NCBI RefSeq assembly: GCF_900109225.1
Contig: NZ_FNZK01000017.1
Location: 1-64,000 of the forward strand
From: Propionispira arboris
Lineage (GTDB): Bacteria; Bacillota; Negativicutes; Selenomonadales; Selenomonadaceae
Length of the DNA: 64,000 nucleotides
Direction: 5' to 3'
A program made the translations under genes and the position numbers. Of the stretch, positions 1 through 64,000 are shown in pieces (within the stretch, counting starts at the first letter, position 1; every line of letters begins with the position of its first letter). A model generated the notes under the pieces. That model was not told where the DNA came from. It saw only the letters and a list, made by a program, of their open reading frames with translations, and searched no databases.

Positions 1-63
1 AAGGGGTTTCTCTATTGTAATCCAATAAAGGAACCCACCCTACAGTTTGTTTCAGGGGAAATC

Positions 64-107
64 AAAAAAGCGCATGCGCGGGTTTATTCAACCTACACAT
101 GCGCTTT
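64..107 (-). terminator. Rho-independent terminator
   Basis: A GCGCATG/CATGCGC stem with an extra GGTT/AACC inner pairing is followed on the minus strand by a run of six T. It lies downstream of the minus-strand immunity-type genes that end at 535, so it probably ends that transcription unit. Confidence 0.7.
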
Positions 108-183
108 GCTATATCTTAATTGCATGCAGACGCTAAGCTCCTGTCAAAACTTCAATTCCAGCATACCGAACAAACCATCTCCC

Positions 184-212
184 TTGTCACCCAAGGAAAA
201 GCACGGTATAAT
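184..212 (+). promoter_or_regulatory. Sigma-A promoter of a probable small RNA
   Basis: TTGTCA (184-189) and TATAAT (207-212) are separated by exactly 17 bases. The expected start, about 7 bases further on, coincides with the 5' end of the structured element at 218-311. No open frame follows with a ribosome site. Confidence 0.7.
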
Positions 213-217
213 AAATT

Positions 218-311
218 GTCGTCGTAGACAGCTAGCTGTTACGTGTAGGTGCCAGTACACCTGCTCGTGCCTAAGAGTGCTTCAACACTCTTGGGACACG
301 GCGACTTTTTT
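218..311 (+). ncRNA. Probable standalone structured small RNA
   Basis: The stretch folds into a closing helix (GTCGTC at 218-223 with GGCGAC at 300-305) enclosing three hairpins: the palindrome at 228-239, GTAGGTG/CACCTGC (245-251 with 258-264), and a long hairpin around AGAGTG/CACTCT (274-279 with 286-291). A run of six T at 306-311 follows, as in an intrinsic terminator, and a consensus promoter sits directly upstream. I do not recognise the family; it is not 4.5S/SRP RNA, 6S RNA or tmRNA by their conserved motifs. The region from 312 to 534 shows nothing else. Confidence 0.55.
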
Positions 312-534
312 AATTTCCACCTATCTCTAATTATATTACACTTCGTAACGATTGCAAGTAAAAATAGGCTAAAACATGATTTTTTTATTGTGAAAATCAT
401 GTTTTTTTGTGCTTTTAGGAGATAGTACCTGCGTGAACTTTGTCTTTTAATCTGTAAGTAAGCATAGCAGTTATTCATATACTGAGTATACACTTCCGTA
501 TTTTGTTTCCTCAATACAAAGTGTTTCTTTCACA

Positions 535-972
535 CTAGCTCAAATAACTTAGTATTACCTTTATCACTGACGCTATGATAAATACACTAAATGACGCTTT
601 GGCGGTTCGGGATAATTTTCTTTTTTCCTTTTTATGCTCGCCATCTAATACTTGAGAATTATTTTGTCGGTTTTCCTCTTCTTTCTGCATTTCACCTTCA
701 AACGCTTCAAGGGATATATACACCATGAATATGAAAAATAAATCTATCCAGCCCCAGCCAACATATAAATCTGCACCAATTATAGTAACTATTACTGTCA
801 TCATTCCTAAACATTTTAAGGTAATAAAACTTATCATTTTTTTATACCGTAAATACATCAATCCGAAAAGTATGAAAAGTCCACCATACCATGTTATATC
901 GTATATGTCTTTATAAAATAATTGTATACTGGGGTAATGAAGTGCCACAGCAACACTTTCCATAATACTCAT
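535..972 (-). CDS. Small membrane protein, possible immunity protein
   Basis: This 145-residue protein has two or three hydrophobic helices in its first half (about residues 27-45, 50-72 and 74-90), then a charged Glu/Lys-rich segment, and a last hydrophobic helix near the C-terminus (about residues 127-145). I recognise no family. It is the last gene of the minus-strand injection-spike island, after a VgrG-toxin fragment (1407) and a 109-residue membrane protein. Small multi-helix proteins directly after membrane-active toxins are usually immunity proteins, so that is the best guess, from context only. Confidence 0.5.
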   Translation of the reverse strand: MSIMESVAVALHYPSIQLFYKDIYDITWYGGLFILFGLMYLRYKKMISFITLKCLGMMTVIVTIIGADLYVGWGWIDLFFIFMVYISLEAFEGEMQKEEENRQNNSQVLDGEHKKEKRKLSRTAKASFSVFIIASVIKVILSYLS

Positions 973-1080
973 TTTAATTTCTCCCGTTCGTTTAGCTACT
1001 TATTATCTTTTTGTCCTTGTTCTTTATCATATTGCAGTTCGTCTCCTCCTGATAAAGCTCTGCTTTTTCAGCATCGTTTT

Positions 1081-1410
1081 TTATTTAGAAGGAAACACAC
1101 TACCCACAAATAGAGCAGAATCTATACCTAAAATAAAACATACCAACGGTACTAGTACCATCGCTAGTACCATCAAGATAATTCCTATAATAAAATTTAT
1201 GATTAAATTACGATAAAAGGACGGTCCCCCAAAATGCCCGTTATCACATGTCAGTCCCCAAGCCAGCAAGATCTTAACTGGCATTAGATAGTATATATTA
1301 GAAATACCCGTTTCATACATTGTCATAATACATGCAATAAAATAAAAAAATAAGAAACGTTTCCATCGTTTTAGAAATACAGTTTTTAATCGTTCTAACA
1401 TCTTGGTCAA
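1081..1410 (-). CDS. Membrane protein, candidate immunity protein
   Basis: This 109-residue protein has a basic N-terminus and three hydrophobic segments (about residues 20-36, 42-53 and 70-95). Its ATG overlaps the stop of the VgrG-toxin fragment by four bases (ATGA), the tight coupling usual for toxin-immunity pairs. The middle carries a Cys-Asn-Gly-His cluster (TCDNGHFGG). Function is inferred from position; no named family is claimed. Confidence 0.55.
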   Translation of the reverse strand: MTKMLERLKTVFLKRWKRFLFFYFIACIMTMYETGISNIYYLMPVKILLAWGLTCDNGHFGGPSFYRNLIINFIIGIILMVLAMVLVPLVCFILGIDSALFVGSVFPSK

Positions 1411-3092
1411 CCTTTCTCCTCAACTGCAGGGCCGTCTTGCTTAGGCAGTATGCCCCTAAAGGTCTCTTCTAAGTTAATCAAATCTAAGTCATGAGAGACC
1501 AGTGATTTCCCGCTCGCAGTTACCTCATCAAGATAACACCCAATTTTGGCGATACCATTTGCACCATAAGGAATTTTACTAAGACCCGCGCTTACCACAT
1601 GATTAATTGAATATGCACCTATAACCAGTTGTGTAGTATTATAAATTGATTCTCCCTCTTTTTCTTTCAATATATTTTTCTCCCCATCTGTCTTGCCCAA
1701 TAATCCATAATACATCCGTGTCCCTCCTGCATACATGCTATTCACACCATCGACATATACACCTGCTCCCAAACCGACAAGGCCCCAACATGGAACTGAA
1801 TCAAGCCCGCTTGAGATCAGGCCTCCGAGGGTACCAGTTTGTCCCATCAATACGCCCACTTCCCTCTGAAAAAAACCTCCTCCAAATTGTGCAGCACCCC
1901 CAATTACTTCTTTCCATTGTATAATTGCTATAGCACCTTTTGCAGATGACACAATGCTTCCCCAGTCTATCCCCGGCTCTTCTGCTGTTCCTGGCTTATT
2001 TAAAACATATGACTGTTTTTCTTCCTGCATTAATGGTTGTTCAACAAGCGGCAGCTCAGATTCATCCGCACAATCAACAATGGTTTTCATATTATTAAAA
2101 TGTATTTCATTTTCTATCGAAAACCCACCCGTTGGTGTAATCATTTTTATTTGATTCGGAGAGCTAAATGTTACTTTTGTCTTGGAATCGATAATAATTT
2201 CTTTTTCCGCTTCGAGCAAGATTCCTTTGTGACTGGATATAGTCACGCCTTCTTCGTCATCGAAAGTGAGTACAAGGTCATTGCGTCCTGCGGTAAAGTA
2301 GATACCACCTGGCGCGAGTTTCATTTCTTGTCCGTATTCCGTTGCCAGATAACGGGTACTCGGATCACTGGTCTGTTCACATTCTGCACCATTGGTTCGT
2401 ACACAGCCAGTAATGATGGCGTTTTGTTCTTTGAGTCCTGGTATGTAGAGACTCACATTTGTACCGATTTGTGGCATAAGGTACAGCATGTCTGTAGTTG
2501 GCGGTACAAAGGGATACCAGTAAGCAGTATCTTCATCTTGTTCTTGGTCAATATTTAGATGCAGTTTTATTTCTTGGTTTTGTACCGCTAGTACGGTGCC
2601 TTCTATGCTATTGCCCTGTATTTTTTCGTTATAAATTGGATTTTGCCGAATTGTTGGCTGTCTTACTAGTGTTGCATTATAAACCAATAGCCCTTTTTTT
2701 AGTTCAATCGTCACTTCACCAACATACATTTCGTAGTTATGAAAGGTAACTTTATCGCCAAAGGTGAGTTCATCATAGCTTTCGACTTCGAAGTAGGTAT
2801 ATTCATTTTCAATAAGGTTGGGATTATAGTCGTAATCGGTATAATAGGCTTTAATGTCTTTACCACTGCTGTAGGCAATATCGTCCGGCAGTGTCTTTTC
2901 TCCATAAACTTTTGGATAGCCATAGGCAAAGATTTGATTGTCCATGGTGACGTCCGGTACGATGACCGTTTCCTGATAGGAGGCTAACCGTTTGATAAAC
3001 TGCCAGTCGGTTTCTTGGTATTGAATAAGTGGACCGTCAATATTTACTGGATCGGCTGTCAGTTCAAAGCTTTTGTCTGGATAGTCCTCCAT
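1407..3092 (-). CDS. 5'-truncated VgrG with C-terminal toxin-like domain (orphan cassette)
   Basis: The product matches the second half of the gp27-like region, the OB fold and the beta-helix tail of the neighbouring VgrG (3738-5141) almost residue for residue, then adds about 190 residues with glycine-rich hydrophobic stretches (GLVGLGAGVYVDGVNSMYAG) that recall DUF4225-type effector tails. VgrG forms the spike tip of contractile injection machines, and such tails are often toxins. The matching frame stays open upstream to 3368 and encodes further VgrG sequence, but contains no ATG and no ribosome site, and a terminator lies at 3326-3358. The Met at 3092 is therefore not a convincing start. 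It is either a silent toxin cassette or a decayed gene. Membrane proteins follow directly. Confidence 0.7.
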   Translation of the reverse strand: MEDYPDKSFELTADPVNIDGPLIQYQETDWQFIKRLASYQETVIVPDVTMDNQIFAYGYPKVYGEKTLPDDIAYSSGKDIKAYYTDYDYNPNLIENEYTYFEVESYDELTFGDKVTFHNYEMYVGEVTIELKKGLLVYNATLVRQPTIRQNPIYNEKIQGNSIEGTVLAVQNQEIKLHLNIDQEQDEDTAYWYPFVPPTTDMLYLMPQIGTNVSLYIPGLKEQNAIITGCVRTNGAECEQTSDPSTRYLATEYGQEMKLAPGGIYFTAGRNDLVLTFDDEEGVTISSHKGILLEAEKEIIIDSKTKVTFSSPNQIKMITPTGGFSIENEIHFNNMKTIVDCADESELPLVEQPLMQEEKQSYVLNKPGTAEEPGIDWGSIVSSAKGAIAIIQWKEVIGGAAQFGGGFFQREVGVLMGQTGTLGGLISSGLDSVPCWGLVGLGAGVYVDGVNSMYAGGTRMYYGLLGKTDGEKNILKEKEGESIYNTTQLVIGAYSINHVVSAGLSKIPYGANGIAKIGCYLDEVTASGKSLVSHDLDLINLEETFRGILPKQDGPAVEEKG

Positions 3093-3368
3093 GATTTTAG
3101 CGGCTATATCATTATATGTAAGACTAGTATCTTGAAAAGAGCGGTTTTTTTGTTCACTGTCAAAAACGGAGGTTTCGGAGAGGAAATAGGCTGTTATCGT
3201 ATAAAGTCCCGTTCTAACGCTGACCTTTACGTTTTTAAGCCGTCCTTTAAATAGCCAGCTTTTAGTTTCACCATCATCGGTATAGACCCTTATCTGGTCT
3301 TCGGTTGTTTCTTGCAGTTTTCCATAAAAAAAGCCAAGACCTCATCTTGACTTTTTTGTTCATTTATT
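3093..3368 (-). pseudogene. Startless in-frame 5' part of the truncated vgrG
   Basis: Read in the frame of the downstream VgrG fragment, these codons give recognisable VgrG sequence, including FKGRLKNVKVSVRTGLYT, which parallels the intact paralogue. Homology begins near codon 48 of that paralogue. There is no ATG; the only near-cognate TTG (3338) has its purine tract just two bases away. The first part of the gene has been replaced by the 61-residue gene at 3364. Confidence 0.75.
3326..3358 (-). terminator. Terminator inside the truncated vgrG
   Basis: On the minus strand AAGTCAAGA pairs with TCTTGGCTT across a five-base loop, followed by a T-rich run. It lies just after the stop codon of the 61-residue gene at 3364, so transcription should end before the truncated vgrG is read. 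Confidence 0.65.
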
Positions 3369-3549
3369 TAAAAAGTTCATAAAAGCATCTGGCAACATTA
3401 AGCAGCGCTACTATTACCATAAATATGCGCAGTATGTTGGAATCCGACTTTAAAATATTTTCAGCTACAAATTTCGGTTTAAAAAGCGCCAATGCCGCCA
3501 TGCTTGAAAATATTAGAATCTCAACAATATAATAAATTGTTTCACCCAT
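3364..3549 (-). CDS. Two-helix membrane peptide, possible immunity protein
   Basis: This 61-residue protein has two hydrophobic helices (about residues 5-23 and 40-56). Its ATG has a good GGGAG ribosome site seven bases upstream. It sits between an intact VgrG whose toxin tail has been lost (3738-5141) and the orphan VgrG-toxin cassette. It may be the immunity gene left behind by the lost toxin. No family is recognised. Confidence 0.5.
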   Translation of the reverse strand: MGETIYYIVEILIFSSMAALALFKPKFVAENILKSDSNILRIFMVIVALLNVARCFYELFK

Positions 3550-3674
3550 ATATAAACTCCCTAGTATATTAGATTCATTGCAAAAACAGCAATGCAGTAG
3601 AAAATAATTTCTGTTTTAGAAATACTTTTTCATTATTAATATTTTTAAATAAAACTCTTATGCGAACTACGCCC

Positions 3675-3737
3675 CTAACACATCCACACGCGTTTAAGCG
3701 AAATTGCACCTACAACCAATTGACTTAATACACTGCA
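3675..3737 (-). pseudogene. Relic of a lost VgrG toxin tail
   Basis: Directly after the stop codon of the intact VgrG and in its reading frame, 20 further codons read CSVLSQLVVGAISLKRVWMC before a TAG. SQLVVGAIS matches TQLVIGAYS in the toxin domain encoded at 1407-3092. The intact VgrG therefore once carried the same kind of tail, which was removed by internal deletion. About 120 bases between this relic and the 61-residue gene hold nothing else. Confidence 0.6.
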
Positions 3738-5141
3738 TCATCCATTACGGTTCACATGTACGTTAGGCGCACAAAAGTACATCTCATTCTCCATAGACAC
3801 GAAACTAGTAGGTGTATTCATCAGCACTTGGCTAGGAGCATTTAAAGCTACTTTTTTCCCTGACTTAATCATAATTTCTTCTTTTGCTTCCATCACGATG
3901 CCCTTATGGCTAGATATATTGATGCCCGTTTCATCATCAAACGTAAGTATCAGATTGTCACGGCCTGCTGTGAGATATATGCCGCCAGGAGTGATTTTTA
4001 GTTCCTGACCATATTCCGTACCCATAAATCGATTATTGGAGTCACTGGTATCTTCACAGCTTGCCCCATTACTTCTTACACAGCCGGTAATTATTGCATT
4101 TTGCTCTTTAAGTCCTGGTATGTAGAGACTTGCATTTGTGCCAATTTGCGGCATTAGATACATCATATCTGTAGTCAGTGGTACAAAAGGATACCAATAT
4201 GCAGTGGCTTCATCTTGTTCTTGATCAATATTCAGCTGTAATTTAACAGACTGATTTTGCAAGTCCAAAATTATTCCTTCTAAACTGATTCCTTGTATAT
4301 TGCTATTGTAGATTGGATTTTGTCTAAGTGTCATTTTGCGCACCAGTGTGGCACGATATACTAATAAGCCCTGTATTAGCTCAATCGTTACAGCTCCCAC
4401 ATACATTTCATACTCCAGAAAGGTAACTTGATCACCAATATTCAACTCATCGTGACTTTCTACTTCATAATACGTATATTCGTTAGAAATAAGATGGGAA
4501 TTATATCCAGCGTCTTCATAGAATGCTTTTATGTTTTTTCCTGATTTATAAGCAATATCCTTAGGCAATGTTTTATTTTTTCCTTTTGGATAACCAAACG
4601 AAAAAATTTGATCCTGTACCTCGCCATCGGCTACAATAACGGTTTCCATTAAAGATGCCATACGTTTTATAAACTGCCAGTCCGTTTCTTGATATTGAAT
4701 AATCGGACCATCAATCACTACTTTATCTGCGGTGAGTTGAAAACTTTTACCAGAATAGTCCTGCGTAACTTTTTCTACTATATCAGAATAGTTCAGACTG
4801 GTATTCTGAAAGGACCGGCTTTTTTTCTCCTCATCCATTATAGAGCTTTCGGAAAGTGCTGACGCCTGTAGGGTATACACACCTGTCGTCACGCTGATAT
4901 CAACGTCCTTTAACCGCCCCTTAAAGATCGCCTTGGTATTTGTTTCATCAATAATAATTACTTGAATTTGATCGGTTATCGTTTCCTGCAGACCTGCACT
5001 TTTCCCTGATGCTTCGCTGATAAGTGCCGTAAGCTGTAGTTCCCCGTGTTCATTTAATTTATTCGTGATTTTTAGTTCATAAATTGACTGAATGTCCCAA
5101 GGACTGATTACTTTTATTTTGTCATAACTAATTGCTGACAT
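3738..5141 (-). CDS. vgrG: VgrG/phage GpD-type spike protein
   Basis: At 467 residues it has the Phage_GPD-like N-terminus, the conserved YQETDWQFIKRMAS segment of the gp27-like region (about residue 150), a gp5 OB-type domain (YWYPFVPLTTDMMYLMPQIG, about residue 315) and a short beta-helical tail. VgrG trimers cap the tube of type VI or related contractile injection systems and carry effectors. It ends without an effector domain, just before an in-frame toxin relic. Its ATG lies only a few bases after the stop of the preceding immunity gene. Copies of its first codons recur at 5861 and 6608, between immunity genes. Confidence 0.85.
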   Translation of the reverse strand: MSAISYDKIKVISPWDIQSIYELKITNKLNEHGELQLTALISEASGKSAGLQETITDQIQVIIIDETNTKAIFKGRLKDVDISVTTGVYTLQASALSESSIMDEEKKSRSFQNTSLNYSDIVEKVTQDYSGKSFQLTADKVVIDGPIIQYQETDWQFIKRMASLMETVIVADGEVQDQIFSFGYPKGKNKTLPKDIAYKSGKNIKAFYEDAGYNSHLISNEYTYYEVESHDELNIGDQVTFLEYEMYVGAVTIELIQGLLVYRATLVRKMTLRQNPIYNSNIQGISLEGIILDLQNQSVKLQLNIDQEQDEATAYWYPFVPLTTDMMYLMPQIGTNASLYIPGLKEQNAIITGCVRSNGASCEDTSDSNNRFMGTEYGQELKITPGGIYLTAGRDNLILTFDDETGINISSHKGIVMEAKEEIMIKSGKKVALNAPSQVLMNTPTSFVSMENEMYFCAPNVHVNRNG

Positions 5142-5163
5142 TGCTTCACCGCTTTCTGGCTGG
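5106..5163 (-). repeat. Copy A of the vgrG-start repeat
   Basis: This 58-base segment covers the last codons of an immunity gene, a short spacer and the first codons of vgrG (MSAISYDKIKVI). Near-identical copies lie at 5861-5906 and 6608-6665, each after another immunity gene, where no vgrG follows. Confidence 0.8.
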
Positions 5164-5805
5164 CTTTATACTCTGTTGCTTTAGCAAATTATTGATATTG
5201 ATGTTATACCTTCTTCTGATAATCTCTTTATGAAACTCACTGATTGCAAACCCCTGAAACATATAAAACATTATGCCGAAACACACTACTCCCACTAAAG
5301 TTTTACCATCAGCACTTAAAATTCTCATTTCAATGATTCCAATTAATACACCAAGTGAACAAGCAATTTTAACAAAAGGCTTTAGCTTCATATCATCCAT
5401 GCTGTCTTGTCCACTTAACATTTTTCGTGCCTGTCTTTTTGCAAAATAAATATTGCAGGGTATGCTCGGCAACAGCATTGCAATAAAAGCTATAATACCA
5501 TAGAAAAAATCAAGGTGACTAATTGCCAATACTATCAACATGCAACACAAAGACAGTAAACTATTTTCCATCCCATAATATAGGAACAAAAACTTATTAT
5601 TTTCTTTTATTATCTCTCCCCAAATGACTATGCTAAAAAAAATAACCACTGCGCAGGGAACTGAAATCGCTAAATTTATACTAATATAAGTTAAACAGAC
5701 AAACACTTCCAGAAAAGCCAACATAGGATACATTCCAGTTATCCATTTTTGGGCGGTGGTAATATTCAAAAATTTATCTACAAGCTTATCTTCATCTTTT
5801 TCCAT
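5146..5805 (-). CDS. Membrane immunity-type protein, paralogue 3
   Basis: About 219 residues, with five or six hydrophobic helices between residues 25 and 180, ending in a basic QQSIKPARKR tail. It is clearly paralogous to the products at 5901 and 6648 in length, helix spacing and the opening MEKDE. The ATG at 5805 is preceded by GGAG at a spacing of six; a TTG further upstream (5823) is less likely. The three paralogues follow a PAAR-like protein with a hydrophobic toxin-like tail, which suggests immunity proteins to membrane-active toxins. Confidence 0.6.
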   Translation of the reverse strand: MEKDEDKLVDKFLNITTAQKWITGMYPMLAFLEVFVCLTYISINLAISVPCAVVIFFSIVIWGEIIKENNKFLFLYYGMENSLLSLCCMLIVLAISHLDFFYGIIAFIAMLLPSIPCNIYFAKRQARKMLSGQDSMDDMKLKPFVKIACSLGVLIGIIEMRILSADGKTLVGVVCFGIMFYMFQGFAISEFHKEIIRRRYNININNLLKQQSIKPARKR

Positions 5806-5860
5806 TTTATTCTCCAATTTCAATAGGAAGATCTCATCGTTTCTAAACGAACTGTATTTT

Positions 5861-5906
5861 GATTACTTTTATTTTGTCATAACTAATTACTGACATTATT
5901 TCACCG
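5861..5906 (-). repeat. Copy B of the vgrG-start repeat (scar)
   Basis: The first codons of vgrG (ATGTCAGTAATTAGTTATG...) recur here between two immunity genes and run into a stop a few codons later. Copies B and C also share about 40 further bases on the 5821-5860 and 6562-6607 side, so the duplicated unit was an immunity gene plus the start of vgrG. Confidence 0.8.
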
Positions 5907-6551
5907 TTTTTTCTTTTGCTTTTGCTGATTTAAAACTTCATCAATCTTATATCGCATTCTAATGATATGTTTGTAAAAGGTTCTGATTGCAACATATTGA
6001 ATAAGATAAAACGCTATACCAAAAGACATTTCTCCCAATAAATTTTTTCCGTCTGGATTAAGAAATTTTAATACAATCGAACCAGTTAACAGGCCAAACA
6101 GGCCACAGGCTCCATAAATAGATTTTGGTAAATCCGCAGCACAATTACTGTTCCCGTTTATTATGTTCCCTTCATTCCTTTTTACAAGATAGATATTCGC
6201 TAATATACTAAACAACAAAAATGTAGTAAACACGATTAACCCTTGCCACAAACCAATCCCACTAATTCCCCATACTGCTAACATACAACATAAAGACCAT
6301 AAACTAAATTCTACGCCAAGATACAAGAATAAAAACTTACTGTTTACTCTTATATATTCTCCCCAAATAAACATACTTAAAAAAATAATAAATGCACAAG
6401 AAATTGAAATATCAAAACCTATATTCTTGTAATTCAGTACACAAGCAATTCCTTCCAATACCAATAACGGAAAATAGGTTATACTTATTTTTTTTTCTTC
6501 TGTAGGAATATTTAAATATTGACACACCCATTTTATTTCATCTTTTTCCAT
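5901..6551 (-). CDS. Membrane immunity-type protein, paralogue 2
   Basis: About 216 residues with the same five- or six-helix plan as its neighbours and a very basic end (QQKQKKKR). I chose the ATG at 6551 (MEKDEIKW) because it has GGAG six bases upstream and matches the starts of both paralogues; a longer frame opens at 6584 inside the duplicated vgrG scar. Function as an immunity protein is inferred from position and copy number. Confidence 0.6.
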   Translation of the reverse strand: MEKDEIKWVCQYLNIPTEEKKISITYFPLLVLEGIACVLNYKNIGFDISISCAFIIFLSMFIWGEYIRVNSKFLFLYLGVEFSLWSLCCMLAVWGISGIGLWQGLIVFTTFLLFSILANIYLVKRNEGNIINGNSNCAADLPKSIYGACGLFGLLTGSIVLKFLNPDGKNLLGEMSFGIAFYLIQYVAIRTFYKHIIRMRYKIDEVLNQQKQKKKR

Positions 6552-6607
6552 TTCATGCTCCAATTGCAATAGGCAATATCTCATCGTTTCTAAACGAACT
6601 GTATTTT

Positions 6608-6665
6608 GATTACTTTTATTTTGTCATAACTAATTGCTGACATTGCTTCACCGCTTTCTGGCTGG
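6608..6665 (-). repeat. Copy C of the vgrG-start repeat (scar)
   Basis: Nearly base-for-base equal to copy A (5106-5163), including the end of the immunity gene and the vgrG start codons. Here the vgrG frame stops after about 17 codons and a second immunity gene follows. Confidence 0.8.
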
Positions 6666-7307
6666 TTGTAACTTTTGCTGTTTTAGCAATTCATCAAGAT
6701 TGTATTTTTTTCTGATGATGTGTTTGTAAAAACATCGGATAGCCATATACAAGCACCCATAACTCGTAAAAACTCCGCACAGAACCAGTACAACATTATT
6801 TGCCTGCGGACTTAGAATTTTTACTATAATACTGCCAAGTAACATGCCTATCACACCAACTACTTTATAAAAAGAGTCTGGATATTTTTTATCTCCACAA
6901 CTACCCGTTACGTTTAAAATCTTCCTTGCATTGATTTTTACAAGACATATAACCGTTGATATATTAATTAACATCATTATTATAAATAATACACAACCGT
7001 AAAATAAATCTAACTTACTACTACCTACTGCTATTAGTATCAAACATAACGACCATAGTCCGCCACCTACCCCAAGATACAGAAATAACGACTTACTATT
7101 TCTATTTATGTTCAATCCCCACATAAGCATAATCATAAACACAACCACCGAAAATGAAAACGTAGTAAAAAAACTTATCCTCTCAGCAAAAACAGCGCAG
7201 CATATTGCTTCGAGTGCTAATAGCGGAAGAGCGATTTTATTGATTTTTTCCCCCTCAGTAGCTATATCCAAATATTGAAGCACACTATTTATTTTATCCT
7301 TATCCAT
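6648..7307 (-). CDS. Membrane immunity-type protein, paralogue 1
   Basis: About 219 residues with five or six hydrophobic helices and the same basic QQKLQPARKR end as paralogue 3. The ATG at 7307 (MDKDKINS) lies five bases after GGGAG and aligns with the starts of the paralogues; an in-frame ATG at 7319 is possible. It is the first immunity-type gene after the PAAR-like toxin candidate (7500-8576), so it is the best candidate partner of that toxin. Confidence 0.6.
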   Translation of the reverse strand: MDKDKINSVLQYLDIATEGEKINKIALPLLALEAICCAVFAERISFFTTFSFSVVVFMIMLMWGLNINRNSKSLFLYLGVGGGLWSLCLILIAVGSSKLDLFYGCVLFIIMMLINISTVICLVKINARKILNVTGSCGDKKYPDSFYKVVGVIGMLLGSIIVKILSPQANNVVLVLCGVFTSYGCLYMAIRCFYKHIIRKKYNLDELLKQQKLQPARKR

Positions 7308-7353
7308 ATAGTCTCCCATCTATAAGACCTTATTTTATAAAATCGCACTATAT

Positions 7354-7422
7354 CTAGGGAGATAAGTATTTTTTCATACTCTCAATTATAGATTTCTCCC
7401 CACCCTTTAAATATACTCGTAA
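7354..7422 (-). pseudogene. Relic of a PAAR-toxin C-terminal tail
   Basis: The frame ending in TAG at 7354 reads YLKGGEKSIIESMKKYLSP, matching the last residues of the intact PAAR-like protein (YLQGGTKTVIENMEK, then IWDGP). Upstream the frame is broken. It is a leftover 3' end of a second toxin lying between the intact toxin gene and its immunity gene. Confidence 0.6.
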
Positions 7423-7499
7423 TTTTTACCTTTAATATTTGACCCATGAAGCGTCCCAATTCCTAAAACAGCTAATTTATTCCATTAACGCACCTCTGA

Positions 7500-8576
7500 T
7501 TATTTAATAATGGTTTTTTCATAAACATCATTAGGCAATGAAGGTCCATCCCATATTTTTTCCATATTCTCTATTACAGTTTTTGTTCCGCCTTGTAAAT
7601 AGGCTCGTGGTGTTTTGTCATCAATGACTAGTCCATCAAGGCCTTCATTAATAATAAGTCCTATGCCAAATCCAACTACCGCCCCTACGGGTCCTCCAAT
7701 AGCTCCACCGATAAATGTACTTATTTCAATAGACCCCCACGCTATTGCCATATCTGTTCCAACGTCTGCAGCACACTTAGTGGATAAAATTTTTGAATTT
7801 GGATCATGCCAATTACTATAAATATCTGCCATAGGAGTAATGATATAAGCTGACGCATTTGTCAATTTGCCAAGTTTACCAGCATATTCAAACCCTTTTA
7901 CTCCGTTCATACGGTTTTCCATTTCTCTCACTCGCACTTTTCTGGAACGTTTAGCCCACTCATTCTCTTCTCTGCTCTTACCAAAAAGTTCTTCCTGCGC
8001 AGTCCGCTTTGTACGTGCTACTTTTGCATCTCCAAACAATCCAATTCCAGTTTCTACTGTGGGGATAGTATTAGCCGCTTGGAAATCTCCACTATCACTT
8101 TTCCAGAATGTTCTGTTCGACATTGCCAAAAGCGAATTATCATTAGGACTGAAATTAGGTACGTACGCCGAATTATTATCAAGCACCATGGCAGCACCAT
8201 TATTAGCAGCAAAAATCTCATCCCAATTTATATTTGCACTTGCAGCAGAAATAATGTTTTGCCCATCATCTTTTATAGTAATACACCCACCACAATAACA
8301 CCCTAAAAGGGAATCCATAATCAGCCCAGGATGCTCGTCAATTTTGGTATCACTTTGTGTTTCTTCCCATTTGAAAGACAATAACGGCTTACAGGTACCT
8401 ATGCGCTTGCAATGGCCAAAAGGCAGCACGTTAACGCCAGCAACACAATCTTGTTCATTTAATAAGGGCTTGCCCATAAAATACATCCCGTGATCCTTTG
8501 GCAATTGAAGTCGTGTAGGTTTTTCTCCCATATTACACCGCACGGTTGCCCCTTCGACAATATAGTTCTTGCCCAT
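7500..8576 (-). CDS. PAAR-like (DUF4280) protein with hydrophobic toxin-type tail
   Basis: Residues 1-115 carry the DUF4280 pattern: an opening VEGATVRCNMG, regularly spaced Cys residues (including GCYCGGC) and a conserved GHCKRIGTCKP block. DUF4280 proteins are PAAR-like tips that cap VgrG spikes. After a polar linker and a basic segment (about residues 190-225), the tail holds a glycine-zipper membrane stretch (STFIGGAIGGPVGAVVGFG, about residue 285), typical of pore-forming or membrane-inserting toxins. Three immunity-type genes follow. The ATG has GGAGTGGTG in front. Toxicity is inferred, not shown. Confidence 0.7.
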   Translation of the reverse strand: MGKNYIVEGATVRCNMGEKPTRLQLPKDHGMYFMGKPLLNEQDCVAGVNVLPFGHCKRIGTCKPLLSFKWEETQSDTKIDEHPGLIMDSLLGCYCGGCITIKDDGQNIISAASANINWDEIFAANNGAAMVLDNNSAYVPNFSPNDNSLLAMSNRTFWKSDSGDFQAANTIPTVETGIGLFGDAKVARTKRTAQEELFGKSREENEWAKRSRKVRVREMENRMNGVKGFEYAGKLGKLTNASAYIITPMADIYSNWHDPNSKILSTKCAADVGTDMAIAWGSIEISTFIGGAIGGPVGAVVGFGIGLIINEGLDGLVIDDKTPRAYLQGGTKTVIENMEKIWDGPSLPNDVYEKTIIK

Positions 8577-8667
8577 TTTGACACCACTCCTATTTGTAAC
8601 TCAAAGTATAAAAATAATATCCATGTGCTTAAAATCTCAATTTATAAGTCACCTTGCACTACATTTT

Positions 8668-9192
8668 TTATTCCAGCTCAACCCGTTCCATTTTAATTCC
8701 CCGAAAGTCTCTCCGCATAATACTTTCCGCGGCATCAAGACGCGCGATGATAATTGTTTCATAACTGTGCTTGACTTTAAATATTGCTTTATTCGGTATT
8801 GCTGTTGCTTTTAACACCAATTCTTTGACCACACTTTTGTCCGGTGTCATACTGCTTTTGTCTGACATACAGTCCACCGCCTGAAAAATTGGTAAGTAAT
8901 AAAGCATCTGCATTTGTTTTGCCGAGCTTATCAATAGTACTTTTTTGCAAAGTAGCTTAGGCACATAAAGTTTGACAGTATCTTTTAATAAATTTGATAG
9001 AAGAAAAAGCTGCCGATTAAGCAGATCAATGAAATCAATATCATCATGATTTGCCAGATTAAATACAGTAATATCATCAATTTTATCAGCATCTTCTGGC
9101 GTAACATACCGTCGTTGGATCTGTTTGATTACATCAGGAATAACAGGAGCATTTACATAGTCCCCATCTTGCCTCAAACGAAAATATTCCAT
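8668..9192 (-). CDS. Unknown soluble protein of the injection-spike island
   Basis: About 174 residues, mixed alpha/beta in composition, with no signal peptide or membrane helix. I do not recognise it. The ATG at 9192 (MEYFRLRQDG) follows GAGG at a spacing of about eight; an upstream ATG at 9216 has no ribosome site. It lies between the VgrG/198-residue gene pair and the PAAR-like toxin, the usual place of effector chaperones or adaptors that load a PAAR protein on VgrG. That role is a guess from position. Confidence 0.5.
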   Translation of the reverse strand: MEYFRLRQDGDYVNAPVIPDVIKQIQRRYVTPEDADKIDDITVFNLANHDDIDFIDLLNRQLFLLSNLLKDTVKLYVPKLLCKKVLLISSAKQMQMLYYLPIFQAVDCMSDKSSMTPDKSVVKELVLKATAIPNKAIFKVKHSYETIIIARLDAAESIMRRDFRGIKMERVELE

Positions 9193-9259
9193 TCTAGTAT
9201 CCTCTTCTTTAATCATATTTGGGGGAGAATTTTATTCAAATGTATTGGTATCATCTGTT

Positions 9260-9856
9260 TCAATTTTTAGTTTCTTCATAGATAAGTATATTTGAACCCC
9301 AATATTCTCCCATCGTAATTTTTAAGTTGTCCATTTTCTGCAGTGCATCATATTCTGGTATTTTAATTGCCTCACCAATCGCTACTTGAGTAATCGTCGT
9401 GGCAATTATATGATATTCCTCAGCCATGTTTAGTTTTACTTTTTTTAAATGTACCGGGCGAACCTTATGGGCATACATGCCTGTCTTGGCTGCAACAGCC
9501 AAGCGCTCCAAACGTTTTCTTAGATATTGCCAGACAAAATCCATTTTATAGACAGCACAGCATTCCGTCGGATCAAGGAAAAATTTTTCATCATACAAAT
9601 CCACTCGGTATTCCCAAATATCATCCATGATATTCGTACGTAAAAAAGAAATACAGATCCCTGCAGCTGGTCCTTTTATTCCTGCAGCTTGTTGTATACT
9701 GGCTTGACAACAAACTTGCTTGATAGCAGTTGATAAATCGTTCAATATACTTTTCTTGTTCGCAAAAAGGACTTGTTCTATTGCCGGAAAATCTTCTTCT
9801 GCCCAGCCTTCTGTTTGGGCTTTTATAAACTCTTGTATTAGTTTTTCATGGATCAT
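9260..9856 (-). CDS. Unknown soluble protein coupled to vgrG
   Basis: This 198-residue protein has no signal peptide or membrane helix and contains two Cys pairs (VCCQAS and ECCAVY). Its ATG overlaps the stop of the upstream VgrG gene by four bases, so the two are translationally coupled. I do not recognise the family; an adaptor or spike-assembly role is plausible from position only. Confidence 0.5.
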   Translation of the reverse strand: MIHEKLIQEFIKAQTEGWAEEDFPAIEQVLFANKKSILNDLSTAIKQVCCQASIQQAAGIKGPAAGICISFLRTNIMDDIWEYRVDLYDEKFFLDPTECCAVYKMDFVWQYLRKRLERLAVAAKTGMYAHKVRPVHLKKVKLNMAEEYHIIATTITQVAIGEAIKIPEYDALQKMDNLKITMGEYWGSNILIYEETKN

Positions 9857-11430
9857 TTCTGTACGTTAACCTTTGCCCCTCTGAGATTGATATCTCCTTT
9901 AAGGTTAATTTCACCAGCACCTTGTTGTATACTAATTTCTTCCATACCACTTATTGCTATTTTACTGGTCTTGCTAGTTATTTCAATATCTTCTTCAGCT
10001 TCTAGCGTAATCTTTTTATCACTTTTGATGGTTACACCACCATCGTCTGTCAACGTCATGAGTAAATTATCATTGGCAATAATTTCGATGCCGCCAGGAT
10101 TGAGAATCACTTGTTTTCCGTATACGGTACTAAGAATTTTAGTGTCAGGATCGTCCCGCTTACCACGCTTCGAAGGAGTAAGATTAACCGAACTTGCGGC
10201 CACAGCCTGTTCTTCTTTATTGCCGGGGAAGTATACTCTTACATTGTCGCCAATCTCAGGCATACAGTACCAACCGCTGCCATCTGGCGAGGAATAGACC
10301 GTGGTATAGGGGAAAAACCAGGTTCCGCCATCATCCCATTCTTCGTCAATTTCGGTGATATGCACTTTTACTTGGTCTTTGGATACTTCTTTTACTACGC
10401 CATGCAGAGATATTCCCGCCAGTTTGGTATTATATAGATCATCTTGCATTAAGCCTTGCTTTGTTGTAAGAATATAGGTGTTGTTTACAGCACCTTTTTC
10501 CATGACAGTCTGTATGGATCTTATGTACCAGGTCAATCCTAAAAAAGTTACCATTTGCCCGAGCTGTAGAAGATCCAATGATTTGGCTTCACAGTAGGTA
10601 AAGTCATTTTCACTAAACGCTACACCACTGTTTTTTCGGTTATTCTTGCTGGCTACTGCGTAAGCTTTCATATTCCGATGAATTTTATAGTCTGACACAT
10701 TTAGCTCTGGCCCTGTAGATTCTTGCTTTTGATTGCTATTTTCCTCACCAGTATTACCGTTTTGGTCTTGATCATCTTCTTGCCGTGGCTGCGGTGGCAG
10801 ACCAAAATAGACTTTTGGACTATCGAAAGTGATATCTGGCGTCAAGCCGAGGTTAAAATGGGATGCCAGCCGCTTTAAAAATTCCCAATCACTTTCTTGA
10901 TACTGTATGACCAGACATTCAGTGCTTGCTTCATCCAAGTTGTCTTCAGTAGTAACCACGTCGTCTTTCAAATTCGGCACATATTCACGTGCTAGAGAAT
11001 TCACCCTTTCAAAAATATAGCTATATGGCTCGCCTTCTCGTTGAAAGGAACGATTATGTTTTATTACATCTAACTGATAGCTAAAGCTACTAGCTTCAAT
11101 ATCGAGGTGTCTTAATCCAGCCACAGTCCTTTGACTTATATTTGTTACGAATCCTTTAAACAGAATTTTTTCAGTTCCTTTGCCGTCAATATATTTCAAT
11201 GTTACTGGTGTATTTTCAGTAGTAGTCTGTACATAGTCCTGTTTTTGTTCGGTTACGATATCTGGCAGCGTACCATTGATATATAGCTTGGCATGTTCGT
11301 TAATTTCTTGAGTGATTTTCAAAGTCAGGATATCTTTAAATTCATAGGGAGAAAAGTGTACACTGTGCCAGCTGATAGCTTTACCGGCACTCGCCAAGGC
11401 TTCCACTGCTTGCTGTTCATAGTTTTCCAT
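9853..11430 (-). CDS. vgrG: VgrG-type spike protein with phage GpD-like domain
   Basis: At 525 residues this is a complete VgrG: N-terminal GpD-like barrels, the conserved YQESDWEFLKRLASH motif (about residue 176), a Gln/Glu/Asn-rich insert (about residues 218-245), the OB domain (about residues 345-420), and a C-terminal beta-helix of short repeats (IKSDKKITLEAEEDIEITSK) ending in a GEINLKGDINLRG needle-like segment. It is more divergent from the two other VgrG sequences here than they are from each other. It follows the DcrB-like gene with a one-base overlap and is coupled to the next gene. Confidence 0.88.
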   Translation of the reverse strand: MENYEQQAVEALASAGKAISWHSVHFSPYEFKDILTLKITQEINEHAKLYINGTLPDIVTEQKQDYVQTTTENTPVTLKYIDGKGTEKILFKGFVTNISQRTVAGLRHLDIEASSFSYQLDVIKHNRSFQREGEPYSYIFERVNSLAREYVPNLKDDVVTTEDNLDEASTECLVIQYQESDWEFLKRLASHFNLGLTPDITFDSPKVYFGLPPQPRQEDDQDQNGNTGEENSNQKQESTGPELNVSDYKIHRNMKAYAVASKNNRKNSGVAFSENDFTYCEAKSLDLLQLGQMVTFLGLTWYIRSIQTVMEKGAVNNTYILTTKQGLMQDDLYNTKLAGISLHGVVKEVSKDQVKVHITEIDEEWDDGGTWFFPYTTVYSSPDGSGWYCMPEIGDNVRVYFPGNKEEQAVAASSVNLTPSKRGKRDDPDTKILSTVYGKQVILNPGGIEIIANDNLLMTLTDDGGVTIKSDKKITLEAEEDIEITSKTSKIAISGMEEISIQQGAGEINLKGDINLRGAKVNVQK

Positions 11431-12059
11431 TATATACCTCCTCCTGGCAAAGTTTTGTTCTCGTCTCCTAGTATCGGTTTAGGAATCACGCGCACCGACT
11501 TCATTATTTGATGTGCTAATGGACGCCATGCAGCATAATCATCAAACCTGCAGCTGAAAATCCCCATAAGTACATTACCGTCCATTTCTCGAAAGAATCT
11601 GAGCTGGTACAATGGTTGACCAAGCGTGGGGCTTTTGAATTCTATAAAACCAACTGTTTTTTCTTCAACAGTTTCAGTTCCCTCTTCAATAAATAGATAG
11701 GAAGGATTTAACTTTATAAGAAGGGCTTTTACTCCATCTTTTACTTCGGGAATGTTTTCATCCGTAATACCATTCGGAATGCAGCTTAAGGTAATGTTGA
11801 TACCGCCTGTACTATCGGTTTGGATAACTTTAGGTCGATCTTCTGATGGATATTTCAGCCGGGCAAACTCTGCTGGCATATCTTCAAATACAGTAGGGAT
11901 ATAGATTTTTAGCTGATCATCAAAAAAAATGCGCTCTTCAAATTCATAGTATTGATTATTGATTGTTACACCCTCATAGATATTTTGACTTTGGATTTGC
12001 TCCTGTTTTTCCACCTGATTAATTACACGACGGATTTGTTCATCTGCATATTCAGTCAT
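11430..12059 (-). CDS. DcrB/DUF1795-like protein of the spike operon
   Basis: At 209 residues, it has a coiled N-terminus and a core resembling the DcrB/PsbP-like fold found beside VgrG genes in type VI loci: a predicted strand pattern around YIPTVFEDMPAEFARLKYP and a C-terminal GIFSCRFDDYAAWRPLAHQIMKSVRV. It is the first gene of the minus-strand island and probably helps load or assemble the spike. The family link rests on pattern and context and is moderate. Confidence 0.5.
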   Translation of the reverse strand: MTEYADEQIRRVINQVEKQEQIQSQNIYEGVTINNQYYEFEERIFFDDQLKIYIPTVFEDMPAEFARLKYPSEDRPKVIQTDSTGGINITLSCIPNGITDENIPEVKDGVKALLIKLNPSYLFIEEGTETVEEKTVGFIEFKSPTLGQPLYQLRFFREMDGNVLMGIFSCRFDDYAAWRPLAHQIMKSVRVIPKPILGDENKTLPGGGI

Positions 12060-12141
12060 AACCTTTTCGCGCTCCTTTGCATCTGCTTAGCAAAATTTTT
12101 GTATTTCTTACAAAATATGTATACTAACTTTTTATGACACG

Positions 12142-12183
12142 AAAAAAAGACGACAAACTAACTATCAAATCAGTTTAATCGCC
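12142..12183 (-). terminator. Attenuator-like hairpin ahead of the spike operon
   Basis: On the minus strand GGCGATTAAACT pairs imperfectly with AGTTTGTCGTC and is followed by seven T. It lies about 85 bases before the first gene of the spike operon and no gene ends just upstream, so it may be a leader attenuator. Confidence 0.45.
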
Positions 12184-12529
12184 TTATGAAAAATCACCCT
12201 ATATCATTCTTTATGAATTCGTAATTTCCGTGCCTCTTGGTTAACCGTTTCAAATCTTTATCACATCTTTTCGTATCTATTGTTGTACATTTTATTACAA
12301 AACAGTTTACTACAAACGTTATAAATGAATCTTTATTCTAGTCTTACCAAGCAAGAAAGCTTCGCTTTTTAAATAAGAAGCAAGCTTCTGAATCTTATGA
12401 ATCAATACATTTTAATAATGTTGATTCATACTATCTATAAAAAATCAGTATACACTTATTTCCTTTTAATTTACATAGGCAAAAAGACTTGGATATTGTA
12501 ACAACTATATATTTACTGCAATCCGTCGG
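12184..12529. other. Noncoding AT-rich spacer
   Basis: No credible gene is seen. It contains an inverted repeat, TGAATCAA at 12398-12405 with TTGATTCA at 12421-12428, which could be the outer end of the adjacent IS200 relic or a terminator. Confidence 0.4.
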
Positions 12530-12892
12530 TTATAAAACACACAAAAAAGATATTATAATTTTATATTTATTATCATAATATCCCTTCCTTTGATTTTCCT
12601 TTAATTTCCAAACTTTTTTTATTTCACTCAAGTCATTATTGCACTTTTCCCTTTCAAGTATCTCATAAATTCTGCTACACTCAATTTCGGCGGAATACTT
12701 ACGCATAAATGTACATGATCTGCACATACTGCACCTTCAATTATTTTCACATTTTTATATTTGCAGAGCCTTATTAATATTTCTCGTACATCCACCTTTA
12801 TTTTCCCGTACAAAACTTTCCGTCTGTACTTCGGTATAAATACTGTGATACTGGCATTTCCATTTTGTATGTGCTAAGCTTGAGCTGTCCAT
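12530..12892 (-). pseudogene. tnpA: IS200/IS605-family transposase TnpA relic
   Basis: The frame from the ATG at 12892 reads MDSSSLAHTKWKCQYH, typical of IS200 TnpA, then loses frame. A second frame continues with YGKIKVDVREILIRLC and the HUH-type histidine motif (CADHVHLCVSIPP, where HVH is the metal-binding pair). A further frameshift leads into WKLKENQRKGYY. The catalytic tyrosine region is missing or scrambled, so the element is dead. Confidence 0.8.
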
Positions 12893-12999
12893 TCGGGATC
12901 CTCCTATGTTTTATGATATTAGCTTGCGACACCATTATCATACTAACACAGGAGGTTTTTTCAATTCACCCGCAGTAACGCTTCTGCTTACTCTGTTCT

Positions 13000-13016
13000 C
13001 CCCAGCATAGCTGGGG
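13000..13016. repeat. Hairpin at the IS200 element end
   Basis: CCCCAGC/GCTGGGG with a three-base loop forms the subterminal hairpin typical of IS200/IS605 ends, about 110 bases outside the tnpA relic start. Confidence 0.6.
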
Positions 13017-13149
13017 GATTAAGATTTTCATTAATATTATAATATCCACTTCCATATAAGCTTGTCGCTATCTCCGCGGAAAACAGGACCGTCACCTGAC
13101 TGATTCAGTATATCCTCTGCAAAGTTCTGTATAAGGACAAATTTGCCAA

Positions 13150-13196
13150 AAAAACCGGTTATTATAAAATGTTACATTTTATAATAACCGGTTTTT
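13150..13196 (-). terminator. Strong bidirectional terminator
   Basis: A long perfect stem (ACCGGTTATTATAAAATG with its complement) is flanked by A and T runs on both sides. It ends the ABC exporter gene whose stop is at 13204. Confidence 0.85.
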
Positions 13197-13203
13197 ACGT
13201 GAA

Positions 13204-14958
13204 TTATGAGTCTTCCTTTAATTCATCAAGTCCCTCGAATTGCATTTTATAATATTTTGCATATAACCCGCCGCGTGCCAGCAAAGAATCATGTGAACCT
13301 GATTCTTGAATTCCTTTATGATTCATCACCAGAATTTCGTCAGCATTGCGAATTGTACTGAGGCGATGCGCCACTACAATCGTCGTACGATCTTTGGAAA
13401 GACGTTCCAAAGAAGCTTGAATATATCGTTCACTTTCATTGTCCAAAGCCGATGTAGCTTCATCCAATATAAGGATTTTCGGATTTTTCAAAAAAACACG
13501 GGCAATTGAAATGCGTTGTTTCTGGCCACCAGAAAGTCTTGTACCACGTTCCCCAACATAACTTTCATACCCATCTTCCAACGACATAATAAAATCATGG
13601 ATATTCGCATTTTTTGCTGCGGCAATAATTTCTGCCTGTGTCGCCTCCGGTTTTCCATAAGCGATATTATCACGAATATTACCAGCAAACATATATACAT
13701 CCTGTTGAACAATACCAATGGCATCGCGCAGCGATTTCAACGTAACATCGCGTATATCTTTGCCATCAATCAAAACAGCCCCTGCTGAAACATCATAAAA
13801 TCTTGGCAAAAGTGAACATAAGGTTGTTTTTCCGCCACCGGATGGTCCTACCAATGCAATTGTTTTTCCTGCGGGAATCAAGACATTCACATTCTGCAAT
13901 ATGCCAGCATTTTCATCGTAGTGAAACGAAACATCCTTATATTCTATATGCCCTGTAACATCATGAAGCGAAACCGCATTTTCTTTGTCAACAATTTCCG
14001 GGGTTGTCTTAACCACTTCCATAAATCTTTTAAAACCAGAATAGCCTTTTTGCAGTTGTTCAGTAAAATTAATCAATACATCTATTGGGTTCAAGAAAAT
14101 GCCGATATACAAGGCATATACTGCTAAATCAGTAACTTGCAGGCTGCCATTCGCAATAAAAAAACCACCGCTGACTAAAATTGCCGTATATAATAAACCT
14201 TGAAAAAAAGCATTTCCCGCGACAAAACTCCCCATCACTTTGTAACTATTTTCTTTAGAATCCAAAAATTGTAAATTACTGCCACTAAATTTTGCTCGTT
14301 CTAATTCTTCATTGGCAAATGATTTCACAACCCGAATCCCAGACAAACTATCTTGTACACTTGAATTGACACCCGCAATTTTTTTCCGATTATCCATAAA
14401 AACTGCTTTCATTTTCCTGTTTTTATGAATACTGAAGGCGACCATACATACTGTAATGACAAATAAAATCAATGTCATTTGTACATTAAGAAACAGCAAC
14501 AGCAAAAAAGATCCTAATATTTTTACAGTAGAAATAAAAATGTTTTCCGGACCATGATGCGCCAGTTCCGAAATATCAAATAAATCCGATACCAATTTGG
14601 ACATCATCTCGCCCGTGTTATTTCTATCATAATACGAAAAAGACAGCCGCTGATAATGGTTGAACAAATCCTGACGCATATCACTTTCCATACGCGCCCC
14701 CATAATATGTCCCCACGTTGTAATATAATACTGACACACATAACGAATACTGTACATTACAAGCATCCCGATACCAACCCAGCTTATAATATGCCAGATT
14801 CCACTCGTTGTAGGGGTAAAGATTCCATGCGTAAGAAAATACAGCAACTGTGGAAACGCCAAATCAATAACGGATACTACAAACGCACAAAATAGATCAC
14901 AATAAAATAAACGTTGATATGGTTTATAATATTGAATAAATGTTTTAAAAATAGACAT
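13204..14958 (-). CDS. MsbA-like ABC exporter, fused permease and ATPase
   Basis: About 584 residues: a six-helix ABC transmembrane domain (residues 10-315) and a nucleotide-binding domain with Walker A GPSGGGKTT, Q-loop IVQQDVYMF, signature LSGGQKQR, Walker B ILILDEATSALD and an H-loop histidine (VVAHRLST). This is the MsbA/MDR type that works as a dimer and exports lipids or drugs from the cytoplasmic membrane. I chose the ATG at 14958, which has GGAGG five bases upstream, over one at 14973. Gene is monocistronic with its own terminator. The substrate cannot be told from sequence. Confidence 0.88.
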   Translation of the reverse strand: MSIFKTFIQYYKPYQRLFYCDLFCAFVVSVIDLAFPQLLYFLTHGIFTPTTSGIWHIISWVGIGMLVMYSIRYVCQYYITTWGHIMGARMESDMRQDLFNHYQRLSFSYYDRNNTGEMMSKLVSDLFDISELAHHGPENIFISTVKILGSFLLLLFLNVQMTLILFVITVCMVAFSIHKNRKMKAVFMDNRKKIAGVNSSVQDSLSGIRVVKSFANEELERAKFSGSNLQFLDSKENSYKVMGSFVAGNAFFQGLLYTAILVSGGFFIANGSLQVTDLAVYALYIGIFLNPIDVLINFTEQLQKGYSGFKRFMEVVKTTPEIVDKENAVSLHDVTGHIEYKDVSFHYDENAGILQNVNVLIPAGKTIALVGPSGGGKTTLCSLLPRFYDVSAGAVLIDGKDIRDVTLKSLRDAIGIVQQDVYMFAGNIRDNIAYGKPEATQAEIIAAAKNANIHDFIMSLEDGYESYVGERGTRLSGGQKQRISIARVFLKNPKILILDEATSALDNESERYIQASLERLSKDRTTIVVAHRLSTIRNADEILVMNHKGIQESGSHDSLLARGGLYAKYYKMQFEGLDELKEDS

Positions 14959-15068
14959 AAAATCCTCCGCCATTTATAAACTTATATGGTTTCACAGAGA
15001 TCCTTTAGCTGGATCTGCGAAAAATGTTGAATAAAACCATCCATATTAGTCTATCATGATCATAGTTC

Positions 15069-16223
15069 TTATTCCACTTTCTTTTCAAGAAGACACTGCA
15101 TTTTTTTCGCTACCGCCTCAACCTGTTTCATTTTGACCCAAGCCCGAATTTCCGTTCCTTTTAATTCAGTCGGCACAACTTCACCTTTGGGCAGAGCCAT
15201 ATTATCCTTAAATTCTTGTAATTGTGGAATATTAAAAGCAACGGCCTGCGTAATCAAATCAAATTCTGTTACATCTAACGCACCGCGCCGCAGCTTTAAA
15301 ATCATATCAACAAAATCAGCGGGTCGTCTCTGCACGAGAATACGAATGCCTTCACTGAACGTACTCGCTGCCTCAACCCAGTCTGCTGGCAAACTCATCC
15401 GCTCTGACCACGCAGAAAAGCCTTCTTTAGGCAAAGCAAAACCTAGTGCAGCAAAACGAACTTTTGAATTCTGTGAAAGATTAGCAACTGCATCCAGCCC
15501 CAGCATACTCGCAGAAAATTTATCCATTGGTAGTGCAGCAAGTTCTGCAAAAGCAACAGATAATAGGGACAAATCTTTCAGCACCGCAAAAAATCGACTT
15601 GGCTCTTTCGCTTCAGACAGTGTCATCACAAGTTCTGGCAGCATTTCATTGGGTGATACCTGCATTAGATCTTTTTGAACCGTTCTTGCCAGTTCCAGCG
15701 TGTCTGTTTCAATTGTAAACCCAAATTGAGCAGTTTGTCTTGCCAAACGCAAGGCATTCAACGGATCATTGGTAAAAGCCGAACTTGTCGCTTTAAGTAC
15801 CTTCGCCCCTATAGCCATTTGTCCCTGATATGGATCAATAATTTCGCCGGTCAGACTGTCTTTAGCCATCGCATTAATCGTGGTGTCACGGCGCAGTAAG
15901 TCGACTTCAATTCCGATTTTAGGTTTCGCTGATATGCGAATCTGTCCATCGTCTGCTTTCTGCTCCGTTCTGGCAAATGCGACTTCACTACGGATACCAT
16001 CAACCATTACGTAAAAAACAGGAAACGGCGTTCCGCTTTCTTTTGCCTGTGGAAACAGCAATTTAAAGTTTTTCTTGACCATTCCAACCACGGTAAAATC
16101 AATTTGCTTTGTGCGAATCCCCAGCAAGCTGTCACGAACACAAGCCCCCGTCCGAAACAGGCGGCCACCATTTTCCGCAATCATTTCAGCAAAAGTTTGC
16201 TCTGTTAATCCATTTGTACTCAT
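15069..16223 (-). CDS. CCA-adding enzyme/poly(A) polymerase relative with altered active site
   Basis: At 384 residues it has the class II nucleotidyltransferase head: GACVRDSLLG (about residue 26) and the RRDTTINAMA motif (about residue 110), followed by the NDPLNALRLAR neck region. In the catalytic metal-binding block, where the family has Asp-X-Asp (KDxDF or RDxDW), this protein has KQIDF, so the first aspartate is Gln. The tail is shorter and diverged. It may be an inactive or regulatory paralogue, or have changed specificity. The ATG has a GGGGGA tract upstream. It stands alone next to a DEAD-box helicase gene. Confidence 0.7.
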   Translation of the reverse strand: MSTNGLTEQTFAEMIAENGGRLFRTGACVRDSLLGIRTKQIDFTVVGMVKKNFKLLFPQAKESGTPFPVFYVMVDGIRSEVAFARTEQKADDGQIRISAKPKIGIEVDLLRRDTTINAMAKDSLTGEIIDPYQGQMAIGAKVLKATSSAFTNDPLNALRLARQTAQFGFTIETDTLELARTVQKDLMQVSPNEMLPELVMTLSEAKEPSRFFAVLKDLSLLSVAFAELAALPMDKFSASMLGLDAVANLSQNSKVRFAALGFALPKEGFSAWSERMSLPADWVEAASTFSEGIRILVQRRPADFVDMILKLRRGALDVTEFDLITQAVAFNIPQLQEFKDNMALPKGEVVPTELKGTEIRAWVKMKQVEAVAKKMQCLLEKKVE

Positions 16224-16272
16224 TTGTTCTTTGTCCCCCAGCTTTCTTTAAAATCCCCAATATATATTTTTC

Positions 16273-17730
16273 TTATTTACAAAAAAAACCTACTTCTTTA
16301 ATCGTATGAATTTTTCCTTTAATTTTACTTTTCAGTAACGCCTGCATGACAAGTGCTCCTTTATCGCCCAATATTTCAACATAAGAACAAGTATCTTGTA
16401 TCGTAATAATGCCGATATTTTCAGCACTAACACCCTCAATTGCAGTAATCGCCCCTAAAATATCGCCCGGACGCATTTTGCTTTTTTTCCCAGCATTAAT
16501 GCGAAGCCGTGTAATCTGCTTATTTAATTTTTCACTGATATCCGCTTTTAAAACCGGAGCTTTTTGTGCCCTTTTGGCAAAAATTTGTTTTCCCGCTTCT
16601 ACTGTTTCATAATCCGGCGGTTCCACTCGCGGTATCGTATGATCTATATATTTTTCAATCGCCTGCAGCGCTTTATATTCATGATAAGTCACCAATGTAA
16701 CAGCCGCCCCCAAATGACCGGCTCGTCCTGTTCGGCCAATGCGATGAACATAACTTTCTTCGTCAGCAGGCATGTCATAATTGATTACCAAAGAGATATC
16801 ATCAATATGCAGCCCGCGCGCGGCAACATCGGTTGCCACTAGGAATTGAAACCTGCCGCGTTTAAAATCACGAATCGAATCGAGACGGTCAATTTGCTCC
16901 ATCCCGCCATGTAAAGTACCACATAAAAATCCCTTCTGTTTCAGCTTATCCGCTAAGAGATCCACCGTATCACGGAGATTACAAAATACAATACAGCTTT
17001 CCGGTCGTTCCAGATATAATATTTTTGTCAACAATCCAAATTTATTTCCTGCTTCAATTTCATAATAAACCTGATGAATTGCATCAAAAGCAAGCTGCTT
17101 CGATTCTATTTCAATTTTAACCGGATCTTTCATGTGTTTTTCGCAAATCCGTTGAATTTTATCCGGCATCGTCGCTGAAAACAGTAAAGTTAATCGATTT
17201 TCGGGCAGCCCCTTAATAACCGCATCTACCTGTTCGATAAATCCCATATTGAGCATTTTATCGGCTTCATCAATAATTAAATACTGTATTTCATCCAAAG
17301 CGATATTGCCCCGTTCAATATGGTCCAGCATTCGCCCCGGTGTACCAACCACAATATGCACCCTTTGCTGAAGTTCACGGCGCTGCGTCTCCATCCGCTG
17401 GCGACCAAAAACGGCGGCACAACGTATTCGTTTAAATCTGCCGATATTGGAAATTTCCTGTTTTAATTGAACTGCCAATTCTCTGGTTGGTGTCAAAACC
17501 AGTACTTGGGGTTTTTTTTGTTCAATTACAAGCTTTTCACAAATTGGAATCGCAAAGGCAGCCGTTTTACCACTCCCGGTCTGTGACTGAACAATACTAT
17601 CTTTTTGCGCAAAAACTAAGGGTATCACCGCCTGTTGAACTTCTGTAAGCGTATCATACCCCAAGTCATGCAATGCTTTTTTTATTTCTTGACTAAGCCC
17701 ATATTGCTTGCTTAATTCCTGATCATCCAT
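16273..17730 (-). CDS. dbpA: DEAD-box RNA helicase, DbpA/YxiN type
   Basis: About 485 residues: Q motif, motif I (AQTGSGKT-like SQTGSGKTAAF), Ia PTRELA, Ib TPGRML, II DEAD, III SAT, V RGLHIDD region and VI HRIGRTGRAG, followed by a C-terminal DbpA-type RNA-binding domain (about residues 410-480). DbpA and YxiN bind hairpin 92 of 23S rRNA and help late assembly of the large ribosomal subunit. I placed the start at 17730 (MDDQELSKQYG), nine bases after GAGG; in-frame ATGs lie upstream. Confidence 0.88.
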   Translation of the reverse strand: MDDQELSKQYGLSQEIKKALHDLGYDTLTEVQQAVIPLVFAQKDSIVQSQTGSGKTAAFAIPICEKLVIEQKKPQVLVLTPTRELAVQLKQEISNIGRFKRIRCAAVFGRQRMETQRRELQQRVHIVVGTPGRMLDHIERGNIALDEIQYLIIDEADKMLNMGFIEQVDAVIKGLPENRLTLLFSATMPDKIQRICEKHMKDPVKIEIESKQLAFDAIHQVYYEIEAGNKFGLLTKILYLERPESCIVFCNLRDTVDLLADKLKQKGFLCGTLHGGMEQIDRLDSIRDFKRGRFQFLVATDVAARGLHIDDISLVINYDMPADEESYVHRIGRTGRAGHLGAAVTLVTYHEYKALQAIEKYIDHTIPRVEPPDYETVEAGKQIFAKRAQKAPVLKADISEKLNKQITRLRINAGKKSKMRPGDILGAITAIEGVSAENIGIITIQDTCSYVEILGDKGALVMQALLKSKIKGKIHTIKEVGFFCK

Positions 17731-17864
17731 TTTTATAATCCTCATTTTCCCGACGCTCTTGCTTTTAGTTTCTGTTCGTCTCACTCTATCTATATCATAC
17801 CATAGTGACAAAGATTATATCAGGAGAATATTTTATTGGTTTTTTTTGCCCATTTCATACCCCA

Positions 17865-18950
17865 TCACAGACAACGAATTGACTCTCGCTCCACAAGCTG
17901 CGGCGCAAATTTAACTGCCGTATTGATTTTTTCCATATGCATTAATTTTAATAAATTAATTGCCGCCATTTTTCCCAGATCCTGCTTGGGATGCGAAAAT
18001 GTTGTGAGTCCGACAGGATTTCTGGTAGCTAAATCCGAATTATCAAAACTGATAATGGAGATATCTTCAGGGACTTTATATTTATACTTACGTAAAACTT
18101 CAATTACATAAATTGCAATTTTATCATTATAACAAACAACCGCACTGCATCCTGCCACTCGCTGCAAAAGAAGCTGCTCAAATGTTTTGGTACAAAAAAA
18201 TTCTAAATCCTCTGTTGTAAACCAGATAAGATTTTCTTCATGCAGCAAAATGCCTCTTTTCTTTAAAGCACTCGTGCAACCTGCATAACGCAAATGCCCT
18301 TGCCGATCATCAAATTTAAAAACTCCGGCAAATCTCTTATGATTTTTACTGAGCAAATACTCAGCAGCTGATCTGCCACAGGCATAATCATCCATCATTA
18401 CAAAAGGAAAAGCCAACTCCTCATAATATGAATTAATAAAAATACAAGAAATACCTTTTTTATGAATCTGTTTATATAAATCCAGATTAAGCAACGGCAG
18501 CGCACTTTTTGTCGGTTCAATGATAAGACCATCAATGCCGTTTTCCATAAATACGTTTAATATTTTCATTTCATTTTCTATTTTATTATACGTAATCGAC
18601 AATTGGATAGAATACCCTTGCTGTGTCAAAACACCATCAATTCCTTTAATAATACCCGGAAACAAATAATCATCTAAATAAGTTGTAATAATACCAATAT
18701 TTTTCATACTAGTCCTGACTGGTGTTCTGCTTAACGCAATATAAGTACCACTCCCCTGGCGGCGTTCTAAAACGCCTTCATTTTCCAGAATACTCGTCGC
18801 CTGTCGAACCGTCTGACGACTGAGAGAAAAATATGCGCCGAGTTCTTTTTCTGACTGTAAGCGTGCCCCTGTTTCTAACGTGCCTTGAGCAATCTGCAAT
18901 TTGATCCAATTGACAATTTCTAGATATTTCGGCACTTTTTTATTATTCAT
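17865..18950 (-). CDS. araR: AraR-like GntR/LacI hybrid repressor
   Basis: At 361 residues, residues 1-70 form a GntR-type winged helix (LQSEKELGAYFSLSRQTVRQATSILENEG split over the recognition helix) and residues 85-361 a LacI-type periplasmic-binding fold (GIITTYLDDYLFPGIIKGID). This combination defines AraR, the L-arabinose repressor of Firmicutes. It lies downstream of, and in line with, a sugar ABC transporter operon (19421-23351), whose promoter carries a perfect palindrome over its -10. The sugar it senses is inferred from family. Confidence 0.8.
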   Translation of the reverse strand: MNNKKVPKYLEIVNWIKLQIAQGTLETGARLQSEKELGAYFSLSRQTVRQATSILENEGVLERRQGSGTYIALSRTPVRTSMKNIGIITTYLDDYLFPGIIKGIDGVLTQQGYSIQLSITYNKIENEMKILNVFMENGIDGLIIEPTKSALPLLNLDLYKQIHKKGISCIFINSYYEELAFPFVMMDDYACGRSAAEYLLSKNHKRFAGVFKFDDRQGHLRYAGCTSALKKRGILLHEENLIWFTTEDLEFFCTKTFEQLLLQRVAGCSAVVCYNDKIAIYVIEVLRKYKYKVPEDISIISFDNSDLATRNPVGLTTFSHPKQDLGKMAAINLLKLMHMEKINTAVKFAPQLVERESIRCL

Positions 18951-19042
18951 GAAAGCAAAATTCCTTTCGTTCCACTATTTTCAAAGCATTGCCTTCGGCT
19001 CCTCATTAAAAAAAGTTTTCATTTTCCGAAACTAGCTTGCTG

Positions 19043-19282
19043 TCAAACAAAATGTTTTATATAAGAAATAACGCCAATAATTGCAAATACACCCGCAAAT
19101 TTAAGCAAATACCCTCTGTATTTTTTTAATTGTTTAATGAAAAAATCAATATAAGCACAAAAAATTGCTAGTGCAATAAAAATATCACCTGCCATAAGCC
19201 AACTGAAACCATTGGGTATGTCACTAATCACATTATTCAAAAGCAGTGCTGCACCAACTAACGCTAAATATTCAAACTTCAT
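19043..19282 (-). CDS. Small membrane protein of unknown function
   Basis: This 79-residue protein has three hydrophobic helices (about residues 5-20, 29-49 and 58-76) with a basic loop KQLKKYRG between the last two. It lies after the terminator of the sugar transporter operon and before araR. The ribosome site is weak. No family is recognised. Confidence 0.45.
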   Translation of the reverse strand: MKFEYLALVGAALLLNNVISDIPNGFSWLMAGDIFIALAIFCAYIDFFIKQLKKYRGYLLKFAGVFAIIGVISYIKHFV

Positions 19283-19342
19283 ATAATTATCGTCCCAATC
19301 TTTTCCAGTTAAAACACTGAATTATTTTTCCTATTTTAGAAA

Positions 19343-19389
19343 AAAATCTGCCTTTTTATTAACTATCGCAGTTATAAAAGGCAGATTTT
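19343..19389 (-). terminator. Terminator of the sugar ABC transporter operon
   Basis: AAAATCTGCCTTTTATAACTG pairs with its near-complement across a short loop and is followed on the minus strand by a T run, about 30 bases after the permease stop. Confidence 0.85.
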
Positions 19390-19420
19390 AATTTTCATAA
19401 AAGAAACATATCTTTAAATG

Positions 19421-20608
19421 TTAAGCACTTTTACGTTTATTATATAAGTCGAACGTAACAGCAGCTAAGAGCACAAGGCCTTTAACAACACGCTGGATAT
19501 CAACCGACCAACCAATCAAAGACATCCCATTGTTCAAAATCCCCATTACCAAAGCACCAATAACAGCACCTGTAATCGTCCCACTGCCACCTTGTACAGC
19601 CGCACCGCCGATATAGCAGGCCGCAATTGCATCAAGTTCAAAGGTATCACCAGCCTTTGGCGTCGCTGATGCATTACGTGCCGCCAAGACAATACCAGCT
19701 AAAGCTGCTAACAGTCCCATATTGGTATAAACCCAAAACATAACCTTATCTGTATTGATTCCTGACAATCTGGCTGCATTCACATTACCGCCAACGGCAT
19801 ATACCTGACGTCCTGCCACAGTATCGTTGGTGATAAAAGAATAAATAATGATCAATGCCAGCATAATAAGTAAAACGAGTGGTAATCCCATATAAAGAGC
19901 AAGCTTAGCTGTAATAAAATTCAATACACCAATAATAACCACCAATTTAGCAACAACCTGCCACATTGGCGCTACAACGAAATTATGTTTCAACTTGTTG
20001 CGTCTTGACCGAATTTCTAATAAAACAAGCACTACGGAAGCCAGGAGGCCACCTATTAATGCTAAAATTTCTATTTTAGTACCACCGACCTGCATAAAGA
20101 TCTGTGGCAGATATCCCGCACCAACCTGAGTAAAATCTTGAGGCAGCGGACCTTTCGTCTGTCCATTTAAAATAACCATAGTTAGTCCGCGGAAAACCAG
20201 CATATTAGCCAGCGTAACAATGAATGGCGGGACTTTAAGCACAGCTATGAAGAAACCCTGCCACATTCCTACTAAAATACCGATAAGCAATACAATTGCG
20301 AAGGTAACTGGAACAGCAATATGATAATCCAACACCATAATAGCTGCCGCCGCCCCACAAAAAGCGACAATCGAACCAACGGCCAAATCAACATTTGCTG
20401 TCAAACAACATAATAGCATCCCGATGGAAAGAATAACAACATAACTGTTTTGCATAACCAAATTATTAATATTCATTGGTGCTGCATTTTTGCCATCAGA
20501 TAAAATAAGAAAGATTACATAAATAACGAATAAGGCAATCATCATACCATATTGTTTGAGATTCGCCATGGCTAGTTTTTTTTGATTCATTGTAGTTTCA
20601 TTGCTCAT
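19421..20608 (-). CDS. gguB: Sugar ABC transporter permease, GguB/MmsB type
   Basis: At 395 residues with about ten hydrophobic helices, it carries the BPD_transp_2 signature of ribose/xylose-type permeases (LTANVDLAVGS, VPPFIVTLANMLVFRG, GGAAVQGGSGTITGA). The length and internal insert match GguB, the permease of the ChvE-GguAB multiple monosaccharide importer. It is the last gene of the SBP-ATPase-permease operon and lies four bases after the ATPase stop. Confidence 0.85.
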   Translation of the reverse strand: MSNETTMNQKKLAMANLKQYGMMIALFVIYVIFLILSDGKNAAPMNINNLVMQNSYVVILSIGMLLCCLTANVDLAVGSIVAFCGAAAAIMVLDYHIAVPVTFAIVLLIGILVGMWQGFFIAVLKVPPFIVTLANMLVFRGLTMVILNGQTKGPLPQDFTQVGAGYLPQIFMQVGGTKIEILALIGGLLASVVLVLLEIRSRRNKLKHNFVVAPMWQVVAKLVVIIGVLNFITAKLALYMGLPLVLLIMLALIIIYSFITNDTVAGRQVYAVGGNVNAARLSGINTDKVMFWVYTNMGLLAALAGIVLAARNASATPKAGDTFELDAIAACYIGGAAVQGGSGTITGAVIGALVMGILNNGMSLIGWSVDIQRVVKGLVLLAAVTFDLYNKRKSA

Positions 20609-20612
20609 TGTA

Positions 20613-22160
20613 TTATTTCTCCCTTCCGATGTGATTCATAATAATCTTCATGATACGTTCCTGTGAAAATTCATTTTTGTGCAATTCACCAGCAATTTCG
20701 CCTTCATTAATGACGTAGATACGATCACAAATGCCTAATAGCTCCGGCATTTCGGAAGAAATTACAATAACTGCTTTACCCGCATCTGCCAGCGAGTTAA
20801 TTACCGTATAAATTTCATACTTCGCCCCAACATCAATTCCACGTGTCGGTTCATCTAAAAGCAATACATCTGGTTCCGATAACATCCATTTTGCCAGAAC
20901 CACTTTTTGTTGATTTCCACCTGACAATGAACCTACAATTTGTTCAATCGAATTTGCTTTTATATTGATTTTTTTCCGATACTCTTCGGTTACATGAATT
21001 TCATTATTAGAATCAATCACGGTATGTTTTGAAAATCTGGATGCCAAACTTGACAGTGACATATTCCATTTCAAATCGTTAATCAATACCAACCCGTATT
21101 TTTTACGATCTTCTGATACATACGCAATTTTATGATTGATTGCATCCTTGATACTTTTCAAATGAAGTTCTTCACCATTTTTGATCATGGTTCCGGAAAT
21201 ATTTTTGCCATAAGCTTTGCCAAACAAACTCATTGCGAGTTCCGTCCGTCCAGCTCCCATCAAACCTGCAAAACCAACCACTTCACCACGACGAACATGC
21301 AAGGACACATCATTGATCACTTTGCGTTTTGAATCCAATGGACTATAGGCCATCCAATTTTTCACTTCAAAAACTACTTCACCGATTTTACTATTGCGGT
21401 CTGGATAACGATTTGTAAGTTCACGACCTACCATGCCTTTGATAATTCGGTCCTCTTCGATTGCTTTATCTGTTTTTTCGATTGTTTCAATCGTATGCCC
21501 ATCACGAATAACCGTAATCGAATCAGCGACCCGGCTGACTTCATTTAATTTATGTGAAATCATAATACAGGTAATACCCTGTTTTTTTAAATTCAGCATA
21601 AGCTCTAGTAAGATATTACTTTCCTCATCATTCAGTGCGGCCGTCGGTTCATCAAGAATCAAAAGTTCGACTTTTTTTGTCAAGGCTTTGGCAATTTCAA
21701 TCAATTGCTGCTTGCCAACACCTAAATTCTGCACTTGCTGGCTTAAATCTTCGCTCCCCATACCGATTGTACTTAAAACATCACGGGCTTTGCGATCGGT
21801 TTCATCCCAGTCAATAACACCTTTAATAGTTGTGTTTTCATTACCCAAAAATACATTTTCGGCAACAGAAAGAGCTGGTATGAGTGCTAACTCCTGATGA
21901 ATAATAACAATGCCTTTTTTTTCGCTACTGCGGATTGTATTGAATTCACACTTTTCACCTTTATAAATAATGTCTCCCGTATATGTTCCATAAGGATATA
22001 CTCCCGAAAGAACATTCATCAAAGTCGATTTTCCCGCACCATTTTCGCCGCATAATGCATGAATCTCTCCTTTTTTGATTTTTAGATTGACATCATCCAG
22101 AGCCTTAACACCCGAAAAGTCTTTCGTTATATGCCGCATTTCCAGTATGATTTCAGCCAT
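20613..22160 (-). CDS. gguA: Sugar ABC transporter ATPase, two nucleotide-binding domains
   Basis: At 515 residues it holds two ABC domains. The first has Walker [10 protein letters not shown], signature [15 protein letters not shown] and Walker [12 protein letters not shown]; the second has a degenerate Walker A ([10 protein letters not shown]), signature LSGGNQQK and [12 protein letters not shown]. This is the pattern of RbsA/XylG/MglA/GguA proteins, which energise import of monosaccharides. It fits GguA by its neighbours. Confidence 0.88.
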
Positions 22161-22247
22161 AAATTTTGTTCAACTCCCCCGATAGTAGGAGCCGGCTGAA
22201 AAGGGATACGCTCCCTCCAGCCGACAGCCATCTAAAACTCTACATTA

Positions 22248-23351
22248 CTATTCAAGTTCAGCTTTTTTATAGTAGCCTGAATCAATCAATTCTTTTTGCA
22301 GATTTGCTTTATCAACAGGTACCGGACTGCACAAATAGGATGGAACAATTTTCTTATTGTTATTATACGAAGTTGTATCATTGATTTCAGGTTGTCCGCC
22401 TTCGAGCACAGCCTGCACCATTTTCACGCATTTATCAGCAAGTATACGAGTATCTTTAAAGATTGTCATAGATTGTTTGCCAGATAAGATATTTTTGGAA
22501 GCCATAAGTTCAGCATCCTGGCCGGTGATCATCGGCCATTTTTGACCAACTTTATAGCCAGCACCTTCTAAAGCTGCTGAAACCCCATAACTAATTCCAT
22601 CAAATGGACTTACTACAATATCAAGATTTTTCCCCGTACTGTAGTAACCGGACAAAATATCTTCCATACGTTTTTGAGCCGTTTCTTGTGACCAGCGTAA
22701 TGTACAAATCGCATCAAAACTAGTTTGACCTGATACGCATACGAGTTGTCCACTTGTCAAATAAGGCTGCAGCACTTCAAATACACCAGTATTTAAGAAA
22801 TGTGCATTGTTATCATCTGGCGAACCAGCAAAAAATTCAATGTTATAAGGACCTTTGCCTTCTTTTAAGCCCATTTTGTCTTCAATATATTTACCAATAG
22901 CTACACCTACGCCTTTATTATCAAATGTTGCATAATAAGAAACGCTATCTGTATCCATTAATAAACGATCATAGGCAATGACGGGAATGTTATTCGCTTT
23001 GGCTTGTTCTAATACATTAACCAATGCATTCGAATCAATCGAAGCAATAACCAAACAGTTTGCACCATTCGTTATCATGTTTTCAATTTGAGAAACTTGG
23101 GCTTGTACATCATCTTCTGCATATTGCAAATCCACTGTATAACCTAGTTTTTCCAATTTTTCTTTCATGTTTTTACCATCTGCGATCCATCGCTGAGAAG
23201 ACTGTGTAGGCATGGCTACCCCGATTTTCTTACCACCGGTTTGAGCCGAACTGCTGCTGCTGCTTGATGCCGGGGCGTTATCGCCACCGCCGCAGCCAGC
23301 AATTGCTAATACCATAATACAAGATAATACAAGAGCTAACATTTTTTTCAT
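22248..23351 (-). CDS. Sugar-binding lipoprotein, ChvE-like
   Basis: At 367 residues with a lipoprotein signal (basic MKK, hydrophobic core, lipobox AIAGC, about residue 20), a Ser-rich linker and a type I periplasmic-binding fold (GKKIGVAMPTQSSQRWIADG, then IASIDSNALVNVLEQAKANNIPVIAYDRL). It belongs to the ChvE/XylF group of galactose, arabinose or xylose binding proteins. The RBS is AGGAGGGT. It is the first gene of the transporter operon, under an AraR-type regulator, so arabinose or related sugars are likely substrates. Confidence 0.85.
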   Translation of the reverse strand: MKKMLALVLSCIMVLAIAGCGGGDNAPASSSSSSSAQTGGKKIGVAMPTQSSQRWIADGKNMKEKLEKLGYTVDLQYAEDDVQAQVSQIENMITNGANCLVIASIDSNALVNVLEQAKANNIPVIAYDRLLMDTDSVSYYATFDNKGVGVAIGKYIEDKMGLKEGKGPYNIEFFAGSPDDNNAHFLNTGVFEVLQPYLTSGQLVCVSGQTSFDAICTLRWSQETAQKRMEDILSGYYSTGKNLDIVVSPFDGISYGVSAALEGAGYKVGQKWPMITGQDAELMASKNILSGKQSMTIFKDTRILADKCVKMVQAVLEGGQPEINDTTSYNNNKKIVPSYLCSPVPVDKANLQKELIDSGYYKKAELE

Positions 23352-23699
23352 GAAAGTGTACCCTCCTATTTCTTCATTTAGCCAATATTATATATAAGCT
23401 GATAAATAGATCAAACCTCTGTGGCTGACTATTCCCCCTCTATTGTTTTATTTTGATTATTTATTTTGCTCTATATAATAAAAACTGCTTCAAATTATTG
23501 ACCACGTGCCAAAACAAACGCTATTTTTTTAACCATAAATCTGCATCATAAAAAATAAAACTCGATTCCATTGTTTTGCGTTCTTTGAAATATGTAAATA
23601 TTCTAATAATTATCTATTGAAATCATGAAATGTAATCCCGTCCAAAACATTTATCTTACAACTTGAATCGATTCGTTTAATTTATCATATAACTTATGA

Positions 23700-23732
23700 A
23701 TTCAGTATATACTGAATAGATTTAAAATTCAA
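23700..23732 (-). promoter_or_regulatory. Promoter and overlapping palindromic operator of the sugar transporter
   Basis: On the minus strand TTGAAT (23727-23732) and TATACT (23704-23709) are 17 bases apart. The perfect 18-base palindrome ATTCAGTATATACTGAAT (23700-23717) covers the -10, the usual place for a repressor site. The transcript would have a leader of about 340 bases before the binding-protein gene. Confidence 0.65.
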
Positions 23733-24150
23733 TCTATTTTTTAAAAATTTTTATTATTTTAATGTCTTGCTTTTTTATATAAACCAAGCTCCTGCTAAAG
23801 TACCATACTATGAACAATTACCCTTACTTTTTCACAAAAATATCAATTGAATATCGACCTTGGAAATGACCATGAAATGATTGTTAAGCGGACTCCTTTT
23901 GTTCTTAAAATTCGTGCAGCAACGATCTAAAGTTATCATACAACAAGATAAGAAAATGGCTTCGGCCTCACCTATCCAAGAAAAAAAGCAGGGATTTGTG
24001 AATCATGGTACAATAATTCTTATCCATCTAAGATTTCAATTGAACCGGGAATCGATTTCTCTTATAATTGATATGCAAGCTATATGCAGACAATAGGGAA
24101 TTCGTTTTGCTGTTCAATGCTTTCTGGTTTTATAAAACGGTATATCATGA
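23733..24150. other. Intergenic region without clear gene
   Basis: Together with the 340-base leader at 23352-23699 this is the longest gene-free stretch in the window. It separates divergent transcription units. Short open frames (for example 23881-24096) lack ribosome sites and codon character. I see no known riboswitch here. Confidence 0.5.
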
Positions 24151-24211
24151 TCAACACCCGTGATATGAATACCCGTCACGTGCAATAAAATTTATAACCG
24201 GAGGGAACAAC

Positions 24212-25585
24212 ATGATCGATCAACGCCGCATCCGCATTATACAGACTATAAAAAATTCAGCACAAAACGGTCCTGTCGTGTACTGGATGAGCCGTGACCA
24301 ACGTGTCGAAGATAACTGGGCACTCTATTATGCCCAGCAAACAGCAAGAAAGCAAAACCAGCCATTGGTTGTTTTATTTGCGTTAGCACCGGATTTTATT
24401 GGTGCAACACTGCGACAATACGGCTTTATGCTGCGAGGGTTAACAGAAACTGCTCAAAATTTAACTAAAAAAAACATTCCTTTTTATTTACTGATCGGTT
24501 CACCGGCAAAAGTCATTGCGACATGGTTACAGACAAATTCCGCCAGTACTTTAATCATCGATTTTGATCCTCTAAAAATAAAAGCACTATGGAAAAAAGA
24601 ACTTTTGCAAAAAATCAAAATTCCTTGTTATGAAGTTGATGCTCACAATATCGTCCCCTGTTGGACAGCTTCAACAAAACTTGAATATGCCGCCTATACG
24701 ATCCGCCCTAAAATACAGCGTTTACTGTCCGAATTTTTATTACCAGTCCCCGAAATATCAGTTCATCCAGCTTCAAACTTTTTCATCCGGCCCCTGCCTC
24801 CGGTTACGGACCTTTTAGCGCAGTTAAAGGTTGATACAACTGTTTCTGAAATCACCTGGCTAAAGCCCGGGAGCAAGGCTGGCAAAAATACTGCCCTTAA
24901 CTTCATCCAAGAAAAGCTTCAATATTATGACAAACAAAGCAACGATCCCACAAAAAACATGCAGTCGAATCTTTCCCCCTATTTGCATTTCGGGCAAATC
25001 TCTGCTCAAAAAATTGCCTTGCACATTAAGGAAATGCACTCGACTTCCTCTGCCACCGAAAGCTTCCTCGAAGAACTTATCATTCGGCGAGAATTAGCCG
25101 ATAATTTTTGTTTCTATCAAACAAATTATGACAACGCAGCAGCATTTCCAGCCTGGGCACAAAAAACCCTGCAAGAGCATCTCGACGATTCCCGTGAGTA
25201 TCTATATAATGCCGAAACCCTCGAGCAGGCATTTACCCATGACCCACTATGGAATGCCGCCCAGCGTCAAATGACAGAAACTGGGAAAATGCATGGTTAT
25301 GTACGCATGTATTGGGCAAAAAAGATTCTCGAATGGTCACGAACACCAGCCGATGCGATGTCTACAGCAATATATCTCAATGATAAATACCACCTCGATG
25401 GTCGTGATCCTAATGGTTATGCGGGCATCGCCTGGAGCATGGGCGGTCTTCACGATCGTGCTTGGTCAGAGCGAAACGTATTCGGTAAAATCCGCTATAT
25501 GAATTTCAACGGCATGAAACGTAAATTTCCCATCCAAACATATATAGATACGTATCCACCGTTTGATCAGCCCACCATGTTTTAA
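24212..25585 (+). CDS. phrB: Class II CPD photolyase
   Basis: At 457 residues it has the N-terminal antenna-binding domain (VVYWMSRDQRVEDNWAL, about residue 22) and the FAD-binding C-terminal half with the class II hallmarks FLEELIIRRELADNFCFY and the DPNGYAGIAWSMGGLHDRAW block. It repairs cyclobutane pyrimidine dimers using light. The ATG follows GGAGGG. It is a single gene, followed by its own terminator. Confidence 0.92.
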   Translation: MIDQRRIRIIQTIKNSAQNGPVVYWMSRDQRVEDNWALYYAQQTARKQNQPLVVLFALAPDFIGATLRQYGFMLRGLTETAQNLTKKNIPFYLLIGSPAKVIATWLQTNSASTLIIDFDPLKIKALWKKELLQKIKIPCYEVDAHNIVPCWTASTKLEYAAYTIRPKIQRLLSEFLLPVPEISVHPASNFFIRPLPPVTDLLAQLKVDTTVSEITWLKPGSKAGKNTALNFIQEKLQYYDKQSNDPTKNMQSNLSPYLHFGQISAQKIALHIKEMHSTSSATESFLEELIIRRELADNFCFYQTNYDNAAAFPAWAQKTLQEHLDDSREYLYNAETLEQAFTHDPLWNAAQRQMTETGKMHGYVRMYWAKKILEWSRTPADAMSTAIYLNDKYHLDGRDPNGYAGIAWSMGGLHDRAWSERNVFGKIRYMNFNGMKRKFPIQTYIDTYPPFDQPTMF

Positions 25586-25663
25586 AACCCTCATTCAAAA
25601 AAATAAGACTCATAAAGGAAGATCTGTATTGAGAATATCCCCAGAATTTATTTGTTTGATAAA

Positions 25664-25697
25664 AAAATAACTTCCCAATTGAAGGGAAGTTATTTTT
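25664..25697 (+). terminator. Terminator of the photolyase gene
   Basis: AATAACTTCCC pairs with GGGAAGTTATT across a seven-base loop, followed by T runs on the plus strand. Confidence 0.85.
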
Positions 25698-25823
25698 ATG
25701 TTTTTTTATAGAAACTATTCAAGTATAAGTTAGACAAAAGATTCGCGCTGGCGATCAGCCGCAAGAAACTTCCGACAAAACGTCACCCCATTCGTATGTA
25801 GATAAGTGCTGCCGTGCCATCGT

Positions 25824-26294
25824 TTAAACGACTAATTTATCAGGAAGTGGAATATCTGTCAAATCTTCTTGTCCTAAAACCTTTTCCGGATCCAATATAA
25901 TAATCAGACGTTCGTCAATTTTGCCAATACTCTTAATATAATGATTCGCAAAACCGTTCACACAATTCGGTGGCATTTCTAAATTTTCATCATCCATCTT
26001 CACAATGTCTGTAACTTCATCCACAATCCATCCAGCAATCGAATCATAAATATTCAACATGATAAATTTGCTTTCATCTGACATCGCTTCATCTGGTAAA
26101 TGAAATTTATTGCGCAAATTATATAAATACTTAATTTGTCCACGTAAATTTATAATGCCTTCAATCGTTTTTGGCATACCCGGCAATAATTGAATTTTAA
26201 ATTTCTTTGCGCGTAAAATTCCGTTTACTGCCAAAACATCAATACCATATTCTTGATCATCTACAGCAAATACAACTAATTGTATACTAGCCAA
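25824..26294 (-). CDS. cheW: CheW-like chemotaxis coupling protein
   Basis: A single CheW domain of about 156 residues (QLVVFAVDDQEYGIDVLAVNGILR, split by helix, then GIINLRGQIKYLYNLR). CheW links chemoreceptors to the CheA kinase. I chose the TTG at 26294 as start because AAGGAGGG lies seven bases upstream and the family begins there; the longer frame to 26348 overlaps the preceding gene. It is the second gene of a unit with the soluble receptor at 26317-27366. Confidence 0.85.
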   Translation of the reverse strand: MASIQLVVFAVDDQEYGIDVLAVNGILRAKKFKIQLLPGMPKTIEGIINLRGQIKYLYNLRNKFHLPDEAMSDESKFIMLNIYDSIAGWIVDEVTDIVKMDDENLEMPPNCVNGFANHYIKSIGKIDERLIIILDPEKVLGQEDLTDIPLPDKLVV

Positions 26295-26316
26295 TATGGC
26301 TCCCTCCTTTACTTTT

Positions 26317-27366
26317 TTATTTTTCTGTGGACAGCACCGTGAGTTCATCCGTTAAACTGTTGATTTCCTCAACACTGGCTGTAACTTCTTCAATCGCTGC
26401 GGCTTGCTGTTCAATGGTTTCCGTTGTAGCATTCCCCATAACCACTGTTTTCTCTACCGACTCTTTAATAATGGTCGTAAGTTCTTTGATTCGACCCACC
26501 GTTTGTTTCGAATCATCCGATAATTTTCTGATTTCCTGAGCCACGACCCCAAAGCCCAGGCCTGCTTCACCGGCTCTAGCAGCTTCGATCGCTGCATTTA
26601 AACCTAAAAGCCTGGTTTCATCCGCAATATCTTTTATAAAATCCATCACTTCATCTATTTTTCCAGTAACTGTGTTTACATTTTTAATTTCGTTGTTTAA
26701 ATTCGTTTGTGTATGGCTTACCGTAGATGCCGATGCTGCGAGTTCCTGCATGGTTGCCGATATTTGTCCGATCCCATCACTCAGTGTTTCAGATGCCGTC
26801 TGCAATTTCATTTTCTGATAAGCTTCGCGAGACATATTATTGGCTACAATAAAAAGTACATTGGCTGCAGCTTCAATCCGTTCCCTCGACAAGATCCGCA
26901 CATCTTTAACCGCTTCAATAAAACCTTCTTCAGCAACACCTATTTCTTTCGCAACTTTCCGATATTTATCCTCAATTGGTTCTTCTGCCAAAACCTGCCC
27001 GCCTAGAATTGTTCCAATATGACGTCCCTCAAGCATAATTGGAGCCGCAAAATCTATTACACCAGCATGGCATTCATAAACAACAGGTTTACCAGTGCGA
27101 GCAGCTTCATCTCCACCTTTATGATGAGATTCCGCACAGCGCTTGTCACCACAATCCGTCGAATGGACAAAATCCATACAAAACCGTGTATAACTACTAG
27201 GATTTGTAACAGGCTTACCATCTGCATCAACGGTTACACTTGCTACCCCCACGCCTTTGGCAAAATCATCTTGAAATTGTTGCAGAAATCCAAGATCAAT
27301 TACATCAGTCAATGTAATTTTATCTAAGTCTACCTCATGCCCAGCTTTTTCTTGATACTTACTCAT
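26317..27366 (-). CDS. Soluble chemoreceptor with PocR sensory domain
   Basis: At 349 residues with no membrane helix. Residues 20-180 form a PocR-type domain with a Cys-rich patch ([24 protein letters not shown]), which suggests a metal- or cofactor-linked sensor. Residues 190-345 form a short MCP signalling coiled coil with the tip [20 protein letters not shown]. It is co-transcribed with cheW directly downstream, so the pair may form its own signalling input. The ligand is unknown. Confidence 0.8.
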
Positions 27367-27586
27367 TTCAATCTCTCCTTATAAATACAATGTTTTTTAT
27401 TTTAAAGCATATGAATTATTAAGTCCTGAAAATCATATGCTATATTTTTTTAAGTCAACAGGTGTCAAGTCTCTTTTTAGTGTAATTCCTATTTTATTGG
27501 AAGTCAATAGCAATTCTATTATTCTTGGATTAGACTCTTTTTATATTATTTTTTTTGTATCATAGACTACATGGAGGTGAAACTAA

Positions 27587-27928
27587 TTGAAACTAGGAGA
27601 TCGCCTACGCCAAGTAAGAGAAGTTTCCAAGCTATCACAAATACAAGTAAAAGAACGCACAGGCATCAACAACAAAACATTATCTAATTATGAAAACAAT
27701 GTTAGCTCTCCAGATCCTTATACCTTGAAAGTATTAGCGGATTTATATGTTGTAACAACAGATTGGTTGATTTGTGGACAACAACCTATTCCATACAAAA
27801 TTCCGCCGGCTCTTATCTCGATATCGACTGAGGATTGGAATTTATTAAAAAAACTAAATAAACTATCTCCTAAAAAACGAAAAGCTATCGAAATATTAAT
27901 ATCCGACGACGATATGCTCGATACTTAA
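27587..27928 (+). CDS. XRE-family helix-turn-helix regulator
   Basis: At 113 residues, residues 4-60 form a Cro/C1-type helix-turn-helix (RLRQVREVSKLSQIQVKERT, NKTLSNYEN). The C-terminus is short and polar. It starts with TTG, supported by GGAGGTG seven bases upstream. It is a single gene between two chemoreceptor units. Target unknown. Confidence 0.75.
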   Translation: MKLGDRLRQVREVSKLSQIQVKERTGINNKTLSNYENNVSSPDPYTLKVLADLYVVTTDWLICGQQPIPYKIPPALISISTEDWNLLKKLNKLSPKKRKAIEILISDDDMLDT

Positions 27929-27974
27929 AGAGTGGGTTCTTTTATGTTAAGTTGCAACCACTTGACCAAAAGCT

Positions 27975-28012
27975 GAAGGAAGCACGCACAATACGCAGTG
28001 AGTGCTTCCTTC
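27975..28012 (+). terminator. Terminator-type hairpin after the XRE gene
   Basis: GAAGGAAGCAC pairs exactly with GTGCTTCCTTC across a 16-base loop; the T run after it is interrupted. Confidence 0.55.
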
Positions 28013-28030
28013 CTACTTTTGCACAAAAAA

Positions 28031-28066
28031 AGGTCACGAATCGTTTTCATAAACAATTCGTGACCT
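28031..28066 (-). terminator. Terminator of the chemoreceptor gene
   Basis: AGGTCACGAAT and ATTCGTGACCT form a perfect 11-base stem followed by seven T on the minus strand, 56 bases after the receptor stop. Confidence 0.85.
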
Positions 28067-28121
28067 GGGGTTCTCCGTTTCACTTATTAAAAATATTGGA
28101 TTGTATCTCTAAATCAAAAAA

Positions 28122-29846
28122 TCAAATTCTAAACTTTTTAACTTCTGTTTGAAGACCAACGGCAAGCTGCGCTAACGCCTGACTAGCCGAGGCAATTTCT
28201 TCCATCGAGGCGGATTGCTGTTCGGTAGCGGCTGATACCGATTCCGTTTCACCAACAACATGTTTACTAAAGCCATCAATTTTTTGAACGGATACCACAA
28301 TCTGTTGGCTGCTAGTCGCCATGTGTTCAATTGCTGTTGAAATTCCCTGTACTTTTCCGGTCACCTGATTCACTCGTTTGGCAATATCTTCGAAAGCTTG
28401 TCCAGATTCTGTAACAACTTCTGCACCGATTTTCACTTCATGGGTTCCAGTATTCATTGCCTGCACCGCATTTTCTGTTTCACCTTGGATTTGTCCGATG
28501 AGTTCTGCAATTTGTTTTGCCGCTTCTTGTGACTGTTCCGCAAGCTTACGCACTTCTTCGGCAACAACGGCAAACCCACGGCCTTGTTCCCCAGCTCGAG
28601 CTGCTTCAATGGCAGCATTCAGTGCCAGCAAATTGGTCTGTCCGGCAATTCCAGAAATCGTATCGACAATCTGACCAATTTCCTTGGACCGTTCACCTAG
28701 TTTGCTAACGACCTGTGCCGATGAAATAACCGTATTTTCGATCGATTTCATTTGCTTTACCGCTTTGCCGACTGCAATCGTTCCTTTTTTCGCCTGTTCT
28801 TCGGTTTGCAACACTTGATGTGTAACCTCATTCGCTCCAGCCGATATTTCTTCGATACCCGCAGATATCTGTTCTACGACCCCTGAAGTATCATCGGTTG
28901 CTTTCATTTGTTCTACTGCAACATTAGCCACGTCTGTAATAGAAACAGCAACCTGAGTTGAAGCCTGTGCCGACTGTTCCGCACTGGCTGTTAATTCTTC
29001 AGAAGAGGCCGCTAGCTGTTCAGCGGAAACATTGACATTTTTCATTAAGCGGCGAAGGCTATCCCGCATACTGGCTAAGGCATCGGCCAGCTGGCCAACT
29101 TCATCGCTGCGCACCAGCTTTCTAGGTTTATCGCGAAAATCACCATTTTCAAATTCTTTACAAACTGAGACCATGAACCCCAGTGGTTTTGTAATAACTT
29201 TACTGATATAAAATCCACTAAACCCAAGTAAAAGAAAAGCCAGAAAAAGAATTCCCCATGAAATTCGATTTGCCTCACTGGCACTATTTTCACTGTCCAC
29301 TTTCATCTGCTCCGACAAATTCGAATAATAATCCGCAAAATCATCTAAACTTTTTGCGAAAGCAATAGAAGCCGGGTACACATCTTTTTCATATAAGGCA
29401 TAGGCTTCCGCATTTTTATTTTGCAGTGCTAAATCAAGCACTTTGCTCCGTACATTACGAAAGTTAGCTGTTGCTGTTTTGATATTGGCAAACAACTCCT
29501 GTCCTTTCGCATCCATTTTCATTTTGTCCAATTGACCATACACAGTATTAGTATTACCAGCAATATCATCAATGGCTTTCTTTAACTCCTTATTTTTCGA
29601 ATCATCTTCCGTAATCATTAATTCCAGGAGAGCTGTATTGGCCTTGGCAATATCGGTACGAATTCCATTAATTAATTTCACCGGCACTAAGCGGTCCTCA
29701 TATAAAACCGTCAGATTTGTATTTGCTTTTTGCAAATAGACATATCCAACACCACCGACAACACCTACAATAACAAGCGCAATAATCACTAAAATTCCGA
29801 TTTTTAAACTTACTTTAATATTATCTAAAAAGCTCATATACCTCAC
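28122..29846 (-). CDS. Methyl-accepting chemotaxis protein with 4-helix-bundle sensor
   Basis: At 574 residues: first membrane helix (about 15-37), extracytoplasmic four-helix-bundle MCP domain (40-195), second helix (196-216), HAMP (about 217-270), and a long signalling domain whose tip reads [20 protein letters not shown]. The start is a GTG with AGGAG five bases upstream; an in-frame ATG nine bases later has poorer spacing. It is a single gene with its own terminator. Confidence 0.9.
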
Positions 29847-30029
29847 CCTTTCTCCTAATATATTATTTAAAATCTTACTTGATTCAATTGCGCATTATCC
29901 GACCATTTTACATCAATTATATCCCCAATTCACCATAAGTGCAATATTGTTAAAATTTTTTATTTCACAATAAGTGCCACACACCTTAAATTGAAGCTAT
30001 CTATAATTTTATCTGAAGGGAGGAATGTA

Positions 30030-30266
30030 ATGATGCGAACTAGTTATGACGATCGTTATCGTCAAATTGCCAAAAAAATAATTTATTATCGAAACCTCAA
30101 AGGATTTTCACAAGAAGCCTTCGCCGCTAAAATTGGTATCAGCAAAAGCTACTTAAGTAAAATCGAAGCACCTAACTCCACAAAAGCCTATTCATTGGAC
30201 GTTTTATTCGCAATTGCTGATGGCTTAGAAATGGATATTGCCAGTTTTTTCATAAGTAATAAGTAA
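30030..30266 (+). CDS. Small XRE-family regulator
   Basis: At 78 residues it is almost entirely a Cro/C1-type helix-turn-helix (GFSQEAFAAKIGISKSYLSK, residues 25-45). The ATG at 30030 is chosen for its GGGAGG site six bases upstream; the open frame begins earlier. Target unknown. It is followed by a hairpin terminator. Confidence 0.75.
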   Translation: MMRTSYDDRYRQIAKKIIYYRNLKGFSQEAFAAKIGISKSYLSKIEAPNSTKAYSLDVLFAIADGLEMDIASFFISNK

Positions 30267-30328
30267 AGTACTACTCGTTAGTAAAAAAAGTATACGCTAG
30301 AATAGACGTTATCGTAAAATAGTTACAT

Positions 30329-30382
30329 AAGAAAAAGGAGAGTTAACCGGCTCAAAGAATCCGGATAGCTGTCCTTTTTCTT
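30329..30382. terminator. Bidirectional terminator
   Basis: AAGAAAAAGGA pairs with TCCTTTTTCTT, with an inner CCGG/CCGG pairing. It lies between the convergent XRE gene and the GGDEF gene. The 140 bases from 30383 to 30524 show nothing else. Confidence 0.7.
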
Positions 30383-30524
30383 GCGATAAGGACAAACGAA
30401 TCCACTAAAGTCTAAACAAAATCCATCGTAAAAATATCAAAAATACAGAATCCCCCAGGCCGCAACAGCTGCATTTCTATTTGCATCAATAGCTGATATA
30501 CCACCACCTTCTATACTAAAAAAC

Positions 30525-32411
30525 TTATTTTGTTTTATATGCTGTAATATCATGGCAATGCAGTAAACAAACATCACGACCTTCCGTCCATTGTATCCTT
30601 GAAACGGCAGCCTTGAACCACAAGTTTCGTTTTGGCAAATAAACTTCCTGTGCAACATGATCCAGCGAATCGGTTAGAAAAAGCATTGGACAATAATCGC
30701 AGGGTCCATCTTCGCAGCTAATAAACTCGTAACAGCGCCCACCAATTTTATTTGCGCCAAAAAATTCAATTGCTTTTTTATTTAAAAACAGTGTTTCGTG
30801 AGATTTTTTATCGATAACATACACAAAGGAATCAATATTATCCAAAATTTCCAGAGTTTGTAAGTGTACAACCTGTAATTTATCCATTGCTCTTTTTTTA
30901 AGCAAAAAAGTACTTAAAATTTCTGCTGTAAAAGAAAGCGATTCAATTTCATCGCTTTTCCACATTCGGGCATATTCATTGTATTCAAAACCAATAAATC
31001 CAGCCGCAACACCGCCTTCTATCATTTGGCATTCGAGCAAAGCTCGCACGGGGGTACCTGCAAAATATTGTCGCAGTTCGTTTGGCAGCATTGCAATATT
31101 TACACAGCTAAAAATTCCGTTTTCATCAAAATATGGCTTAAATTTTTCAGCTGCTTCCTTCGGAATATCTTGTTGCTCCGCTTGTCTGGATTCAACATCA
31201 TAATTGCACCATTCAAACGTATTCACATATCCGCCCACTGCCGTTCGTTCGAGAATAAACATTCGACTAATATCATACTTTTCACCAATCACCTCCAAGA
31301 TTAAATTAATAGCCACATTTGCATCTTTCGTGTGATAGAGAATTTTAAAAACATATTCAATAACATTCTCATGAAAACTTTTTTTACGGCGTTTTGTACT
31401 ATCCACTTTCTGTGTATCTATTCTTGCATTGTTATATGCCGCCTCTGGTAGTTTTTGATGATATAATGCATAATTATTTTTCCCATGTTCTTTTACATAA
31501 TAAAGGGCATGGTCTGCTTTATTGAATAAATCTGTAAAGAAAGTACCATGATCCGGACAAAGGGCAATGCCAATACTCGCTGAAACCGCATAAGTCTCTC
31601 CATTACTGGAGTACGTCCGCTTTAAATATTTCAACAGCTCCTGCGCTTTTTGCTCGATAAGTTCCAGTTTACTGATATTCTTAATCAAGACGATAAACTC
31701 ATCGCCGCCAATTCGTCCCACAATATCCGTCTCACGAAATGTTTTTTCAATACGCTGCGCCAAGTCAGCAATCACCGCATCCCCAAACAAATGGCCAAAA
31801 TGATCATTTACTTCTTTGAAACCATCAATATCAATAATAAATAATGCCTGTTTTTTATCCGGCAGACAACTATTTTCAAGATATTCAGTAATCAGCGTGT
31901 TGGTTGTCATTTTATTATAAAGTCCCGTCAATAAATCTTTTTGCGCCTGATAACGCAGCAGCTCAAATTCTTTTTTCTCCTCATCAATATTTGTCATCAT
32001 GCCTAACAGCCGATCAGGGTGTACATCATCAATATACCGTAAAATCAAACGCAGCCTAAACCAAATATACTCTTGGTCTTTATTTTTGAGCCGCATTTCA
32101 AATTTTAGATAATTTTGTGTAAATGACAAGTTATTGGGGCCGTTTTTTATTTTATTTACATATTCAAGCAATACATCCTTATCATCAGGATGCATAAAAA
32201 AGATTTTTTCTATGTTTTGGCTAAAATTTTCCATAATCGGTTCATGTCCAAAGTTAAGTTTCCAATTCGCTGCAGCAAAAAAACAATCTGGATGGATTTC
32301 CCACTCAAACATAACCGCTTCACTAAGTTCAGCTAAAATCCGATAACTATCCACATCAAATTGCCGTAAACGCGTCATATTCTCACTTTTTCCTTCCTTA
32401 ATAAATTTCAT
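30525..32411 (-). CDS. Diguanylate cyclase with PAS, GGDEF, GAF and PAS domains
   Basis: At 628 residues: PAS_3-like sensor (about residues 25-150), GGDEF domain (155-320) with intact RIGGDEF active site and an upstream RETD that fits the RxxD product-inhibition site, a GAF-like domain (345-510), and a final PAS (520-625) containing a Cys cluster (CEDGPCDYCPM) that could bind metal or sense redox state. It is predicted to make cyclic di-GMP in the cytoplasm; there is no membrane helix. The domain order, with GGDEF internal, is less usual. Start is ATG 32411 or 32378; neither has a strong ribosome site. Confidence 0.8.
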   Translation of the reverse strand: MKFIKEGKSENMTRLRQFDVDSYRILAELSEAVMFEWEIHPDCFFAAANWKLNFGHEPIMENFSQNIEKIFFMHPDDKDVLLEYVNKIKNGPNNLSFTQNYLKFEMRLKNKDQEYIWFRLRLILRYIDDVHPDRLLGMMTNIDEEKKEFELLRYQAQKDLLTGLYNKMTTNTLITEYLENSCLPDKKQALFIIDIDGFKEVNDHFGHLFGDAVIADLAQRIEKTFRETDIVGRIGGDEFIVLIKNISKLELIEQKAQELLKYLKRTYSSNGETYAVSASIGIALCPDHGTFFTDLFNKADHALYYVKEHGKNNYALYHQKLPEAAYNNARIDTQKVDSTKRRKKSFHENVIEYVFKILYHTKDANVAINLILEVIGEKYDISRMFILERTAVGGYVNTFEWCNYDVESRQAEQQDIPKEAAEKFKPYFDENGIFSCVNIAMLPNELRQYFAGTPVRALLECQMIEGGVAAGFIGFEYNEYARMWKSDEIESLSFTAEILSTFLLKKRAMDKLQVVHLQTLEILDNIDSFVYVIDKKSHETLFLNKKAIEFFGANKIGGRCYEFISCEDGPCDYCPMLFLTDSLDHVAQEVYLPKRNLWFKAAVSRIQWTEGRDVCLLHCHDITAYKTK

Positions 32412-32698
32412 TTTAAAAACCCACTAAAAAAGGCACTTCTATAAATAATACAGATTATGCCTTAAAATTTTTATTTACATGAAATACTCACTTCAATTGT
32501 TAGCATTCTACCAAAACTTATCCAAATATGTCATATTATTATGAATTGTCTTTCATGTTTGATTTATACAACCTGATATAATAAGAAATTATTCTTAAAT
32601 TGTAATTTCTCCATCAATAGAAAATTTCCTTTATCCTAATTTTAAACAAAAAAATAATGCCAGACTCTTTAAGAATCCAACATCATCGATAAATAGGA
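32412..32698. other. Noncoding spacer with weak hairpin
   Basis: An AAGGCA/TGCCTT inverted repeat (about 32425-32465) followed by T on the minus strand may end the nitroreductase transcript. Nothing else is seen. Confidence 0.35.
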
Positions 32699-33808
32699 TC
32701 ATAAAAGGATTGTCTCCCTTGCCATACGAGGGCTTACCGGCATCGGATACGCAGCCGTATATCCGACCCGCAATAAAAGCTGCAATTCATGTTTCATTCC
32801 CAATTTCTCAGCTGCGACTTGCTTAAAAGTCTCTTCCTCAATTAGCTGATTCATCGGATGAATCGCAATCTTATGCTCCCGCAAGGTAAGCCAGATTCGT
32901 TCTAGTTTACGTCCGACATTAATAAGCCCTTGTCTTGATGTCGCACTTGTAATTAAAAGCCAACCACCTCCGGCAGCGGTTTGTTCTTTTATTTTTTCAA
33001 TCGTCGCTTGCCGAAAATCATGTCCAAGCACAGATTTATCCGTATAAAAATTTTTCACATACCACCTGGAAACCCCCTCAATTTCCATCGTTTCAGCAGT
33101 TAGTCCATTGCGAAATTTCATAACATCACGATTTGACCAGCGAATCCATTGTGCCAGTTCGATCTGTGCAGCTTCTTTATAAGTCTGTGTTTTGTTAGCC
33201 TCTACTGTCATTGCAGCTAAATACTGCCCCTCCGCGGATTGCTGGGAAAAATAAAACCAAGTCTCTTTCTGTTCACCGACCAAAAGATCGATGTCTTCCG
33301 GTGACAACAATGTTGGCAGCATGTTATTGCGCAGCGTACGACGCATTTCAATACGGCTGCAATCCGTGGTGTAAGGTATGGTCCCTTTGCAAAACGTAAT
33401 ATCAATGACCGCCTGGTTCTTAGAGTTCTCTGGTACAAGTTGTGATTTTACCGCATATCCGTACTGCTGTGCAGCTAAAATAAGATTCTCTAAAAAAGCG
33501 CCCAGTGAAATCAGCATTTCTCGATTACCGGGATCAATCACAGGCAGCCATCTCGACTCTGCTGTTCCCAAAATCCAATGGTTTTCTGTTAGAATTTTCA
33601 CCGTCCAAGGCTGCGCATTATGACCACTCGGTGCTAAGGCTGCAAAGTATAAAATAGCGGCATGATCCGCATCAAGTCCTTCCACACCTTGAGTCAGCCC
33701 CTGACGTCCCAGGGTTTTTAGCTCATTTAATGAACGAAACAGCATTGTTCCACCGCCTGCTGTGAGTAACATCAATCCACTCCGAATAAGAAAACTTCGC
33801 CGATTCAT
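32699..33808 (-). CDS. Tat-exported nitroreductase-family protein
   Basis: At 369 residues it opens with a twin-arginine signal (NRRSFLIRSG, then a hydrophobic stretch with TAGGG) and continues with a nitroreductase/Acg-like fold: AALAPSGHNAQPWTVKI near residue 58, DIDLLVGEQK, and a C-terminal LLLRVGYTAAYPMP. Such proteins bind flavin; export by Tat fits a folded cofactor. It follows an exported protein and a MarR regulator in one operon. The substrate is unknown. Confidence 0.75.
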   Translation of the reverse strand: MNRRSFLIRSGLMLLTAGGGTMLFRSLNELKTLGRQGLTQGVEGLDADHAAILYFAALAPSGHNAQPWTVKILTENHWILGTAESRWLPVIDPGNREMLISLGAFLENLILAAQQYGYAVKSQLVPENSKNQAVIDITFCKGTIPYTTDCSRIEMRRTLRNNMLPTLLSPEDIDLLVGEQKETWFYFSQQSAEGQYLAAMTVEANKTQTYKEAAQIELAQWIRWSNRDVMKFRNGLTAETMEIEGVSRWYVKNFYTDKSVLGHDFRQATIEKIKEQTAAGGGWLLITSATSRQGLINVGRKLERIWLTLREHKIAIHPMNQLIEEETFKQVAAEKLGMKHELQLLLRVGYTAAYPMPVSPRMARETILL

Positions 33809-33831
33809 GCTTCATTCCTCCATAAAAAAAG

Positions 33832-34398
33832 TCATTCTTTAGGGGCTGAACGTAGTTGATTGACTTTGTCACCAACGATGACAGACGCATTTTGAACGGC
33901 TTTCTGAACAGTTACTTTTTTACCAACTCCGGTATATGGTATCCATGTTGTATTTTGATCTGTACCAGTCACAATCTCTCGCATGAGATATTTTTGATTA
34001 TCCCGATCATATAAACGGATTTTCAAGGTTGCTTGAGAGCGAAGTTGTTTGTAGCATATAATATCTTTAAAATCAGATTTTGTTGGCAAAATTTCTACAA
34101 ATAAAATTTGCTTAACATTTTTTTGCACTGCCAGTGTTTGTAGATCGGCTTGCTCTAAATTTGCTGTATCCACTGATTCAGCAAGAACCAGCCCCGGTAT
34201 TTGACCTTGCAGCTGCTTATAAACCAGATCTGTGAGCTCCGTACCATAATTTTCTTGTGACAAATCACCGATCACGAGCAAAACCTGTTGTTCAATATTG
34301 GGGGATGTGACCGCAGACCCTGCGAGCACTACTGGATTTGCCGTAACAAAAAGCAGCAACACAACTGCTGCAAAAATAAAAGCTTTTATATGCTTCAT
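33832..34398 (-). CDS. Exported protein of unknown function
   Basis: About 188 residues with a Sec signal peptide (MKHIKAFIFAAVVLLLFV, cleavage near VLAGSA). The mature part looks alpha/beta and contains QILFVEILPTKSDF and LKIRLYDRDNQKY, reminiscent of small periplasmic or outer-membrane-associated proteins. The ATG at 34398 has GAGG six bases upstream. It is co-transcribed with the marR gene and the Tat nitroreductase. Function unknown. Confidence 0.6.
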   Translation of the reverse strand: MKHIKAFIFAAVVLLLFVTANPVVLAGSAVTSPNIEQQVLLVIGDLSQENYGTELTDLVYKQLQGQIPGLVLAESVDTANLEQADLQTLAVQKNVKQILFVEILPTKSDFKDIICYKQLRSQATLKIRLYDRDNQKYLMREIVTGTDQNTTWIPYTGVGKKVTVQKAVQNASVIVGDKVNQLRSAPKE

Positions 34399-34419
34399 AA
34401 AAATCCTCATTTCATTAAT

Positions 34420-34437
34420 TTAGTTTTATAAAACTAA
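34420..34437. promoter_or_regulatory. Perfect palindrome, second MarR operator
   Basis: TTAGTTTTATAAAACTAA is a perfect 18-base palindrome between the marR stop and the exported-protein gene. It shares the TTAGTT-N6-AACTAA pattern with the site at 34933-34950 in front of marR. Confidence 0.6.
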
Positions 34438-34478
34438 CCATCGATATATATAAAACCCGCTGGATGCGGGCAGTATTG

Positions 34479-34916
34479 TTACTGTGTTATTTTGTGCAGC
34501 AATTTAACAAATTGTGTTTTTTCAACCTCGGTCAAACTTTGTATAACTTGACCGGCAAACTGATAATATCCCTGATCTTCAATTTCAATCAAACGTTTGC
34601 CTTTTTCTGATAAACTAACATGGACAACGCGTAAATCACTTTGTGATGCAGTTTTTTCCAAAAAGCCACGCTGCAGAAGTTTATTCACAGCAACCGTTAC
34701 CGTTGATTTTTGTACACCAAATATTTCAGCAAGTTCAGTAATCGTCGGGGTTATGCACTTTTTTATAGCATGAAGGTAATGCAGCTGTGTTATGGACAAG
34801 TTAAATAATTCCTTGCCATCTGGTACTTGCTCTTTATGTTTCCTCATACATAAACGCATTTCATCAGATAAAATGTTAATCGCCTTGACGATAAGATCTT
34901 CCGTTGCCATATTCAA
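34479..34916 (-). CDS. MarR-family transcriptional regulator
   Basis: At 145 residues it has the MarR winged helix (TITELAEIFGVQKSTVTVAV, residues 55-75; RGFLEKTASQSDLRVVHVSL, the wing) and terminal dimerisation helices. MarR proteins bind palindromes and release them on binding small aromatic or other compounds. Two matching palindromes, one behind its own promoter and one before the next gene, suggest autoregulation and control of the exported-protein/nitroreductase genes. Confidence 0.85.
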   Translation of the reverse strand: MNMATEDLIVKAINILSDEMRLCMRKHKEQVPDGKELFNLSITQLHYLHAIKKCITPTITELAEIFGVQKSTVTVAVNKLLQRGFLEKTASQSDLRVVHVSLSEKGKRLIEIEDQGYYQFAGQVIQSLTEVEKTQFVKLLHKITQ

Positions 34917-34930
34917 ATTCCTCTTTCAGT

Positions 34931-34977
34931 AATTAGTTTCATATAACTAATTATATAGTTATTGAAAAATTTGTCAA
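34931..34977 (-). promoter_or_regulatory. marR promoter and operator
   Basis: On the minus strand TTGACA (34972-34977) and TATAAT (34950-34955) are 16 bases apart. Immediately downstream is AATTAGTT-N6-AACTAATT (34931-34952), which overlaps the end of the -10. Confidence 0.7.
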
Positions 34978-35121
34978 GCAAAAAAGATCGAATAAAATCG
35001 TTGTTGGAATGTAAATTTTTTACACTTCATTTACAATAAATAAAAGATAAAATTTTACAATAAAAATTTATCTTTTATTTATACTAGTGAAGGTGTATAA
35101 TGTGATTCATACAAAAAAATT

Positions 35122-35240
35122 AATGGCTTAGTTCTTATTGTAAGAAGCGGAGGAACCAAAACTTTTGGGGTTAATTCTATTCAAGGAATAGAAAGGATGT
35201 TTTTCTCTTATCATCCTACCCGTCAGCTAACTTCGTCGGC
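35122..35240 (+). ncRNA. c-di-AMP riboswitch (ydaO-yuaA class)
   Basis: The leader carries the class-defining blocks in order: GCGGAGGAACCAAA, then TTTTGGGGTTAAT, a variable GGATG/CATCC hairpin, and CCCGTCAGCTAACTTCGTCGGC (in two parts around 35218-35240). This class binds cyclic di-AMP and usually turns off potassium transporters and cell-wall hydrolases. Here it precedes a terminator and a KimA-type potassium importer. Confidence 0.88.
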
Positions 35241-35254
35241 CAAAATTAGGGTTA

Positions 35255-35279
35255 CAAGACCACCCATGGTCTTTTTTTT
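35255..35279 (+). terminator. Expression-platform terminator of the c-di-AMP riboswitch
   Basis: AAGACCA/TGGTCTT with a four-base loop and eight T lies 15 bases after the aptamer and ahead of the coding region, as expected for an off-switch. Confidence 0.85.
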
Positions 35280-35368
35280 GTGCATTTTTTATCAGATTGA
35301 CAATCCAAAATGCTATGCGTTTTTTTATAAATATATTTTTATATATTAACTGGAGGTTGACACAAACT

Positions 35369-37213
35369 ATGATGCGTTTGCTTAGGCGATTATTAATCGG
35401 CAGGCCGTTGCACAATCAAGAAATTTCAAATGAAAAACTTTCAAATTGGAAGGCCCTAGCTATTTTTTCTTCGGATGCGCTCTCTTCGGTCGCTTATGGA
35501 CCAGAGCAAATTATGATCATCCTAGCTGTTCCAGGGCTTTTAGCATACGGCTACTTAAGCCATGTTGCGATAGCAATTTTACTATTATTAGCAATTGTAA
35601 CGATTTCTTATGTTCAAGTAGGTAAAGCGAATCCTGGCGGCGGCGGTTCTTATGCAGTAGCCATTGAAAATCTGGGTGAATTCCCAGCATTAACGGCTGC
35701 AGCTGCCCTATTTGCCGATTATACACTCACGGTAGCAGTTAGTGTTTCAGCAGGCACAGCCGCCATCATTTCAGCGTTTCCTGATTTATTGCAATATGAA
35801 GTAAGCATTGATTTACTGATCTTATTTTTAGTTCTCATGCTCGTTAATTTACGAGGTATACGCGAATCTTCATCTGCTTTCGTTTTTCCAACCTACGCTT
35901 TTATTTTTGGTATTTTAGCTTTGATTGCAACTGGTATTTACCAAGCTGTTACACAACAAGCACCAATTATTCCAACTGAATCACTCGAACGCAATTTTGA
36001 CTGGAGTATGGTCTTATTATTATCGAGAGCTTTCGCCAACGGCTGTAGCTCCATGACAGGTGTCGAAGCTATTTCAAACGGTGTTCCTATGTTTAAAGAA
36101 CCTGCAGTTAAAAATGCAACCAAAACAACATTTTGTATGTCGGGCCTGCTTGGCTTTATGTTCATTGGTATTTCGTTTTTAATCATGCATTTTCATATTT
36201 TACCACTGTCCGATGCTACTTCTTTATCAAAAATAGCAGAATTAACCTTCGGTCGCAGCTGGTTTTATTATTATATCCAAATCACTACAATGTTAGTGCT
36301 TTATTTAGCCGCGAACACATCCTTCAATGGACTCCCGCCGCTGTTGTCTATCTTAGCCCGTGATGGCTATATGCCGCGTTATCTTGGTGAACGAGGTGAA
36401 CGGCTTAGTTTTTCGAACGGGATTGTCTTATTAAGTATCGCTGCTGGTGTTTTGATTTTCATTTACCAGGGAAATACGGATCATTTGATTTCTCTATACG
36501 CGATTGGTGTCTTTTTATCTTTTACCATTGCCCAAACAGGGATGATTATCCATTGGCGCCGCGTCAAAGGATCATATTGGATGCTGCGTGCCTCAATCAA
36601 TACCGTTGGTGCTATCGTAACCGGTATTGTTGTCTTAATTATCGGCATCAGTAAATTCACCCATGGAGCCTGGATGGTTCTCATTTTTATCCCAGTGATG
36701 ATTTTTATTTTCAAAAAAATCAAAGGTCATTATAATAATATGGCTGAACAACTCCATCTGCCAATCGAAGATATGAACCCTGCTTTTACAACAGAAATAC
36801 AAGGCGGACAAAATATCGTCATCGTTCCAATTTCTAGTCCAACCAGTGTAATCGCGGAAACCTTAAAATATGCAAAATCCATCGGCGATGATGTCATGGC
36901 TGTTCATATTGCTACCAATGAAGAAATTGGTAAAAAGGTACAAGAAAAATGGAATTGCTGGAATCCAGGTATTAAATTGGTCACAATTTATTCACCATAC
37001 CGCCTCGTTGTGCAGCCGCTGATTGATTTTATTGAAGAACTCTCCAACGAAAAAGGTCCGAATGACTATATAACCATTTTGATTCCAGAATTTGAAACGA
37101 GAAAATGGTGGCATCGACTTTTGCATAATCAAACTGGTTTGATTTTACGAACACTGCTCATTTTAAAGAAAAATGTTATTGTCTCAACGATACCATTTCA
37201 TCTAAAAAAATAA
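35369..37213 (+). CDS. kimA: KimA-type high-affinity potassium importer
   Basis: About 614 residues: twelve hydrophobic helices of the APC/KUP fold (residues 25-440) and a cytoplasmic tail with a universal-stress-protein-like fold (about 470-610; NIVIVPISSPTSVIAETLKYA). The N-terminal SSDALSSVAYGPEQI and NPGGGGSYAVAIENLG blocks are typical of KimA (formerly YdaO), a proton-coupled potassium importer. The c-di-AMP riboswitch upstream and its known regulation by c-di-AMP in Bacillus support the call. Start at 35369 has GGAGG at a rather long spacing of 12. Confidence 0.88.
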   Translation: MMRLLRRLLIGRPLHNQEISNEKLSNWKALAIFSSDALSSVAYGPEQIMIILAVPGLLAYGYLSHVAIAILLLLAIVTISYVQVGKANPGGGGSYAVAIENLGEFPALTAAAALFADYTLTVAVSVSAGTAAIISAFPDLLQYEVSIDLLILFLVLMLVNLRGIRESSSAFVFPTYAFIFGILALIATGIYQAVTQQAPIIPTESLERNFDWSMVLLLSRAFANGCSSMTGVEAISNGVPMFKEPAVKNATKTTFCMSGLLGFMFIGISFLIMHFHILPLSDATSLSKIAELTFGRSWFYYYIQITTMLVLYLAANTSFNGLPPLLSILARDGYMPRYLGERGERLSFSNGIVLLSIAAGVLIFIYQGNTDHLISLYAIGVFLSFTIAQTGMIIHWRRVKGSYWMLRASINTVGAIVTGIVVLIIGISKFTHGAWMVLIFIPVMIFIFKKIKGHYNNMAEQLHLPIEDMNPAFTTEIQGGQNIVIVPISSPTSVIAETLKYAKSIGDDVMAVHIATNEEIGKKVQEKWNCWNPGIKLVTIYSPYRLVVQPLIDFIEELSNEKGPNDYITILIPEFETRKWWHRLLHNQTGLILRTLLILKKNVIVSTIPFHLKK

Positions 37214-37228
37214 AATTTCACATAAAAA

Positions 37229-38218
37229 GAGGGCTGTCGCATGAAGTGGTTTTTCACTTCTGTGCCAGCTCTCTTTTTTGATTACAAAAACTACTTGAAG
37301 TTATCCCAAATATTGGAGAATAAAAAAAGACGCACGAAAACATCCCATCTTTTACTGGGTTTTTCGTACGTCTTTTCTTTTAGGCTGCGTTATTTACAGG
37401 GAATAGATACTGTCCTGATCTGCCTGACTGTATTTTATGATGAAGCTTTCCTATATTATGCGCTATTGCCATCAACATGCTTTCTACTAATGCACTTATT
37501 TTTCCTCGTCCAAGAAAACGCCTCAAGTGATACATCTTAATTCCTTTCTCATACATCACATGGATACTAAAATTCCCTTCAACCTGCTCGATAAAAACAG
37601 GAATCTTATTCATAAGCTTTTGCATATTCTTTGTTACAAATTTTTTCCAAACGAATTTATATTTGTTTGCGGAGACCTCAATCTTTGTTCCATCGATGAA
37701 GATATTCTCGAGGGAAGCCTCGCTCAAATTGGCTCAGCGACTGTCCATCTGAGCAAAAATTTCTTTTACACAAGAGGATAGATGAATGGAACGGAATCTG
37801 GCGACGGTCGCATAATCTGGTGCATGCTTACCTTCAAGAAGAAACATGAAATTGATGTCTCGTCTACAGGTCTGCTCTATTTTGCAGGAACTGCGAATAC
37901 AGTTCCTGTAAGCATAGATAAGGATTTCAAACATCTGCCGTGGCATCGCCGATAATATGTATGGTAAAGCTCTGATAAATCCATCCCTTCAACAAAGTAA
38001 CGAAGCAGGCTGGCTGGGTCATCCTTTGAAATCTGAAATTCAATATTTAGTGGAAGATGCAATTGATAAGAACTCCCAGAAGTCGTATAATCTGTTTGTG
38101 TAAGTTTTGGTTTTTTTCATACTTTAATTTTACACGTACTCTCAGACGATTAAAAACCTTAGAGTTCTTTTTTTGCAAAAAAAAGCTACCAGGGGTTTTT
38201 GTAACGTGCGACAGCCTC
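37229..38218. mobile_element. IS1182-type insertion sequence relic
   Basis: Ends carry an imperfect inverted repeat, GAGGGCTGTCGCA on the left and GAGGCTGTCGCAC read inward from the right. Inside are minus-strand fragments of an IS1182-family transposase. The left end also forms a hairpin with a T run that can act as the kimA terminator, and another hairpin pair lies at 37326-37378. Confidence 0.75.
37380..38062 (-). pseudogene. IS1182-family transposase remnant
   Basis: Fragments in different frames read, in order, LPLNIEFQISKDDP and FVEGMDLSELY (N-terminus), CRRDINFMFLLEGKHAPDYATVARF (in two parts), IFIDGTKIEVSANKYKFVWKK (the first catalytic Asp region, in two parts) and a C-terminal RRFLGRGK...NIGKLHHKI. 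Frameshifts separate the first parts and a large internal deletion has removed the centre of the catalytic domain, so the gene is dead. Confidence 0.8.
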
Positions 38219-38233
38219 ACAAATTTAAAACAT

Positions 38234-40012
38234 TTATATTTTAAAATGCTTAACAGCATTCTGCAAATTTTGCGCCATTTCGGCTAGTTCCCGACTTGAA
38301 TCTGCAATTTCATGCATAGATGCAGATTGTTCCTCTGTCGAAGCAGAAACAGTTCCCGCTTCTGAAGAAACTTTTTTACTCATTTCGTCTATTTTACTAA
38401 CTGCAGACATAATTTCTTCCGTTCCTTGCGAAAGCTCTATAATTATTTTCCCCATAGTTCCTGACTCCGCAGCAACCTTTGTTACCATTTCCACAATATC
38501 ATTAAAAGTTTTTCCTGCATTACTGACCGCCTTTGTCCCGCCTTGCACCTGTTCCTGCCCTTTTTGCATTGCGTTTACTGCATTTTGCGCTTCTTGTTGA
38601 ATATTACCTATCAGTTTAGCAATTTCACCGGCAGCTTCCTGCGATTGTTCCGCCAGCTTACGAACCTCTTCCGCTACAACTGAAAAACCACGACCATGCT
38701 CACCGGCACGAGCCGCTTCAATCGCCGCATTTAAAGCCAGCAAATTTGTTTGTGAGGCAATATTACCAATCGTATCAACAATCGTACCGATCTTCTTTGA
38801 TTCCTCTCCCAGACCGGCTATAACTTCAGCAGATGCGCCCACAGAGGATTCAATCATTTTCATTTGTTGTACTGCTGCTACTATATCCGTACTGCCACGA
38901 CTGGCCGCATCACTTGTCAAACGAATTTTACTACCGGACTCATCAATCGTGCACTTAAACTGCTGCATACGACCTGAAAGCTCTTGTGTTCGATTATTGG
39001 CTTGCTCAACCGACTTAAACTGCTCATTACATGAACCAGCAACATTTACAATGGAATTTGCCACCTGCCCACTGACTGCCGAAGACTCTTCTGCGCTGGA
39101 AGTCAGTTCTTCGGAAGAAGCTGCAACATATTCCGCCGATTCCGAAATCTGCTTCATCAGATCTCGAATATTTGTTCGAAGCTTTTGCAATGCACGACTC
39201 ATCGTGCCGATTTCATCTTGTCTATGCGTCAGATCTGTATTCACAGAAATACTAAAATCTCCTGTTGACAGTAACTCCATTTTATCTGTGACAAACTTAA
39301 TCGGTGCTGCAGTTTTCTTTCCTATATATATAGCAAACGCCGTAAAAAATCCTAACAAAACAACCAATGCCACGAAAACCTGTAATAAGCTTTTTTTCAG
39401 CATCTGATCTGCTTTGGCCTGTTTAACTGCCATTTTTGTGTTAATATCATCAATATATATCCCCGTACTTACTACCCATTGATATGGTTCAAAAGCTGCA
39501 CTATATATACGCTTTGGCAGTACTTCTGTCTGGTTCGGCTTTGGGAACATGACATCCGTATACCCACCAGTTTCCTTACGCCCATTCTGCAACAATTCTT
39601 TCACAAAAAGCTTTCCATCTGGTGTGACCGAATTAATACGGGACTGTCCTTCAATTTTATTACCAAGCAAAACTACACTGGTTCCGTCATAAGTATCAAC
39701 AAAAAAATAGCCGGCAGTATCATCATACCGCATTTCACGCACTAGATCCGCTGCTTCTTTTTTTGCCTGTTCTGCAGTAAGTAAGCCGGTCTGCTGCTTT
39801 TTATAAACCCCTTTAATCAGGCTAATTGCTGACTCGGTTTCAATTTTTAATTCGCGTTCGACAGTAGCATAAAGCTCTTCCTTATAGTCAGCTAATTGAC
39901 GTTGATTTTCCTGTATCATGTTATATACAAAAAAGCCACTCAATATAATCGTTGTCATAACCGTTACACCAAGAATTATACAAATAAATCGTGCTTTCAT
40001 AGAATGCAGCAT
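38234..40012 (-). CDS. Methyl-accepting chemotaxis protein with Cache sensor
   Basis: At 592 residues: first membrane helix (about 8-30), extracytoplasmic single Cache domain (35-195; [20 protein letters not shown]), second helix (about 207-230), HAMP (230-285) and an MCP signalling domain with the tip [20 protein letters not shown]. Single Cache domains often bind small organic acids, and the gene lies beside the malonate operon, so a role in sensing dicarboxylates is conceivable. ATG follows AGGAGG by seven bases. Confidence 0.88.
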
Positions 40013-40126
40013 ATCGATTCCTCCTAAAATATTTTGCCAGTTTTTTTAACAAAAACGAATTCCAGCAAAATTTACCAATACTATTATATTTTACCCTGAA
40101 AACCATCCCTATTGTCCTTATCGTCT

Positions 40127-40999
40127 CTATATAATCATAACTGGGAAAGTGCCATTTTCAAAAAGAAACAGCGCTACTGTTATAGAAAGTAAATCTGCCG
40201 TACCTCCCGGACTAATACGTTTTTGTATACAATATTCATCTAAAACTTTTAATTCTCTGCACCCGGCCTCAGAAAATACACCTCCTTTTAGAAGAATTTC
40301 TTGTGCTTTTTCTTGTACATTTTTCAGTTCTTTAAAATTTGTTCGCCAAACTATATTAGAGTCTTCAACAACTGTCATAAGAGAAAGCAGCACCTGTACC
40401 AATGCATCATTGATACAAGCACCCCGTGAAAAAGCATCATACAGAGCAGGAAGCCCTAAATGACGTACACTGGGAAAACCTTGTTCCACCTCACCACGAA
40501 TACCCGTAATTTTATATTTTTTAAAAAGTTGTTCTCCTGCTGTTAAATTATTATTTTTATTCAAACATTTCAGTTCTTTGTATACCAAGCCCGCAGTCAT
40601 TTTTTTGACAGTATTGCAAAGTTTTCGGACCGATACTTTCGCAGGTGATGCATCTGCCAAAAACCCACCTGCTGCTGACAAAATCCCACCAGCAAACAAA
40701 ATTCCACGCTGAGTATTAACACCCTTAGTACTGGCCAACAGCCTTTGTTCAGCTCCTTGTCCCCATATACGCACTTGTTCAAACAAGGCTTTTTCATCTT
40801 TCGCAAAATCACGGCCAATGTCAAAAAGCTGATAAAACGTTTTTGATACAATAACAGAACTCATCATAAATGTAATAAGACTCATATCTTTATGCGAACC
40901 ATTCGCACAACGTGTAACCAACCCTGGTTTTGGATAAGCCGAAACTTCCAACAAAATTGCTTGTGACAAATATTCACTGAGCTGCATTAACGAATTCAT
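40127..40999 (-). CDS. madG: Triphosphoribosyl-dephospho-CoA synthase, MadG/MdcB/CitG family
   Basis: At 290 residues it shows the CitG/MdcB pattern: EVSAYPKPGLVTRCANGSHKDMS near the N-terminus (split), TKGVNTQRGILFAGG in the centre and GGTADLLSITVALF at the C-terminus. The enzyme joins ATP and dephospho-CoA to form the precursor of the prosthetic group of malonate decarboxylase ACP. It is the last gene of the Mad cluster and has GGAGG five bases before its ATG. A hairpin separates it from madM. Confidence 0.85.
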   Translation of the reverse strand: MNSLMQLSEYLSQAILLEVSAYPKPGLVTRCANGSHKDMSLITFMMSSVIVSKTFYQLFDIGRDFAKDEKALFEQVRIWGQGAEQRLLASTKGVNTQRGILFAGGILSAAGGFLADASPAKVSVRKLCNTVKKMTAGLVYKELKCLNKNNNLTAGEQLFKKYKITGIRGEVEQGFPSVRHLGLPALYDAFSRGACINDALVQVLLSLMTVVEDSNIVWRTNFKELKNVQEKAQEILLKGGVFSEAGCRELKVLDEYCIQKRISPGGTADLLSITVALFLFENGTFPVMII

Positions 41000-41022
41000 A
41001 TGTCCTCCATAAACTTCTAAAA

Positions 41023-41050
41023 GGCAGGCAGTAAACTACTCCTGCCTGCC
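41023..41050 (-). terminator. Hairpin between madM and madG
   Basis: GGCAGGCAG and CTGCCTGCC form a strong nine-base stem; only four T follow on the minus strand, so it may end part of the transcripts and lower madG expression. Confidence 0.5.
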
Positions 41051-41068
41051 TGAAAATCCATATATTGA

Positions 41069-41836
41069 TTACCCCATAACGGCATTTAATGCCAAATACA
41101 AAATTGATGGACACAATAAGCAGCCCATACCAGTATAAAATGTTGCCGTCATTGCAGCATACGGAACCAGTTTTGGATCTACCGCGGCCATACCGGCTGC
41201 AGTGCCTGACGTCGTCCCCATAAGACCACCATACATCATAGCAGCTTGCGGATTACGCAAACCAAGCAGATCTGCAACTAAAGGCGTTGCAATCATAACT
41301 GTTACAGACTTAACAACACCCGCAGCAATTGAAATAGCTACTACTTCTGAAGATGCTCCTAATGCCGCTCCGGTGACCGGACCTACAACAAAAGTAACAA
41401 CACCTGCGCCAATTGTAGCCATACTGACAACATCATGATAACCCCACATATATGCAAAGGCAATACCGACAACAAACGAAGTAATAATTCCTATAAATAG
41501 CGACAAAACACCTGCAATGCCGCACTTTTTAATTTCACGAAGATCTGCTCCGAAAGCCGTTGATACAATGGCAAAATCACGTAGCATACCTCCGCCCATA
41601 AAACCAACACCCGCAAACATAGGAATACTTGCAAATCCCTTATGCCCACCGGTAAGACTTCCTCCAATATAAGCGAGAACTAATCCGGCAAAAATAGCTA
41701 CCGCCGAGCCATGAATCCGGCCTTTAGTAATACCTGCTAATTTGTAAGCGATAAACGTTACAACCCCAACAACAATAAAAGCACCAATAAGCCCATTGGA
41801 AACAAACATTTTCGAAAACATAGCTGCTAAATCCAT
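41069..41836 (-). CDS. madM: Malonate transporter subunit MadM
   Basis: About 255 residues, very hydrophobic, with about eight helices and glycine-rich motifs (GVGFMGGGMLRDFAIVSTAFG; GGLMGTTSGTAAGMAAVD, each a conserved MadM block). MadL and MadM together import malonate with sodium or protons. I placed the start at ATG 41836, nine bases after GAGGAG; the upstream TTG lies in the spacer. Confidence 0.88.
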   Translation of the reverse strand: MDLAAMFSKMFVSNGLIGAFIVVGVVTFIAYKLAGITKGRIHGSAVAIFAGLVLAYIGGSLTGGHKGFASIPMFAGVGFMGGGMLRDFAIVSTAFGADLREIKKCGIAGVLSLFIGIITSFVVGIAFAYMWGYHDVVSMATIGAGVVTFVVGPVTGAALGASSEVVAISIAAGVVKSVTVMIATPLVADLLGLRNPQAAMMYGGLMGTTSGTAAGMAAVDPKLVPYAAMTATFYTGMGCLLCPSILYLALNAVMG

Positions 41837-41956
41837 ATAATTCAACTCCTCGTATCTGGCTAATAATAAAGGAATATTTAGAAAAATTCTTTATATTCCA
41901 AAATCACTCATCCTTTTATCTTTATTTTTTCAAACTATCTATTTATAATTTGCACC

Positions 41957-42316
41957 TTAACCTTTTGATCCCATTTTTACAAGAACCGGAACAAAGGCAA
42001 AAGCAATTGCCGTACCAAGAAGCCCGCTAAGAATCGCCAGTGGACCACTGCTCAAAGCAGCAACAACATCTTGAATCGAACTCATAGCAACGACAATAGG
42101 GATATACATTGCGCTCCAAAACGAAATACCACTTTGCGATTTTTCATTTAACCAGCCTTTGTCAATTCCGCGATTAGCCAAAATAATCAAAAAGAACATA
42201 GCGAAGCCAACACCGCCAACATTTGCCTTAACATTAAGAAGTACCCCTAAAACATCACCTAAAAACACTCCCGCAAACATACAACCTGCCAACAATGCCA
42301 CACCATAAATTGCCAT
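41957..42316 (-). CDS. madL: Malonate transporter subunit MadL
   Basis: About 119 residues with three or four hydrophobic helices. The open frame reaches 42445, but the family starts at MAIYGVALLAGC, and the ATG at 42316 has AAGGCGG nine bases upstream, so I chose it. Conserved MadL residues include GVFLGDVLG and WNEK-like LNEKSQSGISFWSAMYIP. It works with MadM. The 156 bases between madF and this start show no other feature. Confidence 0.85.
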   Translation of the reverse strand: MAIYGVALLAGCMFAGVFLGDVLGVLLNVKANVGGVGFAMFFLIILANRGIDKGWLNEKSQSGISFWSAMYIPIVVAMSSIQDVVAALSSGPLAILSGLLGTAIAFAFVPVLVKMGSKG

Positions 42317-42472
42317 ATAAAACACCGCCTTAGTACAATTTTTAATTATCGCATAAACTTCAATTTGTGTGATACAACGAAGCTTATTCCCATAATAGCA
42401 ATATTGCGGATGAAGCCCTGTAAAAACAACTTTATCAGGCACCACCCGCTATTATTATTGCTTTGAAAAATC

Positions 42473-42682
42473 TTATTCTACGATAGCGACAACAGCACCA
42501 GCTGAAACACGGTCACCCGGTTGTACCTTATATTCCTTGACAACACCAGCAACCGGACTCGGAATAACTTGTCTCATCTTCATAGCTTCCATAATAATAA
42601 GAATATCTTTTACGGCTACCTGATCTCCTACCTGCTTTTCAAAACGAACAATTTTCCCTGGTACACGTGATTTGATTTCCAT
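42473..42682 (-). CDS. madF: Biotin carrier protein MadF, copy 2
   Basis: At 69 residues it is a bare biotinyl domain with the biotin-accepting lysine in EAMKMRQ (about residue 35) and the paired PSPVAGVV and VQPGDRV turns. It carries CO2 from the carboxyltransferase (MadC/D) to MadB. It is nearly identical to the copy at 42723 (AVKD in place of IVKD). Both keep the lysine and a good GGAGAG ribosome site. Confidence 0.88.
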   Translation of the reverse strand: MEIKSRVPGKIVRFEKQVGDQVAVKDILIIMEAMKMRQVIPSPVAGVVKEYKVQPGDRVSAGAVVAIVE

Positions 42683-42722
42683 AAATAAACTCTCTCCTTT
42701 TTTTATACTTCAATAATATATT

Positions 42723-42932
42723 TTATTCCACGATAGCGACAACAGCACCAGCTGAAACACGATCACCCGGCTGTACCTTATATTCCTTAACAACACCAGC
42801 AACCGGACTCGGAATAACTTGTCTCATCTTCATAGCTTCCATAATAATAAGAATATCTTTTACTATTACCTGATCTCCTACCTGCTTTTCAAAACGAACA
42901 ATTTTTCCTGGTACACGTGATTTGATTTCCAT
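42723..42932 (-). CDS. madF: Biotin carrier protein MadF, copy 1
   Basis: This 69-residue biotinyl domain with EAMKM is the first of two tandem copies. The two proteins differ at only one residue or so, and the DNA and upstream ribosome-site spacer are duplicated as well. It follows madK and precedes the second copy in the operon. Confidence 0.88.
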   Translation of the reverse strand: MEIKSRVPGKIVRFEKQVGDQVIVKDILIIMEAMKMRQVIPSPVAGVVKEYKVQPGDRVSAGAVVAIVE

Positions 42933-42950
42933 AAATAAACTCTCTCCTTT

Positions 42951-43643
42951 TTAATTTATTAAGCAGAGGATTTCTTCTCTTTTTAATAGCACAACATCTT
43001 GCAGACTTTTTCCCAATACAGTCCTTGTCTCCATAAACAGCTCTGCTGCTTTAACACCATACCCATTGGGCAGACTTATTTCTAAATCCAACGAAACCGC
43101 ATATATACGACTAATAGCCTGTAATTGATCATAAATTTTCTTTATATGAAAAAAAGAACAAGCATTCATCAGCAAATCAAGATCTGAGTCCTTATCCGTA
43201 TAAGGACTACCTGTAAATATTTCTAATCCGGCAGATCCTAAAACTCCCAAAGACAAACTCTGTGCTGCTGCCCACGCATTAATATCCGCTAATGCACTCA
43301 TACACTTGTTTCGTGGTATAAAAGGCATACGTAAAATTTTTTCAGGGCAGACAACGTCCTCTACTTCTGTCATATAAACTGCAGCAGCAATGCGCAGCCG
43401 CTGCCCGCAATATTTTGTACACGGAACAAACCCAACCGGCAGCAAACTTCTGTCTTTCGAAGACTCTTCACGCCGGGCTATCCCCGGAATACTATATTTA
43501 GTATTAAAAAATAATTCTTTGCCAAAGTCTCTTTGATTCAATGGACATGCAGACAAATATTGTTTACCAATTCTCTGCCGTTCCTTATTCGAAATAACAA
43601 TAAAATCATGTCTATTTATAAATTTTAACTTTGTTTCGTCCAT
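42951..43643 (-). CDS. madK: Phosphoribosyl-dephospho-CoA transferase, MadK/MdcG family
   Basis: At 230 residues it has the nucleotidyltransferase centre GSAGLEIFTGSPYTDKDSDLDLL (in parts; Asp residues of DSDLD bind metal). MdcG/MadK transfers the triphosphoribosyl-dephospho-CoA precursor made by MadG onto the ACP serine. Its start overlaps madH by 19 bases, suggesting coupled translation. Confidence 0.82.
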   Translation of the reverse strand: MDETKLKFINRHDFIVISNKERQRIGKQYLSACPLNQRDFGKELFFNTKYSIPGIARREESSKDRSLLPVGFVPCTKYCGQRLRIAAAVYMTEVEDVVCPEKILRMPFIPRNKCMSALADINAWAAAQSLSLGVLGSAGLEIFTGSPYTDKDSDLDLLMNACSFFHIKKIYDQLQAISRIYAVSLDLEISLPNGYGVKAAELFMETRTVLGKSLQDVVLLKREEILCLIN

Positions 43644-44728
43644 ATAGGATCCGCCTTACCATTTTGTTGGTATTCGATCTGCGCCTGTACAAGATCATCA
43701 AATAATTTTGTTTGCTGTGGTCCTTGAATTGTAATACGTTCTACCTGCCCTGATAACATCTGTCCTGAAGTAATCTCTAAAACAGTACTTGCAGCATTCG
43801 TTTCCACCCGAGGATCAATAATAATTACCCGACCCTTAATCCGCAAAATACTTTTTGCTACCCGATGAATTGTTTCCTTTGCTGAAAGCGTTGTAGCTTT
43901 TACAACAACCGTCGAAGCAATAAATTTACGTGCCCGGCGATATGTAATAATTTTCCCTTTACGATTGCAAATATGCCCACTCTTTGAAACAGGAAATGCA
44001 TCTCCTGTAGGCATTCCTCCCACAAACAGTTCAAAAAATTTTTGACCTTTTTCTTCCACTGGACACGCCAGTTTTAAATCATTTCTAAGAGGAATACCAT
44101 CTATAGAAATCCAGCCAAATTCCTGACACCCATATAAATCATGTACTTTTGCCTGTAACACTTCTTCGGCCACAGGCAGCAGATCAAGATCCATTGGGGT
44201 TCCTGCTGCAAGTAGTATCATATGCTTAGGAAGTTCTGTTGCAATCCCCATATTTTTTGCATCTTCCAGTGATGCTCGTAAAAAAGACGACTCACCAACC
44301 ACTACATCAGGTTTTTCATCATAGAGTGCTGCTAAAAAAGCATCCCGGCTGGAACGGTACAAAAAGGACCACTTTAAACCATATTCATTAAAAGCCTGAC
44401 CGCTAAAAACATTTACCAAAGGTGGATATGTTACCAGCACCTTATCACCTGCTCGGACTCCGGCATGCTGCAAAGCAGCTTTTGATGCCTTAATACGTTC
44501 AGGTAGTTCAGAAAAAGTCACGCCTACAATATTTTGAAAAGCAGTAGTACCTGTAGTAAATGTTACATAAGCCAGATTAAGCGGCGTATGTATTTCTTCA
44601 ATAACATGAGCAGAAGTAGGTCCCTGAATTCCTTTATCTACTAAAGTCCTACGCGGCATTTCTTCAAATGCCGGTGTCGAACCAAACTCCCGTACCAGCT
44701 TGCTTATTTCATCGAATCGTTCTGACAT
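43625..44728 (-). CDS. madH: Acetate:ACP-SH ligase MadH (AMP-forming)
   Basis: At 367 residues it is an adenylate-forming enzyme: ATP-binding FTTGTTAFQN (about residue 57), a central LLAAGTPMDLDLLP and the YGCQEFGW block (about residue 199). In Malonomonas MadH acetylates the thiol of the ACP prosthetic group, which starts the decarboxylase cycle. It lies between madD and madK. The protein is shorter than ordinary acyl-CoA synthetases, as expected for this group. Confidence 0.75.
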   Translation of the reverse strand: MSERFDEISKLVREFGSTPAFEEMPRRTLVDKGIQGPTSAHVIEEIHTPLNLAYVTFTTGTTAFQNIVGVTFSELPERIKASKAALQHAGVRAGDKVLVTYPPLVNVFSGQAFNEYGLKWSFLYRSSRDAFLAALYDEKPDVVVGESSFLRASLEDAKNMGIATELPKHMILLAAGTPMDLDLLPVAEEVLQAKVHDLYGCQEFGWISIDGIPLRNDLKLACPVEEKGQKFFELFVGGMPTGDAFPVSKSGHICNRKGKIITYRRARKFIASTVVVKATTLSAKETIHRVAKSILRIKGRVIIIDPRVETNAASTVLEITSGQMLSGQVERITIQGPQQTKLFDDLVQAQIEYQQNGKADPIWTKQS

Positions 44729-44743
44729 ACGCCTCTCCTTTTT

Positions 44744-45634
44744 TTATGCATTAATATACTGATCAGCTACAGTTTCAAACTCACCATCCATTTTCCCCAT
44801 TGCTTTCAGACGAACAATACGACCGCCTCGTTCTTCACCAAGAAGACCGCGGCCCCAAGGACCAAGACGATCAAATTTTCCGGCAGCCTTAATTGCATAT
44901 ACTTCATTAATATGTTTCGAAATAATTTCCCGCATATCATCTACTGTATTAATTACTTCTTCTACACCACCAAGCTTATAGAAGAAATCTACGCCTGCGG
45001 CAAAAACCGGATTACTTGTCGACAGCGCCTCCAGCTTTTCAATATCCATTTTTGTAATACGTGAAATACTGGTAATAGGCATAACATGAATCATTGTCCC
45101 ATAATCTTTGGACAGCGCCAAAATATGATCTGCCTGTAATCCATGACACAAAAATGCACCACTAATTGCGCGACCAATAACACAGGCAATAATCGGATGT
45201 CCGGCTTTGCGAGCTTCTGCAAGTGCCAGCTGATATCCGCCCGTAGCCTTATTCATTCCGGCAATTTCTTCCATTTTTCCCGGTCCGTTACCCGGAGTAT
45301 CAACAATCAAAACAATTGGTCTTTTTTCTGCCATAGGCTTATCTTTATCGGCTTCCATGCTTTTATAAACAGTCATCGCCATTTTATAAGCTTCTTCCAT
45401 GCCAATAATACCACCAAATACAACAGGGAAACGATCATTAAACGCCTGTGCATCATTGGCGATAACTGTAATGCAACGGCCTTGCAGTTTAGCCGTTCCA
45501 ACGGCTGCACATGGTCCATATTCCGGATCAAAAGAATAGTCTCCTACTGAATTTTCCTGAAAAGTTTTCGGATCAATAATCATCCCGATTGCATCACGAC
45601 CACGGCCTATCATTGTATTGTCAAATTCATCCAT
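44744..45634 (-). CDS. madD: Malonyl-ACP carboxyltransferase subunit MadD (gamma type)
   Basis: At 296 residues it has the carboxyltransferase crotonase-like fold: VDTPGNGPGKMEE, then IACVIGRAISGAFLCHGLQAD (split at its centre), which hold the oxyanion-type glycine backbone. With MadC it moves the carboxyl group from malonyl-S-ACP to biotin on MadF. It lies 15 bases after madC. Confidence 0.85.
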   Translation of the reverse strand: MDEFDNTMIGRGRDAIGMIIDPKTFQENSVGDYSFDPEYGPCAAVGTAKLQGRCITVIANDAQAFNDRFPVVFGGIIGMEEAYKMAMTVYKSMEADKDKPMAEKRPIVLIVDTPGNGPGKMEEIAGMNKATGGYQLALAEARKAGHPIIACVIGRAISGAFLCHGLQADHILALSKDYGTMIHVMPITSISRITKMDIEKLEALSTSNPVFAAGVDFFYKLGGVEEVINTVDDMREIISKHINEVYAIKAAGKFDRLGPWGRGLLGEERGGRIVRLKAMGKMDGEFETVADQYINA

Positions 45635-45649
45635 TTTTTCATCCTCCTC

Positions 45650-46609
45650 TTATCCGCGAACTCTACGCTTAGCGACTTGCAAAAACTCCCGTATTGACAA
45701 TTCTGGCAAAATTTCCGGCTTTGCATTGCCATAGTATTTCCACATATCCATTGCATCCTTAGGCTGCATATCACCAACAAGCTTAACGATATCCATTTGC
45801 TCTTCAATCAGTTTTACCGAACCGATACGTCGCATACCTTCAATTTCATCTAATGTTTTGTCTGCAACTTCAGCCAAAGCCAGATAAAAAGCTTCAATTG
45901 TATCTTCGACCAAATAGTTACAGTCCTGCATAATATATTTTTGTTTAGCACCTGTTGTACGATAAACCAGTGCTTTATCTGAAGCATCAAACTCTTCCTT
46001 ACCCATTTCCTGCTCAATAACTTCAGGACCCGTAAGACCGATACGCCCCTGCTCGTTCATTATAATAACATCCGTAGCAGCAGCCACAAACCCCATGCCG
46101 CCAAAACAGCCGACTTTACTACCGACAACACAGACTACCGGCAGCTTACGACGACAATCCTGAAAAGCATCCATTACTTCAGCATGAGCCAAAAGACCAG
46201 CATTTGCTTCATGAAGACGTACACCACCCGTTTCAAATGAAATAACTACCATTGGCCGGCGTTGTTCATATTCATCCGGATGTTTTTTCTTGATACGGAC
46301 AGCAACTTTTTCCGCCAAACGGATTGTCCCTACCATTTTACCGCCGTTTACTTCACCAATAGAACCACCTATAAACTTACCTTCCATTGAGATAACAAAT
46401 ACCGGATGTTTTCCAATGCGGCCAACTCCAGTTACCATGCCATCATCAAACTCAACAGCCGTTCCCAGAACCGGAAGATGGGGACTTGTAAAACGATCAT
46501 GCGGTCCCAACAGTTCGGTAAAGCTGTCTTCATCTACCATGCCAACAGCTCGTTCACGGGCAGTTGCATTAAAAAAGCTGGCACCAGATAACTCTTTCCA
46601 ACTCTTCAT
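45650..46609 (-). CDS. madC: Malonyl-ACP carboxyltransferase subunit MadC (beta type)
   Basis: At 319 residues with the carboxyltransferase signature FETGGVRLHEANAGLLAHAE (about residue 125) and VVGSKVGCFGGMGFVAAATD (about residue 165). It pairs with MadD. Its ATG shares one base with the stop of madE, so the two genes are translated in a coupled way. Confidence 0.87.
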   Translation of the reverse strand: MKSWKELSGASFFNATARERAVGMVDEDSFTELLGPHDRFTSPHLPVLGTAVEFDDGMVTGVGRIGKHPVFVISMEGKFIGGSIGEVNGGKMVGTIRLAEKVAVRIKKKHPDEYEQRRPMVVISFETGGVRLHEANAGLLAHAEVMDAFQDCRRKLPVVCVVGSKVGCFGGMGFVAAATDVIIMNEQGRIGLTGPEVIEQEMGKEEFDASDKALVYRTTGAKQKYIMQDCNYLVEDTIEAFYLALAEVADKTLDEIEGMRRIGSVKLIEEQMDIVKLVGDMQPKDAMDMWKYYGNAKPEILPELSIREFLQVAKRRVRG

Positions 46610-46938
46610 TATTTTTCAGCTCCCTTTTCATTTGCCTCAGCAAGTGCCTGGCGCAGTCTCATATAAACTACGATTGGCGTTGCATTATCATCATTAATCT
46701 CAATACTGACATTTCCTACATGACAATCCGAAACAAACTTTTGCAGCATCTTCTGCCATACAGTATCAAACCCAATAACCGGGGTAACAACCTTCACTTT
46801 TACTTTTCCAGCCAGATCCTTTTTTTCCATAAGAACTTCCAAATCACCGGATCCGGTAACACCCAAATGAGACCACTCTTTTTCAATCGTCTTTGGGGCA
46901 GCATCCTGAAACTCAAATTCTAAAGTTTGTAAAGCCAC
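46609..46938 (-). CDS. madE: Malonate decarboxylase acyl carrier protein MadE (delta)
   Basis: At 109 residues it matches the malonate decarboxylase ACP family (MdcC/MadE). The serine that accepts the phosphoribosyl-dephospho-CoA group is probably the one in VTGSGDLEVL (about residue 30). It carries acetyl and malonyl thioesters between MadA and MadC/D. Confidence 0.85.
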   Translation of the reverse strand: MALQTLEFEFQDAAPKTIEKEWSHLGVTGSGDLEVLMEKKDLAGKVKVKVVTPVIGFDTVWQKMLQKFVSDCHVGNVSIEINDDNATPIVVYMRLRQALAEANEKGAEK

Positions 46939-46963
46939 TTAAATCTCCTCCTTATTTACCAAT

Positions 46964-48637
46964 TTACCAATTTCTGAACTTTGCCGGCGGGTTATAAAGC
47001 CCATGCGACCAGTGAACAAGATCATGTACATTTTTGGCAGCCAGCATAGAGCGATTTGCTTTTCTAATATCAATTCCCAAATCAACTGGAGTTTTAATAA
47101 TCCCCTTATCTCTAAGACGCTGGGTTTCTTTAGGATCTGCTTTCATTCCGACCTCTGTAAAACCTGCAATACCACGAATAGCAGCCGTTCTTTGCTCCAT
47201 TGTTTCGCATTTATGCAGGTAAGCGATACCTTCTTCAGTAATAATATGCGTAAGATCATCACCATAAATCATAACTGGTTCAATTGGTAACTGAGCATTT
47301 TTTGCTAGTGCACAAGCATCGAGCTCTTCGACAAAGCCCGGTTCGAGTTTACCACGGAAGGTTTCTGCAATCTGTACAACAAGGCGTTTACCACGGCGTA
47401 CGGGTCCATACATTTCGTTTTTCATACCATATTCATCGCCAACTTTAAGCCAAGCATCTGTTGAATGACGGCGGCCTTTGGCATCACAACCCATATTCGG
47501 AGCACCACCGAAGCCAGCCACGCGATTTGCCGTAGCTGTACTACTATTACCATATGGATCAATTTGCAGTGTACCACCAATAAACATATCAATAGCATAA
47601 TGACCAGCAGTCTGTGAAAAAGCACGATTCGAACGCATTGATCCATCTGGTCCAACAAAAAACACATCACTGCGAGCTGCAACATAATCTTCCATGCCCA
47701 GTTCACCACCAAAGCTATGCACGGATTCAACCCATCCGGATTCAATCGCCGGAATCAAAGTCGGATGCGGATTTAAAATAAAATTCGTACAAATTTTTCC
47801 CTTAAGCCCCAGTGATTCTCCATAAGTCGGCAGTAAAAGCTCAATTGCCGCTGTATCAAAACCAATTCCATGGTTCAGCCGCTTCACACCATACTCAGCA
47901 TAAATTCCTTTAATCGCCATCATACCTTTAAGGACCTGAGCATCTGTAATAAGCGCCGGATCTCTAGTGAACAATGGTTCAATATAAAATGGTTTAGGAG
48001 ACTGAATTACATAATCGACCCAATCACCCGGAATATCAACACGCGGCAATTTATCAACAATCTGATTGACCTGAGCTATAACAATCCCCTGTCTGAATTT
48101 TGTTGCTTCAACAATTGCTGGTGTATCTTCTGTACTAAATCCAGTGAAAAGATTACCATCTTTATCTGCCATAGTAGCCGCAACCAGAGCGACTTTCGGT
48201 GTCAAATCTACAAAATAGCGTCCATACAATTCAAGATATGTGTGAATTGCTCCTAATTCCAACTTGCCCTCCTGTAAGAACTCGGCAATACGCCCAGCCT
48301 GTGGTCCAGAAAATGACATATCAAGCTTCTTAGCAATTCCTTTTTCAAAAACATCAAGGTGTTCCGGTAAAGTCAATACCGACTGAACCATATGCAAATC
48401 ATGAATTTTTTTCTTATCAACCTGACACAAAGCCTTTGCCAAAAAGTCTGCCTGCTTCTGATTGTTCCCCTCAATATTCACTTTATCTCCCGGTTTGATA
48501 ACCGCCTCTAATAAAGCGACCGTATCATTGGCATCAACAATTTTCCCTTTTTTGACATAAGGAGCAGCTTCTTTCATACGCGCCATAGTATCTTTTTTCA
48601 AAGTATTCCATTCGCGTTTTACACTTTTAAGCTCCAT
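46964..48637 (-). CDS. madA: Acetyl-S-ACP:malonate ACP transferase MadA (alpha)
   Basis: At 557 residues it has the length and blocks of MdcA/MadA: KPGDKVNIEGNNQKQADFLA near residue 52, GFDTAAIELLLPTYGE, FNPHPT-like NPHPTLIPAIESGW and a C-terminal ADPKETQRLRDKGIIKTP. It swaps acetate for malonate on the ACP thioester. It is first in the madA-E-C-D-H-K-F-F-L-M set. Confidence 0.88.
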   Translation of the reverse strand: MELKSVKREWNTLKKDTMARMKEAAPYVKKGKIVDANDTVALLEAVIKPGDKVNIEGNNQKQADFLAKALCQVDKKKIHDLHMVQSVLTLPEHLDVFEKGIAKKLDMSFSGPQAGRIAEFLQEGKLELGAIHTYLELYGRYFVDLTPKVALVAATMADKDGNLFTGFSTEDTPAIVEATKFRQGIVIAQVNQIVDKLPRVDIPGDWVDYVIQSPKPFYIEPLFTRDPALITDAQVLKGMMAIKGIYAEYGVKRLNHGIGFDTAAIELLLPTYGESLGLKGKICTNFILNPHPTLIPAIESGWVESVHSFGGELGMEDYVAARSDVFFVGPDGSMRSNRAFSQTAGHYAIDMFIGGTLQIDPYGNSSTATANRVAGFGGAPNMGCDAKGRRHSTDAWLKVGDEYGMKNEMYGPVRRGKRLVVQIAETFRGKLEPGFVEELDACALAKNAQLPIEPVMIYGDDLTHIITEEGIAYLHKCETMEQRTAAIRGIAGFTEVGMKADPKETQRLRDKGIIKTPVDLGIDIRKANRSMLAAKNVHDLVHWSHGLYNPPAKFRNW

Positions 48638-48697
48638 TTTTGTCTCTCCTTTCTCTTTTACAAAATTTAAGTTTATATATTTTAGGCCCGATAAAAA

Positions 48698-48734
48698 AGC
48701 GCATTAATATGCCATAATGGCATATTAATACGCT
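48698..48734 (-). terminator. Strong hairpin between birA and madA
   Basis: AGCGTATTAATATGCC and its complement with a short loop form a nearly perfect stem of about 17 bases, followed by six T on the minus strand. No clear promoter is visible between it and madA, so it probably lets part of the transcripts through or is a processing site. Confidence 0.7.
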
Positions 48735-48825
48735 CTCAAAATCACCACTATCAAATTTTTCATCAGACCTGCTACATATCATATTTACTAAAAACCGACT
48801 CAAATATGCATGAAGAAATTCTTAT

Positions 48826-49608
48826 TTAAAAGCGTATGCTGATTTCACCAAAATCAAACTCTTTTCGTGTTCCATCAGTCGCTTTTACAATTAAACTTCC
48901 ATCAGACTTAATAGATTCGGCAATACCTTCAAAAATAACTTTTCCATCATCTTTGACTGTAACATTTTTACCAAGTGTACAATTATAAGCCAGCCATCTC
49001 TCTCTAACAAATTCAAATCCTCGCGCCAGCCATAGTTCATAATGCTTTTCAAAAATCTCTCGAAAGGCAAGTAAAACTTCACTTCTATCGAATAAATTTC
49101 CTGTTTGCAAATATATTGAAGTAGCTGTATCCGCTACTGACTTATCAAAATCTATTTTTGTAAAATTTACATTCAGGCCAATACCTACAATCACATAATC
49201 AATATTTCCCATTTCATCCAGAGTCATTTCCGATAAAATTCCACCAATTTTTTTTTCACCGAAAAGCAAATCATTCGGCCATTTAATACAACAGCGAAGA
49301 TTCGCAAATATGTCTATTGTCTCCACAAGAGACACCGCCGTCAAAAGAGTGAGCTGCGCACCAAACTGTGGTTCAATCCTTGGTCTGAGAATCAGAGAAA
49401 ACCACAATCCTTTACCCGGTGGTGAATCCCATTTTCTCCCTAACCGACCACGCCCGGCCAATTGAAAATCAGCCTGAATGATTGTTCCTTCTCCCGTACC
49501 CTTTTGCGCCATTTGCGCCGCTGTTATATTAGTGGACTCCAAAGAATCAAAATATAGCAACGGCTTGCCCACGATTTTATGCAACAGATATTTTTTTTTA
49601 TCTATCAT
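48826..49608 (-). CDS. birA: Biotin-protein ligase, short form
   Basis: About 260 residues comprising only the catalytic and C-terminal domains: the biotin/ATP loop GRGRLGRKWDSPPGKGLWFS (about residue 55) and the CIKWPNDLLF motif (about residue 108). The N-terminal DNA-binding domain of BirA repressors is absent. Lying inside the Mad cluster, it very likely biotinylates MadF. I chose ATG 49608, nine bases after GAGG. Confidence 0.85.
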   Translation of the reverse strand: MIDKKKYLLHKIVGKPLLYFDSLESTNITAAQMAQKGTGEGTIIQADFQLAGRGRLGRKWDSPPGKGLWFSLILRPRIEPQFGAQLTLLTAVSLVETIDIFANLRCCIKWPNDLLFGEKKIGGILSEMTLDEMGNIDYVIVGIGLNVNFTKIDFDKSVADTATSIYLQTGNLFDRSEVLLAFREIFEKHYELWLARGFEFVRERWLAYNCTLGKNVTVKDDGKVIFEGIAESIKSDGSLIVKATDGTRKEFDFGEISIRF

Positions 49609-49628
49609 AAAAATCAACCTCTAAATTA

Positions 49629-50837
49629 TTATTGTAAAAACCCAAGTGTAGAAAGCATAACCCCACAGGCAACTGCTGATACAATAACGCCACCTATATT
49701 AGCCCCCATTGCTACTGGAAGCACAACAGCAAACGGATTTTCATCTTCAACTGCATGCTGAGCAATTTTAGCTGTAGATGGTACACAGGATACACCGGCT
49801 ATTCCTACTACCGGGTTGAAATTTTTACCACCCTTGCACCAGTAAACGACCCAGCCACCGATAATACCAACAACACCGGAAACAGTCAGCGCCAGAATTC
49901 CTAAAATTACAATAATAAAAACTTTCGGATTCAAAAGCGTCGTTGCCTCACAGAGACACCCTAACAACAGGCCCAGCAACAACGTTGCCATATACAAAAC
50001 CGTATTTTCTACAAGTTCCTGATAAGGCACAATTTCCGACTCTTTGATTGCCATACCAAGAAAAAAGGACATAATAAGTGGCGCAGCCATTGGCAGAAGC
50101 AAACAAAGTACGCCACAGGAAATAACGATAAATATAAACTTCGATTTTTTGGAAACTTCCGGCATATCAACCAGAATATCCATACCACGATATTTTTTAG
50201 GAACCATCCATTTAACAAGCCATGGATACCCTGCATATGTAAGACTGAGATACAAATATGCGATAACAGAAATCGGAACAAAAAGTTCTGGTGCTGCCAT
50301 CAGTGAAGTGAACAGTACCATTGGGCCATCAGCCCCCCCAATAGAAGCAACGGCTACTGCCTCATTCGGAGTCAGTCCACACCATACACCCATAATTAAT
50401 GTGAAAAATGTACCCGCTTCCGCAAAAATTGCAATAATAATACTGGTCCATGGATTGCAAACAATAAAACCAATTTCACACATCGCACCAATACCAAGAA
50501 AAACCATACATGCTACCAAACTGTTACTAAACGTAAAATTATAAATTGGCTGCAGAAAATTAACCTGCATAATATTAATTAAACTAGTAGGATCGGCAAT
50601 CAACGGATTCAAAAACAACGTACCCGTCTGCCCATTTGCTAAAAACAAAACACCAGTATTAATACAAATCATACCCAAGCCCATTGGAACCATAATAAGC
50701 GGCTCCAACGTCCGTTTATATCCATAATAAGCCAAAACAAATCCCAAAATAATTAAAACAATTCGCGCACCAATAATTATTGGATCTTGGACAAAGAAGC
50801 TCCCAATACCTGGAAACAGTTGCATTAAAAAGTTCAT
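49629..50837 (-). CDS. madB: Sodium-pumping carboxybiotin decarboxylase MadB
   Basis: At 402 residues with about nine to eleven membrane helices, it carries the beta-subunit hallmark SIGGADGPMVLF, where the aspartate is the sodium-coupling residue in OadB, and the C-terminal GAMGANIGG-like PVAMGANIGGVIVSAVA. It decarboxylates carboxybiotin on MadF and exports sodium ions. It follows a 44-codon single-helix gene by one base. Confidence 0.9.
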   Translation of the reverse strand: MNFLMQLFPGIGSFFVQDPIIIGARIVLIILGFVLAYYGYKRTLEPLIMVPMGLGMICINTGVLFLANGQTGTLFLNPLIADPTSLINIMQVNFLQPIYNFTFSNSLVACMVFLGIGAMCEIGFIVCNPWTSIIIAIFAEAGTFFTLIMGVWCGLTPNEAVAVASIGGADGPMVLFTSLMAAPELFVPISVIAYLYLSLTYAGYPWLVKWMVPKKYRGMDILVDMPEVSKKSKFIFIVISCGVLCLLLPMAAPLIMSFFLGMAIKESEIVPYQELVENTVLYMATLLLGLLLGCLCEATTLLNPKVFIIVILGILALTVSGVVGIIGGWVVYWCKGGKNFNPVVGIAGVSCVPSTAKIAQHAVEDENPFAVVLPVAMGANIGGVIVSAVACGVMLSTLGFLQ

Positions 50838-50838
50838 C

Positions 50839-50973
50839 TTAATTCATATCCTCCTTATTCTCTTGAGAATTTCCGCCTAGGAATTTATTCATAACTACAA
50901 TAAGGGCTATAACCACTAATGAAATAATTGCAGTCAACCCATATGTCATTCCTGCATACATCACAATATTCAT
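50839..50973 (-). CDS. 44-residue single-helix protein, possible OadG-like gamma subunit
   Basis: The frame from ATG 50973 has GGAG seven bases upstream and ends one base before the madB ATG. It starts MNIVMYAGMTYGLTAIISLV, continues with one hydrophobic helix and ends in a polar tail rich in Asn and Glu. A short N-terminal segment with a Gly-Met, one helix and a hydrophilic tail is the layout of OadG/MmdC-type gamma subunits, which bind and stabilise the beta pump. Known Mad operons are described without a gamma gene, so this call is an inference from layout and position. Confidence 0.6.
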   Translation of the reverse strand: MNIVMYAGMTYGLTAIISLVVIALIVVMNKFLGGNSQENKEDMN

Positions 50974-51061
50974 AAACATTCTCCTTTTTCTTTGATTTCA
51001 CTGTAAAAAATTATCCATTCAATTCTTTTAGCAACGTCCGGAGCGTTAAAAAGACAAAAAA

Positions 51062-51090
51062 AGAGAGATAAAGAATATCTTTATCTCTCT
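51062..51090 (-). terminator. Leader terminator of the mad operon, NAG-rich 5' arm
   Basis: A perfect 12-base stem, AGAGAGATAAAG with CTTTATCTCTCT, closes a five-base loop and is followed on the minus strand by TTTTTTTGTCTTTTT. It lies between the mad promoter (51191-51219) and the first gene (50973). The 5' arm and the bases before it, AAAGAGAGATAGAGAGATAAAG in two parts, contain seven NAG triplets. A second copy of AGAGAGAT upstream could compete for pairing. Confidence 0.85.
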
Positions 51091-51190
51091 ATCTCTCTTT
51101 GCATATATAATTTTTAATCCTGCGAAAACTATCACGTTCTTACACACTCATACCCGAATATCTTTCCTCGGGTTATTCACTCTATAATTC

Positions 51191-51219
51191 ATAATATACT
51201 CTGTAAAACAAAAAGTCAA
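51191..51219 (-). promoter_or_regulatory. Sigma-A promoter of the mad operon
   Basis: TTGACT (51214-51219) and TATTAT (51191-51196) are 17 bases apart on the minus strand, just after the hutP-like gene. The leader would be about 210 bases and contains an ACCCGA/TCGGGT hairpin (51150-51175 region) before the terminator. Confidence 0.7.
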
Positions 51220-51240
51220 TATACAAATTTCAGAATTTTT

Positions 51241-51666
51241 TTAAATATGCATAAGTCCTAACCCTGCCCGTTCATGGTTAGTAGTATGGTAAAAAGCTGA
51301 TTCGCCAAAAATAGCGACAGCTACCCACGGATCTTTACGAACCACGGCAATCTTAACCGAAATATTTGAAGAAGTGTCCATTATAACGCCTTTTTTGGCC
51401 TCTACTGCCGCATGAAGAACAGCATGTACTTCATGTGCCTCTTTCTTTACCACATTATTATTAAGTACTGCTCCAATAATTGATTTAATGAATTTTTCAA
51501 GAAAATCACTACGCCCAGTATTCCCGCCAACTTCCGTAACAGCAAAAAAATACCCGCTCTCATGCAGATAGTTTTTGATCTCCTGTTCATCGGCAATTGT
51601 ACGTGTCATCGACAAAAGCATTGCGGCCGATCCAACTCCGTTAATCATCCTGCTGATAAGTTCCAT
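51241..51666 (-). CDS. HutP-family RNA-binding antiterminator
   Basis: About 141 residues, matching the length of Bacillus HutP. The conserved EVHAVLHAAVEAKKGV (HutP: ESHALYHATMEALHGV) keeps both histidines that bind the metal ion, and the end AGLGLMHI matches HutP's IGLGINHI; VKIAVVR and WVAVAIFG are the core strands. HutP binds NAG triplets in leader RNA with L-histidine and magnesium and prevents a terminator from forming. I chose ATG 51666 for its AGGGAGG site; the frame opens earlier. No hut gene is nearby; the next unit is the mad operon, so that is its likely target. The ligand may differ. Confidence 0.85.
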   Translation of the reverse strand: MELISRMINGVGSAAMLLSMTRTIADEQEIKNYLHESGYFFAVTEVGGNTGRSDFLEKFIKSIIGAVLNNNVVKKEAHEVHAVLHAAVEAKKGVIMDTSSNISVKIAVVRKDPWVAVAIFGESAFYHTTNHERAGLGLMHI

Positions 51667-51704
51667 AAAAAAAGCCTCCCTATAGCTGTAATACAACAGC
51701 CTCT

Positions 51705-52142
51705 TTACCAAGATTCAGGGATTTCATCAAATGAACCAACAATAAATAAAGTGCCCGTTCCACTTGTCACCAACTCAGCCTTTGCATTTTTAATTACAAC
51801 TTCAATAACAAGAGTAGAAATCCCTTTGTGCATAACCGTTGCGTAAGCCGTAGCCTTATCACAAAAATATATGCCGTTGATATAATTTATATTTAAATTC
51901 AAGGTAACAACGCGTTTCCCTACGCTGGCGCTTACAACCCCCATGGCCGTGTCCATCAAAGTTGCCAAAACCCCTCCATGCGCCGCTCCGTAAAGGTTCG
52001 TATATGTATCATCCACCCCCATACTTAAAATAGCATCGCCACATGTTACATGTTCCAGCTGAATATTACACACCTTCACAAAAGGATTTTGTTTATAATT
52101 TTCAATGAGGAACTGTTCTATTTTCGTATCATTTAAAAGCAA
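51705..52142 (-). CDS. PaaI-type hotdog-fold thioesterase
   Basis: At 145 residues it has the hotdog helix signature AAHGGVLATLMDTAMGVV (about residue 54) and a NLNINYINGI strand. Such enzymes hydrolyse acyl-CoA thioesters. It starts with TTG, supported by a GGGGGG tract five or six bases upstream. It is first in a two-gene unit with the HutP-like gene, which may mean it clears a CoA ester connected with malonate use. Confidence 0.8.
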   Translation of the reverse strand: MLLNDTKIEQFLIENYKQNPFVKVCNIQLEHVTCGDAILSMGVDDTYTNLYGAAHGGVLATLMDTAMGVVSASVGKRVVTLNLNINYINGIYFCDKATAYATVMHKGISTLVIEVVIKNAKAELVTSGTGTLFIVGSFDEIPESW

Positions 52143-52171
52143 TTTTACCCCCCCTCATATATTACGCAAGA

Positions 52172-52200
52172 ATTGTATCACAAAAAATAAATTTAAACAA
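52172..52200 (-). promoter_or_regulatory. Promoter of the thioesterase-hutP unit
   Basis: TTGTTT (52195-52200) and TACAAT (52172-52177) are 17 bases apart on the minus strand, about 30 bases before the TTG start. Confidence 0.5.
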
Positions 52201-52537
52201 CAAACTTTGTATGTAAATTTATGGGTATATTATAGATTTATAATACATATATTACAAAATTAGGTAATTAATAAAAAAAGCTTCTCTTTTATGTTATGCT
52301 TTATTTGTTATAAAACACATTAACGAAAAAATTTTTTTCATGAACAGATAGCTGACATCAAGTATCGTCTATCTCTTTTTCTTATTTTATTTCTCTAAGA
52401 ATTTTAAAAAGCAGCTTACTGTGCATAAAGCCAATAAAATAATTTTTCTATACATTTTTTTAAACTGGAAACGCCCAATAAATTATTTCATTTTGACTTC
52501 ATACTTTTCATTTATCAGTAAAGAAAAATCAGTATAG
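52201..52537. other. Noncoding AT-rich spacer
   Basis: No gene is seen. A weak GATAG/CTATC hairpin followed by T (about 52345-52385) could be a plus-strand terminator. The IS3-type relic begins at about 52538. Confidence 0.4.
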
Positions 52538-53872
52538 TGGCTCACTTGTCAAGACATAAAGATCAACTTTTCTTAATGAACCGATATGTTGATTGAATCC
52601 AAGCGAACTGTTGAATCCCTAATATATAATACATCAAGCCACATGATCCAACAGCATTGCCGGATAGTAGCATTCTGCCGTTTTTGATAATTGATTGCTG
52701 AATGACATCTGTCGAAATTGTAAGTGTGAATGTAATTAACTATGGCAGTTCTAGCTTCTTTAATATTGTTATATTGCGTCAGATAAGCTTCTTCATACTT
52801 GAAATTGCGAAACCATCATTCAATCATAATGTTATCAGCCCAACGACTTTTTCCATCCATATTCTGACGGATCTTGTTTTTCTGAATGAAATTGGTATAT
52901 TCCTAGCTGGTAAACTGGCAGCCTTGATCCGAATTAAGGATAAGAGGCATGGCACTATCAATGCTTTTTTCAAGGCATTGATAGCCATTCTGGTATCCAG
53001 CGTATCATTAACTTCCCATCCGACAATACAACGACTGTACCAGTCAATTACTGCCATCAGATACAAAAAACCATGTTTAATCGGGATATATGTTATTATC
53101 GATTGACCATGCCTGATTCGGACGATCAATGACAGCGTTACGGAGTAAATACGGGCAGGCTTTAGCTTTTTGCATTCGCTTTGATAAATTTATCTTTGGA
53201 TAAATTGAATCAATCCCCATCTCTACCATGTAGCGGCGAGCCTTTCTTCGGCCAACTAAATATCCCCGCAGCTTTAATTGTGCAGACATTTGTCTTGCAC
53301 CCCAGGCCGGATTATCTGTATGGAGTTTGTCTATGATAGCTTTACAAAAAAGTTCCTCTTTTGATACAGGCACGGTTTTATAATAAATACTGGTACGGTT
53401 GATATCCAGTAAATCGGCGCCCGTAGAAGCTGTCATTTCCTTAGTCGTCAAAAGGTTTTGGACTAAATTTACTCTCGTAGTCAGATCCGCAAACTTCTTC
53501 AGATTTTTTTTCAACCAATCAACCTGCATGGTTAACTGGGCAACCTTTTTTGCATATTCCGCTTTTTCCTTGCGTTCTATGGAAAGTTTTTCTTTCATAT
53601 TATCTTCTCGTTTGTCGTCAAATACGATAGAAGCATTATCGAGAAATTCTTTCTTCCAGTTACGAAGCAAGTTAGGTTGGATACTATTTTCAGAAGCTAA
53701 AGAATTTAGATCTTTTTCACCGTTCAGGAGCTCAATTACAAGATCTGATTTGAATTTGGCACTAAAATTTCTTCTTTGTCGGGACATGATAATGAACCCT
53801 CTTTCTATGTTGATTAAAGTATATCAGATTCATTAAAAACTGTCCTTAAAAGTGTCTTGATTTATAGCACCA
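52538..53872 (-). mobile_element. Degenerate IS3-family insertion sequence
   Basis: Imperfect inverted ends begin TGGCTCACTTGTCAAGACA on the left and TGGTGCTATAAATCAAGACA inward from the right, and both run on to AATGAA-C/TC. The size, about 1.33 kb, and the minus-strand transposase remnant fit IS3. I could not identify a clear target-site duplication. Confidence 0.75.
52590..53787 (-). pseudogene. IS3-family transposase, two frameshifts and two stops
   Basis: The frame from 53787 encodes the helix-turn-helix and leucine-zipper part (SRQRRNFSAKFKSDLVIELL; SLASENSIQPNLLRNWKKEF) and the start of the DDE domain (NQAWSIDN). One extra base near 53095 shifts the frame to KHGFLYLMAVIDWYSRC; a second shift near 52970 restores LILNSDQGCQFTS, followed by a TAG, then RWADNIMIE and a TGA, then WFRNFKYEEAYLTQYNNI. 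All three acidic catalytic blocks can be read, but the gene is broken at four places. Confidence 0.88.
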
Positions 53873-54023
53873 TTATGTTTCGTATACTTTATGTTAGTCA
53901 AAAAATGAAGTCACATATTGATAACGAAAAGATTAGCCTACTCTTTCATTGTGTTTTCAGCATAAAGACATATACTATTATAAAAATATACGTCAAGTAA
54001 CTTTAAAAATTGGAGTGTATAAA

Positions 54024-54350
54024 ATGGAATGGATTTATTTACTAATAGCCGGCTGTTTAGAAATTGTGTGGGCAATTTCATTGAAATATACAGAAGGTTT
54101 CACCTGCTTTTGGCCATCAGTACTAACCGGTGCTGCTATGCTCGGCAGTATTTTTTTATTGGATGAGTCGTTAAAAAACATTCCCATTGGTACAGCATAC
54201 GCCGTCTGGACTGGTATTGGTGCCGTGGGGACAGCCATTATCGGTATGTTTTACTTAGGTGAACCGAAAGAATTTGGCCGAGTTTTTTGTATTATTTTAA
54301 TTGTGCTCGGCGTAGTCGGTCTGAAATTTAATTTTTTTACTATTAAATAA
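54024..54350 (+). CDS. gdx: Small multidrug resistance protein, Gdx/SugE type
   Basis: At 108 residues with four membrane helices, it has the central glutamate of helix 1 (AGCLEIVWAISLKY) and GTAYAVWTGIGAVG in helix 3, the pattern of the Gdx (SugE) subfamily that exports guanidinium in exchange for protons. I chose ATG 54024 with GGAG upstream; the frame opens earlier. No guanidine riboswitch was recognised in the 150 bases before it. Confidence 0.85.
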   Translation: MEWIYLLIAGCLEIVWAISLKYTEGFTCFWPSVLTGAAMLGSIFLLDESLKNIPIGTAYAVWTGIGAVGTAIIGMFYLGEPKEFGRVFCIILIVLGVVGLKFNFFTIK

Positions 54351-54385
54351 ATGGAAAATCAATACTATATTTTAGGAGAGTTACT

Positions 54386-55648
54386 ATGAATAAATATGAT
54401 CTTGCCATGAAAAACTCATTACAAACAGCAGAAAAAGAACTTTGGGGCTTCGAAGAGTTTGTTGAAAGCGCTCTGGATGAAGGATTTTTTCATGAGCTGT
54501 TAACAACAACAAAACCAGTCGGACCAACCATTTGCTATGAAGATAAAGAAATGATCAATTTTGCCAGTATTAATATACTAGATTTACATCAGGAAAAAGA
54601 TGTTTTAAACCATTTTCATGCTGCTTGCGGTACTTACGGCCTAACTACCGGCGGTTCACGTGTGACGCAAGGTGTCTGTGAAGCTCATCTCACTATGGAA
54701 AATGAACTTAGCCATATTACAGGCAAAGAACGTACTATTTCATTTGCCAGCGGATTACTGGCAAATGTTGGTTTTATCAATGCAATGACAAGTAAATTTA
54801 ATTTCAGTCCTACCTGTAATATCAATAACAGCGACACTGTTTTTATTTTAGATCGAGACTGCCACTGGAGTTTGTGGAAAGCAGCCTCCCATTTGGAATT
54901 TGGTAAACAGCTTTTTGCTTTTCGTCATAATAAGGCCGAAGATTTAGAACGTGTTTTAGCAAAAGTATCACAAAAGCACGAAAAAATTGTCGTCGTTTTT
55001 GAAAGCGTGTATTCAGCGGATGGGTCCATTGCTCCGATTGGACAAATACTCGATACCTGCGAAAAATACAATGCCCTAAGTTATGTCGATGATGCAAACG
55101 GGTTTTTGATTTATGGTCCGGAAAATCGTTTATTCGCTGAAGAATTTGCCGCCATGCGGCGAGCTACATTTGTTATGGTTTCCTTTTCTAAATCAATTGG
55201 TTTAGAAGGCGGCGCCATTGCTGGTCCAAAAGAATATATTCATGCTTTTGAAGTTCTCTCCGGTACCTCTTTATTTACGGCAGCTATACAGCCGCCAACA
55301 GCGAGCACCATTCATTATATTATGAAAAAGCTCCAAAATCAGCCCGAAATTATGGATGATTATTTGAAACGGTCTTTGGCTTTAAGGCAGCGTTTAGAAG
55401 AAAAGAACTTCATGCTCAGCCCTGTTCCATCCTATATTACGTCTGTACTCATTGGTAATGATGAAAAAGCCGTACACGTATATGATGCGTTTTTACAGGC
55501 AGGTTTAATTGTACCGATGTTTCGTTATCCGGCAGTAAAACCAGATCATGCCTTGATTCGCATCATGCTAAATGCCCATCACAAGGCTGAACACATTGAT
55601 AAGTTGATATCCGTATTAGAACATTTAAAATTTAAATATCAATTTTAA
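54386..55648 (+). CDS. Alpha-oxoamine-synthase-family PLP enzyme
   Basis: At 420 residues it has the fold type I pattern: TGGSRVTQGVCEAHLTMENE (about residue 90), FVYSADG-like ESVYSADGSIAPIG, DDANGFLIYGP (the PLP-pyridine Asp) and SFSKSIGLEGG, where Lys forms the Schiff base. This fits 8-amino-7-oxononanoate synthase, glycine C-acetyltransferase or CqsA-like enzymes that condense an acyl-CoA with an amino acid. It lies 35 bases after gdx in the same direction. The exact substrates cannot be read from sequence. Confidence 0.75.
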   Translation: MNKYDLAMKNSLQTAEKELWGFEEFVESALDEGFFHELLTTTKPVGPTICYEDKEMINFASINILDLHQEKDVLNHFHAACGTYGLTTGGSRVTQGVCEAHLTMENELSHITGKERTISFASGLLANVGFINAMTSKFNFSPTCNINNSDTVFILDRDCHWSLWKAASHLEFGKQLFAFRHNKAEDLERVLAKVSQKHEKIVVVFESVYSADGSIAPIGQILDTCEKYNALSYVDDANGFLIYGPENRLFAEEFAAMRRATFVMVSFSKSIGLEGGAIAGPKEYIHAFEVLSGTSLFTAAIQPPTASTIHYIMKKLQNQPEIMDDYLKRSLALRQRLEEKNFMLSPVPSYITSVLIGNDEKAVHVYDAFLQAGLIVPMFRYPAVKPDHALIRIMLNAHHKAEHIDKLISVLEHLKFKYQF

Positions 55649-55750
55649 AAAAAATATTACAATACATATAAGTTGCATTAAAGAAATTGCATGTAGACTA
55701 TTATTTTGCCAGGAATTTGGTATAAAATATTTAATGCAACTTATACAGAT

Positions 55751-55804
55751 AAAAAAACAGCCGCTAGATCACTTTTTAAAAGTGTTTTCTATTGGCTGTT
55801 TTTT
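55751..55804. terminator. Bidirectional terminator
   Basis: AAAACAGCC pairs with GGCTGTTTT, and an inner CACTTTT/AAAAGTG hairpin sits within. It separates the convergent PLP-enzyme gene and the glycan operon, with A and T runs on both sides. Confidence 0.8.
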
Positions 55805-55820
55805 ATCTGTTTAACTAAAA

Positions 55821-56828
55821 TCATAAAAGCAAGATCTTTTTATAAACTTCAATATAATCTTTCACCATTCGTTTTTGGGAAAAACGTTCCTCTACCGTTT
55901 TGCGGCAAGCCAAGCGGTCAATTTTTTTAATGTCTTGCAGCCGTTCGATCATTTCAGCCGCATTCGTCACTAAAAATCCATCAACGCCGTCCGTAATGAT
56001 TTCCGGCATAGAACCCTTCTTGAAAGCAATTACTGGTGTGCCACAAGCCATTGCTTCGACTATAGTCAGTCCAAACGGCTCATTGAAGCCAATTGGATGC
56101 AGAAGAGCCAATGCATGTCCCAGTACGCGATCACGGGCATCTGGCCCCACCGAGCCAATATACGTAATATCATGATTCAGATATGGCTTTACACATTCAT
56201 CATAGTAGGCCTGATCCTGAATAATCCCCGCGAGCACCAGCTTCATTTTAGCAGAACGAGCCACTTCAATGGCTTCTTTCGTTCCTTTATCAGGATGAAT
56301 TCTACCAAAATACACTAAATAATCCCCCGGGTTTTCACGCATCGTAAACCGTTCGATATCTATACCATGATAAACCGTCCCGATGTAGTCAAGCTGATTA
56401 CTGCGATCCGCATCACTAATCGATACATACTGTGTTCTTTTGTTATATTTTTTATAAACTGGTAGAATTTTTTCTGAGGAAAACCCATGAATTGTTGTCA
56501 CCATGGGTGTTTTGATTAAAGCACTATATGTCAACGGCAAAAAATCATAATGATTGTGAATCAGATCAAATTCATTCGCATGCTCCATCACTTCTGATAT
56601 ATGCATCGATTCCCAAACTTTAACATCGATGCTTCGATCTTCTTCATATGGACTCGGACAAACACCTACAAGTTTAGCCGCTGTTTGTGAATCACCCGTG
56701 GCAAAAAGCGTAACATCCAGTCCTTCTTTAACCAGACCTTCTGTCACCAAAGAAACGATTCTCTCCCATGGACCATAATGACGCGGTGGCGTTCGCCACG
56801 CGATTGGTGCCAGCATTGCAATTTTCAA
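55821..56828 (-). CDS. GT4-family glycosyltransferase
   Basis: At 335 residues it has a GT-B fold: HYGPWERIVSLVTEGLVKEG with the N-terminal donor-acceptor loop, YFGRIHPDKGTKEAIEVA (about residue 185) and the family GT4 motif NEPFGLTIVEAMACGTPVIA (about residue 258), containing the EX7E-type glutamates. It transfers a sugar from a nucleotide donor. It is last in the GH130-GT4-(alpha/alpha)6-GT4 operon. Confidence 0.85.
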   Translation of the reverse strand: MKIAMLAPIAWRTPPRHYGPWERIVSLVTEGLVKEGLDVTLFATGDSQTAAKLVGVCPSPYEEDRSIDVKVWESMHISEVMEHANEFDLIHNHYDFLPLTYSALIKTPMVTTIHGFSSEKILPVYKKYNKRTQYVSISDADRSNQLDYIGTVYHGIDIERFTMRENPGDYLVYFGRIHPDKGTKEAIEVARSAKMKLVLAGIIQDQAYYDECVKPYLNHDITYIGSVGPDARDRVLGHALALLHPIGFNEPFGLTIVEAMACGTPVIAFKKGSMPEIITDGVDGFLVTNAAEMIERLQDIKKIDRLACRKTVEERFSQKRMVKDYIEVYKKILLL

Positions 56829-56869
56829 AATAAAAATTCCTTTCTGTTTTTAACCCGCTGCAAAGTCTT

Positions 56870-57949
56870 TTACCGTTCAAAACAACTTTGATTCGTCATA
56901 AAAGTGGGTGTCGTAAGATTGTGTTTTGACAAAGCCAATTTTGCCATAGTGTACCCAACGATACTTTCCGCACCTTGATTTCGATTGACTCCCGTTGGGG
57001 TAATGCCATCAAAACAGCCTCCGGTTTCCGGATCGATCAAACTCTGTCCCAACGAATTTTCACCTAAATACCAGGCAAAACTTTTTTGGGCAAATTCAAG
57101 CATATCCGGCTGTTCTGTAATTTCAAAGGCAACCAAATGTGCCAATGTGGACATTGAAGCTTCAACTGGCTGCTGATCATACAAAGCTGGTTCTTTGTCT
57201 TTTTTATACCAGCCATCACAGCCAACAGGACGGAAAAATCCATCACGGAACGTAACCGTATCAACAAAAGCCAAACTTTTACGGGCAATATCAAGAAAGC
57301 GCTGTTCCTTCGTCGCACGATATGCAATAAACATAGCCCATGGCAAAACTGTATTATCATAGGTCAATTCATCTTCAAACCACTGCCATTCGCTCGTTTT
57401 CGTACATTTGTCAAAAGAATCTGCTAACTGCGTAGCAATTTCGCAAATTCTTAAATGTGCCGCCTCCGTCTTAAGAAAACCTAAGCCAATCAATACATAA
57501 GCCTGACTTCTGATGGATTTGATAGCAAATAATTTTGTATCCAAAGCAGCAGCAACAGCTCTGGCGCAAACATCTTGCACCCCTTTTGGCATAGCCGTTG
57601 ATTCCATTGTATATCCTAGTGCCCAAAGGCAACGACCAAAACAATCTTCAGACCCCTCCGCTTCGATAAACTTACGATCGTATGTCATAAAGTTACGAAA
57701 GCGTCCCGTTTCATTTTGTGAATACAATACAAATGCCAAATAACGATAAACTAAAGCCAAATAGCTCTTTTTCTGTTCTTTTTCATACAGCATGACTGCC
57801 ATAATGAGCGCTCGGGCATTATCATCTGTCGTATAACCTTTGGATAGATCTGGCACACCAAACTTCGCATGCTGAAACATCCCCGTATCATCTGTCATGC
57901 GAAATATATGTGTTTTATCAAGCTGGCTTTCAAGGGCAAGTGTGTTCAT
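56870..57949 (-). CDS. (alpha/alpha)6-barrel glycosidase-like protein
   Basis: At 359 residues, with repeated helical pairs and motifs such as GYTTDDNARALIMAV, WQWFEDELTYDNTVLPWA and a C-terminal NRNQGAESIVGYTMAKLAL, it looks like the (alpha/alpha)6 toroids of mannosidase or glycoside phosphorylase-type enzymes. There is no signal peptide. Its ATG overlaps the preceding GT4 stop by four bases. Proteins of this type recur beside GT4 and GH130 genes; the precise activity is unknown to me. Confidence 0.65.
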   Translation of the reverse strand: MNTLALESQLDKTHIFRMTDDTGMFQHAKFGVPDLSKGYTTDDNARALIMAVMLYEKEQKKSYLALVYRYLAFVLYSQNETGRFRNFMTYDRKFIEAEGSEDCFGRCLWALGYTMESTAMPKGVQDVCARAVAAALDTKLFAIKSIRSQAYVLIGLGFLKTEAAHLRICEIATQLADSFDKCTKTSEWQWFEDELTYDNTVLPWAMFIAYRATKEQRFLDIARKSLAFVDTVTFRDGFFRPVGCDGWYKKDKEPALYDQQPVEASMSTLAHLVAFEITEQPDMLEFAQKSFAWYLGENSLGQSLIDPETGGCFDGITPTGVNRNQGAESIVGYTMAKLALSKHNLTTPTFMTNQSCFER

Positions 57950-59205
57950 GCTTTCATCCCCTTCACTTGACTGGTTTTATTAAACGAAAATGTCATTTTT
58001 TTTTCAAGTGGAACGAGTGGTATCTGGGTATCACTTGTCAAAGAATTCCTATTTTCATCAATAGTCTTTAGACATAATTCCACATATTGACTCGCTACAT
58101 TTTCCCAGGTCATCGTCCGACCTACAGCCATGGTCCTGATTTCCATGTCCGCTTTTCGCTCAGGATTACCAAGAACCGTTCGTATACAATCTGCGAGTGA
58201 ATCTTCATCTCTAAATCGAGCTAAGAGGCCGCGGCCTTCCCCCAGCATCTCTTGTGCATAGCGATAAGGTGTCGATATAATAACCCGTCCGTAACCCATG
58301 GCATAGGCCAATGTGCCACTGACAGCCTGTTCAGCTGACAAATACGGTGTCAAATACATATCGGATAATTGTAAATAGGTGATGACCTCTTCTTTTGTCA
58401 AATATTTATCAACAAATTGGACATGATCTCTCACGCCTAATGTTTCTGCCAAATCCATAAGGCTCTGCCGATAGGCTTCACCCATTTTTTCTTTAACGGT
58501 AGGATGTGTCTTCCCCAAAATCAAATAAATAACATCATCATATTGTTTTACTACTTTTGCCAAGGCTTGAATTCCGTATTCTAACCCCTTTGCCGGACTG
58601 ATCAAACCAAAGCTGCTAATAATTTGTTTATTTTTGAGCGCCGGATAATACGACTTCAGTTGTTCACGTGATACCATTTTCATACTCGGTACACCATGTG
58701 GTATAAACATGATTTTACGTCCGGCAATATCATAGCTGCCCTTTAGCACCGGAATTGAACTTTCTGCCATCGTCACGACTTTTGTACTCAGTTTGCCAAG
58801 TTCACGTAAAACAGATCTCTGTTTTGACGTCGGGCGAAGTAACACTGTATGCGTCGTAACGATAAAAGGGATTTGCAATTCTTTCGCAAAATCAATAACA
58901 TATTCACCTGCGGTTCCGCCAAAAATACCATATTCATGTTCAATAATGACCAAATCGACATGTGTATTGGCCCAAGCAGCAGCCTCCTTATAACTGGAAC
59001 GATCTTCCTGGTTCACATGAAATGCAACACGTGAATCCGTGTATTCTTCATTTTTTGTCATTGCCATAATGCAGGTTTGCACGGAAGAAGTTTCTGTATT
59101 TTCATCAATTGCATTTACCAAATCTTCCGTAAATGTAGCCAATCCACATTCTTTCGGTGGATACGTACTTAAAAAAGCAATGCGCTTAGCGATATTTGTC
59201 TTCAT
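57946..59205 (-). CDS. GT4-family glycosyltransferase
   Basis: At 419 residues it is a GT-B enzyme: FLSTYPPKECGLATFTEDLV at the N-terminus, SSFGLISPAKGLEYGIQAL (about residue 212) and a C-terminal SAEQAVSGTLAYAMGYGRVI (about residue 317). The start resembles the sugar-transferase group found next to GH130 genes. It is coupled to the next gene by a four-base overlap. Confidence 0.82.
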   Translation of the reverse strand: MKTNIAKRIAFLSTYPPKECGLATFTEDLVNAIDENTETSSVQTCIMAMTKNEEYTDSRVAFHVNQEDRSSYKEAAAWANTHVDLVIIEHEYGIFGGTAGEYVIDFAKELQIPFIVTTHTVLLRPTSKQRSVLRELGKLSTKVVTMAESSIPVLKGSYDIAGRKIMFIPHGVPSMKMVSREQLKSYYPALKNKQIISSFGLISPAKGLEYGIQALAKVVKQYDDVIYLILGKTHPTVKEKMGEAYRQSLMDLAETLGVRDHVQFVDKYLTKEEVITYLQLSDMYLTPYLSAEQAVSGTLAYAMGYGRVIISTPYRYAQEMLGEGRGLLARFRDEDSLADCIRTVLGNPERKADMEIRTMAVGRTMTWENVASQYVELCLKTIDENRNSLTSDTQIPLVPLEKKMTFSFNKTSQVKGMKA

Positions 59206-59260
59206 TTTTTCTTATCCTTTCTTTCTCTTTTTGCTCTCTTACCGCCAAAATTTCCGTCTA

Positions 59261-60268
59261 TTAATAAAAATCACCATGTGACGGTTCCGGACAGCGGCAG
59301 ATATATTCTAACAACTCGCCGATTGTACTTGTAGCCAATGCAATACAAGTATCGGCACCGCCATAATAGATTCTGATAACCCCTGTTTTTTCATCCAACA
59401 CCCAGCCACAAGAAAATACTACATTTGCAACATCGCCTTGTGTTTCATAAGGCATTTCCGGTCCAAAAATCCACTCATCGCTGCGATGCAATACTTTTAA
59501 TGGGTTTTCTAAATCAAGCAAAGCAAGTCCGAGTCGATACAAACAACCCGACCCAGTTTGTCGTACGCCATGATACAAAAGCAGCCACCCCTGAGGGGTT
59601 TCTAAAGGTGGTGCTGATAGCCCAATTTTTCCACTGTCCCACCAACCGCCAGAGCGTGCATGCATCAAAACCTGCTGGTCGCTCCAATGGGAAAGATCAT
59701 CCGAATAAGAAAGCCAGATATGAGCACCTGCTACATAGCTTGCCACAATTGGTCGATGAATCAAGACCCATTTATCATTAATGCGCCGCGGGAAAAGTGC
59801 GGCATCTTTATCTTCCCCGCTCGTAATCGCTCCCAGCCGAGAAAATGTTTTAAAATCTTCGGTTAATGCCAAAGACACCAGCGGACCGCTTTGTGAAAAA
59901 GCTGTATAGGTAATCGCCCATTTTCCTAAGGACTCCAAACGAGAAATACGCGGATCTTCAATGCCCCATAGTTCTTCCGGATGATCATAAATATCGGGTT
60001 CCATAGTCGGTATACTATCGATTTGCCAATGGTCGATTCCATTGTCACTAATCGCCGTTGTTAAATGTGAAAATCCTCGACGATCTTCCACCCGTACCAA
60101 CAAAAGTACTTTACCTTCAAATATAGTTGCCCCTGGATTAAATACAGAATGCACTGGATAAGTCCAATTATCTGCTGTTAAAATCGGATTATTCGCATGC
60201 CTGCGAAAAAGTTCTTTAAAAGTATTATCATCATTTTTTAATTTCGTTGTAAATTTCCCTTTTCTCAT
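59261..60268 (-). CDS. GH130-family beta-mannoside phosphorylase
   Basis: About 335 residues, a five-bladed propeller: NPGATIFEGKVLLLVRVEDR (about residue 46), GIEDPRISRLESLGKWAITY (about residue 106), KDAALFPRRI and YYGGADTCIALAT at the end. These blocks are conserved in GH130 enzymes, which cleave or build beta-1,2- or beta-1,4-mannosides with phosphate. ATG 60268 has AAAGGAG eight bases upstream; the GTG nine bases earlier overlaps that site. It heads the glycan operon behind a CIRCE-controlled promoter. Confidence 0.85.
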   Translation of the reverse strand: MRKGKFTTKLKNDDNTFKELFRRHANNPILTADNWTYPVHSVFNPGATIFEGKVLLLVRVEDRRGFSHLTTAISDNGIDHWQIDSIPTMEPDIYDHPEELWGIEDPRISRLESLGKWAITYTAFSQSGPLVSLALTEDFKTFSRLGAITSGEDKDAALFPRRINDKWVLIHRPIVASYVAGAHIWLSYSDDLSHWSDQQVLMHARSGGWWDSGKIGLSAPPLETPQGWLLLYHGVRQTGSGCLYRLGLALLDLENPLKVLHRSDEWIFGPEMPYETQGDVANVVFSCGWVLDEKTGVIRIYYGGADTCIALATSTIGELLEYICRCPEPSHGDFY

Positions 60269-60321
60269 AAGAAGCACTCCTTTTTCTATTTCACTGTTAA
60301 CGGTGCTATCTATGTTCGAAT

Positions 60322-60400
60322 AAAAAAACCGCCCTGCAAGATATTGGATCGTATGTGTAAACGAGTCATGCGCACACTTAATCTAGTACCCCTAGGCGGT
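60322..60400 (-). ncRNA. Structured leader with attenuator-type terminator
   Basis: On the minus strand ACCGCC (60395-60400) can pair with GGCGGT (60328-60333), which is followed by seven T. Between them lie smaller pairings (CTAG/CTAG and GTGT/ACAC). The element lies in the leader of the GH130 operon, between the promoter and the first gene, so it could regulate read-through. I do not recognise a known riboswitch. Confidence 0.5.
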
Positions 60401-60417
60401 CAAACTACAATATGGCA

Positions 60418-60444
60418 TTAGCACTCACCGTCGTTGACTGCTAA
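60418..60444. promoter_or_regulatory. CIRCE operator (HrcA-binding site)
   Basis: TTAGCACTC-N9-GACTGCTAA matches the CIRCE consensus TTAGCACTC-N9-GAGTGCTAA at 17 of 18 defined bases with the exact spacer length. It begins 14 bases after the -10 of the GH130 operon promoter, the normal place for HrcA repression. Confidence 0.8.
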
Positions 60445-60457
60445 TAGTGTTGTCTTA

Positions 60458-60486
60458 AGTATACAAGAAAAAGTTGATTCTGTCAA
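60458..60486 (-). promoter_or_regulatory. Promoter of the GH130/GT4 operon
   Basis: TTGACA (60481-60486) and TATACT (60458-60463) are 17 bases apart on the minus strand. Confidence 0.75.
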
Positions 60487-60534
60487 TTTTATCACGTACA
60501 AAAGCGTCCCCTGTTATTTGTAGAAAGCGAAAAT

Positions 60535-60561
60535 GGGCTGTCTCAAAATTTGAGACAGCCC
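60535..60561 (-). terminator. Terminator of the amino acid ABC transporter operon
   Basis: GGGCTGTCTCAAA and TTTGAGACAGCCC form a perfect 13-base stem ten bases after the last permease gene; a short T run follows. Confidence 0.7.
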
Positions 60562-60571
60562 ACCTTTTCCG

Positions 60572-61216
60572 TCAATAACTTTTACAAATCATTTTATGCT
60601 GCACCCGCCGTGCATAAACCGAAATAGCATAATTCATAATAAAATAAGTTGCGGCAATCATGCCAAACAACGTAAAAACTTGTTCGGTCGTACCATAACG
60701 TCCCATAATAATCATCCCTTTGCCAGTTAGATCTTCAATCCCAACCGCCCAAACAAACGAAGTATCCTTGATGACCGTCGTACACTGGGAAACGAGCGGC
60801 GGAATTACATTTCGCAAAGCCTGCGGCAAAACAATATGCCGCAAAATAGACCACGTACTAAACCCTTGTGCCGTCGCTGCTTCCCACTGTCCCTTATGAA
60901 TTGATTTCAAACCACCACGGACAATTTCAGCAATAATCGCCGTTGTGAACACCGTCATGGCTGCTACACCAGCCTGAACCGGTGGCAAAGGCGTCATAAA
61001 ACGAAATGCCAAGATAAACAAAAGTAACGGGGTGTTTCGGATGATTTCAATATAAGTCGCCGCCATATAACCCGGCCATTTTCCTTGAAATCGTAAAACC
61101 CCAAGCAAAATACCAAAGACCAAACTGAGTACAATTGAAACCGACGCTATATAGATGGTCGTCAACAATCCCTGTCCTAAAAACAATAACACACCTGGTT
61201 GAAAAAGTTCACTCAT
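60572..61216 (-). CDS. Amino acid ABC transporter permease
   Basis: About 214 residues with five helices of the His/Glu/Gln/Arg-type permease family ([37 protein letters not shown], the EAA loop). I chose ATG 61216 because it overlaps the stop of the previous permease (ATGA); the frame opens at 61273. It forms a heteromer with the permease upstream. Confidence 0.85.
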
Positions 61217-61884
61217 GCCGACACCTCCAACCGACGTTCCAAATATTTTGCATAGGTTGCCAGCGGCAAGCAAAGTGCAATATATAAAATCCCCGTAATA
61301 ATATAAGCCGGACCGTAATACAAATTGGAACTGGCCCAGGAATCTGCATGGTACATAAGTTCTCCACCTGCAACCATTGCCATAACGGAAGTGTTTTTAA
61401 TAAGATTAACTGCAAGATTCGTAAGCGGTGGATATGCCATCCGTTTTGCCTGTGGCAAAATCACATACCGCATCGCCCCCCAATACGAAAAGCCCTGCGC
61501 ATATGCTGCTTCAAACTGTCCTTTGGGTGTTGATAAAATCCCCGCCCGCACAACTTCGGCAACATAGGCTCCATGATACACACCAATTCCCAGCATTCCT
61601 ACCCAAAATACAGGCAGCATAACACCTAAATAAGGCAAGCCATTATATAGAAAGAAAATCTGAATAACTAATGGTGTATTTTGGATAAATTCTACATAAA
61701 TCCGATTTAAATAACGAAGCGGCTTTGTCTGCGCCGTACCCATCATCCCAAATAAAATACCCAGGACTAAAGCCAAGACCAAGGCCAAAACAGAAACGAG
61801 AATCGTCATACCAAATCCTTCAGCAAATACCTGCCAATCTCGTAAAACTGCCTGCCACTTAAATAGGGCAAAGGGACCCGGCAT
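61213..61884 (-). CDS. Amino acid ABC transporter permease
   Basis: At 223 residues with the same family motifs ([40 protein letters not shown]). Its ATG directly follows the binding-protein stop. Together with the next gene it forms the membrane channel of a PEB1-like uptake system. Confidence 0.87.
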
Positions 61885-62703
61885 TTATTTCAAGCCCCAT
61901 TTTGTCAAAATTTTATCCAATTCACCTGAAGATTTCATATCTGCAATGGTATCATTTGCAACTTTTGTTAAACCTTCATTCCCTTTTTTAGCCGCAACAC
62001 CATATAATTGTGGGCTGTAACGAGCTGGTAAGATGACCGTTGTATCATCTAAATAACCGGCAAGAATCGCACCATCGACTGAGAAACAATCAATACGTCC
62101 AGAATCAAGCGCCGTTTTTATTTCCGGATATGTCCCAAATTCAAGGATATCAATTTTCAGATTTTGTTTCTTGATTTCATCCATTAAAGCCTGTTTGCTC
62201 GTTGCACTTTGCGCAACCCCAATTTTTTTGCCATTCAAACCAGCCAAATCTGTAATGCCTGAATCTTTTTTCACCATCAAAGCTACACCATCTTCAAAGT
62301 ATGGATCAGAAAAATTATAGCTTTGTTTGCGTTCTTCCGTGATCGTAAATGTAGCGATTACAAAATCAACTTCGCCATTATCCAAAAGCGGTCCACGCGT
62401 TTTAGCTGTAACCGGCTGTACTTCAATTTTACTTTCGTCACCTAAGATTTTTTTAGCTAAAGCACGCGCCAAGTCAATTTCCATCCCGTCTACTTTGCCG
62501 GTATTCGGATCTTTAAACCCAAATTTTGGTACATCCACTTTAACACCAATTTTCAAAACGCCGTGATCTTTTACCGCTTTAATATCTGGTGCATCCCCGC
62601 TTCCCGAAGAAGCTGTTGGAGCCGGATCACTGCCACAACCAGCAGCAAATACCAAACTAAGTCCCATAATCAAACTAAGTACTAACGTAATAATCTTTTT
62701 CAT
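61885..62703 (-). CDS. Amino-acid-binding lipoprotein, Asp/Glu (PEB1) type
   Basis: About 272 residues with a lipoprotein signal (MKKIITLVLSL, lipobox FAAGC) and a family 3 solute-binding fold. The segment TAKTRGPLLDNGEVDFVIAT, followed by TEERKQSYNFSDPYFEDG, is close to PEB1a-type aspartate/glutamate-binding proteins. I chose ATG 62703, six bases after GGTGGA. Confidence 0.85.
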   Translation of the reverse strand: MKKIITLVLSLIMGLSLVFAAGCGSDPAPTASSGSGDAPDIKAVKDHGVLKIGVKVDVPKFGFKDPNTGKVDGMEIDLARALAKKILGDESKIEVQPVTAKTRGPLLDNGEVDFVIATFTITEERKQSYNFSDPYFEDGVALMVKKDSGITDLAGLNGKKIGVAQSATSKQALMDEIKKQNLKIDILEFGTYPEIKTALDSGRIDCFSVDGAILAGYLDDTTVILPARYSPQLYGVAAKKGNEGLTKVANDTIADMKSSGELDKILTKWGLK

Positions 62704-62730
62704 AATAATTCCACCCTTCATTTGCTAAAA

Positions 62731-63462
62731 TTATACTGCATGAGCAATTCTGCTTAAAAACTGTCTGGTACGATTATGCTTAGGGTTCGTGAAAAATTCC
62801 TCTGGTGTATTTTGTTCTATAATCTCACCATCGGCCATAAAAATCACACGATCGGCTACTTTACGGGCAAAACCCATTTCATGCGTTACGACAACCATCG
62901 TTATTCCCTCACCCGCCAAAGCAATCATAACATCCAGAACTTCCTGAATCATTTCCGGGTCCAGCGCCGAAGTTGGTTCATCAAACAACATAATCTTCGG
63001 TTTCATATTCAAAGCTCTCGCAATAGCAACCCGCTGCTGCTGACCGCCTGAAAGCTGCGCTGGATAAGCATTGGCCTTATCTTGAAGTCCCACACGATCT
63101 AAATAAAGAAGCCCTGAAGCAATGGCTTCATCTTTGCTGATGCCCTTTAATTTGATCGGTGCCAAAATCAAATTTTCTAAAACGGTCATATGCGGATATA
63201 AGTTAAACTGTTGGAACACCATCCCCATAGATTGTCGTACTTTCGCTACCGCGGCCGGTGTCGTAAGAAGATTAACCTCATCGACCACCACACTGCCCTC
63301 TTCCGGTTTTTCTAAAAGATTGATGCAACGAATGAGCGTACTTTTCCCCGAACCACTTGGTCCAATAATAACTACTTTCTCACCTTCGGCTACTTCCAAA
63401 TTTACACCATGAAGTACATGTAGTTCACCAAAATACTTATGGATATTCTCTAATTTAATCAA
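62731..63462 (-). CDS. glnQ: Amino acid ABC transporter ATPase, GlnQ type
   Basis: At 243 residues: Walker [17 protein letters not shown]-loop [15 protein letters not shown], signature [15 protein letters not shown], Walker [15 protein letters not shown] and H-loop [10 protein letters not shown]. It starts with TTG, six bases after GAGGTG. It is the first gene of the ATPase-SBP-permease-permease operon. Confidence 0.9.
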
Positions 63463-63499
63463 TGTCTACACCTCTTCTTTCGATACCGCAAAAAAACAA

Positions 63500-63543
63500 A
63501 AAGAAGCCGTCAAAACTCTCAACTGAGTCTCGGCAGCTTCTTT
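63500..63543 (-). terminator. Leader attenuator of the amino acid ABC operon
   Basis: GAAGCTGCCGA pairs with TGACGGCTTC around an inner ACTC/GAGT pairing and is followed by TTTTTGTTTTTTT. It lies between the promoter at 63622-63650 and the first gene. Confidence 0.65.
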
Positions 63544-63621
63544 GCTGAATAAACGTATCCATTTTTCGCACCCACACATTCAAAGCAAGCAATTAACTTT
63601 TTTCTCATGTTGATACAATAT

Positions 63622-63650
63622 ATCATAACAATCTAACGTGATTTTTGCAA
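63622..63650 (-). promoter_or_regulatory. Promoter of the amino acid ABC operon
   Basis: TTGCAA (63645-63650) and TATGAT (63622-63627) are 17 bases apart on the minus strand. The resulting leader is about 150 bases. Confidence 0.65.
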
Positions 63651-63831
63651 TAAAATCCAGTTATGTATACAGAGTACATTGTTCCGATATACCGGTGGTG
63701 CCACCATCTAGAAAATCGTCCCCATTTTTATTAAATATCCTTATCCAGCCTTGAAACAGCCGTCTCTTCCATTGTATAATAAATTGTTATATTTATTATA
63801 TTTTAATCTCAACATGTAAGGAGACTATTCC

Positions 63832-64000
63832 ATGAATTTTCTTCGTTTCAAACAAAAAGGTTCTGTCTTCATTCTAATGGCTATTACAATCCCATTTTTA
63901 CTACTAAGCAGTGCCATTGCTGTCGATGTTGGCGCTCTTTATGTCCAGCGCTCCCATATGCAAAACATTGCCGATGCCGCGGCATTAGCTGGAGCCAGTC
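63832..64000 (+). CDS. TadG/TadE-like Flp pilus assembly protein, partial
   Basis: The ATG at 63832 follows AGGAG by eight bases. The visible 56 residues include KQKGSVFILMAITIPFLLLS and then VDVGALYVQRSHMQNIADAA, the N-terminal TadE/G-like pattern of a membrane anchor after a GxxxI-type start and a DxGxLY-QNAADAAALAGA region. The gene runs off the window, so length and function cannot be checked. Confidence 0.8.
   Translation, partial: MNFLRFKQKGSVFILMAITIPFLLLSSAIAVDVGALYVQRSHMQNIADAAALAGAS

What the first reader, a model, noticed from the sequence alone, without database searches (positions are those of the whole stretch)
60418..60486. CIRCE heat-shock operator on a glycan-metabolism operon
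CIRCE normally controls groESL and hrcA-dnaK. Here a 17-of-18 match with correct spacing sits just after a perfect promoter of a GH130/GT4/(alpha/alpha)6/GT4 operon. This would place synthesis or phosphorolysis of a mannose-type glycan under HrcA, suggesting a heat-shock glycan, perhaps a compatible solute or envelope reserve.
Basis: partly seen in the sequence, partly recalled or inferred. Interest (0 to 1): 0.7.

Follow-up and report, generated by a model that had tools for sequence, protein, structure and literature searches.

The report
Heat-shock switch on mannan genes
In Propionispira and a good share of related anaerobic bacteria, genes that appear to build or recycle a mannose-based sugar polymer carry the same DNA switch that turns on the heat-shock chaperones, which suggests that these cells handle a protective or reserve sugar as part of their heat response.

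Summary
A CIRCE operator (17 of 18 arm bases, 9-nt spacer) lies 13 nt behind a sigma-A-type promoter (11 of 12 bases) of a GH130/GT4/(alpha/alpha)6/GT4 operon in a Propionispira genome. The genome's three other CIRCEs serve hrcA, groES and htpG. Of 50 Bacillota GH130 orthologue rows, 20 (Negativicutes and Clostridia) have a CIRCE with at most 2 mismatches within 350 nt upstream; the best of 2000 shuffles had 4. Thirty lack it, including the window's own family outside its genus. Clostridial versions add GDP-mannose genes. In Thermoclostridium caenicola a second groESL ends the operon; in two Negativicutes groESL is divergent, with two CIRCEs between. The apparent Clostridium thermocellum orthologues (Cthe_3112, Cthe_3116) are among the ten genes a 2013 array study ranks most heat-induced. 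So this is very probably an HrcA-controlled operon for a cytoplasmic mannosyl glycan; the glycan is inferred. Unasked for: a structured leader RNA without Rfam match lies between CIRCE and GH130, with covariation support in 25 Negativicutes sequences and start-site-hiding or terminator forms; the window has a divergent terminator form. Not shown: HrcA binding, heat induction in Propionispira, the glycan.

The parts
60481..60486 (-). -35 box TTGACA
   Evidence: 11 of 12 with the -10 box, 17-nt spacer
60458..60463 (-). -10 box TATACT
60418..60444 (.). CIRCE operator (HrcA site), 17 of 18 arm bases, 9-nt spacer
   Evidence: present upstream of 20 of 50 orthologue rows
60317..60405 (-). structured leader RNA, terminator form (ACCGCC ... 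GGCGGTTTTTTT); divergent member of a Negativicutes leader family
   Evidence: model R2, built without it, finds it as the only match at E <= 0.01 in the whole genome (E 0.007; E 0.00039 in the smaller set); model R1 missed it and gave E 0.064. Folded with CIRCE: -36.4 kcal/mol, z -1.69, 13 of 200 shuffles fold at least as well, so energy alone is not exceptional
59261..60268 (-). GH130 glycoside phosphorylase-like protein, 335 aa from ATG 60268
   Evidence: Pfam PF04041 1.6e-55; WGIEDPRI motif as in beta-1,2-mannobiose phosphorylase 7fip (WGVEDPRI)
57946..59205 (-). GT4-type glycosyltransferase (GT4a), 419 aa
   Evidence: Pfam Glycos_transf_1 1.2e-16; no PDB match at E <= 1e-5
56870..57949 (-). 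(alpha/alpha)6-type protein, 359 aa; overlaps GT4a by 4 nt
   Evidence: AlphaFold2 model pLDDT 85.1; Foldseek to YPO2471, cellobiose 2-epimerases, GH76 mannanases
55821..56828 (-). GT4-type glycosyltransferase (GT4b), 335 aa
   Evidence: Pfam Glycos_transf_1 1.3e-23; PDB 7fg9/8x3q E about 5e-79
60534..60562 (.). strong near-symmetric terminator-like hairpin between the upstream amino-acid ABC transporter genes and this operon
   Evidence: 13 pairs, listed on the + strand; read by eye as able to serve both strands

Best explanation
The operon is an HrcA-repressed (class I) heat-shock operon. At normal temperature HrcA, kept active by GroE (recalled mechanism), sits on CIRCE just behind the promoter and blocks transcription; under heat or other protein-folding stress HrcA is lost and the operon is transcribed together with groESL, hrcA-dnaK and htpG. 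The products act in the cytoplasm on a mannosyl glycan, most likely with beta-1,2 links: GT4 enzymes build it from GDP-mannose, the GH130 protein releases mannose-1-phosphate from it or extends it, and the (alpha/alpha)6 protein trims or epimerises it. In Clostridia the same operator also drives GDP-mannose supply. In Propionispira a leader RNA behind CIRCE adds a second control by transcription termination; relatives use a start-site-hiding form. Shown here: operator, promoter, gene order, conservation, covariation of the leader family. Taken from a paper on another species: heat induction. Inferred: HrcA binding, direction of the reactions, linkage, and role of the glycan as protectant or reserve.
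For: CIRCE at the promoter, one of only 4 sites (up to 3 mismatches) in the genome, the others at hrcA, groES, htpG. CIRCE with at most 2 mismatches upstream of 20 of 50 Bacillota orthologue rows (14 perfect, 5 with one mismatch, 1 with two): 9 of 28 from the class sample, 6 of 14 other Bacillota contigs, 5 of 8 from the Pseudobacteroides order; best of 2000 base shuffles 4 mismatches. Of the 80 named loci, the 56 not labelled Bacillota have no site with at most 3 mismatches anywhere in the DNA held. In 6 of 8 whole genomes behind named loci, one of their 3-5 CIRCEs (at most 1 mismatch; reversed control 0 in all 8) lies at this operon. T. caenicola: CIRCE-GH130-manC-GT4-(alpha/alpha)6-groES-groEL, besides a separate CIRCE-groESL. 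Two Negativicutes: groESL divergent from the operon with two CIRCEs between. Apparent C. thermocellum genome: perfect CIRCE, then GH130-manC-GT4-(alpha/alpha)6-manA; Cthe_3112 and Cthe_3116 in the top-ten heat-induced list.
Against: 30 of 50 orthologue rows lack CIRCE, including all 7 other genomes of the window's own family that have the gene (of 121 searched), and Pelosinus and Sporomusa malonica, so CIRCE is not needed for the operon to persist. On the GH130 tree the label takes 8 changes, of which well-supported branches force at least 4. Intact CIRCE and the leader RNA seldom occur together: of 13 GH130 loci where model R1 finds the leader, 11 have no CIRCE. The heat data are from one species and one study; groESL and dnaK are not in its heat top ten, and no hrcA mutant was studied there. 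The C. thermocellum identity of G405 rests on contig length (recalled) and gene order. GH130 fails the NCBIfam equivalog cut-offs for characterised mannoside phosphorylases. No enzyme or glycan was measured.
Confidence: 0.75

Rival explanations
1. CIRCE is real and functional, but the operon is an envelope or surface glycan operon (for example a teichuronic-type polymer, S-layer or lipid-linked glycan) turned on to reinforce the envelope under stress.
For: GT4a shows weak similarity to exopolysaccharide and LPS glycosyltransferase models. Two GT4 enzymes plus GDP-mannose genes in Clostridia fit any mannosylated product.
Against: None of the four window genes is a flippase, polymerase, exporter or lipid-carrier gene and none of the four proteins has a membrane-like segment. 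A phosphorylase points to intracellular turnover.
Confidence: 0.17
2. The operon is mainly a salvage route: GH130 phosphorolysis supplies mannose-1-phosphate for GDP-mannose, as proposed for Thermoanaerobacter, and heat control only tracks general energy demand.
For: Thermoanaerobacter cluster with two GH130 phosphorylases, mannose-1-P guanylyltransferase and a GT4, for which the authors propose salvage (PMC4264767 section 22).
Against: That cluster has an ABC importer; the window's four-gene operon has none. Orthologous operons in the apparent C. thermocellum genome, Pseudobacteroides, Clostridium sp. LS, G213 and G308 carry de novo mannose genes (manA or phosphomannomutase), which fits synthesis.
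Confidence: 0.15
3. The CIRCE-like sequence is a chance or decayed site without HrcA control, and the leader RNA alone regulates the operon.
For: 11 of 13 GH130 loci where model R1 finds the leader have no CIRCE with at most 2 mismatches; the window site has one mismatch.
Against: 0 expected by chance; exact 9-9-9 spacing at the promoter; 14 perfect sites at orthologues; linkage to groESL; heat induction of the apparent C. thermocellum orthologues.
Confidence: 0.06

Closest known systems
HrcA/CIRCE class I heat-shock regulon (groESL, hrcA-grpE-dnaK-dnaJ)
   Same: Same operator sequence, spacing and position behind a sigma-A-type promoter; hrcA present in the genome and itself behind a CIRCE.
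   Different: Target is a glycan operon rather than chaperones. PMC545781 (passages) names groESL as the only constant member in delta-proteobacteria, with hrcA-dnaK and rpoH in some.
Thermoanaerobacter beta-1,2-mannoside phosphorylase cluster (Teth514_1785-1796)
   Same: GH130, mannose-1-P guanylyltransferase and GT4 together, as in the clostridial operons here.
   Different: That cluster has ABC transport and GH5 genes, and section 22 as read proposes no heat control. The GH130 here is only distantly related to the solved beta-1,2 enzymes and fails the NCBIfam cut-offs.
Leishmania mannogen (intracellular beta-1,2-mannan; GT108 mannosyltransferase/phosphorylases)
   Same: A reserve beta-1,2-mannan recycled by enzymes with the same fold and a similar mechanism as GH130 (PMC8950772 passages).
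   Different: Eukaryote, other enzyme family (GT108), no HrcA. A role in heat tolerance is only my recollection; the two papers looked into gave no passage for it.
RNA thermometers (ROSE, fourU)
   Same: The leader's start-site form hides the Shine-Dalgarno sequence, with a purine-purine mismatch opposite it in 19 of 21. The heat-shock context fits.
   Different: No Rfam match. It has two hairpins inside an outer helix and a terminator form; computed accessibility changes by at most 0.1 from 25 to 50 C in 17 of the 20 start-site leaders scored.

Membership tests
HrcA/CIRCE regulon | TTAGCACTC-N9-GAGTGCTAA with few mismatches | tested here: met
   1 of 18 mismatched, 0 expected; whole genome: 4 places at up to 3 mismatches
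HrcA/CIRCE regulon | site overlaps or follows a promoter in front of the first gene | tested here: met
   TTGACA-17-TATACT, then 13 nt, then CIRCE
HrcA/CIRCE regulon | hrcA gene in the same genome | tested here: met
   L002, Pfam HrcA 7.3e-62, behind a perfect CIRCE
HrcA/CIRCE regulon | site kept upstream of orthologues | tested here: met
   20 of 50 Bacillota rows, 47 distinct proteins; 30 of 50 lack it, so kept in part only
HrcA/CIRCE regulon | heat induction | tested here: inconclusive
   not tested in Propionispira; apparent C. thermocellum orthologues in the top-ten heat-induced list (PMC3848806 Table 2)
HrcA/CIRCE regulon | HrcA binds the site | not testable with these tools
   needs gel shift or footprint
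beta-1,2-mannoside phosphorylase (GH130) | GH130 profile | tested here: met
   PF04041 188.7 bits, cut-off 26
beta-1,2-mannoside phosphorylase (GH130) | NCBIfam equivalog cut-off | tested here: not met
   221 bits of 550 and 210.2 of 450
beta-1,2-mannoside phosphorylase (GH130) | E-D-P-R-I motif of the beta-1,2 enzymes rather than Y-D-P-R-V of the beta-1,4 enzymes | tested here: met
   WGIEDPRI here, WGVEDPRI in 7fip and RGLEDPRI in 9fj8; YDPRV in 1vkd, 5ayd, 4udg; that the motif tells specificity is my inference
beta-1,2-mannoside phosphorylase (GH130) | enzyme activity | not testable with these tools
   needs purified protein
RNA thermometer | Shine-Dalgarno sequence paired in the leader | tested here: met
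   21 of 25 aligned leaders are of this form; the window is not, it has the terminator form
RNA thermometer | opens within the growth temperature range | tested here: inconclusive
   ViennaRNA, 25 to 50 C: change of at most 0.1 in 17 of 20 start-site leaders scored; 3 (L188, L193, L197) rise from 0.03-0.05 to 0.22-0.35; one more (L219) could not be scored
Rfam riboswitch or thermometer families | match to a covariance model of the leader region | tested here: not met
   window 60200-60620 at E <= 10: 11 matches, none at its gathering score, best E 0.078 to a microRNA family; 16 orthologue loci at E <= 1: only tRNA, T-box and group II intron matches. The 12 leaders away from GH130 were not run against Rfam

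The most novel reading that the evidence does not exclude
Anaerobic Firmicutes have a dedicated heat-shock polysaccharide: a cytoplasmic beta-mannan whose synthesis and phosphorolytic turnover form part of the HrcA regulon, at times fused to groESL, and whose first gene, in Negativicutes, is gated by an undescribed leader RNA (thermosensor or ligand-binding) that has switched between start-site hiding and termination by changing one base pair.
Probability: 0.35. Interest if true: 0.87.

Novelty: new variant of a known kind. Interest (0 to 1): 0.73.

Why it matters
HrcA is usually seen as a repressor of chaperone genes. A carbohydrate pathway under the same operator in two classes of Firmicutes, in several cases physically joined to groESL, would make sugar-polymer chemistry part of the bacterial heat-shock response and give a direct handle on what such polymers do for protein stability. 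It also offers an explanation for two entries in published heat-shock data (Cthe_3112 and Cthe_3116), and a new structured RNA to test as thermosensor or riboswitch.

Tried and rejected
Same-family check first: the 7 other genomes of the window's family (121 searched) that have the gene have no CIRCE. Taken alone this looked like a refutation, until the class-wide search and the tree showed that their GH130 genes belong to other branches. Rfam searches gave nothing credible. Thermometer melting by ViennaRNA was flat in most leaders, so I do not claim a thermometer. CIRCE-like inverted repeats with other spacing or decayed arms (L020, L052, Pelosinus) were not counted as CIRCE. The C. thermocellum TF-binding paper PMC8457756 has no occurrence of HrcA or CIRCE in its main text. 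PMC12044746 (passages) reports a Thermoanaerobacter kivui hrcA deletion without significant growth change at 72 C; no expression data bearing on this operon were in the passages. Fold search of the (alpha/alpha)6 model gave only distant matches, so its reaction stays open.

Papers: section 6 part 1 with Table 2 and passages of PMC3848806; section 22 and passages of PMC4264767; passages only of PMC545781, PMC12044746, PMC8632094, PMC6429828, PMC8950772, PMC8781126; a term search without hits in PMC8457756. Others were seen as search listings only. No supplementary file was read.

I saw no paper that links HrcA or CIRCE to this operon, or that describes the leader; this rests on searches of the held library alone. 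One search found the tags Cthe_3112 and Cthe_3116 in one paper, PMC3848806, and Cthe_3113 to Cthe_3115 in none. For the leader, one listing and passages of two motif-discovery papers were looked at; their full motif lists were not.

Rows dropped before the count of 50: L035 (35% identical) and L036 (fragment); L057 (no phylum given), the 56 loci not labelled Bacillota, and nine contigs already present under other handles (L039, L041-L045, L050, L063, L069); the second copy of L055 (L136), the fragment L137 and the remaining matches, none above 43% identity.

Full report
OBSERVATION. The window holds one CIRCE match, 60418-60444, with 1 of 18 arm bases changed and the correct 9-nt spacer; none is expected by chance. 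In the whole 4.26-Mb genome there are four places at up to 3 mismatches: three perfect ones and the window site. The reversed-pattern control in that call also gave 2 forward hits at up to 3 mismatches, so weak hits alone mean little. The perfect sites stand before hrcA (L002), groES (L003) and htpG (L005), confirmed by Pfam. The promoter is TTGACA-17-TATACT, 11 of 12, and CIRCE begins 13 nt after it. The four genes behind it are close together on the minus strand (gaps of 55, -4 and 41 nt): GH130, GT4, an (alpha/alpha)6-type protein, GT4. The GTG start listed for GH130 (60277) falls in its ribosome-binding site; ATG 60268 is the likely start. A strong hairpin at 60534-60562 separates this operon from the amino-acid ABC transporter genes upstream.

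ORGANISM. Propionispira raffinosivorans DSM 20765 carries a near-identical operon (L039: GH130 99.7-100%, the others 98.8-99.8% identical). The only genus-mate of the window genome in the genus search (G024) has a contig of the same length and is probably that strain. The window is therefore from Propionispira or something very near it, and the class searched below is taken to be Negativicutes.

IS CIRCE CONSERVED AT ORTHOLOGUES? A class-wide search found GH130 matches in 30 of 380 genomes; 28 loci were kept. Named contigs gave 80 loci, and a search of 58 genomes of the Pseudobacteroides order gave matches in 32, of which 9 loci are orthologues by identity (69% or more) and 8 were new. After removal of duplicates, 50 Bacillota rows (47 distinct proteins) were scored: 20 have a CIRCE with at most 2 mismatches within 350 nt upstream, 14 of them perfect, 5 with one mismatch and 1 with two (9 of 28 class sample; 6 of 14 other named contigs; 5 of 8 order sample). 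Three rows share one GH130 protein (L055, L135, L144), and so do L007 and L008. In 2000 base shuffles (40 per row) the best match had 4 mismatches. Of the 80 named loci, the 56 not labelled Bacillota, and the unlabelled L057, have no site with at most 3 mismatches anywhere in the DNA held. In 6 of 8 whole genomes behind named loci one of 3-5 CIRCEs (at most 1 mismatch, reversed control 0 in all 8) lies at this operon; Pelosinus fermentans JBW45 and Sporomusa malonica are the two without. Against the reading: 30 of 50 rows lack CIRCE, among them all 7 other family genomes with the gene. On the GH130 tree the label takes 8 changes, at least 4 of them forced by well-supported branches, so there were repeated losses, gains or transfers. 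The window's protein groups with L016 and L017 (support 100/99), from two other families and both with CIRCE, not with its own family, so the operon may have moved between families together with its operator.

LINKS TO CHAPERONES. In Thermoclostridium caenicola (L053, L140) one CIRCE precedes GH130-manC-GT4-(alpha/alpha)6-groES-groEL, while another groESL in the same genome has its own CIRCE. In G213 and G308 groESL is divergent from GH130-manC-GT4-(alpha/alpha)6-phosphomannomutase with two perfect CIRCEs in between. In L047 the CIRCE seems to serve the divergent manC-GT4-(alpha/alpha)6 genes (promoter read by eye); it is counted among the 20.

HEAT INDUCTION. G405 has one contig of 3,843,301 bases, the length I recall for the C. 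thermocellum ATCC 27405 chromosome. There a perfect CIRCE precedes GH130, manC, GT4, (alpha/alpha)6 and a type I mannose-6-P isomerase. The gene order fits Cthe_3112 to Cthe_3116. In PMC3848806 (section 6 part 1 with Table 2 read; passages) Cthe_3112 'Glycosidase related protein' (10, 30, 60, 120 min: -0.71, -2.61, -2.52, -1.71) and Cthe_3116 mannose-6-P isomerase (-0.13, -2.78, -2.84, -2.11; negative means higher in the treated cells) are among the ten most heat-induced genes. The text names Cthe_3116 as central carbon metabolism; the word CIRCE does not occur in its main text. Chaperone genes groES and dnaK are reported as induced but are not in the heat top ten. This is the apparent orthologue in another species, and not proof of HrcA control.

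FUNCTION. GH130 fits Pfam well but fails the NCBIfam equivalog cut-offs. It carries WGIEDPRI, close to the beta-1,2 enzymes, and not YDPRV as in the beta-1,4 enzymes. The (alpha/alpha)6 protein models at pLDDT 85.1, nearest by fold to YPO2471 and cellobiose 2-epimerases, further down GH76 mannanases, and by profile to YPO2471 and GH76. Clostridial operons add a nucleotidyltransferase of the manC type, and several a phosphomannomutase or mannose-6-P isomerase; some Negativicutes also have manC. None of the four window proteins has a membrane-like stretch. I infer a cytoplasmic mannosyl glycan, made from GDP-mannose and turned over by phosphorolysis. The Thermoanaerobacter cluster (PMC4264767 section 22) and Leishmania mannogen (PMC8950772 passages) are the nearest parallels.

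LEADER RNA. Between CIRCE and GH130 lies a structured leader. From 12 Negativicutes sequences (A2) a model was built (R1). In 380 class genomes it found 25 matches below E 1e-6 in 21 genomes (weaker matches, E 0.007 to 0.1, were not used): 13 at GH130 and 12 elsewhere. Of the 13, only 2 (L016, L021) also have a CIRCE. Of the 12, 6 precede a small gene with a sub-threshold ADP-ribosyltransferase-type match that also sits inside the GH130 operon of Pelosinus, 3 a secreted-looking protein gene, 1 a GlsB-type gene, 2 other genes. On the 25 aligned sequences 95.8% of cells pair and 6 of 20 pairs show changes on both sides; 0 of 500 shuffles reach either value, and partners slid by 1-3 columns pair in 35-44% (the alignment was fitted to the model, and related sequences inflate such counts). 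Of 21 leaders ending in a start site, 19 have a purine-purine mismatch and 2 a missing base opposite the middle of the Shine-Dalgarno sequence; all 4 of the terminator form have a standard pair there. The window has the terminator form by eye. The refined model R2, which does not include it, finds it as the only match at E <= 0.01 in its genome (E 0.007) and best in another set (E 0.00039); R1 had missed it in the genome search. In 398 genomes sampled over the phylum R2 found only this and one other match (G499, E 2.3e-4, not followed up). In the clostridial loci scanned the leader was not found at E <= 1; L040 and L051 (Bacillota of no stated class) gave weak matches (E 0.15 to 0.58), that of L051 not at the leader's place. 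No Rfam family fits. What the leader senses is open.

VERDICT. A real HrcA-type operator, shared by orthologous operons in two classes, on a mannosyl-glycan operon; heat control very likely; the nature and purpose of the glycan and the signal sensed by the leader are open.

Noticed in passing
window 60317-60405 (-) and loci L186-L206, L216-L219: Leader RNA family in Negativicutes without Rfam match, with start-site and terminator forms that differ at one base pair; 12 of 25 strong matches lie away from GH130.
   Followed up: yes
L226 and L227, directly behind the leader: By eye, the leader is followed by what looks like a remnant of GH130 (its start and, in L227, its end), then the small ART-like gene: the operon seems to have decayed while its leader survived.
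   Followed up: partly
L053 / L140: Second groESL at the end of the CIRCE-GH130 operon in Thermoclostridium caenicola.
   Followed up: partly
L001 / L005 (G000:C23:131555): Perfect CIRCE before htpG in Propionispira; also at htpG-like genes in three other genomes (L122, L127, L134). In Bacillus subtilis htpG is, as I recall, not an HrcA target.
   Followed up: no
L020 (upstream of GH130) and L224: Inverted repeat TTAGTGCT-N8-AGTACTAA at the CIRCE position, similar to CIRCE but with shorter spacing; possibly a diverged HrcA site.
   Followed up: no
L023, L026: CIRCE followed by a different hairpin that pairs with AGGAGG before the GH130 start in the predicted fold, another possible translation-level control.
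   Followed up: no
window 53077-53787 (-): IS3-type transposase-like ORF downstream of the operon.
   Followed up: no
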